A stretch of 32,392 bases of DNA, taken from positions 1 to 32,392 of the IMG/VR virus record IMGVR_UViG_3300025769_000478. One strand, given 5' to 3'. The notes below the pieces were generated by a model. That model was not told where the DNA came from. It ran no database searches and was given only the letters and a program-made list of their open reading frames with translations. Shown here piece by piece: positions 1-32,392 of the stretch. Origin of the DNA: a virus. Within the stretch, counting starts at the first letter, position 1; the number at the start of each line of letters is the position of its first letter. Made by a program: the position numbers and the translations under genes.

Positions 1-288
1 TCTGTCGTATTTTTCATCAAAGCTAAACTTGTTACGAGTCTCTTCACTGTAACGAGCTTTCATAATATTTCTTATACCCTCAACTAAATTAGGGTTGTTT
101 AGTATTTCTGTTTCAGTGAGATCACCCTGTTCAATATTATTAAGCTCGTTAATAATACTGTAAGCTTCATAATTTTCTTGAGGATCTACGTTAGGTATTT
201 CAGAAACTAAATCGCCTTGAAAACCAAAACCTTCTTTATCTTTAGTTGATTTTACAACGTCCCCTAATAACCCTATACCTTCAACCAT
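1..288 (-). CDS. Virion-associated hypothetical protein, 3' end beyond window
   Basis: An open frame begins at an ATG at 288 and stays open for 96 codons to the window edge, so only the N-terminal part is seen. It starts two bases after the TAA of the upstream gene, whose last codons (GGGGG-rich) supply the ribosome-binding site. The visible part is acidic and hydrophilic (MVEGIGLLGDVVKST at the start), with no signal peptide, membrane helix or catalytic motif. It follows three probable internal-virion genes, so by context it may be another internal or ejected protein. I do not recognise the family. Confidence 0.75.
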   Translation of the reverse strand, partial: MVEGIGLLGDVVKSTKDKEGFGFQGDLVSEIPNVDPQENYEAYSIINELNNIEQGDLTETEILNNPNLVEGIRNIMKARYSEETRNKFSFDEKYDR

Positions 289-290
289 TA

Positions 291-1238
291 TTAACCCCCA
301 AATATTAAATCAATTTGATTCTGATTAACTCTTAGCATATCATTACCTATTCGATAAGTATCACCAAGTTGAAGTAGACCAGACCTTATTGCTCTTGCAA
401 CTAGCTCATCACCTTGATCAGTCCCAGGAAAAATTAACCCCCTATTTATCATAAAGTTTAAATTTTTGTACTGTGGAGACCTTTCCATGAGTTTAATAGC
501 AATCTCTGGTCCAGCTATTTGTATAGCTTTTGTGTAATCTTTATTTCCCAAAGCTTTCTCTGCTTGTTCTAATACATCAGCTCTATCCGACAAGTCAGGA
601 GAAACATTACCCTCTGCTGCAGCTATTTGTAAGTCCACTTGATTTTTTTCTGAAGATATTACAGGTGCTAATAAATCGGGAAGTAATTTGTTAAAAGATG
701 ATGCCTCTCCAGCATCTATAGGTTTAGGTGGCTTTTTAATACTGTAGGAAACACCTATATCAGATGTTTCAGGTGTATTAAGCATTTCTCTTAGAGTTAA
801 TCCACCTGTTGTATCGTCAAGATCTTCGTCAGTTAAACCAAACGCATCTTTATAAAAATCTGCTAAATCAAGATCGGGATTATTCTCAATCTCTACCCTA
901 CTTATTTCTAACTCATCTTCTGCCATCTCTGGTGTATAGGTCATATTTGAACTAGAGTATGCATCACGGTTAGCGTACACTGCATCTTTTACACCCTTTA
1001 TAGTTTTAGCAGATGCCCCACTTAGTTCACTAAGTATAGGACTATTTTCTGGTAAAATTTTTGATAGAGCTAAAAGATCAGCACTTTTTTGTGCTGCATT
1101 TCCACCCCTTGCACTTCTATTTTTTAAGTAAGACTCAAGAGCAGATGTCTTAAAAGAAATAAGCTTATCTTTTCTCTCTTGTTCTCTTGCTCTGTTTTCT
1201 TCCGCTAACTGCATAGCACCTTGAAACATAAACGCCAT
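291..1238 (-). CDS. Probable internal virion protein, function unknown
   Basis: A 315-residue protein with ATG at 1238 preceded by GAGGG at good spacing. The first 40 residues are alanine, glutamine and charged-residue rich (helical, coiled-coil-like), the middle is acidic with many Asp/Glu/Ser, and the C-terminal third is a mixed alpha/beta segment ending LIFGG. No signal peptide or membrane helix is visible. The gene lies in the last cluster of the morphogenesis operon, behind the 1094-residue Ala/Gln-rich protein. That is where short-tailed phages usually encode proteins carried inside the capsid and ejected with DNA. The role is inferred from position and composition only. Confidence 0.8.
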   Translation of the reverse strand: MAFMFQGAMQLAEENRAREQERKDKLISFKTSALESYLKNRSARGGNAAQKSADLLALSKILPENSPILSELSGASAKTIKGVKDAVYANRDAYSSSNMTYTPEMAEDELEISRVEIENNPDLDLADFYKDAFGLTDEDLDDTTGGLTLREMLNTPETSDIGVSYSIKKPPKPIDAGEASSFNKLLPDLLAPVISSEKNQVDLQIAAAEGNVSPDLSDRADVLEQAEKALGNKDYTKAIQIAGPEIAIKLMERSPQYKNLNFMINRGLIFPGTDQGDELVARAIRSGLLQLGDTYRIGNDMLRVNQNQIDLIFGG

Positions 1239-1240
1239 GA

Positions 1241-1744
1241 TTATACCCTCGCCATTAAGCCAGCCTTTTCAGGCTCTTCTGGAACCATAGTAGGTTCTTC
1301 TGGCTCTTTCCTAGCCATATCAACTGGCTCTTCCTTATCATCTAATTGACGCATCATTTCTAGAGCAGCATCTGCATCTCGTCTGTAAGATAATTCTTTT
1401 TTACCTTGTTTATCCTCAAAGCCTTCCTCATATTCTACACCTGCAGCATCAGCAAAACCTTTTATATGCTCATGTATTACAGGGGCAATAATAAGACTTA
1501 CATCAATACTATGACGACCTCCCATAACAGCACTGCGGAGTATGCCTTGTACTAAGGTTTGTAAGTCTACTCCTCCCTCTAAAAAATACATAGCATCTTC
1601 AAGAGCACCTTCTACAGAAAGGTTATCTAAATGAAAGTCTAATGCCTCTATAGGATCAACTATCTCAGGAGGTCTTTCATAAGCCTGACTTTTAGGTTCT
1701 ACCGTTAGAGACTGACCTGGTATTGGTCTATCAGTTATCTTCAT
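1241..1744 (-). CDS. Conserved marine-phage virion-associated protein
   Basis: A 167-residue acidic protein with ATG at 1744 and AAGGG upstream, overlapping the preceding gene by 14 bases. The central block (IVDPIEALDFHLDNL, then GGVDLQTLVQGILRSAVM and SLIIAPVIHEHI, about residues 28-95) is mainly helical. I recognise this pattern from proteins conserved in marine cyanophage and pelagiphage structural regions, but no function is established that I know of. The C-terminal 45 residues are Glu/Pro-rich and probably disordered, ending GLMARV. It sits among internal-protein genes, so a minor structural or assembly role is likely. Confidence 0.75.
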   Translation of the reverse strand: MKITDRPIPGQSLTVEPKSQAYERPPEIVDPIEALDFHLDNLSVEGALEDAMYFLEGGVDLQTLVQGILRSAVMGGRHSIDVSLIIAPVIHEHIKGFADAAGVEYEEGFEDKQGKKELSYRRDADAALEMMRQLDDKEEPVDMARKEPEEPTMVPEEPEKAGLMARV

Positions 1745-1991
1745 CTTTGTACCCTTTATTTTTCAAATTAATTAAAAACTCATTACTATCTCTAACCTCT
1801 TTAAACCTATTATACAACCTTGTTTCCAAAGACGTATCCGCATCTTCACTTTCGAGCATAGAAACATTTATAGGTGACATATACCCTTCTCTAGATTGAC
1901 TGGCTTGTTTTGCCGCCTTTGTAGCCGTTGGACCACCTTGTTGTATAAGCTCGACCAATCTTTTGTATGAAGGTCCGTAATTGTAACTCAT
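1731..1991 (-). CDS. Small hypothetical protein in the ejection-protein cluster
   Basis: An 86-residue protein if translation starts at the ATG at 1991 (MSYNYGPSYKRL), which has AGAGG about ten bases upstream. A longer frame opens with GTG at 2021 but lacks a good ribosome-binding site, so I prefer the shorter form. It is hydrophilic, with Tyr, Ser and Lys near the N-terminus and a Lys/Glu/Asp C-terminus (KNKGYKDEDN). No domain is recognised. The end overlaps the next gene by 14 bases, which suggests translational coupling. Confidence 0.65.
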   Translation of the reverse strand: MSYNYGPSYKRLVELIQQGGPTATKAAKQASQSREGYMSPINVSMLESEDADTSLETRLYNRFKEVRDSNEFLINLKNKGYKDEDN

Positions 1992-2038
1992 GTTAATATA
2001 TCCTCTAAAATTAAAAACCACCTACCAAAATTAATAGC

Positions 2039-5000
2039 TTATACTCCAAAAATATTAAAGTCTTTTGTTCCAAAATCTGGAAATAATAAACCAAGGCCAA
2101 ATTTTGTTTTAGCTATATCTTCTTTAGAATCTAATTGCAATCTAACAGACTCTAACTCTTTGTCACCAAGAATAATTTGTAATGCTCTATCTGCAGCAGA
2201 TTGACTAGATACAAATGCATTACTCATTATATCACGTTCTCTTTGCCATATCTCATCTAGATTCTTAGCCGACAAAGCATTTATAGTTTTAGCAAAATCC
2301 ATGTTACTTTCGTTTTGAGCACTGGTATTTAACGTTGCAATATTTTGTCTCCATTTAGCATTAGCTTGAGCTATAACTAAACCATTTTGAGCATTAAATA
2401 TATCTCTTGCATTTTGCATCTCAGAATTAAACTGCCTCATAGCATTAGTACTATTTAAGTTAAACTGATCCATAGTATTAATTTGAGAAGCATTAAATTG
2501 AGATACTCCAGCTGATAATCCAGCAAAAAATTGATTAGTTTGATTTTCACTTGTTGCATTAAATTGAGATGCAGCAAACTCTTGGGCTGAGTCATTAAGT
2601 ATAGCAGAAATATTCTGCTGAGTCTTAAATACTTCAGTCTGCTGCTTATTACTTAAATTAGCCATGTCCATCTGTAAAAAATTTCTGGCATTTTCAACTT
2701 GAGCTGATTGTAGATTATTTAAACTGCTTAATTCTAAATTACTTAACGCAGCTGCTTCAGACATAAGTAATGCTTGTTTATTACTTAAATTTGTAAGCTC
2801 CATAGTATTTGCAGCTCTAGAGTTTTCTAAGGCTATTTGTTGATCTGCTGTAAAATTCATATTAGCTATTTCAGATACTTTAGCTGCATTTATAACTTTA
2901 GCTTGAAATTTTTGATCAAACTCCATACCTAAAAATTTAGATCTCTGTTCTGCTTTAAACAAAGCTGTTTGTTGTTTATTACCTGCATCAATTTGGGCAA
3001 TAGGTAGTGCAGCTTCCATTGCTGCCTGTATAACAGCTTGACCTGCTAAAGATGAAGCACCAAGACCTCTAGCTGCAAGCATCTGTGTAGCTTTTCTCAT
3101 AGAACCTGCAGCCCAAGCAGGTGTATCACCACCCTCAAACTGCGACATAAGACCTGCTAATTCGTCTTGTACAGATGCGGCTTGTACTTCACCAGTGCCG
3201 AAAGCTTCTCCAACTTTTGCTTGATCTACAGTTGCCCCACTAACTAACTCTCCAGTTCCCCCCGTAGTTGTATCTAAAGCTCTTCTAGGAACACCAGCTT
3301 CTCCAGCAACTTCTTGTACAGTTTTAGCTGTGCCTGTTTGAGCAGTCAGATCTGCTAAGTTAGTTGTATAGTCTTCTTGACCTGTTACATCTTTTGTTAA
3401 ATCTTTTAAAGTTTGAGCTGTTAAAGCATCCGTTTCTTTTTTAACATCTGGTTTAGTAGGATCAGCTTGAGCTTGTATTACAGGAGCCATAATAGGTTGA
3501 CCTGCAGTTTCAGCTGCACCTGCGGTAGCAACTTCAGCAAAAGGAGCTTGAGGAACAGTCATTCCTGCATCTACTGGTATAAAGTCCCCTGAAGTTGGTA
3601 TAATACCAGCTACACCAGCTTGTATTGGTTGCATAGTTTGACCAACAAGACCTTGACTCATAGCTTTAAACTGTTGTTCATTTATACCTCCAGGTTGACC
3701 TGTTGAACCTTGATCTCCTGTGTTACCAAGTCCTCCAGTTGTTCCTGCAGAATTACCTTCTCTATCTGTAATATCATAAGAAGTTCCATTCCAAGTGTAC
3801 TTATACCCTGTACTTGGATCAGTTGTGACAGACCCTATTTCTGGTGGATTATTAGGGTCAGGTGACAGAGTAAAATAAGTTGGTATACCACCATAAGAAG
3901 GTACACCTGCACCTCCTGCAGCTTTCATCATACGTTCTTCTTGTGGATTTACGTAAGCAAGCCTATGAGGTTGTCCTGCTATATTAGCTTGATTAGGTAC
4001 TATTGTACCTTCTGCAGCACCCATACGCATCCCACCCATGGTTGTCATAGCCTGCCTATATTTACCCATACGTGCTGCTGAGGATGGATTGGCTTGTAGG
4101 AAATTATCAAGTTGTTGTGGAGGTCCGTCAAACCCTAAAAATTTTCTAGCTAATGTAACATCACCACCTTCTGCCATATTTACAGCTTGAGCAGTTGAAC
4201 TTTTAGCAAACTTTCTTGTAAAACCTGGGGGTACATTTGTAATTGGCCTACCATTAAATTCTGTTACCATTATTTCTTGAGTAGTTAGCCTATTTATATA
4301 AGGAACTTGTTGATAGCCTACAGAAATATATTCACCTGTGCCTGGGGCATTAGTTATTAAATTTTCTGGTACAGCACCTTGAGTTCCTGCATAATGTGTT
4401 TTATAACTTATTTGATCGGGAACTGCAGATAATCCTGCAGTTTGAAGTGGTTGGTTAAATGTACCAGTTACAGCAGCTTGAGGAGCTACATTACCTGCAA
4501 CATATCCTGTCGTAGGAGAAGTAATTGAAGTAGTCATATCTTTAACAGTTGGTTGAACATAAGTACTACCACTAGTTGTTGCTGTAGTATCTACTCCACC
4601 TCCAGTATATGTAACTGGTGCAACACCTTGAACTACTGTTTCAGGAGTATTAGGATCTATCGGGGCTACTTCACCTGGACCTATTTCTATTACTTCTGTA
4701 GAAGGTATTGTAGAAGTAAAATCTCCTCCAGATACTACAGGCTCTTCCGGTTCCTCAGGATCTTTTGGCTCAACAGGATCTACTGGCTCAACAGGATCTA
4801 CTGGCTCAACAGGATCAACTAGATCTACTAAAGGATCTACTAAAGGATCTACTACAGGATCTACTACAGGATCTACTACATCATCATCTATAACAGGTGC
4901 GGTTAAATCTAGTGTTGCTTTTAAATCCTCAAAAGCTCCAAGAACTCTGTTTACATTAGTGTTTTTATTACCCTTTTTCTTAGGAGGAGTTGTTACTCTT

Positions 5001-5323
5001 TCGATAGTTCCATCAGCACCTATTTTATTAATAAAGCTAGAGTTTTTACCAGATACAGCTACGTATTGATCACCATTTGCATCTGTAACACTGTTATAAA
5101 CAGCATAACCTTTTCCCTCGTTAAATCTTTGAAGGTCTGTTGATGTTCCTGCTTGTCCATTTTTATAAAGAATAGGAGTTCCTGTAGTAGCTTTATCAAA
5201 GTCACCAGACTTTTGAAGCTCTGCTTTAGCGGCTGCAGCTTCTGCTGCTATTCTTTCTTGTTCTAACGCCCTATCACTTTGCTGTTGAGCTTGATAATTT
5301 TTTTCATATTCTGTAAGCGCCAT
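2039..5323 (-). CDS. Large Ala/Gln/Asn-rich internal virion or ejection-type protein
   Basis: A 1094-residue protein with ATG at 5323 and AAGGA upstream. In order: a charged helical N-terminus (residues 1-40); a small folded segment (about 45-130); a Pro/Asp/Val/Glu linker (about 148-186) built from tandem repeats; a long Gly/Thr/Pro/Val low-complexity region; a short MAEGGDVTLARKF segment near 381; and a C-terminal 360 residues that look like one long alpha-helix rich in Ala, Gln, Asn and Met, with recurring QFN and LSNKQ motifs. Long helical, non-enzymatic proteins after the tail genes fit an ejected or tail-internal protein. I see no lytic or peptidase motif, so the role is inferred. Confidence 0.8.
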   Translation of the reverse strand: MALTEYEKNYQAQQQSDRALEQERIAAEAAAAKAELQKSGDFDKATTGTPILYKNGQAGTSTDLQRFNEGKGYAVYNSVTDANGDQYVAVSGKNSSFINKIGADGTIERVTTPPKKKGNKNTNVNRVLGAFEDLKATLDLTAPVIDDDVVDPVVDPVVDPLVDPLVDLVDPVEPVDPVEPVDPVEPKDPEEPEEPVVSGGDFTSTIPSTEVIEIGPGEVAPIDPNTPETVVQGVAPVTYTGGGVDTTATTSGSTYVQPTVKDMTTSITSPTTGYVAGNVAPQAAVTGTFNQPLQTAGLSAVPDQISYKTHYAGTQGAVPENLITNAPGTGEYISVGYQQVPYINRLTTQEIMVTEFNGRPITNVPPGFTRKFAKSSTAQAVNMAEGGDVTLARKFLGFDGPPQQLDNFLQANPSSAARMGKYRQAMTTMGGMRMGAAEGTIVPNQANIAGQPHRLAYVNPQEERMMKAAGGAGVPSYGGIPTYFTLSPDPNNPPEIGSVTTDPSTGYKYTWNGTSYDITDREGNSAGTTGGLGNTGDQGSTGQPGGINEQQFKAMSQGLVGQTMQPIQAGVAGIIPTSGDFIPVDAGMTVPQAPFAEVATAGAAETAGQPIMAPVIQAQADPTKPDVKKETDALTAQTLKDLTKDVTGQEDYTTNLADLTAQTGTAKTVQEVAGEAGVPRRALDTTTGGTGELVSGATVDQAKVGEAFGTGEVQAASVQDELAGLMSQFEGGDTPAWAAGSMRKATQMLAARGLGASSLAGQAVIQAAMEAALPIAQIDAGNKQQTALFKAEQRSKFLGMEFDQKFQAKVINAAKVSEIANMNFTADQQIALENSRAANTMELTNLSNKQALLMSEAAALSNLELSSLNNLQSAQVENARNFLQMDMANLSNKQQTEVFKTQQNISAILNDSAQEFAASQFNATSENQTNQFFAGLSAGVSQFNASQINTMDQFNLNSTNAMRQFNSEMQNARDIFNAQNGLVIAQANAKWRQNIATLNTSAQNESNMDFAKTINALSAKNLDEIWQRERDIMSNAFVSSQSAADRALQIILGDKELESVRLQLDSKEDIAKTKFGLGLLFPDFGTKDFNIFGV
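4767..4877. repeat. In-frame tandem repeats (18-bp then 12-bp units)
   Basis: Three 18-base units (plus strand GGCTCAACAGGATCTACT, the third with one change) run from 4767 to 4820. A 9-base partial unit follows, then two copies of AAAGGATCTACT and two of ACAGGATCTACT up to 4877. All unit lengths are multiples of three, so copy-number change keeps the host gene in frame. On the minus strand they encode a DPVEPV and DPLV/DPVV linker in the 1094-residue virion protein. Confidence 0.9.
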
Positions 5324-5333
5324 ATCTTTTTCC

Positions 5334-5588
5334 TTATTTACCCATTGTCATCCACACTGCACCTGCAATAAACGTCAGCAGTGCGACAGTGGTTAATTTA
5401 ACTACAGTTGACCAAACAGACTTACGTGTGTCACGCCATGCCTCTAGTAAACTTCTCATCTCTATAATATCTCTGGCTGCGTCATCGTCAAGTAACCCAA
5501 TAGAACGTAGTGCCTCTTTAGCACCACGCCTAGCTGCGTTGTCTAGCATTGTCTCTATCTCTTCTGGGGTTAGCTTGATGTCACTCAT
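5334..5588 (-). CDS. Small membrane protein, possible holin (DUF6127-like)
   Basis: An 84-residue protein with ATG at 5588 and AAGG ten bases upstream. Residues 1-58 are soluble and helical, with the pattern LDNAARRGAKEALRSIGL followed by DDAARDIIEMRSLLEAWRD. Residues 61-80 form one hydrophobic helix near the C-terminus (LTTVALLTFIAGAVWM). This arrangement resembles a small alphaproteobacterial phage family that I recall as DUF6127. A single C-terminal helix is compatible with a holin or another membrane-anchored accessory protein. It lies away from the endolysin gene, so the holin reading is only a possibility. Confidence 0.75.
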   Translation of the reverse strand: MSDIKLTPEEIETMLDNAARRGAKEALRSIGLLDDDAARDIIEMRSLLEAWRDTRKSVWSTVVKLTTVALLTFIAGAVWMTMGK

Positions 5589-5596
5589 AGTTTACC

Positions 5597-6091
5597 TTAA
5601 GGTTTAGTAGGCCAGTCATCATCTTCCAGATGAGGCCAGTCAGAATGTGTTGTTATATCACGTAATGCCTGACGATAAGTTGTTTGATCAGAGGTCATTG
5701 TACGATCCGATACAGCCCACCAATCTGTTTCAGCTAAAAGTCTATCACGTTGAATACGATTACGACTTGCTGCATTAGTATCTAAAGATGTTTGATATGC
5801 AGTTTCTTGTTGTGATTTAGTTTGACCACCTTCAATGTCAGCAAACATATCTACAATTTTCCAAGCTTGAACCCAGTTATCCTTGGCATCTTGTACTACA
5901 CCATTACGTACAACCTGTTGATATTGTCCAATACCAGATGTAGGTTTAGGTGCTTCAAGCACAGGGTCTACATTTAATGCGTCATGTGTATTACTATTCC
6001 ATGTTCTAGGCATAGACATATTAGGATTGTCACGCCTAAGTTCACCTTGTGTTTTAACTTCACCTGTTGTTCTATTTCTATATTCACCCAT
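5597..6091 (-). CDS. Tail fibre assembly chaperone-like protein
   Basis: A 164-residue protein with ATG at 6091 and AAGGA upstream. The C-terminal third carries the signature of phage tail assembly chaperones: RDRLLAETDWWAVSD (116-129), then TTYRQALRDI (137-146) and a DWP-rich tail. The N-terminal half is Asn/Thr/Pro rich and probably binds the fibre. Such proteins help fold or trimerise tail fibres and sit just downstream of the fibre gene. Here it directly follows the 654-residue fibre-like protein, as expected. Confidence 0.8.
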   Translation of the reverse strand: MGEYRNRTTGEVKTQGELRRDNPNMSMPRTWNSNTHDALNVDPVLEAPKPTSGIGQYQQVVRNGVVQDAKDNWVQAWKIVDMFADIEGGQTKSQQETAYQTSLDTNAASRNRIQRDRLLAETDWWAVSDRTMTSDQTTYRQALRDITTHSDWPHLEDDDWPTKP

Positions 6092-6118
6092 TAGATTGAT
6101 CCTTTCATATGAGCTTGA

Positions 6119-8083
6119 TTATGCTGCGACTGCATAGAAAATGTATTTAGCGTTATTTATATTCATATAACGTGCAGAATCGTAATTTATTATAATGCCA
6201 GAGTTTGTAGGGTCTACTATATCAGCAGTAACGTATTGGCTTGTATCATTTAAAAACCAAAATGTATCGTTTCCTGATACAATCCCATGATGGCTAGTAA
6301 ACATAAGCCAAGGGCTAGTTCCATCTAATCTTTTCACAATAAACAGTTTGCATCCTGAGCCAAACCCACAGTCTATTGTCTGACTAGTGCCATTACCAGT
6401 AAACATTCCAACTTTACTAATGCCACTTAAAGAAGAAAATAAATGACAAATAAATTGGCTACCACTTTGATTTACTTGCGACCAAGTGCCGAGGTTTATA
6501 TTTGTTGCAGTTGGCTCCGAACCATTCCATGCGGTTGAAAGGGGCTGCTCATCAAAGTCTTGGTCTAAAAGAATATAGTTGTTTGTTGTTGATGTTAAAT
6601 CTTTATGCCAAACTACCCAGTTACTTGTGCTATTTAACTTCTTGAACCACATCATATCCGGTTTTATGCCTAAGTTGTGCGGTTCAGTTTTTGCAGACCC
6701 TGTTCCGTTGTAGACAGTTGTATCGTAGTAATTTGGCGCTCTAGCCCACATAACGCCATCGTAGTTATCGCTAGTAACACCTGCAAAACCATCCATAAAA
6801 TCCCATTTACGATCTGAATCATCTTGAGCAGCACTAGTTGCTTCTGTAAAAAGTTTTTTATCGCCAGTAAGTCTACTGTAAATTCTTCTATTCGCAGTAC
6901 CTGTAGAAGTATATAGATTTATAACTGTGTCTGTAACAAAGCCACTTTTATATTGTGGAGTTGTACTTGAGTTTCTGTCCACCACATTAAATACATTGCT
7001 TGCGCTTGTAGGTATACCCATTGGGCCTCTACGTATAGCTATGTAGATATAGTCTCTATTATTTACATTAACATTACTATAAAGTGTTGTCTTAAATCCT
7101 GTACTAGTTATGTCTAAAAAACCACCTGTGCTTTCTGCACTATTAGTATTTGGCAATATATAAGCATCATTTGATTGGTTATTGTGAGTAACCCAGCCTC
7201 GCATATTATCTATCAAAAACCAATTATCGGCTGCACTAGAAGCCTTAACTAATATCCACTGTGGTTCAAACCCTAAGTTTACTTCTGTTGTTCCTGCACC
7301 CCCATCACCAGTATAAGTTCCACATTTTATAACATCTTTATCTCCATCAGGACCAAAGCCACCGTCATTATTGTTGTGTGCAAAAACGTATGCTACGAAG
7401 GTTGCATTAGGTTCATTTACATTTGTATCTGAACCTAACGTAATTTGTGTAGATGTTGGGGCAGTTTGATTCCACATATTACTTGGATTTGATTGACTTT
7501 GACCAAGGTCATTAAAACTAAAAGTTTCATTTAAAGCTAAATGATAATACTCAGGATTACTTGAGTGTATACCCTTATGATAAATCATCCAATAAGCAGA
7601 ACTGTCCCTTCTTTTTACCCACACTGATCCAACAGTAGTACCAAGATTATGACTTATAGTACGACCTGCCGTACCATTTCCAGTATAGGTAACAATGTCA
7701 AAGAACTTAGGGGCTTTGCGGAATGTCCAAGCAACGTAGTCTGTTCCACTTACATTATTATATGATGCTCCACTACTTACAGTAGTAAATCCATTATTAT
7801 TATAAGATGCAATTTCTGAAGCATAATCACTTGCAGCATTTGCTGTATCAGAAAATAAAGTTCCTGATCTTGCGGTATCATATAAAGTGTGATTGTACCC
7901 TGAATTATTCCTACCTTTTATCCAAACCAACCCACCTTCGCCAGAAAGATCAATACCATTATTAACAGTGTAAGCAGAGCCTGTACCTGTTTCTAAATGG
8001 GTGTGAAAAACATCCTCTATATTAACAGGATCACCCCCTGCTGCACCTGCTGCAGCCGCTAACATATTTTTTACACTAGGCAT
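6119..8083 (-). CDS. Repeat-built tail fibre or receptor-binding protein
   Basis: A 654-residue protein with ATG at 8083 and GAGG upstream. It is rich in Asn, Ser, Thr, Gly and aromatics, with almost no long helices. A degenerate module recurs about five times, each with a hydrophobic strand ending in a basic residue followed by an aromatic strand: GLVWIKGRN (51-59), GSVWVKRRD (152-160), QWILVKASS (275-283), MMWFKKLNS (477-485) and KLFIVKRLD (579-587). Each is followed by a Trp/Tyr-rich strand and often an ISHNLG- or PHNLG-like turn. This resembles a marine-phage tail protein family with concanavalin-like repeats (I recall DUF7483, unverified). With the chaperone next door, a host-contact fibre or spike is the best reading. 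Confidence 0.8.
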   Translation of the reverse strand: MPSVKNMLAAAAGAAGGDPVNIEDVFHTHLETGTGSAYTVNNGIDLSGEGGLVWIKGRNNSGYNHTLYDTARSGTLFSDTANAASDYASEIASYNNNGFTTVSSGASYNNVSGTDYVAWTFRKAPKFFDIVTYTGNGTAGRTISHNLGTTVGSVWVKRRDSSAYWMIYHKGIHSSNPEYYHLALNETFSFNDLGQSQSNPSNMWNQTAPTSTQITLGSDTNVNEPNATFVAYVFAHNNNDGGFGPDGDKDVIKCGTYTGDGGAGTTEVNLGFEPQWILVKASSAADNWFLIDNMRGWVTHNNQSNDAYILPNTNSAESTGGFLDITSTGFKTTLYSNVNVNNRDYIYIAIRRGPMGIPTSASNVFNVVDRNSSTTPQYKSGFVTDTVINLYTSTGTANRRIYSRLTGDKKLFTEATSAAQDDSDRKWDFMDGFAGVTSDNYDGVMWARAPNYYDTTVYNGTGSAKTEPHNLGIKPDMMWFKKLNSTSNWVVWHKDLTSTTNNYILLDQDFDEQPLSTAWNGSEPTATNINLGTWSQVNQSGSQFICHLFSSLSGISKVGMFTGNGTSQTIDCGFGSGCKLFIVKRLDGTSPWLMFTSHHGIVSGNDTFWFLNDTSQYVTADIVDPTNSGIIINYDSARYMNINNAKYIFYAVAA

Positions 8084-8086
8084 TAA

Positions 8087-8308
8087 TTATTCCTCAGTAG
8101 AATCTGACTCTTCTTCAAGTGACTCATTTAGCATACTCATAAATGCATTTTTACCTACAGTAAGTTGATCAAGGTTAAACTGTGTTGATCCTATCTTTCT
8201 GTCTAGGTCAGTAAGGTGGTTGATGATTACCTTTTGTTGATCTGTTAGTTGATCTTCAGTATATTCTTTATCGTTGATCGTAATGGTTTTTGTTTGTTTC
8301 TCTACCAT
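8087..8308 (-). CDS. Small conserved phage protein (helical)
   Basis: A 73-residue protein with ATG at 8308 and a strong GGAG seven bases upstream. It opens with a beta-like segment (KTITINDKEY) and continues as a helix with KVIINHLTDLDRKI and TQFNLDQLTVGKNAF, ending in an acidic tail. The pattern is shared by small proteins in cyanophage and pelagiphage fibre regions (I recall DUF6447, unverified). Its place between two fibre genes suggests a small virion or fibre-associated protein. No catalytic residues are evident. Confidence 0.75.
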   Translation of the reverse strand: MVEKQTKTITINDKEYTEDQLTDQQKVIINHLTDLDRKIGSTQFNLDQLTVGKNAFMSMLNESLEEESDSTEE

Positions 8309-8331
8309 TTGATTTCTCCTTTGTTAAGATA

Positions 8332-8637
8332 TTATGCCCAAGGTTGTCCTGTGGCTGTTGTTGGTGTTACCATCTTTGCAACTCCTGCAGTAACACCTGC
8401 TTCTATCGCATCTACATCAAGCTGTGCTTTAGCCCATGTAATGCAATTCGCTTCTGTCACACTATCGTAAGCAATAAAACCATCTGCATCTGCATCTGGT
8501 GTGTGACTAGTTGATCCTACAGCATCCCAACTGTGATCTCCGTCTACTCCTTGGCAAAGCCAATGAATAACAGTAATACCACCGTTACTAAGATTTCTTT
8601 CTACTGTTGGAATATTCCATGTAATTTCAGCTGCCAT
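8332..8637 (-). CDS. Small conserved phage structural-region protein
   Basis: A 101-residue protein with ATG at 8637 and GGAG upstream. The N-terminus (MAAEITWNIPTVERNL) and the strand ITVIHWLCQGVDG, followed by ANCITWAKAQL, match a small family common downstream of fibre genes in marine phages (I recall DUF7936, unverified). It is probably a small beta-sandwich with one helix. Context suggests a virion or fibre-linked part. Function is not known to me. Confidence 0.75.
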   Translation of the reverse strand: MAAEITWNIPTVERNLSNGGITVIHWLCQGVDGDHSWDAVGSTSHTPDADADGFIAYDSVTEANCITWAKAQLDVDAIEAGVTAGVAKMVTPTTATGQPWA

Positions 8638-8660
8638 AATTTTCTCCTATTATATTATAT

Positions 8661-11600
8661 TTATGCTGCTGCGTCAATAGCTAATGCACCATACCATGTT
8701 GTTCCACCATCTCTTGTAATAAAAACAAGTATGTCAGTCTCTCCGTTTGCAGGAGCATCTGGTGCAGTACCACCTGCAAAATCTACTGAGTTAGGATATG
8801 TAACTGTACCACCGTTTCCTGTTAACTGTAGGATGAAACCAACAGCATAACCCGAAGTTGCACCTTGAAAAGTAAAGGTGGTATTGCCTGACATAGTTAA
8901 ACTAAACATACCACCTGCAGAAGTACTTATAGTTGGACTTGTTCCAGACAGTGCGTCATAGTCTTCATTAAGAGCAGCATTATCTAAAAAAACACCACCA
9001 GTGGTTATTTTCATTTCTTGCTCACCATCAACCGAAAATTGTATTTCGTTAATAGCAAACCCAATTCGAGTATCAGTATTGCCATCGTGAAAAATTTTAT
9101 CACGGAGATATATATCTTCGACATTGGTAAGATTGTTTCCATTAAGGTTTGCGGCTGCACCAAACTGAACAGTGGTGTCATTTACCTCAAGCATTTCTGT
9201 GCCGCCAGTAACAATACGAAATTCGTTGGCATTGTGAAATTGTAGATAGGTATCGGAATCGCCCTCATGTATAATCTGATCGGCAACATAAATATCATTA
9301 GTAACAACTACATCACCTGTTACGTTAATTCCATTTGCCGTAGTTTCTAACTTCTTATTACCTGCTTCATACAGTTCTGCTGAACCACTACCGACTGCTT
9401 TAATAATATTATTACCAGAGGCATCTTCTAATCGTATGTCATCTCCCTTAAGTTTTAATGCTCCTGTTCCTGCATCTTCTATTATACTATTATTAGTGTC
9501 GTGATAAATCTGTAAATCCGATGCTGCACCAAACTGTAATTTGCTACTGTCAGATATATAAACGTGATTGTTAAATATCGCACTTCCTGCATCTGACATA
9601 TCTAGGGTAAGCGCAGTTATTAGAGACGCACCATCATATCCTTTAAATATTAGGTCTTTATCTGTACTATTGTTTACAAATGCCACATCACCTGAACTAT
9701 TAGCAATAGATAGTTTGTAAGCTCCCCCATCTGCAAAAATAATATCACCACCATCAGCATCAAGAATAATGTCTCCTGCTACATCAATAGTTAAATCACC
9801 AGAAGATAAGTCTATCTGTGTGCCATCTATTGTAATATTGTCTACAATTACTCCTGCGTTAGCTGTAACCGTACTATTAAAAGTAGCAGCACCTGCTTCT
9901 GACATATCAAGTGTAAGGGCAGTTACTTGACCCAACACACCATCAACACCTATAAATTGAATATCTCCATCTGATATTGCTGAATAAATGCCAAAATTAT
10001 TGCCACTTTTAAACAGATGGGCAAACTCTGTACCACCATCTTTAAATTTAACATCAGCCCCATCAACATCAATAATTAAATCACCACCAACATCTATAGT
10101 TAGATCGGCACCATCAGATATGGTTGAGCCATTGATCGTGATGTCATCAACGGTAAGACTTGTAAGAGTTCCTGTGCTTGTAATAGCTGATAAGTTACCA
10201 GTAGTAACTACTGTACCTGTAGCATCAGGTAAAGTAATTGTTCTATCTGCAGTAGGATCAGTAACATTTAGAACAGTTTCGTGATCGTTAGCACTAGAAC
10301 CCTCTATCGTAAGACCTGCATCACTTAAAGATAAGCCACTGACTATAGGATTAGTAAGAGTTTTGTTTGTTAGAGTTTTAGTTGTAGCTGAGAAATATGT
10401 GTCAAGTAAATCTACATCAAAGTATCCTATAGATGAACCTGAGTTATCATACAACAACAATGCATCATTAGCTGCCACTGCTGTTGATGTATCTATGCTT
10501 ACACCTGACGCATCTGCAACAGTGTTTAACTCTACACCTGTAGCTGTAAGATTTGTAACATTATTAGCTTGACCTGCTGTGCTATCTACGTAAGCTTTAA
10601 TAGATTGCTGTGTTGCAAGTTTAGTTGCACTATTACTACTAAAGTTATCTTCATCTGCAATGTCTGTAACTGTTACTGTGCCATCTGATAAGCTACCAAA
10701 CTGTATAGTACCCGATGTAGTAATATTACTTGAGCCATTATTTATAGCTCCAAAGCCACTTGTTATGCTACCACTATCAAGAGCACCAACTGTTGTTACA
10801 TTACTTAGAGTGTCTAAGGATGTTTCCATGTAAGTTTCAAAGTCAGTAAGAGCTACTTGCTTCATAGTTCCTGCATCATTGACAACAACTCTATCAGCAT
10901 CAGCAAGTGTTGTAGAGGTAGCAGAGGTGTCACCATCCATAACATTTAGTTCTGCTACAGTTGTATTCATACTGGTTAAACCTGCAGCATTACCAGTTGT
11001 ATTTTGATCACCTGTAGTATTAACACCTGGTAAGTTTATATCTCCAGTACCATCAAAAGATACACCACCAATATCCCTAGCAGTTGCAAGAGCAGTGGCA
11101 GTTGCAGCATTACCTGTAGTAGAACCTGACGATCCTGAAACGTTACCTGTTACATTACCTTCTATATTAGCTACAAGAGTTCCTGTTGTAATTGTAAGAT
11201 TACCTGTAGATGCACCTGTAAATGATCCTGTACCTACTGTAAACTTATCTGCAGACTCATCATAACCAATAAAGGCATTGTCTGCTGAACCACGTTCAAT
11301 AACAATACCTGCATCATTAGATGGAGTACCAGATGTTCCTGTACCTAACTCTATAAGAGCATCTTCAATTGTTGTGTTAGTTGTACTAATAGTTGATGTA
11401 GAGCCATTGACTGTCAAGTTTCCTGTAACAGTTAAATCTTGAGTCATTGTGACGTTACCACCAGAAGCAATTGATATTGCGTCTGTGTCACTAGATGAGC
11501 CTATATTACCTCCATCAGATATTACAAGACTACCACCTGTGATAGCTCCTGTAGTGGTAATTGTACTAGAACCAGTGTCAATAGTACCAAAGCCAGATGT

Positions 11601-12980
11601 AATAGAACCAGAGTTAAGAGCACCCACAGTTGTTGCTGCTGTGGTGACAAGGTTCGGCATTGCTGTAATTTCATCGTCAAAATATGCAGCAAGGTCTGTA
11701 ACAGCAACTTGTACCATTGTACCATTATCATTTAGCACAACACGATCTGCATCTGCTACAGTTGTTGAGGTAGCTGAAGTATCTCCATCTAGGATATTTA
11801 TTTCGGCAGTTGTTGAAGTTACATCTTTTAGTTTATTTAGCTCTGCTGCACTAGCTGTTACTACAGTACCACCAAGAGCAAGACCATTAGTACCATCGTG
11901 AGATGCAATATTAAAATCAAAAGAGCCATCAGCAAAGGTAGTGTTACCTGTAATAGTAATAGTACTGCCGTCTGCACTGATGCTATCTAATGCAATATCA
12001 CCTACATTAGTAATATTTGCATCACCAAAAGATGTAGCAGGTAGTACAGTAGTTCCTGTAGCTGTCAAGTTAGCTACAGTTGTTTGACCTGTAACATCTA
12101 ATGTACCTGCTATTGCAGTGTTACCGCTAGTATCTGCGACAGTAAATTTGTTGGTGTCCATAGTAAGACCACCATTAATAGCTACTGCACCTGAAGCTGT
12201 AACAGTTGTAAATGTACCTGCACCTGCACTGGAACCGCCAATAGTTACACCATCAATAGCTCCACCATTAATATCAACAGTAGCTATAGTCATTGTGCCA
12301 CTAGAGGTAAGATCAGTAAATGTACCTGCGGCAGCAGTAGATGCACCAATAACAGTAGCATCAATATTACCACCATTTATGTCGGCAGTATCAGCTACAA
12401 GGTCATCTATTAAAGCTTGTCCATCAACGTATAAGTTACGCCACTCAGAGCCTACAGCACCAAGGTCATGTGTGTTATCAGCAGAAGGAGTAATAGCAGA
12501 TGCAACGTCAGCAGTAAGAGTAACTGTATCTGAAGCAGCATTACCAAGAGTGGTGTTTCCGTTTACTGTTAAGTTTGCAGTAATAGTAGCACTTTCATCT
12601 ACAGTAAGAGTGTCTATTGTAGCTGTGCCATCAATAAATAAATCTTTAAATTCTAAACTAGATGTACCAAGGTCAATGTCGTTATCTGTTACAGGAACAA
12701 TAGCACCATCTTGTATTCTTACTTGTTCTACAGCAGCAGAAGATACTTCACTAAAAAATCCAATACGATTATTTGTTGTATCTATAACTACTTTATTATA
12801 ATTATCTGTATCAGAAATCTCTGGTATATATGCGCCTTCTGCAGTTGTACCATCATGTTTGTGACCAGATGTTTTATTAAAAGCATCTCTTATCGCATTA
12901 AATTCATTGTTTACTGGACCAGATTTTACAATCTCACCTGGTTGTATATTACTGCTTGATTGTCTTGTATAACCTGCCAT
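8661..12980 (-). CDS. Long tail fibre protein with repeated beta modules
   Basis: A 1439-residue protein with ATG at 12980 and AGG upstream. The N-terminus (PGEIVKSGPVNNEFNAIRDA, then SGHKHDG) matches the virion-attachment end of marine-phage tail fibres. The rest is Thr/Ser/Gly/Asp/Ala-rich with repeated modules. DGDTSATSTT...DADRVV occurs near residues 394-414 and 678-698, VGAL(N/D)SGSITSGFG near 447 and 727, and LTLDMS near 1020 and 1120 within a roughly 100-residue repeat. The last 90 residues (from about 1346) form a distinct beta domain with GNTTFTFQGATSGYAVGF, probably the receptor-binding tip. It directly follows the tail-hub gene. Confidence 0.88.
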   Translation of the reverse strand: MAGYTRQSSSNIQPGEIVKSGPVNNEFNAIRDAFNKTSGHKHDGTTAEGAYIPEISDTDNYNKVVIDTTNNRIGFFSEVSSAAVEQVRIQDGAIVPVTDNDIDLGTSSLEFKDLFIDGTATIDTLTVDESATITANLTVNGNTTLGNAASDTVTLTADVASAITPSADNTHDLGAVGSEWRNLYVDGQALIDDLVADTADINGGNIDATVIGASTAAAGTFTDLTSSGTMTIATVDINGGAIDGVTIGGSSAGAGTFTTVTASGAVAINGGLTMDTNKFTVADTSGNTAIAGTLDVTGQTTVANLTATGTTVLPATSFGDANITNVGDIALDSISADGSTITITGNTTFADGSFDFNIASHDGTNGLALGGTVVTASAAELNKLKDVTSTTAEINILDGDTSATSTTVADADRVVLNDNGTMVQVAVTDLAAYFDDEITAMPNLVTTAATTVGALNSGSITSGFGTIDTGSSTITTTGAITGGSLVISDGGNIGSSSDTDAISIASGGNVTMTQDLTVTGNLTVNGSTSTISTTNTTIEDALIELGTGTSGTPSNDAGIVIERGSADNAFIGYDESADKFTVGTGSFTGASTGNLTITTGTLVANIEGNVTGNVSGSSGSTTGNAATATALATARDIGGVSFDGTGDINLPGVNTTGDQNTTGNAAGLTSMNTTVAELNVMDGDTSATSTTLADADRVVVNDAGTMKQVALTDFETYMETSLDTLSNVTTVGALDSGSITSGFGAINNGSSNITTSGTIQFGSLSDGTVTVTDIADEDNFSSNSATKLATQQSIKAYVDSTAGQANNVTNLTATGVELNTVADASGVSIDTSTAVAANDALLLYDNSGSSIGYFDVDLLDTYFSATTKTLTNKTLTNPIVSGLSLSDAGLTIEGSSANDHETVLNVTDPTADRTITLPDATGTVVTTGNLSAITSTGTLTSLTVDDITINGSTISDGADLTIDVGGDLIIDVDGADVKFKDGGTEFAHLFKSGNNFGIYSAISDGDIQFIGVDGVLGQVTALTLDMSEAGAATFNSTVTANAGVIVDNITIDGTQIDLSSGDLTIDVAGDIILDADGGDIIFADGGAYKLSIANSSGDVAFVNNSTDKDLIFKGYDGASLITALTLDMSDAGSAIFNNHVYISDSSKLQFGAASDLQIYHDTNNSIIEDAGTGALKLKGDDIRLEDASGNNIIKAVGSGSAELYEAGNKKLETTANGINVTGDVVVTNDIYVADQIIHEGDSDTYLQFHNANEFRIVTGGTEMLEVNDTTVQFGAAANLNGNNLTNVEDIYLRDKIFHDGNTDTRIGFAINEIQFSVDGEQEMKITTGGVFLDNAALNEDYDALSGTSPTISTSAGGMFSLTMSGNTTFTFQGATSGYAVGFILQLTGNGGTVTYPNSVDFAGGTAPDAPANGETDILVFITRDGGTTWYGALAIDAAA
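10771..11801. repeat. Diverged intragenic duplication in the tail fibre gene
   Basis: Two copies of a block encoding DGDTSATSTT and VGALxSGSITSGFG lie about 850 bases apart (about 11613-11801 and 10771-10946). They differ at many third positions, so this is an old internal duplication. A second repeated module, of about 300 bases, recurs around 9596-9920. Confidence 0.7.
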
Positions 12981-12981
12981 T

Positions 12982-14535
12982 TTATAACCTATCTCCTACC
13001 CCAAAAGTAATCACTAGACCTTGTATACTGTGTGATGCTTTTGTATCATTAGTTACATATCTAAAAGATACTGATTTTCCTGAACCTGAAATATTTGTCC
13101 TACGTACTGGTGAAGGATCACCATCAAAAACAGCCCCACTTGTCGCATCATCTGCTGCAAAAGCTGCCTCGTTATAATATGCTGCTGCATTATCATTTGT
13201 TAATGTAAAATCTGTAGGACTTAAAATGTTTGAATCTTCGTAATCATAAACAGCAGACATAAATAACTCGTTATCACCCTCAGAACGCATGTATGTTGCT
13301 ACGTTGTAAAATATTTTTCTTTGTTCAGGATCTTGCATATAGTAATAAGGTGTTTGATAAGAACTAAATATCTCACTTCCACCAAAACTATTACCTTTTT
13401 CTTGTCTATATACTTTACCTGTAGTATCTCCATGAAGAACAAATTCATTTTGACCTATGTAACCACTGTCAGCACAAGTGGCCTGTATTCCAAGTAATTG
13501 TCCAAACTCTAAACTTATACCGTTGGGAGTTTGTCTAAAACCCCCTATAATTCCTTGAGTATCTGCCGCTGCAAAAAAGTATCTAAATTGTGTTTTCTTT
13601 CTAATTATTACAGCATTTAAACCTTCAAGATCAACATCAAAAATAACATCAGCAAATATAGACTGAATATTTTTTGACACTGTTTCTAAATTAACATCTC
13701 CAATTTTATCTGTACCTGAAACAGGTCTGATACCATCTTGAGATAAGAAAAGTAGATCACCACCTATCTCTAAAACACTGTCTGAAGCTAAACATCCTAA
13801 GTCATCTGTAATAGTTTCTAATACAAAGTTAGAAATATTATTACCAACAAGCTTACGAATGTTATTAGTGCCAAAAATGTACAGAGCATCTCTAAAAGTC
13901 TTTATAGCTACTATAGAAAAACCTACGTTTATTACTCCAGATCCATTTGCTGCACTAAAGTCTGTTTCTGCATATGGAGCACTAAAGTATAAGTTTGTAT
14001 TTTCTGCAGGATCACCTGCTAAAAACATGTGGTTTTGAAATACAGCAGAAAATTTAGGGTCTGTGGGAGCATCAGCATGAGTAATCTGAGTGTATGTAGT
14101 GCCATCGTATGTAGCTGCAGGGTTTATACCGTCTGTAAGAATAACCTTTGGGCTACCAAAGTTGTATTTTGTAAATCTAACCTTAGTTACACCTGACATT
14201 GTAGGTGAGCCAGAGGTACTTACAGCATCCCATGCACTTGAGGTATTATTCCACTTATGTAAATAGTTATTACCACTGGAAGGGGTACGGCAAGCTAATA
14301 TACCATCATTTATACCGTTTATTACACAAACACCAAGTACATTTCCTGTACCTGTAACTGTACCATAATCATTGCTAAATCCGTTTATTTTACGGTAGCC
14401 ACCAGTAACAGCAGGTTCATAATTAGTAAGCCTAATTGCAGAACCAGGTTGTCTTTCACCTTGCGACAACACATCCCTGTTTGTATTTAGCCCACCTTCA
14501 CAGTAGGCTTTAAAAGAGGCTAAATTATCTGGCAT
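12982..14535 (-). CDS. Tail hub/nozzle protein, P22 gp10-like
   Basis: A 517-residue protein with ATG at 14535 inside a TAATG overlap with the upstream gene. It reads as a chain of short beta strands with recurring hydrophobic-aromatic blades, for example KVRFTKYNFGSPKVILTDG, HMFLAGDP followed by NLYFSAP, and ALYIFGTNNIRKL. This is typical of beta-propeller tail proteins. The length is close to P22 gp10 (about 470 residues), which seals packaged DNA and extends the tail. Its position right after the gp4-like adaptor and before the fibre fits that role. The assignment rests on architecture and order, not on a unique motif. Confidence 0.75.
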   Translation of the reverse strand: MPDNLASFKAYCEGGLNTNRDVLSQGERQPGSAIRLTNYEPAVTGGYRKINGFSNDYGTVTGTGNVLGVCVINGINDGILACRTPSSGNNYLHKWNNTSSAWDAVSTSGSPTMSGVTKVRFTKYNFGSPKVILTDGINPAATYDGTTYTQITHADAPTDPKFSAVFQNHMFLAGDPAENTNLYFSAPYAETDFSAANGSGVINVGFSIVAIKTFRDALYIFGTNNIRKLVGNNISNFVLETITDDLGCLASDSVLEIGGDLLFLSQDGIRPVSGTDKIGDVNLETVSKNIQSIFADVIFDVDLEGLNAVIIRKKTQFRYFFAAADTQGIIGGFRQTPNGISLEFGQLLGIQATCADSGYIGQNEFVLHGDTTGKVYRQEKGNSFGGSEIFSSYQTPYYYMQDPEQRKIFYNVATYMRSEGDNELFMSAVYDYEDSNILSPTDFTLTNDNAAAYYNEAAFAADDATSGAVFDGDPSPVRRTNISGSGKSVSFRYVTNDTKASHSIQGLVITFGVGDRL

Positions 14536-15266
14536 TATACAATACTGCTAATAGTGTTACTGAATGATTTGTTTCTTTGTATTACTGTTGATCTAACATC
14601 AAGTGGATCATCCATAAGTACTCGTCTCATAGATTTTATACCGTCTTGAAAGTTTTGTTGGTGTATAGCAGCACTTTGATCATTAGATCTAAATCGCATC
14701 ATGTACATCATAGCTCCATCAATTAGTACGTGATTAAATCTATCTGGAATAACAGATGTGTCATCAAAAGCTGTAAGATCTGATGGAAATGAAAAGTATA
14801 CGTATTCTACTACATAACTATCGTTTGGTACAGGTGTAACACCAAACTTTGCTTCTAGTGTTTGATATACACGTTGTGGTGCAGATATACCAGAACCAGA
14901 ATCACCTTCATCATCTAACCCACGAAATCTTTGAGTATATTCTTCAAAAGATATTGTAGGAAGAAAACTAGGTGTATTACCTGCAGACCCTAGTTTTTTT
15001 ATATAAAAGGTATCCCAATCTACAGAAGCAAAATCAGCAGGAAAGGCATACTGCCTAGTACCTGCTGTTAGTGTCTGTGTATTAGTTGTTTTTAGAAAAG
15101 GAAACTCTTGTCCTGTTTGTACTATATTTCTAATGGAGTTATTAATAGCATCTTTAGCAAGTGCTTGAACATTACGTACTGTAGCAAAACCATCCCCTGC
15201 AGTGTCTAACGTCACTTCGTTTAGACGAACAAGAAGTTGATTTACTAATGTTATATAAGTTGCCAT
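14535..15266 (-). CDS. Head-tail adaptor protein (P22 gp4-like)
   Basis: A 243-residue protein with ATG at 15266 and TAAGGGA upstream. It starts with a helical segment (LVNQLLVRLNEV, then RNVQALAKDAINNSIRNI) and continues through a beta region with TAGTRQYAFPADF and VTPVPNDSYVVEYVYF. It ends in another helical stretch around DGAMMYMMRFRSNDQSA. This helix-beta-helix layout is typical of adaptors that bind the portal and receive the tail hub. It follows the coat and decoration genes and a terminator-like hairpin, and is translationally coupled to the hub gene by a TAATG junction. Confidence 0.78.
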   Translation of the reverse strand: MATYITLVNQLLVRLNEVTLDTAGDGFATVRNVQALAKDAINNSIRNIVQTGQEFPFLKTTNTQTLTAGTRQYAFPADFASVDWDTFYIKKLGSAGNTPSFLPTISFEEYTQRFRGLDDEGDSGSGISAPQRVYQTLEAKFGVTPVPNDSYVVEYVYFSFPSDLTAFDDTSVIPDRFNHVLIDGAMMYMMRFRSNDQSAAIHQQNFQDGIKSMRRVLMDDPLDVRSTVIQRNKSFSNTISSIV

Positions 15267-15292
15267 GAAAAAATCCCTTAGATAAGCTTAAA

Positions 15293-15312
15293 GGGGCAAG
15301 TTTCCCTGCCCC
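15293..15312 (-). terminator. Hairpin terminator (probably partial) after the decoration gene
   Basis: On the minus strand GGGGCA, an eight-base loop and TGCCCC form a GC-rich 6-bp stem, followed by TTTAAG. The U tract is only three long, so termination may be partial. It lies just after the stop of the decoration protein and before the adaptor gene, which would limit read-through from the strong capsid promoter. Confidence 0.5.
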
Positions 15313-15321
15313 CTAAGTTAG

Positions 15322-15813
15322 TTATGCAAGTGCATCACGATCTACTTCATTAGCAGTACCGTCATTACCTATATCTGTGCAATCCATCATCCATGCCCAA
15401 ATTCGGATCTTGCCTGTAGTAACAGCACCACCAGACAATGTTGCAATTGTCATGTCGATGTTGTCATCAGCTACAGCCATTAATGGTTGGAATGCCGCAG
15501 GGTTCTGTGCAACTACTGCTGCTGCAGATGTACCATCAAATCCATCTACAAAACAATCGGCATCAGCCCCTGTTCCTAGATCTAGAGTTAATGTAGAACC
15601 GTCAGAAGCTGTATCAACTTCCATACCTGCATTAAGAATCATAGTTCCTTTTTTGACAGCAATTACTGGAACGACATCAGATGCTGCAAGAGCAGAACCT
15701 TTGTCAGACAAAGCAGTTGCTAGATTCAAAACAGTTTGAACCATGTAGGGTTTTCTACCTGGGTTAGCATTGGCTCCCCGAGCAGACTGAAGTGTATTAT
15801 CACCTAAAGCCAT
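15322..15813 (-). CDS. Capsid decoration/stabilisation protein
   Basis: A 163-residue protein with ATG at 15813 and GGGGAG upstream, immediately downstream of the major capsid gene. It is rich in Ala, Asp, Thr, Val and Gly with alternating strands (SDVVPVIAVKKGTMIL, STLTLDLGTGADADCFVDGF, GKIRIWAWMMDCTDIG) and no long helices. A small abundant beta protein in this position is normally a head-decoration or capsid-cementing protein. Spacing and a shared promoter region indicate co-expression with the coat. Exact family not identified. Confidence 0.75.
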   Translation of the reverse strand: MALGDNTLQSARGANANPGRKPYMVQTVLNLATALSDKGSALAASDVVPVIAVKKGTMILNAGMEVDTASDGSTLTLDLGTGADADCFVDGFDGTSAAAVVAQNPAAFQPLMAVADDNIDMTIATLSGGAVTTGKIRIWAWMMDCTDIGNDGTANEVDRDALA

Positions 15814-15827
15814 AATTCAATCTCCCC

Positions 15828-16901
15828 TTACGCTGCGTTATATTTAGCAGTTACGATTGCTTCTGGACGAAGAATCTTTCTGCCGTATAGATGCATACCA
15901 CGAACGATGTCAGCAAAGCTGTCAGGATCACGATATGTTTCAGTCTTACTGATCTGCTCTGCAGTTGCTACTGCTGAGTCATGACCTGCAACGATCACAC
16001 CATAGTTAGTGTTTTGGTTTGCAGAACCTGCAGTTCCTGAACCTGTACCTACGTGAGGAAGGTTTGAGGAAGTATAGAGTCTGAAGCCATGCATGTTGTT
16101 CAGTACTAGACCATTGCGTAGAGCACCTGATTCACCGTAATCAGCGTTTAAGAATCGAGAATCCTCATCGGCTAAGATTTCCATGAATACTGGGTCAACT
16201 ACGAGCCACCTACCTTGTGAATCAACTTGTTGTTGATCTAACAAACGCTTCATGCGTGATATAATCATCGCAGGAGAAACAGTTGCTGTTGGTAGTGCAG
16301 TTGCACCTGGTAAACGTGCTGCTACAGGAATTGAGTGATCTCCTGCAGAAGACGTTGTGATGTTACCAAATGAAGACTTGATAAGTTTCATTGAAGATAA
16401 CAACTCGTCTGAACCTGCTGTTGATACAGCTTTTGAACCATTTGTTTGGTCATTAACTGTGTCAGCATCGGTGTGTAGTGCAGACTGTTTGTAACCTGAT
16501 AGATAGCCAAGAACTTCTTGGTCATGCTGATCAGCTAAACGATATGCTGCACGATTGGTAGCAAGATCCATAAAGTTGACATGTGAATGAGCTTCCTCAA
16601 TATCGTCAATCTTAAAAGCATAGTAGTTAGCTTTATCAACGACTAGAGAAAAGTCTTCATCGTCAAGATCTTGTGCATTAACCTGTGTACCCCTAGCATA
16701 TGCGCTCACTGAGATTTCAGGTTCTTTGATGATTTTCACCGTATCACCTTGGGCAGCTATCTCCCCAAAATAATCTGAATTGGTGATGTCACCACATACT
16801 GTACTCTTGCGGAATGCAAGTTGTACTTTTTTGGAGTATATGATACTGGAAAAGTTACCGTTAGGTAAGTTACCGTATCCTCCTGTTGTTGTAAAAGCCA
16901 T
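15828..16901 (-). CDS. Major capsid protein (HK97-type fold)
   Basis: A 357-residue protein with ATG at 16901 preceded by a near-perfect AGGAGG. Features of HK97-fold coats are present in order: an N-terminal arm, an E-loop-like beta segment around GDTVKIIKEPEISVSAY, the P-domain helix region (NRAAYRLADQHDQEVLGYL), a central RWLVVDPVFMEILAD strand-helix, and a C-terminal A-domain segment with YGVIVAGHDSAVATAEQI and RGMHLYGRKILRPEAIV. It sits downstream of scaffold, as in P22-like and many marine podoviruses. A sigma70-like promoter and a roughly 200-base leader precede it. There is no sign of a fused protease. Confidence 0.92.
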   Translation of the reverse strand: MAFTTTGGYGNLPNGNFSSIIYSKKVQLAFRKSTVCGDITNSDYFGEIAAQGDTVKIIKEPEISVSAYARGTQVNAQDLDDEDFSLVVDKANYYAFKIDDIEEAHSHVNFMDLATNRAAYRLADQHDQEVLGYLSGYKQSALHTDADTVNDQTNGSKAVSTAGSDELLSSMKLIKSSFGNITTSSAGDHSIPVAARLPGATALPTATVSPAMIISRMKRLLDQQQVDSQGRWLVVDPVFMEILADEDSRFLNADYGESGALRNGLVLNNMHGFRLYTSSNLPHVGTGSGTAGSANQNTNYGVIVAGHDSAVATAEQISKTETYRDPDSFADIVRGMHLYGRKILRPEAIVTAKYNAA

Positions 16902-17065
16902 GATAAAATCCTCCTGATATTTGGCTTGAATTAAGCTTAAACATCTAAAAGGGGCTGTACGTTTTCTAGGGTGCAGTTAATATTTACTTGCGCTAGCAAA
17001 TACCACTGGGCCTATACTTGTCCAGGTAGTTCTTCTTAGTTTAGACTTCTTATGAATTTGAGTAT

Positions 17066-17096
17066 GACAAAAGGTAGTCAAAGTGAGGCTTTTGTC
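17066..17096 (-). promoter_or_regulatory. Leader-RNA hairpin upstream of the capsid gene
   Basis: GACAAAAG (17066-17073) and CTTTTGTC (17089-17096) are perfect 8-base inverted repeats around a 15-base loop. They lie a few bases downstream of the predicted transcription start of the promoter at 17109-17136, so the RNA would start with this stem-loop. No U tract follows, so it is not an obvious terminator. A protective 5' stem-loop or a processing site is more likely. Confidence 0.5.
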
Positions 17097-17108
17097 AATA
17101 TACCCATA

Positions 17109-17136
17109 GTTATACTGCTGAAAATTGATTTGTCAA
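17109..17136 (-). promoter_or_regulatory. Sigma70-like promoter for capsid genes
   Basis: On the minus strand a consensus -35 TTGACA (17136-17131), a 16-base spacer and -10 TATAAC (17114-17109) lie just after the scaffold stop codon. This would drive the major capsid protein (start 16901) and decoration protein as a separate, stronger transcript. It is the best promoter match I found in the window. The gap from 16902 to 17141 holds no other convincing gene. Confidence 0.7.
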
Positions 17137-17141
17137 CAGTT

Positions 17142-18041
17142 TTATCTAGCTTTGCCAGATACATCGTAAACAAATTTACCCGAACGGATAGCTTTGTTAA
17201 TTTCGTCAGATCGTTCTTCAAACTCCATATCGGACATTTTTGCAACTTCTGACTCACGAATTGCGTCATTTGCATCTTCTACATCTACTTGTGTCTTAGT
17301 ACGTTTAGTTACAGTAGAAGCTGCTTCTTTAGCTTTTGCTTTCTTTGCAGTCTTAGTTAGACCTTTGTCTACTTTGTATAGATCTATAACACGGACTACA
17401 GAAGCAGGGTCATCTGAGTTTTCATATAGTGCATCTTGTACCCATTTAGGTTGTTCTTCAACCCAAGTATGAAACTCTTCGGATGCACGTAGGTCATCAA
17501 AGTCTTCATGAGATTTACGTATAACACTTTCAGCTTTAGTTCTTTCAGCTTCTGTTTGAATCTTATCAAACTCTTGCATACGAGCTTCAGCTTTACTAAA
17601 CATCTCTTGAGCTTTTTTAGCAGCAATGGTTTCTACAATACCTGCTACGTCTGGATACTCTTTAGCCCATTGTTCTATATCTTCATCAGACTTAGGTGGT
17701 ACAATAGATTCTTTTTCTAATCTTTTTTCAAAGGCTTGAAACTTTTCATCCCATTCCTTTTCTTTATCTTGCATGTGGCGTCTTAGATCACCGTAACGCT
17801 TTTTAAACGATTTTTCTTCAGCAGATAACGTTTCTTCTTTAACTTCTGTATCGGCCTCTTTTTCTTTGGAAGCTTTTTCTTCTGGTTGCTGTTCTTCGTC
17901 GTCTTCTCCACGTTGTTCAGCTTCAAGTTTACGGATCTCCTCTTCTTCAGCTTCCATTCGGCTACGTTTCTTTTCGTGATTGTAACCTCTGTCTACAAAT
18001 CCTGCTGTCTTCTGTGTTTCTACTTCTGCTAATTCAGGCAT
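17142..18041 (-). CDS. Capsid scaffold protein
   Basis: A 299-residue, highly charged protein with ATG at 18041 and AAGGA upstream. Residues 25-85 are Glu/Lys/Gln-rich, then come coiled-coil segments (KKRYGDLRRHMQDKEKEWDE and following). A small ordered part follows around IEQWAKEYPDVAGIVETI, and the C-terminus is basic to mixed (TKTAKKAKAKEAAST). A charged helical protein of this size directly before the coat gene is characteristic of phage scaffolds. The C-terminal region probably contacts the coat. No protease motif is seen. Confidence 0.88.
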   Translation of the reverse strand: MPELAEVETQKTAGFVDRGYNHEKKRSRMEAEEEEIRKLEAEQRGEDDEEQQPEEKASKEKEADTEVKEETLSAEEKSFKKRYGDLRRHMQDKEKEWDEKFQAFEKRLEKESIVPPKSDEDIEQWAKEYPDVAGIVETIAAKKAQEMFSKAEARMQEFDKIQTEAERTKAESVIRKSHEDFDDLRASEEFHTWVEEQPKWVQDALYENSDDPASVVRVIDLYKVDKGLTKTAKKAKAKEAASTVTKRTKTQVDVEDANDAIRESEVAKMSDMEFEERSDEINKAIRSGKFVYDVSGKAR

Positions 18042-18063
18042 ATTTTTTCCTTTTCTGTTGGGG

Positions 18064-18077
18064 TCAGCCGAAGCTGA
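18064..18077 (-). promoter_or_regulatory. Short hairpin with a UUCG tetraloop before the scaffold gene
   Basis: On the minus strand TCAGC-TTCG-GCTGA forms a 5-bp stem closed by C-UUCG-G, one of the most stable tetraloops. It lies between the stop of the polyvalent gene (18087) and the scaffold ribosome-binding site near 18050. There is no following U tract. It may protect the scaffold mRNA from 3' exonucleases or mark a processing point. Confidence 0.45.
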
Positions 18078-18086
18078 GTAGCCTTA

Positions 18087-21000
18087 TTATTTTTTCTTTT
18101 TGCCTTTGGTCATTAGACCACCTTTATTTATTAAACCTGCTCTTGGATCACCTTCATCTTTAGCTTTTTGCGTTGGTGATTTAGCTTCAGAAGATGGTGC
18201 TTTTTCTCTTCCAATTTCTGCTATAGACTTTCCAGTTCTTTTAGCTTCTGATTTTATAGCTGTAACTTTTGCTTTTGCTAAATTTGTTTTATTTGCCCTA
18301 TCTTTTTGTATTTTTGTTCTTAAAGCATCTACATTTTTAGTTTGAAGAGGTCTTTTAGTTTTAGAAGTACCTGCTGCCCATGAGTTAACATCTTCATAAC
18401 CAGTTCCTACAAATACCCCATTAACTTTGTTCATAACATTCTTGCTTCTAGGTTTATAGGCCAAGTTTACAAGACCACCACCTTTTTCTAAATAAGTATC
18501 TATACCTTTTTGTATCTCAACAGCTAAGTCTGCATGTTCTTTAGAACCCGCTTTACCTTTTGCTTCTGCAATAATTTGAGCAGCTTCCATATCATACAAA
18601 CCATTTAAACCTTTAAAACTTTGAAATGCTCCTGCTAACATTGCACCTGGTAAACCAGCAATTGCAAAACCTGCACCTCTTAAAAATCTACCAGACCCAG
18701 ATAGATTACCTCTTTCAGCTTGAGCTACAAACTGTTTAATATCATCTACATCATTCCAATCTTTAAGGTCTTGACCCCAAGGTTTTACTTCTCTATCTCC
18801 GTCTCCACCTGGAGGTGTTATTGAGGTACCACCACCACCACCTCTTTTAGATAGATACATATTGTATTCAGATAAAGTCATAGTGTACTTATCGGCTATT
18901 GCTTTTGTTTTTTCTGCTTCACTATTTACAGTCCTAGTTTGACCAGCTGTATTATATAAAGTAATAGGAGTAAAAGTAGGAGTTTCAGGTTGTTGATTAG
19001 GATTTTGAACTCCGGTACTAGAATCTCCAAAAATAGAAAAACCTAATGGGCTACCTACATAATTTTCAGCTTGGGCAGCACTTCCTGCAGATAACATTTG
19101 TTGCTCAACTTGATTAGCAGTTACACTTCCTGCAGCTTGATAACCTCTTACTTGACCACCTTGGGACATACCCATCATCTCTTGTATAGCTTGCATTTCT
19201 TCTGGAGATAACTCTTCGTTATTTACTGGACCACCTGCAGGTACTGGCTCACCACCTATTCTACCATTCATTTCCATCTCTTGCAAGCCCATTTTTGCTC
19301 TTTCTCGCAAATCTTCAAAAAACTTTACACCATAGTAACGAACAACATCAGCAGGGACTACGTATTCACCTTCTGATAACTGTGCAGGTATATCATCTCG
19401 TACTTCTTCAGCCATAGAACCTGAAGGTACATCATTACCTGATACTGGATCTACATCCATACCATCATCTGTTAGACCACCTTCATCCATAAAGGCCATC
19501 TGCATTTGTTCTTCCATCATGGCTCCACCTTTGTTTAATCTTTTTGCAGTGAAATGTTTAACAAACTCGTCATACGTGGGATTATTTTTTTCAAGAAAAT
19601 TTGATATTTCTCGTGAAGTTTGTTTTCCTGGATATGCTTCCGATGCACTTGAATGTTCCATAAACATTTGTTGAATTTGAGGTGCAGATATTCTTTTACC
19701 ATCTTTAAACTCAATAACATTTGTTTCTCTTCCATCAATTTCTACAGAATAAATGTCATAAGTACGACCTTTATTTTTATCTAAATCAGGTCTTGGTTTT
19801 GGTTTAACATTAGGGAATGGTTTATTTCTTTCAGCTTGTTCTACAAAAAACTGATCTCCTGCTTCTGCTCTAGGAGATACATCTACCTCTGCTTCTGGTC
19901 TTGGTTCTGGTCTCACTGTGTCGCCTCCTTCGGCAAAGTTTTTAGGTTCTTTACTTGCATACTTTAAAATATTTTGTGGGGAGTAAGGTCCATCTACTGT
20001 TTCTGCACCATTCCAGTATTTTACTTCAACTTTTACAGAGGGAATACCTAATTCAGAAGCAACAGCAACTCTAGTGTTTCCCTCAATAATGTAGGCTTTA
20101 CCTTTATGGTTTACTCCTACAACTACCTTATTTCCTTTTTGATTTGGATCAAAACCACCATCTTGAGCATCTTTTAAAAGTGCTTGATATTTAGAGTCAG
20201 AAGCATCACGAATTTCATTATTAGCTCCTTTAAGAGAAGCTAAAAATTTTGAGTCTAAAAATAAAGATTTGTCATTATCCATCATTCCTAAAGTAGCAGT
20301 AGTTGGCCCATTAAAAAACTTTTTAGTAGCACCAGTGCCTCCACGTTCTGCATCTTCTTCTGCATATCTTTGTTGTTTTTTAACCCAGTCTTCGCCACCC
20401 TCTCGACCTTTAGTTGCAGGATTATCTTGATAATACCCAAAGTCATCTAGTGTTAAACTTTGTTTCTTCCTGATAGCTCCTGCACTTGGTGTTTCTATCT
20501 TATTGGCTGCTTTCGTATATTTATTGTAAGATTTACGTATAGCTTCTTCTTTTACAGCCCAATCTACTAAAGCTCTATCTAGTCCTTCATCAAATATATA
20601 TTGAAAAATTTCATTGTCTGGTAACTGTTCAAAAGCTGTCATGGATCTGTCATCAAAAAGCATATCGTCCATCATACCTGGACCCATCTTATTTAATAGA
20701 CCTCTTTGATTTGATATACTTTCTGCTGCTTCTTCTACTGTGTCAAATCTAACAGTAGCTTCTACAGCATTTTTATAGTCATCAAGACTTACAACACTTT
20801 TATCTGATGTTGTTAATATATCTTTTAACGATTCTGTTATTGCAGGTATTCTTGCATCAATAGCATCTTGTACTCTCTTTTCTGCTGCTTCTACAGCTTT
20901 CTGACCGCCTCCTGCTGCCAAAACACTTCTTTCTACATTAGCTAGTTCTGCAACTTGGGAGTCTGTAAGATTTAATCTACCCCAATCAAAATCAACCCTA

Positions 21001-22883
21001 TACATATCTTCTAATTCAAAAGGTTTTTCTTTAGGTCTTATTCTAATAGATCCTGCATCAAATTCTGACGTAGCTTCTGTAGGTTTTACATTATCAATAA
21101 TACCAAATTTCTTTTTTACAGTATCTACAAGATTAGTTGACTCTGGTTCTCTTCTTGGTTTTATTTCATACTCAAAAGGGTCTACGCCATACTTACCTTG
21201 GTATTGGTACATATTACCTTCTTTTTCAAGCATACCTGCTCTAGCATCGACTGGAAATATATCTTTAGCTGTAGCACCAGACTCAAGCTGTGCAATAGTC
21301 ATAGAAGGGTCTAACATTTCTTCAGTAAGACGTGCCTCTATTTCACCACCTGCACCTTCGTAAAAGTATGTTTCTATCTTAGATCTTTCTCGATTTACAT
21401 CATAAACATCATCAGCTAATTTACCTGATACTAAACGTTGTTCTATTCTTTTTCTATTAAGTCTACCAATTAAATTAGTTCTATTTGCAGCTTTTTGTAC
21501 TATTGATACAGGAACTCCATATTCTCTTGCTGTAGAAGCCCAAGTTACATCTTGTTTTAATTCATCAGGTTTGGAATAATGTCTATTGTATATTTCTATT
21601 TCTTGTTTTGTAGTTAAACCTGGTAATGGATTATCACGTGACTTCTTTTGTGCTTTTGTAAGTTGTATGCTAGTTAATTTTAATTCTTTTTCTGCCTCAT
21701 CAAACTTTTTTGAGATCGGTTTCTTTTTACCACGTAACTCTCTGTCTTTATTATATACAAGGTCTGGTGGAATATCGCCAGATGATGTACCCCTAACAAA
21801 ATTTTCTTTCTTTTGAATTACATGTTGAAGTTCGTGAAGCACGGTCTTTTTTAATCCGTCTACATTAGTAACATACTTACCATTTACCATTGACCTGTGT
21901 GCATCTGCACCCATATTAATTTCAAGGGTATTTGTAAGCTCATCATAACTTCCTAGAAGTTTGATATTTTCTCGATTTGGTTTTGCATTATAAAATGCAA
22001 TTTCAAAATTTTTAAGTTCGGGATATTTTTCATAAAATTCAGGGTGATCAAAAATATCAGACACTTTAACATTTTTCCAATCAGTTGGATTTCTTGCATC
22101 TAATGACATATTTATATTTGAAATTTCATCTAGATCTTTTAACGATGCTTTAGTATCATCTATAAAGTAACGCCATTGACCATCTGCAGGATCTACATAC
22201 CACCCAGTCTCACTCCAGATTTTTTTATTTGCATCATATGGTATACTTCCACTTTCTTTATAAGAATCTTCTTTCTTTAAAAGATCAATAGCTTTTTTAA
22301 GGTTTTTATCCTTAGCTGCACCTTTCATACCAACGCCACCAAAGAGTCTTAAAGAACCTTCAGGAACTTTAAATGGAGTTGATGCAGCACCTACACCTGC
22401 AAGTGTACCAAAAATATCTCCGTAGCTAGCTCCAGATTTCATTGATTGTTTAATTTGTTCTAGAGTTCCAACTGCCGCACCTTTAACAAAATCTGCTACT
22501 TGTTCTTTATTAGGTAAAAAAGGATTTTCAAGATAACCTTTTACACCATCTAATGAGCTAATAATACCATCTCTAAGTTTTTCTCTTTCGACTCTTTGGT
22601 CAGGACTTGTAGCAATTGTATAGGTTTCACCAAATTTATTTTTAAAAGCACGAACATCAGGATCTGAAGTAGATATTTCTATATCATCTGTGGAAGCATT
22701 CACAGGACGTTGAAAAAACGGAACATTATTTAACGGATGATTAGCTCTTCTTTTTTCTTCAAGCTTACTTTCTGCAAAATCTTCTTTAGCTCTACCTGTA
22801 TATTTTTCAACTTCCTGATCTAAACCTTCAGGAGTATAGCCAAAAACTTTCATCTGCTCTGTAGTACTAACCATTAATGTCAT
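18087..22883 (-). CDS. Giant polyvalent protein: metallopeptidase-like and ParB-like domains
   Basis: A 1598-residue protein. ATG at 22883 opens the frame, but AGGG lies at better spacing for a second in-frame ATG at 22874. Residues about 225-245 (TGWYVDPADGQWRYFIDDTK) lead into a domain with a zinc-peptidase motif HELQH (350-354) and a later GEIEAR (513-518), whose Glu could be the third ligand. This matches the LPD23-type domains of large polyvalent proteins. Residues about 918-975, with IIEGNTRVAVASELG, resemble ParB/sulfiredoxin-type nuclease folds. Residues 1165-1195 carry LSEGEYVVPADVVRYYGVKF, a motif I recall from marine-phage virion proteins. A hydrophobic Gly/Ala patch lies near 1401-1420, and the Lys-rich end is NKGGLMTKGKKKK. 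It lies between portal and scaffold, so packaging inside the virion and ejection into the host is plausible but unproven. Confidence 0.85.
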   Translation of the reverse strand: MTLMVSTTEQMKVFGYTPEGLDQEVEKYTGRAKEDFAESKLEEKRRANHPLNNVPFFQRPVNASTDDIEISTSDPDVRAFKNKFGETYTIATSPDQRVEREKLRDGIISSLDGVKGYLENPFLPNKEQVADFVKGAAVGTLEQIKQSMKSGASYGDIFGTLAGVGAASTPFKVPEGSLRLFGGVGMKGAAKDKNLKKAIDLLKKEDSYKESGSIPYDANKKIWSETGWYVDPADGQWRYFIDDTKASLKDLDEISNINMSLDARNPTDWKNVKVSDIFDHPEFYEKYPELKNFEIAFYNAKPNRENIKLLGSYDELTNTLEINMGADAHRSMVNGKYVTNVDGLKKTVLHELQHVIQKKENFVRGTSSGDIPPDLVYNKDRELRGKKKPISKKFDEAEKELKLTSIQLTKAQKKSRDNPLPGLTTKQEIEIYNRHYSKPDELKQDVTWASTAREYGVPVSIVQKAANRTNLIGRLNRKRIEQRLVSGKLADDVYDVNRERSKIETYFYEGAGGEIEARLTEEMLDPSMTIAQLESGATAKDIFPVDARAGMLEKEGNMYQYQGKYGVDPFEYEIKPRREPESTNLVDTVKKKFGIIDNVKPTEATSEFDAGSIRIRPKEKPFELEDMYRVDFDWGRLNLTDSQVAELANVERSVLAAGGGQKAVEAAEKRVQDAIDARIPAITESLKDILTTSDKSVVSLDDYKNAVEATVRFDTVEEAAESISNQRGLLNKMGPGMMDDMLFDDRSMTAFEQLPDNEIFQYIFDEGLDRALVDWAVKEEAIRKSYNKYTKAANKIETPSAGAIRKKQSLTLDDFGYYQDNPATKGREGGEDWVKKQQRYAEEDAERGGTGATKKFFNGPTTATLGMMDNDKSLFLDSKFLASLKGANNEIRDASDSKYQALLKDAQDGGFDPNQKGNKVVVGVNHKGKAYIIEGNTRVAVASELGIPSVKVEVKYWNGAETVDGPYSPQNILKYASKEPKNFAEGGDTVRPEPRPEAEVDVSPRAEAGDQFFVEQAERNKPFPNVKPKPRPDLDKNKGRTYDIYSVEIDGRETNVIEFKDGKRISAPQIQQMFMEHSSASEAYPGKQTSREISNFLEKNNPTYDEFVKHFTAKRLNKGGAMMEEQMQMAFMDEGGLTDDGMDVDPVSGNDVPSGSMAEEVRDDIPAQLSEGEYVVPADVVRYYGVKFFEDLRERAKMGLQEMEMNGRIGGEPVPAGGPVNNEELSPEEMQAIQEMMGMSQGGQVRGYQAAGSVTANQVEQQMLSAGSAAQAENYVGSPLGFSIFGDSSTGVQNPNQQPETPTFTPITLYNTAGQTRTVNSEAEKTKAIADKYTMTLSEYNMYLSKRGGGGGTSITPPGGDGDREVKPWGQDLKDWNDVDDIKQFVAQAERGNLSGSGRFLRGAGFAIAGLPGAMLAGAFQSFKGLNGLYDMEAAQIIAEAKGKAGSKEHADLAVEIQKGIDTYLEKGGGLVNLAYKPRSKNVMNKVNGVFVGTGYEDVNSWAAGTSKTKRPLQTKNVDALRTKIQKDRANKTNLAKAKVTAIKSEAKRTGKSIAEIGREKAPSSEAKSPTQKAKDEGDPRAGLINKGGLMTKGKKKK

Positions 22884-23073
22884 CCCTAAGTCTTAGCATT
22901 GATCTGAGCATACGTATCTCACCTTGAGCACGATAAACTTCTTCTATATCGTTAAGTTGCTCAAGTCGTCTATGAACCTTATCTATTCTACTTTGTATCT
23001 CTTCCAGAAAAGGATTGTACAACTCTGGATTGTTAATAAAAGGTTTTAAAGTGTTATTCACGATTAGTTTCAT
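22867..23073 (-). CDS. Small helical protein between portal and polyvalent gene
   Basis: A 68-residue protein with ATG at 23073 in an ATGA overlap with the portal stop, and a weak AGG upstream. Residues 20-65 form a charged amphipathic helix (FLEEIQSRIDKVHRRLEQL, then VYRAQGEIRMLRSMLRL) that probably makes a coiled coil. The end overlaps the polyvalent gene by 17 bases. Small helical proteins after the portal often act as head-assembly or portal-associated factors, but I do not recognise the family. Confidence 0.75.
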   Translation of the reverse strand: MKLIVNNTLKPFINNPELYNPFLEEIQSRIDKVHRRLEQLNDIEEVYRAQGEIRMLRSMLRLRDDING

Positions 23074-25172
23074 TGTACCTGTTGTTGACCAGTGTTACCT
23101 GAGAAGCCCTGTTCTCCTGGCTGAGGGGCTGTTCCAGTTCCTATAGTGCCACCCCCACTACCTTGGGTATCCTGCACCTGTGCCCCTGCAGGAGCGCCCT
23201 GTGGGCTCTCTGGTGTTGGAACACCTGGTTGTGCAGGTGGTGGATTAGTTTCTCTGAACTGTTTTAGTATCTCAGCTTGGACCGCAGCTTGTGCCATATT
23301 GTTGCCAACCTTATCTGGATCAAGATCCATTGACTTAGCAATTTCACGTACAATGTAATCCATACGTGCAAATGGAGCAAGCGCAGGGTTTGATACAACT
23401 TGCATAAATTGCATGAGGCGTTGGCTACGTACTTCATTAGCCATAAGACTTTCTGTACCACGAGCTTTTATCTCCAAATCACCTTTAATATCTGTATCAA
23501 AGTCAAACTGCATGTTAAAGCCAAAGAAGGCTTTACCTAAAGGAGCTAGTAAATAGTCATCTATGTTCTTAACTACATTCCGTATACTGCCGTTGGCAGC
23601 AGACATGAGCATGGAAATACCAGAAGCAGTACGGCCCACACCCGATACGCCTGTTTGACCATGTGCGAAAGATGGAAAGCCAGTTGATTCATCTGATAAT
23701 ACCCTTGCCTTATCGAACATCTGCATGTTCTCATTACTTACGTTTGGAAACTTAGTACCAAAGATAGCTTGACCAGGCGCCCCTCCCTGTCTCCTAAACA
23801 CTTTTCCTGGATACACGGAGAGGTCTTGCCCTGGGACGAGATTAGTCTCGTCTACCTCAATCAGTAAATTACCAGACAAAGCTGCATTATCTACTGCCAT
23901 TCGCATAAAGCCGTTCATTAGTGTTTGAGTGTCATCCATATTCTCAGCAATACCTACACCAAAAATACTGTATGGATTCATCTCATAAGGAGCTGCAAAG
24001 TAAGGAATATAAGCTGGAGTAAATGGATTCATTACAAGACGTAACACTTGCCCATTACAAATCCAGATATTTACACTTAGCTGATCTGCATCTTCTAGAT
24101 CTTTAGGGATGTCTACCCCTTGATCTTCTATTACTTCTTTGTCCACAAAACCCCAGAACTCTAGAACTTCAAAACGATCAGCTCTATCTTCTTCAGAGTT
24201 ATCTTCCATGATGTGTTCCCACCACTGTTTGCGATAGCTTTCACCGAGTCGTAAAGCATTGTCTACAGCATTCTCACGAAAATATGGACGGTTCTTTAAG
24301 CCACGTACTTGAGAACGTGACATCTTGTGCCGTTCTACAACGTACTCTGCTTCTTCCATTGTAGCTGCATCTGGGTCTGGATAAAAATTCCAGATAGATA
24401 CAGATGTAGTTTGTGGAACTGTTTTAAACATGGGAGAATAGTTGCCCTCATCATCCCAGTTTGGATACTCTTTATCTATAGCAAATGGGCCTTTCATAAC
24501 CCCTGTACCAAAAAGTGCTGTTTCAAAAGCAGCAGCACGTAAATGTTTCTTTGCATGAGATTCTTCTAGTTGGTCATGTATCTTTTTCTCCATCTTCTTT
24601 GCTGAGACTTCAGCAGGATATAGTTGAGCAGAAGTTGGAGTTTTACCTGGAGTAGCTTTTACATCTTCGATAACAGGTTCTAATACACCAGATAAAGCGC
24701 CAAGTCTTTCTTTAAACTCTGGTAGTGTTTCACCTGGAAGTAACTCAGACATTTCTGCATCAACTGCTTTTTTTACTTCAGGGTTAGTCTCAAAACTAAC
24801 TGTGTCTTCTACACCATCTGGTAGAGTTGTAGGATCAATACTAATAGGAAATTTATTACCGCCAAATAAAACTTCTGCTATTTGACCATATGCTGCAAGA
24901 ACTTTTGTTTTAGTTACTTTTACAAATACCCTAGATTTTTCTGTAGAAGTAAACTGTACATCAGGTCCATATAAACCACGATAGTTTCTGTAAGCTTGAA
25001 TCCAACGTTCTTCATCTAGTTGTCTTGCTGTATCAGCTTTACTGTACTTGTCTTTGACAAACTGAACGATGTGACCTGTAAGTGGATCTGAATAATCTTC
25101 TTCAGCAACATCTTCAATAGAAGATGTATTTTCTGTATCCATAATCATTTCTTCAAAATCTTCTTCTGCCAT
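23070..25172 (-). CDS. Portal protein
   Basis: A 700-residue protein with ATG at 25172 and AAGGA upstream, directly after the large terminase. After an acidic N-terminus comes a conserved portal-like region: DEERWIQAYRNYRGLYG and RVFVKVTKTKVLAAYGQIAE, then a stem and crown region. SVWNFYPDPD-type text (SVSIWNFYPDPDAATMEEAE) is typical of podovirus portals of about 700 residues such as P22 gp1. The last 60 residues are Pro/Gly/Gln-rich and disordered. It forms the dodecameric ring through which DNA is packaged and ejected. Confidence 0.9.
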   Translation of the reverse strand: MAEEDFEEMIMDTENTSSIEDVAEEDYSDPLTGHIVQFVKDKYSKADTARQLDEERWIQAYRNYRGLYGPDVQFTSTEKSRVFVKVTKTKVLAAYGQIAEVLFGGNKFPISIDPTTLPDGVEDTVSFETNPEVKKAVDAEMSELLPGETLPEFKERLGALSGVLEPVIEDVKATPGKTPTSAQLYPAEVSAKKMEKKIHDQLEESHAKKHLRAAAFETALFGTGVMKGPFAIDKEYPNWDDEGNYSPMFKTVPQTTSVSIWNFYPDPDAATMEEAEYVVERHKMSRSQVRGLKNRPYFRENAVDNALRLGESYRKQWWEHIMEDNSEEDRADRFEVLEFWGFVDKEVIEDQGVDIPKDLEDADQLSVNIWICNGQVLRLVMNPFTPAYIPYFAAPYEMNPYSIFGVGIAENMDDTQTLMNGFMRMAVDNAALSGNLLIEVDETNLVPGQDLSVYPGKVFRRQGGAPGQAIFGTKFPNVSNENMQMFDKARVLSDESTGFPSFAHGQTGVSGVGRTASGISMLMSAANGSIRNVVKNIDDYLLAPLGKAFFGFNMQFDFDTDIKGDLEIKARGTESLMANEVRSQRLMQFMQVVSNPALAPFARMDYIVREIAKSMDLDPDKVGNNMAQAAVQAEILKQFRETNPPPAQPGVPTPESPQGAPAGAQVQDTQGSGGGTIGTGTAPQPGEQGFSGNTGQQQVQ

Positions 25173-25181
25173 TTTATTTCC

Positions 25182-26744
25182 TTAGTATCCAAATGTGGGA
25201 TCTGATGCTTGAAAGCCTGTACGTTGTGATGCAGGATCAAAATCAAATATGTTACTACGTGGTCTAGTCATTATACCATACCTTAAGGCATCATACAAGT
25301 GGTCTTCTGCGTGGGTGTCAACATCCTCTGGATTCTTTTTATCTAAAGGAATAGAGGGTAGCTGAGATATAAGATTAGTGCAATTAGAAAAAAACACAAG
25401 TCTAGGTTCCTCTGTAAATTCATCTACTTGCAATCGTCTGTGTAACTCATTTTTACCTGCTACACGAGAGCCTCTTGATCTATCTGAAGGTCTCCAACGA
25501 CAACCTTTTAAAATCATTTGTTCTGCTAGGCTTGGGCCAGTATCTCCACGTTTATGCCAAAGAGATGAGTCAAGAACTCCGTAACGTATATTCTCCCCTG
25601 ACTCATTTTCTATCTCCAGTACCATGTCAGCTAGGTCAGTAGCTGTGACCTTTGATACATATAGTTCTCTGTATACTACTAGCTGTTCAGATCCTGGAAC
25701 CATAGTAAACCAAAGAATACCAGTGTATGAACCATAACCATAATCACAAGCTCTAAAGTGAACCCAGTTAGAAGGTATCTCATAAGGCTCTACTACGTGT
25801 ATGTTTCTATTAAACTCAGGAAAAGCTGCACCTTCGTTTATATCCCAATCACCTTCGAGCAGTTGTCTACGTTGATGTTCAGGTAACGACAGAAGATTGG
25901 CTTCGTATAAACCATCGTCTGATAGATAAGGGTTGTCGAAAAGGGTGGCAGGGATAAACTTACGTTTGAACAGAGGCTCACCCTCTCGACTGTGACCTTT
26001 AGGCCACTGTATCACTTCCCCATTTTCATCAGTAGCATGGAACGAGTTATTAGGCACTTGAGGGTCAATAAACGTTCTTTTTACCCACTGATGGCCTGGA
26101 CCGCCAGGGTTGCTAGTCGCTCTCATATACAGTGGCAAACCTGAAGCCCTTGTTGTACGGAGACGTGATCTCATATAATTCCATGCGTAAGGTGAAGGCC
26201 ATTGTGTAAGTTCATCAAAGCCAATCCAGTTAAAGGCTTGACCTTGGTATCTCATAACGTCATCCTCTCTGTCGAGGTATGACATCCACAATGTAGCACC
26301 TGATGGAGCTACCCAAGTTTTATCTCTTTCCATAAACTTTATTCCAGGTATAGCTTTGGGATAAAGTTGTTTGCTTACTGATATAAGCTCTCTAAGCTCT
26401 TCTGTGCTCCTACGAACAAGTAGCATTCGTGCATTTGGATTCCCCAAGTACCGCACTGGGTCTGCAACCATCGCATAAGACTTACCACCACCTGCTGCTC
26501 CTCCATAAAGAACTTCTTGTTCTGTTGCTGCTAAAAAACTAGTCTGAGGTCCAGGGTTAGGCTCAAAGATAACTTCTCTAGCTTTTTCAAAGTCTATCTC
26601 TTCAGGCTTAGGTTGGGCTGGAACTAACTCTTTCTCTGTAACCGAGTCTTTGGGTTTCAAGCTTTTCCGCTTTTTGTAACGCTTCTTTGTACCTTTGGGC
26701 GAGGTAACGTTGAGTTGAAGCTTCGTTCTTACGTTGTTGCTCAA
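25182..26744 (-). CDS. terL: Terminase large subunit
   Basis: About 520 residues, with both activities visible. ATPase: Walker A GGAAGGGKS (81-89), Walker B WIGFDE (173-178), and the coupling motif ATSNPGGPG (209-217). Nuclease: Asp in RACDYGYG (334), LDSSLWH (392), and EDHLYDALRYG (Asp481/485) as RNase H-like metal ligands. No ATG exists before Walker A. The best start is a TTG at 26744 with AGAGGG six bases upstream, which makes a 137-base overlap with the previous gene. A basic N-terminal stretch (KKRYKKRKSLKPK) lies in the overlap. The protein cuts and translocates DNA into the prohead. Confidence 0.93.
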   Translation of the reverse strand: MSNNVRTKLQLNVTSPKGTKKRYKKRKSLKPKDSVTEKELVPAQPKPEEIDFEKAREVIFEPNPGPQTSFLAATEQEVLYGGAAGGGKSYAMVADPVRYLGNPNARMLLVRRSTEELRELISVSKQLYPKAIPGIKFMERDKTWVAPSGATLWMSYLDREDDVMRYQGQAFNWIGFDELTQWPSPYAWNYMRSRLRTTRASGLPLYMRATSNPGGPGHQWVKRTFIDPQVPNNSFHATDENGEVIQWPKGHSREGEPLFKRKFIPATLFDNPYLSDDGLYEANLLSLPEHQRRQLLEGDWDINEGAAFPEFNRNIHVVEPYEIPSNWVHFRACDYGYGSYTGILWFTMVPGSEQLVVYRELYVSKVTATDLADMVLEIENESGENIRYGVLDSSLWHKRGDTGPSLAEQMILKGCRWRPSDRSRGSRVAGKNELHRRLQVDEFTEEPRLVFFSNCTNLISQLPSIPLDKKNPEDVDTHAEDHLYDALRYGIMTRPRSNIFDFDPASQRTGFQASDPTFGY

Positions 26745-27021
26745 TTTTTACCCTCTTGTATAATCCTACATGTGAAATGTATTTTCCAGATTGAGTACTG
26801 AGCCAAGCTGATACTTCTCTATAACTGTATTGCTTTATAAACTTCTTAGCTTTTTCAAACAACTCTAGTTCTTCTGGAATTGGTAGTAGTATATCACAGT
26901 CATCAGGGTCTTGTCTATACCCAAATGGTACATGTCTACCAACTCTTACAACAGGTTGCCACTCATATTCACCATCTACCTCTACAGGTTTGGGTAACTT
27001 CCAAGTTCTATTCGTCTTCAT
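26608..27021 (-). CDS. Recombinase-domain-like DNA-binding protein next to terminase
   Basis: A 137-residue protein with ATG at 27021, overlapping the small terminase gene by 14 bases. Residues 29-90 (RHVPFGYRQDPDD, PIPEELELFEKAKKFIKQY, SYREVSAWLSTQSGKYIS) follow the layout of the DNA-binding 'Recombinase' domain of large serine recombinases: PFGY, then DPEE-like, a helix, and SYREIARWLN-like plus Gly. The catalytic resolvase domain is absent. The C-terminus is a charged helix. Related genes sit between terminase genes in marine phages as I recall. A DNA-recognition or packaging accessory role is inferred. The similarity is by eye. Confidence 0.8.
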   Translation of the reverse strand: MKTNRTWKLPKPVEVDGEYEWQPVVRVGRHVPFGYRQDPDDCDILLPIPEELELFEKAKKFIKQYSYREVSAWLSTQSGKYISHVGLYKRVKIEQQRKNEASTQRYLAQRYKEALQKAEKLETQRLGYRERVSSSPT

Positions 27022-27376
27022 TAGCTTTCTGTGGTAATATAAATAGTGGATTAGCCGCAGATACTTCTACTTTTTCTGTCTTAATAAAACCACTGCGGTC
27101 TAAAACATCTTTTGCAGCTGCCATTTTTTCTTTATTACCTAAGTCTGTAGGATTGTTCATAACCTCAAACATTGAGTATGCAGCTTTTACAGCCGACGAA
27201 GAAATAAACTTCTTTGTAAGGTCTGCAATTTCTTCTGCTAAAGACTCTGCAATAGCTTTTGTAGCTACTCCATCTGCATAACCTGCAAGTTTTCTAGCTG
27301 TAACTAGATTACCTCCAGCTTCTTCAAACAGTACGTCTAAGAATTTCTGTTGTTTTTCTGTTAAGTTTCTTGCCAT
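27008..27376 (-). CDS. terS: Terminase small subunit
   Basis: A 122-residue protein with ATG at 27376 in a TAATG overlap with the upstream membrane-protein gene, with GGTGG as ribosome-binding site. A longer in-frame extension to 27448 only reads back through the neighbour. The N-terminal 50 residues (TEKQQKFLDVLFEEAGGN, ARKLAGYADGVATKAI) are the helix-turn-helix that recognises packaging sites. Next comes a helical oligomerisation segment, and a C-terminal EVSAANPLFILPQK typical of this phage TerS family, which contacts the large subunit. Confidence 0.88.
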   Translation of the reverse strand: MARNLTEKQQKFLDVLFEEAGGNLVTARKLAGYADGVATKAIAESLAEEIADLTKKFISSSAVKAAYSMFEVMNNPTDLGNKEKMAAAKDVLDRSGFIKTEKVEVSAANPLFILPQKANEDE

Positions 27377-27834
27377 TATGCCACCATATAAATTATAAGT
27401 CCAAATATACCTAACCCTGCAGTTAAAAGCAAACCTGTTACGCCCCAAGTTATAATAGCTTCTTGTATTTCTGCTTTACGGTACTCTTGTTCTTTCTTTT
27501 GTTTACGTATTTTACCTTCAGTCGCTACAAGTTCATCCCAAGCAGATGGACCCATACTAAAACTAATCCAGTCTTTTAACTCTTGCCTCATAGACTCAGC
27601 TTTTCTTTTAGCCGTAAATATCTCTAGAGCTTCTGCTTCAACAGAACCCCCATTTAGTGCTTTCCACCAAGGAGGGTTCTTGTTTTTTTGTTCTAGGTAG
27701 GCTAGGTCACTCATACTACTAGCCCATTGGGTAAGTTGTCCTGACATATCTTGAAGATCTTTTCCGAACTGGAAACCTTTCTTCAACGCATTGAACGCTA
27801 CGGTAGCTCCACCGATAATTGTTACTGGGTCCAC
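27376..27834 (-). CDS. Conserved phage membrane protein with C-terminal helix
   Basis: A 152-residue protein starting with GTG at 27834, with GGGAGG upstream. It opens MDPVTIIGGATVAFNALKKG, continues as a long charged helical region with a PPWWKAL turn (54-60) and GPSAWDELVATEGKIRKQKK (95-114). It ends in one strong membrane helix (126-150) close to the C-terminus. I recognise the pattern from marine podoviruses and cyanomyoviruses, where it has no assigned role. A holin or membrane-tethered assembly factor is possible. It is coupled to the small terminase by TAATG. Confidence 0.85.
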   Translation of the reverse strand: MDPVTIIGGATVAFNALKKGFQFGKDLQDMSGQLTQWASSMSDLAYLEQKNKNPPWWKALNGGSVEAEALEIFTAKRKAESMRQELKDWISFSMGPSAWDELVATEGKIRKQKKEQEYRKAEIQEAIITWGVTGLLLTAGLGIFGLIIYMVA

Positions 27835-27885
27835 GAGCCTCCTCCCAAAGTACTCCTAGTATCATTAAAGAACTTATTGCGTTCT

Positions 27886-28050
27886 TCAAAGGGCTTTACC
27901 TGTTAGTATAACCCTCTCTATATCATATCTACCAATACCTAAGTCTCGTAGTTCTCTGTCAGTCATTTGGTAAAGTTGCATTCTTGCAATCTTACGTCTA
28001 GCTGACTCTGTTCTTGCTTCTATTATTCTATTAAGTAATCTCTTAAACAT
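27886..28050 (-). CDS. DUF1127 (YjiS-like) small protein
   Basis: A 54-residue gene. ATG at 28050 has AGGAG eight to nine bases upstream and the TGA ends at 27886. The N-terminus is basic (FKRLLNRIIEARTESARRK). Residues 25-48 carry the DUF1127 signature LYQMTDRELRDLGIGRYDIE, which matches the family pattern of Leu-x3-Asp-Arg-Glu-Leu-Arg-Asp-x-Gly followed by Arg and Ile. DUF1127 proteins are small, usually bacterial (mostly Proteobacteria), and some, such as CcaF1 of Rhodobacter, bind RNA or affect RNA turnover. A phage copy suggests a role in host RNA or stress control. Its ribosome-binding site is in a hairpin (28054-28088). Confidence 0.85.
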   Translation of the reverse strand: MFKRLLNRIIEARTESARRKIARMQLYQMTDRELRDLGIGRYDIERVILTGKAL

Positions 28051-28053
28051 TTT

Positions 28054-28088
28054 CTACTCCTATGTTAGCCCTATCTGGACAGGAGTAG
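28054..28088 (-). promoter_or_regulatory. Hairpin that pairs with the DUF1127 ribosome-binding site
   Basis: CTACTCCT (28054-28061, plus strand) and AGGAGTAG (28081-28088) are perfect 8-base inverted repeats with a 19-base loop. In the mRNA the downstream arm is AGGAGTAG, which contains the AGGAG ribosome-binding site four bases before the ATG. The hairpin would therefore block translation until opened by a protein, a small RNA or another structure. Confidence 0.65.
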
Positions 28089-28120
28089 TTATACTATATT
28101 CTACAGTAACTTACTACAAA
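28088..28120 (-). promoter_or_regulatory. Possible promoter for the DUF1127 gene
   Basis: On the minus strand a TATAGT (28098-28093) or overlapping TATAAC (28093-28088) -10 box follows a weak -35 (TTTGTA, 28120-28115) at 16 bases. It lies in the 86-base gap upstream of the DUF1127 gene. The -35 matches poorly, so this is tentative. If correct, the leader RNA would begin close to the SD-blocking hairpin. Confidence 0.3.
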
Positions 28121-28136
28121 CAAAATTGCAAACCCG

Positions 28137-28502
28137 TTATGTCGGTTGGTAATGCTCCTCACCTGAAATAATTATATGAGCATCTGCACCTGACTCTTCA
28201 AACCCTACAATTTTATCTCCTGGAGATAGTGCAAGGTAGCTACCACCCTGTATTACCTCTTCAATACTATTACCTGCAAGACTGTGATCATCTACAATAA
28301 AATGATAAGTTGTAGTAGAAGCTTCGTACCATTGAAGGCTATACTTTTTAGTAGAGTTAGCTCCAATAGATACATGTATAAATTTAATAAGACTTATATA
28401 GTTGTTAGGGCAAGTGTATATAACATTACCACTAGCCCCACCTGCTGTAGCAGTGAGATCTTTAGCCGCTGAAAAGAATTTAGCATCTGCTAGTATAGTC
28501 AC
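28137..28502 (-). CDS. Probable small virion protein, beta-rich
   Basis: A 121-residue protein starting with GTG at 28502, in a TAGTG junction and preceded by AAAGG. It is beta-rich: NVIYTCPNNYISLIKFIHV, then KKYSLQWYEASTTTYHFIV, and a Gly turn with YLALSPGDKIVGFEESGADA. This pattern occurs in small beta-sandwich proteins of marine phages, often near fibre or decoration genes. No enzymatic motif. A decoration or fibre-associated role is plausible, but the location beside lysis-region genes is unusual. Confidence 0.75.
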   Translation of the reverse strand: MTILADAKFFSAAKDLTATAGGASGNVIYTCPNNYISLIKFIHVSIGANSTKKYSLQWYEASTTTYHFIVDDHSLAGNSIEEVIQGGSYLALSPGDKIVGFEESGADAHIIISGEEHYQPT

Positions 28503-28735
28503 TATTTACCTTTTACTTTCTTAACTACCTTAGTAGTCCAAGCTTCATTTACATCGGGAGTAGAAGGATCGTCTCCAACTAGTTGACCCTTGTCATTACG
28601 AGCACGTACTTTTACTTCTTCTGTATCTTTTACAAAATCCAGTACGGCAGGATCTTTAGTGTGCCATTCTCCACGGATATACTCCGCAAGAACAGCACCG
28701 TATTGATCAACTACTTTATCACCATCTAGTTTCAT
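28502..28735 (-). CDS. Small conserved phage protein
   Basis: A 77-residue protein with ATG at 28735 in an ATG-TAATG junction, with GGAGGT immediately upstream. It contains DGDKVVDQYGAVLAEYIRGE, then WHTKDPAVLDFV, and ends in a Lys-rich tail (TKVVKKVKGK). I recall similar proteins in marine phages, without known function. The compact charged sequence and Lys tail are shared with several neighbours. Confidence 0.75.
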   Translation of the reverse strand: MKLDGDKVVDQYGAVLAEYIRGEWHTKDPAVLDFVKDTEEVKVRARNDKGQLVGDDPSTPDVNEAWTTKVVKKVKGK

Positions 28736-29361
28736 TACATACCACCTCGGCCTTTTTTTCTGCTATCTCTACTAACTTTGGCAATTCCGCCACTTGCACC
28801 TAAGCCAGCATCATAGGTTTTTTTAACGTAAAGGCCTAACTTACTTAATGCTGATAAAATTTCATCCATTTTAGAACTTGGATTTGCATCGACTCTTTTT
28901 GCTTGCATATCAGCCATCATTTTTTTAATTCTAGTTAATCTTTTACTTGCAGCTTCACGTTCACCAATACTTATTTTCTTTATATCGGAGTCAATCTTCT
29001 TTACTTTATTTTTTACAGCAGCAGGTATTTTTAAAGGTCTATTTCTAAAAGAGGGGGTTTGTTTTTTAGAATTAGCAGGAATTAATTTTGCAACTGTAAC
29101 TTTTTCTATGGCTAAAGAACCTGGTTTAGCTACAGGAGGTTCACCTGAACCTGGACGTTTTTTAGGCTTAACAGTTTTTTTAGTAGAACCTGACTTTGGT
29201 CTAGGCTTAGGTTTAGTTACCTTTTTCTTTTTACTTACCTCTTCTTTTAAATCAGTAGTATATCTTTTACCTTTCCAGGTAAAAACTTTACCTGCACCTT
29301 GTGATTTACGTGCAGCATTAAAAGCTTTCTTAAAGCTCATATCATCATATTTACCTGCCAT
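28735..29361 (-). CDS. Basic Lys/Pro-rich protein with a small N-terminal domain
   Basis: A 208-residue protein with ATG at 29361 and AAGG upstream. Residues 8-40 (SFKKAFNAARKSQGAGK then FTWKGKRYTTDL) form a small conserved module found at the N-terminus of basic proteins in marine podoviruses. Next comes a Lys/Pro/Gly/Ser-rich linker (44-100) and a helical C-terminal half (NKVKKIDSDIKKISIGEREA). The end is a basic tail. The protein is very basic and probably binds nucleic acid. Its role is unknown. The module's F-W-G-K-R-Y pattern may be a fold core. Confidence 0.78.
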   Translation of the reverse strand: MAGKYDDMSFKKAFNAARKSQGAGKVFTWKGKRYTTDLKEEVSKKKKVTKPKPRPKSGSTKKTVKPKKRPGSGEPPVAKPGSLAIEKVTVAKLIPANSKKQTPSFRNRPLKIPAAVKNKVKKIDSDIKKISIGEREAASKRLTRIKKMMADMQAKRVDANPSSKMDEILSALSKLGLYVKKTYDAGLGASGGIAKVSRDSRKKGRGGM

Positions 29362-29366
29362 AGTAC

Positions 29367-29816
29367 TTAACCTTTCTTCTTAGCCATGCCACCATAAAAC
29401 ATTCCTGTTTTACGCATGTCATTCATTTTAGTCATTCCACCACCCATGTAGCCTGATTTTTTATGGGACATACCACCATGTTTATAGCCCATCTTTTTGG
29501 CTACCTCTGGTGCTTCTTTCTTTAAGGCTTTCATTCCTTCATTCATTGGTTTTTTCATTGCGATTCCCCCTTCGTTAGCTCTGAACTTTTTTACTTTGTC
29601 TGCAACCTTTTTAGGTTGAGCCACAAACTGCTTACCTGCCTTCGTGCCTTCTCGTTTAGCTCTGGTTGTAGCTGCATACTCACTGCTGCTAAGAGACTTA
29701 ATAGCCTTATCAGGGAGATAACGTTCACCAGTCTTAGCACTAGGCTTACCACTTTTAGTTCTCCACTTTTGTTTAGTCCAAGACTTAAGACTTTTTTGTG
29801 GGCTTTTTAGACTCAT
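29367..29816 (-). CDS. Basic conserved phage protein with Gly/Met/Lys tail (DUF5872-like)
   Basis: A 149-residue protein from the ATG at 29816, which has AGAAGG six bases upstream. An apparent extension upstream reads through the neighbour and is ignored. Residues 1-85 (SLKSWTKQKWRTKSGKPSAK, GERYLPDKAIKSLSSSEYAA, QFVAQPKKVADKVKKF) match a basic family shared by cyanophages and pelagiphages, which I recall as DUF5872. Residues 87 onward form a second unit, MKKPMNEGMKALKKEAPEVA, ending in Gly/Met/Lys repeats (KHGGMSHKKSGYMGGGM). The second unit has its own internal start (29558). DNA or RNA binding is likely; function unknown. Confidence 0.8.
   Translation of the reverse strand: MSLKSPQKSLKSWTKQKWRTKSGKPSAKTGERYLPDKAIKSLSSSEYAATTRAKREGTKAGKQFVAQPKKVADKVKKFRANEGGIAMKKPMNEGMKALKKEAPEVAKKMGYKHGGMSHKKSGYMGGGMTKMNDMRKTGMFYGGMAKKKG
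29558..29574 (-). promoter_or_regulatory. Strong internal ribosome-binding site and in-frame start
   Basis: Inside the 29367-29816 gene the minus strand reads GAAGGGGGAATCGCA before an in-frame ATG at 29558. The G-rich block is a strong Shine-Dalgarno at a spacing of about seven bases. It would produce a separate 63-residue protein (29367-29558) consisting only of the Met/Gly/Lys second unit. Usage is inferred. Confidence 0.5.
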
Positions 29817-29955
29817 TGTGAACCTTCTGTATTGCAAAGTTAGCAGACAAGCTTGCCCCTTTATGGGCAACAAACTTACCTGTATGTTTCATTAACTTAT
29901 AACCACCATCAGGCTGTTTCATCCAGTGGTATCCTTTTGGTGCGTTTACTTTCAC
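29785..29955 (-). CDS. Small basic conserved phage protein
   Basis: A 56-residue protein with a GTG start at 29955, in a GTGA overlap with the upstream gene's TGA and with GGAGG nine bases upstream. Longer readings back to 30021 lack a ribosome-binding site. The sequence KGYHWMKQPDGGYKLMKHTG then KFVAHKGASLSANFAIQKVH is a compact basic family I recall from marine phages. Function unknown. The end overlaps the next gene's start (29816) by 32 bases. Confidence 0.75.
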   Translation of the reverse strand: MKVNAPKGYHWMKQPDGGYKLMKHTGKFVAHKGASLSANFAIQKVHNESKKPTKKS

Positions 29956-30131
29956 GTTTTGTAGCCTCCACCTTTTGCTTTGTATTGTTTTGCAACCATC
30001 TGCGCTTTTCTTGCCGACCATTGCCCAGGTTTGCCACCTTTGGAACCTGCCTTAACTCTTGAGACAAGATTCTTACGCATAGTCGGTTTTGTGTAGTTAC
30101 CAGCAGCATTTACAGTGGATTTCTTCTTCAT
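29952..30131 (-). CDS. Small basic conserved phage protein
   Basis: A 59-residue protein. I choose the ATG at 30131, with GTAAGG upstream, rather than a GTG at 30161 that lies inside the previous small gene. It is Lys/Arg/Gly-rich with NAAGNYTKPTMRKNLVSRVK then GGKPGQWSARKAQMVAKQY. I recall this pattern from small marine-phage proteins, with no assigned function. It is likely to bind nucleic acid. It overlaps the next gene by four bases (GTGA). Confidence 0.75.
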   Translation of the reverse strand: MKKKSTVNAAGNYTKPTMRKNLVSRVKAGSKGGKPGQWSARKAQMVAKQYKAKGGGYKT

Positions 30132-30135
30132 GTTA

Positions 30136-30231
30136 CTACGCCTTACAGTTACAATCTGCACCGCATTTAATGTTTAATAGTGCACATGCAATTCTTTTTA
30201 AATATCTTCCTATCCATCTTATTACTCTCAT
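30136..30231 (-). CDS. 31-residue Cys-rich peptide
   Basis: A very short gene. ATG at 30231 lies in an ATGA overlap with the upstream stop, and TAG is at 30136. The product has an amphipathic basic N-terminus (MRVIRWIGRYLKRIACALLN) and four cysteines spaced C-x6-C-x3-C-x-C (16, 23, 27, 29). Overlap with the upstream gene and only four bases to the next ATG fill an otherwise empty gap exactly, which supports a real gene. Metal binding or a membrane-active peptide are both possible; no function is known to me. Confidence 0.6.
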   Translation of the reverse strand: MRVIRWIGRYLKRIACALLNIKCGADCNCKA

Positions 30232-30422
30232 AATGAAACTCCCATATTTATTTTTTTACATTGTGGTATTGCTAGATACCCTTCACTTTGAAAGTACCTA
30301 GCTACTACTAGTGCTTCTTGAGCACATGCTTCCTCTGTAAGGAATGTTGCTTCTGTCTTAGCCATGACTTCGCAAGTTAATGCAGAAGGCCCAGTACAGA
30401 GGAGCATAAACGCTATCCACAT
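30228..30422 (-). CDS. Small exported Cys-containing protein
   Basis: A 64-residue protein with ATG at 30422 in a TAATG junction. The start MWIAFMLLCTGPSALT is a short hydrophobic segment that could be a signal peptide. After that come EACAQEALVVARYFQSEGYL and IPQCKK; the four cysteines are at 9, 17, 33 and 55. Such small periplasmic proteins with probable disulfides occur in marine phages beside lysis genes. Envelope targeting is likely. The role is unknown. Confidence 0.7.
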   Translation of the reverse strand: MWIAFMLLCTGPSALTCEVMAKTEATFLTEEACAQEALVVARYFQSEGYLAIPQCKKINMGVSL

Positions 30423-30808
30423 TAGAAACTAACTGTAGCCCCTACTGTTACGTCACCAAACTCTAAATCTGCGTCTGTAGATACTTCAGTATATAAATTA
30501 ATATAAGTACTAGGTATCTCGTACTTTGCAGTAAAGTCTAGACCTTGAAAGATGTCTCCTTCGTCTAGCTCTAACATATCAATGTCAGTAGCTACACTTA
30601 GTCCAATACCCATAGCAGTTATTCCTGCTGACGGAGTTAGTTCCCATTCCCAATCTTCTACACCAGTGGTATAGTTGATGTCAGAGTCTGCACCGATAGA
30701 CAATGTCTGTCCTGCGACAGAAAAATCCATAGATGATGCCTTAGTTGCCATTATAGTAAGCAAACCCATTGCTGCTGCCGTAGTGATAGCTATAGTTGTT
30801 GTATTCAT
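30422..30808 (-). CDS. Secreted beta-rich protein, possible outer-membrane protein
   Basis: A 128-residue protein with ATG at 30808 and AAGGA seven bases upstream. A longer in-frame reading to 30943 overlaps the neighbour and is rejected. Residues 1-26 form a signal peptide (NTTTIAITTAAAMGLLTIMA). The mature part alternates hydrophobic and polar residues in strand pairs (SAGITAMGIGLSVATDID, TYINLYTEVSTDADLEFG) and ends VTVGATVSF. A C-terminal Phe on a beta strand is the signal used by the BAM machine for outer-membrane barrels. About 100 mature residues suggests a small barrel or a lipocalin-like periplasmic protein. Confidence 0.8.
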   Translation of the reverse strand: MNTTTIAITTAAAMGLLTIMATKASSMDFSVAGQTLSIGADSDINYTTGVEDWEWELTPSAGITAMGIGLSVATDIDMLELDEGDIFQGLDFTAKYEIPSTYINLYTEVSTDADLEFGDVTVGATVSF

Positions 30809-30809
30809 T

Positions 30810-31127
30810 TTATGATCCTTTTTTCCATTTCTTTGAGGGAGACTTCGTCTTTGAAGGACTCCACTTAACTTTATCTGCCCAGTATGCGGCAGACATTTTA
30901 CCTTTTTTAATATTCTTTGCATGACGTGATTTAAAAGCTTCACGTTGCCCTGCAGTCTGGTTTGTCTTTACACCCGCTTGTCCAAACTTGATGTACTTGT
31001 ACTTACCACCTTCAGAAGCCATAACATGATGGGACTTACCACTGCTATCATTAAGACGTTGAGGTTTGTTGACACCCTTGAGTCCAACCTCTTTCATTTT
31101 GTTTTTTACTCGCTCAGGTATTGCCAT
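30810..31127 (-). CDS. Conserved basic phage protein (DUF6321-like)
   Basis: A 105-residue protein with ATG at 31127 in a TAATG junction. It is basic, with VKNKMKEVGLKGVNKPQRLN (6-25), a short beta part KYKYIKFGQAGVKTNQ, then FKSRHAKNIKKGKMSAAYWA and a Lys/Ser tail. This is a family I recognise from T4-like cyanophages and other marine phages (recalled as DUF6321). It may act in capsid or nucleoid packaging, given its charge. Function not established. Confidence 0.82.
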   Translation of the reverse strand: MAIPERVKNKMKEVGLKGVNKPQRLNDSSGKSHHVMASEGGKYKYIKFGQAGVKTNQTAGQREAFKSRHAKNIKKGKMSAAYWADKVKWSPSKTKSPSKKWKKGS

Positions 31128-31369
31128 TATCTTTTTCCTGCTCTACTATTTCTAGGAAAAGATCTGTTAGCACGTTTAGTTGTTACTGACAGGTTCTTTG
31201 CACTATTATCTCTAGGATTACCATTACGGTGATTTACGTCTTTACCATCACCCTTTTTAACTACCCCTGCTTTTTTTAAAGTGTTACGAGCTGCATTACG
31301 TGAAGCTCTATTCTTTTTCTGTGCAGCTGTGCCTTGGTACTTTTTGTACTCGTTCTTGTAATTTCTCAT
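31127..31369 (-). CDS. Half-HNH basic protein
   Basis: An 80-residue protein with ATG at 31369 in an ATGA overlap. The first 40 residues are Lys/Arg/Asn-rich. Residues 44-63 (DVNHRNGNPRDNSAKNLSVT) match the central part of the HNH fold: His47, then Asp54-Asn55 and Asn59-Leu60. The second zinc-type His and the upstream half of the domain are missing, so an active nuclease is uncertain. The same short form occurs in other marine phages as I recall. It may be a DNA-binding remnant. Confidence 0.78.
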   Translation of the reverse strand: MRNYKNEYKKYQGTAAQKKNRASRNAARNTLKKAGVVKKGDGKDVNHRNGNPRDNSAKNLSVTTKRANRSFPRNSRAGKR

Positions 31370-31749
31370 GGCTTATATCTTTCATACTTTGGATTATCTT
31401 TTCTTCCAAACAACCTTAACACAAAATTTATAAAGCCTCTAGCTATCTCTGTTGGAGTTGGTAGTAACCAACCAAGTATTAGAAGTAACATTACCCAAGG
31501 GGGTATGTTAGTATTAATAATATCTAAGTTTTCCACTTTACCTGTTTCTACTTCTTTTATAACTTCAGTCTGTATAACGTCTCTACCTGCAGTAACTTCT
31601 TCGGTTTGTTCTACAGACATAACTGACTGTCTGTTCTCTGCACCTATCTGTGCGTTAGAGTTTACTGTAGGACCGCCTGATCCGCCTAGCGACATGAGAG
31701 TACTCAAACCACAACCAGATAAGAATAGCGTTAGGACCAACCATCTCAA
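31366..31749 (-). CDS. Lipoprotein with C-terminal membrane helix, unimolecular spanin candidate
   Basis: A 127-residue protein. A TTG start at 31749 has GGAG seven bases upstream, and no in-frame ATG gives a better start. The N-terminus RWLVLTLFLSGC carries a lipobox (Leu-Ser-Gly-Cys13), so it should be lipidated and placed in the outer membrane. A polar region (14-81, with NSNAQIGAENRQSVMS) follows, then a membrane helix at about 83-97 (PPWVMLLLILGWLLP) and a basic C-terminus. This is the layout of T1-type u-spanins, which fuse the two envelope membranes at lysis. The neighbouring gene is an endolysin. Confidence 0.75.
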   Translation of the reverse strand: MRWLVLTLFLSGCGLSTLMSLGGSGGPTVNSNAQIGAENRQSVMSVEQTEEVTAGRDVIQTEVIKEVETGKVENLDIINTNIPPWVMLLLILGWLLPTPTEIARGFINFVLRLFGRKDNPKYERYKP

Positions 31750-31761
31750 TATACTACTCCA

Positions 31762-31962
31762 TTATTTTTTCTTAGTAGGTTTCTTTTTAGTTAAACCACC
31801 CTTAGACATACCAGATCTACCTGATTTTTTACCTTTAATGACTTCTTTTTTTACTAAATCTTTGATTTGTTTTTTAATATTGGATGTAGGTTCCATATCG
31901 TCAGGAAGTAAAAGCCTTAATAATTTTGATACGTCATCTTGATTTCTAGGTGCTTTTGCCAT
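31762..31962 (-). CDS. Small basic protein with Lys-rich tail
   Basis: A 66-residue protein with ATG at 31962 and GGAG seven bases upstream. Residues 10-45 form a charged helix (DVSKLLRLLLPDDMEPTS, IKKQIKDLVKKEV), then a very basic tail ending SKGGLTKKKPTKKK. The tail resembles that of the polyvalent protein (NKGGLMTKGKKKK). It lies between endolysin and spanin genes. No known family; nucleic-acid or membrane binding are both possible. Confidence 0.75.
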   Translation of the reverse strand: MAKAPRNQDDVSKLLRLLLPDDMEPTSNIKKQIKDLVKKEVIKGKKSGRSGMSKGGLTKKKPTKKK

Positions 31963-31975
31963 TTCTATTCTCCTT

Positions 31976-32392
31976 TTACATTAATTCAAAATGAGGCGCA
32001 TCGATAAATGGCCTACGACCCTGTGACCTACGTAAGTCTACGTATGCCATCATTGCATCCTCAGCTGTACCTGAGTACGACCTAATATCTCCCTCAGACC
32101 AGGCAGCTCCCCACTTAACGGATGCCTCAGTCTCTTCTGCAGCTTGTTTAAAAGCATCACAGATGTTATCGTACAGGTTTAACTCCCAGGATACGTCTGG
32201 GCCCACGTAAGCTACTACATCAACTGCATGGCTAAAGCCATCATCTTGTAGTAGGTGCTTAGAACGCATAGTCTGAGATCTTCCTGCAGCTACATTAGCT
32301 TTTTGTTCCTCAAAGGTACGTATACCTTGAGTAACTCCAAAGTCTACGTCTGTAAGTTGTATAGCTCTTTCTACAACTCCGGTCATAGCTGG
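31976..32392 (-). CDS. Endolysin, M15-type L-alanyl-D-glutamate or D,D-peptidase (5' end beyond window)
   Basis: An ATG lies at 32386, but the frame stays open to the window edge and the text before it (Pro-Ala-Met-Thr) fits the HPxL-VVERAI start typical of these endolysins. The true start therefore probably lies outside the window. Zinc ligands of the M15C/VanY fold are visible, numbering from that Met: His44 in SKHLLQ, Asp56 in SHAVDVV, and His132 in APHFEL. The SKHLLQDDGFSHAVD loop is longer than the usual SxHxxGxAxD by about five residues, a variant also seen in other phages as I recall. It cuts the peptide stems of peptidoglycan and works with the nearby spanin. Confidence 0.88.
   Translation of the reverse strand, partial: PAMTGVVERAIQLTDVDFGVTQGIRTFEEQKANVAAGRSQTMRSKHLLQDDGFSHAVDVVAYVGPDVSWELNLYDNICDAFKQAAEETEASVKWGAAWSEGDIRSYSGTAEDAMMAYVDLRRSQGRRPFIDAPHFELM

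What the first reader, a model, noticed from the sequence alone, without database searches (positions are those of the whole stretch)
18087..22883. A 1598-residue polyvalent protein with metallopeptidase and ParB-like domains inside the head operon
Seen: HELQH at 350-354 with a downstream GEIEAR (513-518), an EGNTRVAVASELG segment at 934-946, and an EGEYVVPADVVRYYG segment near 1171-1185, all in one frame between the portal helper and scaffold. Known: large polyvalent proteins combine such domains and are delivered into cells with mobile DNA. Inference: this protein is packaged and ejected, then acts on host proteins (peptidase) and DNA (ParB-like nuclease) early in infection. Its size and place among head genes are unusual.
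Basis: partly seen in the sequence, partly recalled or inferred. Interest (0 to 1): 0.78.

Follow-up and report, generated by a model that had tools for sequence, protein, structure and literature searches.

The report
Marine phage protein with swappable cargo
A very large protein of a common type of marine phage carries a predicted zinc peptidase and a ParB-like domain on a constant tail-end that resembles phage tape-measure proteins, and relatives swap these front-end domains for cell-wall-cutting enzymes and others, so it is probably packed in the particle and injected into the host.

Summary
In detail: a 1598-aa ORF (minus strand, 18087-22883) lies between portal and scaffold genes of an HMO-2011-type marine podophage. 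The LPD23/HELQH...GEIEAR metallopeptidase is well supported (Pfam 9.4e-8; 53-sequence alignment with invariant H350, E351, H354, E514, E516; AlphaFold pLDDT 90). The EGNTRV segment is a ParB/sulfiredoxin-fold domain; nuclease activity is not shown. Two corrections: residue 515 is Ile (candidate ligands are E514/E516), and EGEYVVPADVV belongs not to ParB but to a separate core that matches tape-measure-protein families. Size and place are not odd either: HMO-2011-type phages regularly have a protein here, with N-terminal domains that differ even between phages whose portals are 92-94% identical. Other copies carry CHAP/NlpC-type, SleB, ART or methyltransferase domains. The constant part is the tape-measure-like core plus, in 50 of 61, a Lys-rich NKGGLM...KKKK tail. 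Best reading: a packaged, ejected polyvalent protein with exchangeable cargo on a constant chassis. Packaging is inferred; an LPD23 relative (phage H66 gp60) is annotated as found in virions by mass spectrometry. New variant of a known kind.

The parts
18087..22883 (-). slot protein, 1598-aa polyvalent protein (P0001)
   Evidence: ORF and translation
22344..22883 (-). residues 1-180, N-terminal segment shared with close relatives before the exchangeable part
   Evidence: 73-91% identity in L003, L006, L116, L117 and absent from others
21219..22286 (-). residues 200-555, LPD23 plus zincin-like metallopeptidase with a long coiled-coil insert
   Evidence: Pfam LPD23 9.4e-8; 53-sequence alignment A6; AlphaFold pLDDT 90.3, pTM 0.79
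21822..21836 (-). HELQH 350-354, predicted zinc-binding helix
21330..21347 (-). GEIEAR 513-518, candidate third zinc ligand (E514 or E516)
19956..20453 (-). residues 811-976, ParB/sulfiredoxin-fold domain, EGNTR motif at 934-938
   Evidence: 22 viral loci; pLDDT mostly about 90 or above; Foldseek neighbours nearly all ParB/Srx superfamily
19242..19511 (-). residues 1125-1214, constant tape-measure-like core
   Evidence: phrog_3547 tape measure 1.6e-6; PDB 8zdo tape measure 9.9e-4; 588 viral stretches encode a relative
18624..18686 (-). residues 1400-1420, most hydrophobic stretch of the protein
   Evidence: Kyte-Doolittle scan
18090..18128 (-). residues 1586-1598, NKGGLMTKGKKKK C-terminal tail
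   Evidence: tail of this kind in 50 of 61 slot proteins
22867..23073 (-). 68-aa conserved ORF between portal and slot protein
   Evidence: 99% identical in L003 and L007
23070..25172 (-). portal protein
   Evidence: phrog_332 1.1e-73, Pfam SU10_portal 1.9e-26
17142..18041 (-). scaffold-like protein
   Evidence: phrog_13678 5.3e-52 (unnamed family) and position before the coat gene
15828..16901 (-). major head (coat) protein, P22-like
   Evidence: phrog_267 8.4e-62
25182..26744 (-). terminase large subunit
   Evidence: phrog_979 7.1e-58, Pfam Terminase_6N

Best explanation
The gene encodes a polyvalent virion protein of an HMO-2011-type marine podophage, built as exchangeable N-terminal cargo on a constant C-terminal chassis. 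The chassis is a tape-measure-like core (DPVSGNxVPxGSxxEEVRDDIPAQLSEGEYVVPADVV...), a low-complexity linker with one hydrophobic stretch, and a Lys-rich NKGGLMxxKKKK tail; it probably docks the protein inside the head or at the portal during assembly. On infection the protein is expelled with the DNA. In this phage the cargo is an LPD23 zinc metallopeptidase and a ParB/Srx-fold domain. The peptidase most likely cuts the polyprotein itself to free its parts, or else a host protein; the ParB/Srx domain probably binds or hydrolyses a nucleotide and may nick DNA early in infection. Shown: domain content, conservation, gene place, cargo exchange, tape-measure relationship of the core. Inferred: packaging, ejection, zinc binding, cleavage, and the target of each domain.
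For: LPD23 and the invariant H-E-H...E set; AlphaFold pLDDT 90 with HELQH mid-helix and GExEAR on a later helix; viral fold matches are LPD-domain proteins (E to about 1e-8) plus weak SprT-like zincins; PDB profile match to a neutral metalloprotease at the HEXXH helix, 0.0014. ParB/Srx fold. Tape-measure core. [quoted passage not shown] Other slot proteins carry peptidoglycan-hydrolase domains: TIGR02594 in 10 of 65, SleB Hydrolase_2 in 3, NlpC/P60 in 2, which fits delivery across the envelope. LPD23 relative H66 gp60 is annotated as verified by mass spectrometry as part of the virion. Cargo exchange between phages with 92-94% identical portals: L003, L006, L008, L009.
Against: No virion proteomics for this group was found. 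Foldseek against the PDB gave no significant zincin match for the peptidase model; hits were dominated by its coiled-coil insert. ParB/Srx matches are consistent but each has E above 0.05. An HExxH motif need not mean a protease: the N4 vRNAP structure paper notes it also occurs in radical-SAM-linked HExxH proteins (PMC12633501). The core is short and partly low-confidence in the model, so docking is a guess.
Confidence: 0.68

Rival explanations
1. Host-directed effector: the peptidase and ParB/Srx domain are ejected and act directly on host proteins and DNA.
For: T4 Alt is a packaged, injected effector, and Iyer et al. allow effector peptidases (PMC5512222); cargo exchange between near relatives looks like host-interface diversification.
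Against: Much of the identifiable cargo in other copies is peptidoglycan hydrolase rather than cytoplasmic effector; no target evidence; self-processing is the commoner proposal for this peptidase class.
Confidence: 0.3
2. Assembly factor: a head-assembly protease or scaffold helper that acts during morphogenesis and is not ejected.
For: Gene lies between portal and scaffold; no separate prohead protease was recognised among the ORFs searched in this window.
Against: The peptidase is present in only 14 of 91 slot proteins held (E below 1e-20) and some slots have no N-terminal cargo, so it cannot be a required assembly protease; peptidoglycan hydrolases in the same slot do not fit an assembly role.
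Confidence: 0.12
3. Tape-measure or ejectosome structural protein whose N-terminal domains are passive or decayed.
For: Core matches tape-measure families; a hydrophobic stretch near the C-terminus.
Against: Catalytic residues are invariant over 53 aligned sequences; podophages have no long tail to measure.
Confidence: 0.12

Closest known systems
Phage polyvalent proteins (Iyer et al. 2017, PMC5512222)
   Same: Several unrelated enzymatic domains in one large protein coded among late virion genes; zincin-like peptidase as common hub; ParB/Srx domain; peptidoglycan hydrolases in relatives.
   Different: Here a constant tape-measure-like core and Lys-rich tail mark one fixed slot next to the portal, with the N-terminal domains exchanged between near-identical phages.
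Pseudomonas phage H66/F116/LKA5-type giant proteins with LPD23 (PLxRFG proteins)
   Same: Same LPD23-HELQH-GEVEAR unit; H66 gp60 annotated as verified in virions by mass spectrometry.
   Different: Those are much larger single proteins (the H66 gp60 gene is 11.4 kb) in another gene context; spacing between HELQH and GEVEAR is 38 residues there against 163 here.
Phage P1 DdrB
   Same: ParB/Srx-like domain with a zincin peptidase in one packaged protein (PMC5512222).
   Different: Domain order is reversed and no Pfam DdrB-ParB match was obtained here.
Podophage ejection proteins (T7 gp14-16, P22, N4 gp50; review PMC8954989)
   Same: Late head-region proteins, variable between phages, some with wall-cutting domains, expelled with or before the DNA.
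   Different: No sequence match to those families was found in the libraries searched.
Siphophage tape measure proteins
   Same: Shared motif GPGTGxSDSIPAxLSxGEFVxxAxxV.
   Different: No tape-measure body; the motif sits in a podophage protein.

Membership tests
Polyvalent protein (phage type) | two or more domains of disparate activity in one polypeptide | tested here: met
   LPD23 peptidase and ParB/Srx fold
Polyvalent protein (phage type) | coded among late virion genes | tested here: met
   between portal and scaffold/coat
Polyvalent protein (phage type) | packaged and delivered with the DNA | not testable with these tools
   only indirect: MS note on LPD23 relative H66 gp60
LPD23 (PF18838) | score above Pfam gathering cutoff | tested here: met
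   32.2 bits against cutoff 27
Zincin-like metallopeptidase | HEXXH on one helix and a conserved Glu on a following helix | tested here: met
Zincin-like metallopeptidase | fold match to a solved zincin | tested here: inconclusive
   no significant PDB fold hit; weak SprT-like hits among viral models; profile hit to 7bb8 at 0.0014
Zincin-like metallopeptidase | zinc binding and proteolysis | not testable with these tools
   needs purified protein
ParB/sulfiredoxin superfamily | ParB/Srx fold | tested here: met
   top Foldseek hits PadC, Srx, KorB, Noc, SerK, ParB, probabilities up to 0.97 though E above 0.05
DdrB-like ParB nuclease | match to the DdrB-ParB family model | tested here: not met
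   no such Pfam hit at E up to 1
DdrB-like ParB nuclease | DNase or NTPase activity | not testable with these tools
   needs an assay
Tape measure protein | tape-measure C-terminal motif | tested here: met
   phrog_3547 1.6e-6; 8zdo 9.9e-4
Tape measure protein | long helical body in a long-tailed phage | tested here: not met
   podophage gene set; the body is enzymatic domains

The most novel reading that the evidence does not exclude
HMO-2011-type phages, among the dominant marine viruses, keep a dedicated cargo slot beside the portal: a constant docking and ejection chassis (tape-measure-like core plus Lys-rich KGGLM tail) on which N-terminal enzymes are swapped by recombination, so that one delivery address serves peptidases, ParB-like domains, wall hydrolases, ADP-ribosyltransferases and methyltransferases.
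Probability: 0.45. Interest if true: 0.72.

Novelty: new variant of a known kind. Interest (0 to 1): 0.52.

Why it matters
If the constant core and tail are the packaging and ejection address, they turn an open question (how large proteins are chosen for the virion and sent through the portal) into a direct test by fusion or deletion in isolates such as CRP-9. The exchange of cargo between near-identical phages would also give a natural catalogue of early-infection enzymes used against Roseobacter, SAR116 and SAR11 hosts, in phages that are abundant in the ocean but whose early infection is hardly studied. The link between the tape-measure motif and a podophage head-region protein suggests a shared module for ejected proteins across tail types.

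Tried and rejected
No atomic coordinates were available, so distances between His350, His354 and E514/E516 were not measured. PDB sequence search with the ParB-like profile found nothing. A first ParB-plus-core alignment (A7) misaligned ParB rows and was replaced by A8. Considered and rejected: that EGEYVVPADVV belongs to the ParB domain; that size and place are unusual; that the peptidase is a required head-assembly protease. Literature searches found no description of this slot protein in HMO-2011-type phages, but most subscription papers are not held.

Full report
Observation. One slip: residue 515 is Ile; GEIEAR is 513-518, so the invariant acidic residues are E514 and E516. The window is a whole IMG/VR record of 32392 bases. 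Portal, terminase and coat proteins place it with HMO-2011-type marine podophages: the portal is 64-73% identical to those of Roseobacter phages CRP-1, CRP-2, CRP-9 and CRP-13 and of Puniceispirillum phage HMO-2011.

Peptidase. Pfam gives LPD23 at 219-249 (9.4e-8, above cutoff). In 53 aligned sequences H350, E351, H354, Q357, G365, Y508, G513, E514 and E516 are invariant. The GExEAR motif follows HExQH at 38 to 211 residues; 60 of 65 relatives have it against 0.26 expected from shuffles. AlphaFold gives pLDDT 90.3 and pTM 0.79, with HELQH in the middle of a helix after a small sheet, GExEAR on a later helix, and a long coiled coil inserted between. Matches among viral models are LPD-domain proteins (E to about 1e-8) and, weakly, SprT-like zincins; the PDB fold search found no zincin and was dominated by helical coiled-coil matches; a profile search of PDB sequences found neutral metalloprotease 7bb8 at 0.0014 over the HEXXH helix. 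I take a zincin-like metallopeptidase as likely, not proven.

ParB-like domain. Residues 811-976 form a conserved unit in 22 viral loci, with GANxE, VGVNHKGxA and EGNxRxAxA motifs. The model has pLDDT mostly about 90 or above there. Nearly all of the best 40 Foldseek hits belong to the ParB/sulfiredoxin superfamily: PadC, sulfiredoxins, KorB, Noc, serine kinase, ParB; single E-values are weak but the agreement is strong. These neighbours are NTP-using enzymes or switches, so nuclease is only one option. No DdrB-ParB Pfam match was found. The domain is removable: several slot proteins have the peptidase without it or it without the peptidase.

Constant core. EGEYVVPADVV is not ParB. It lies in a core (1125-1214) found in the slot protein (in CRP-738 the next ORF) of all 12 HMO-2011/CRP isolates examined and, in a shorter tape-measure-like form, of Pelagibacter phages HTVC115P and HTVC103P; it was not seen in HTVC033P or in the more distant Rhizobium and Sinorhizobium phages. 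588 viral stretches encode a relative. The core of this protein hits phrog_3547 tape measure (1.6e-6), and the HTVC115P version hits eight tape-measure families at E below 1e-3 (best 6.7e-11). A profile of cores matches the tape-measure protein of PDB 8zdo (9.9e-4), twice in that chain. No Pfam model covers it. After the core come a low-complexity region, one hydrophobic stretch (1400-1420) and a Lys-rich tail, NKGGLMTKGKKKK. Such a tail ends 50 of 61 slot proteins whose 3' end is held.

Slot and exchange. The same position (portal, small ORF, slot protein, scaffold, coat) holds proteins of 335 to 1395 aa in cultured phages and 446 to 2156 aa in 46 complete viral-contig copies; the part before the core varies far more in length (sd 449) than the part from the core onward (sd 136). 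In phages with portals 92-94% identical to this one the N-terminal part is a different peptidase subtype (L003, L006), something unassigned (L009), or only a linker (L008), while core and neighbours stay similar. Across 65 N-terminal parts or whole proteins: LPD23 in 8, TIGR02594 amidase-like in 10, SleB hydrolase in 3, NlpC/P60 in 2, DUF6782 metallopeptidase in 2, ART-PolyVal in 1, methyltransferase in 1. A profile built from LPD23 relatives finds 14 peptidase-bearing slot proteins among the 91 held at E below 1e-20.

Mechanism. Iyer et al. 2017 (PMC5512222) argue that such polyvalent proteins are packaged and injected, that zincin domains probably cut the polyprotein, and that ParB/Srx domains act early in infection. 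The slot's place, its frequent wall hydrolases, and the mass-spectrometry note on H66 gp60 agree. My addition is the two-part plan: constant tape-measure-like chassis, exchangeable cargo. That the core or tail is the packaging address is inference.

Novelty. The HMO-2011-type survey that was readable lists ten core genes, several without known function, and does not describe this protein (PMC9038755). Individual domains are known kinds; the fixed slot with exchangeable cargo and the tape-measure link are the newer part.

Verdict. A genuine polyvalent protein; interest 0.52; new variant of a known kind.

Noticed in passing
window 31762-31962 (-) and 29367-29873 (-): Two small late proteins end in GGLTKKKPTKKK and GGMAKKKG, like the tail of the slot protein; a shared C-terminal signal is possible.
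   Followed up: partly
window 2039-5323 (-): 1094-aa protein rich in Pro/Asp repeats with an AEGGDV motif and no family match; perhaps another internal or tail protein.
   Followed up: no
window 12982-14535 (-): Best PHROG match is labelled amidase (phrog_5107), but its other matches are virion structural proteins; the label looks doubtful.
   Followed up: no
L003 5246-5863 and 5776-8457: The slot gene of this near relative is split between two frames, either a frameshift or a sequence error.
   Followed up: no
L217, L219, L220, L221: The core turns up in MAGs labelled Blastopirellula, Euryarchaeota, Bacteroidetes and Gammaproteobacteria; probably phage contigs binned with them.
   Followed up: no
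L015 and L019, downstream of the slot gene: CRP-13 and CRP-345 carry a methyltransferase gene between slot protein and scaffold, and their slot proteins end in a CCFIMLEARYG-type domain that looks like the CFI-box instead of the Lys tail.
   Followed up: partly
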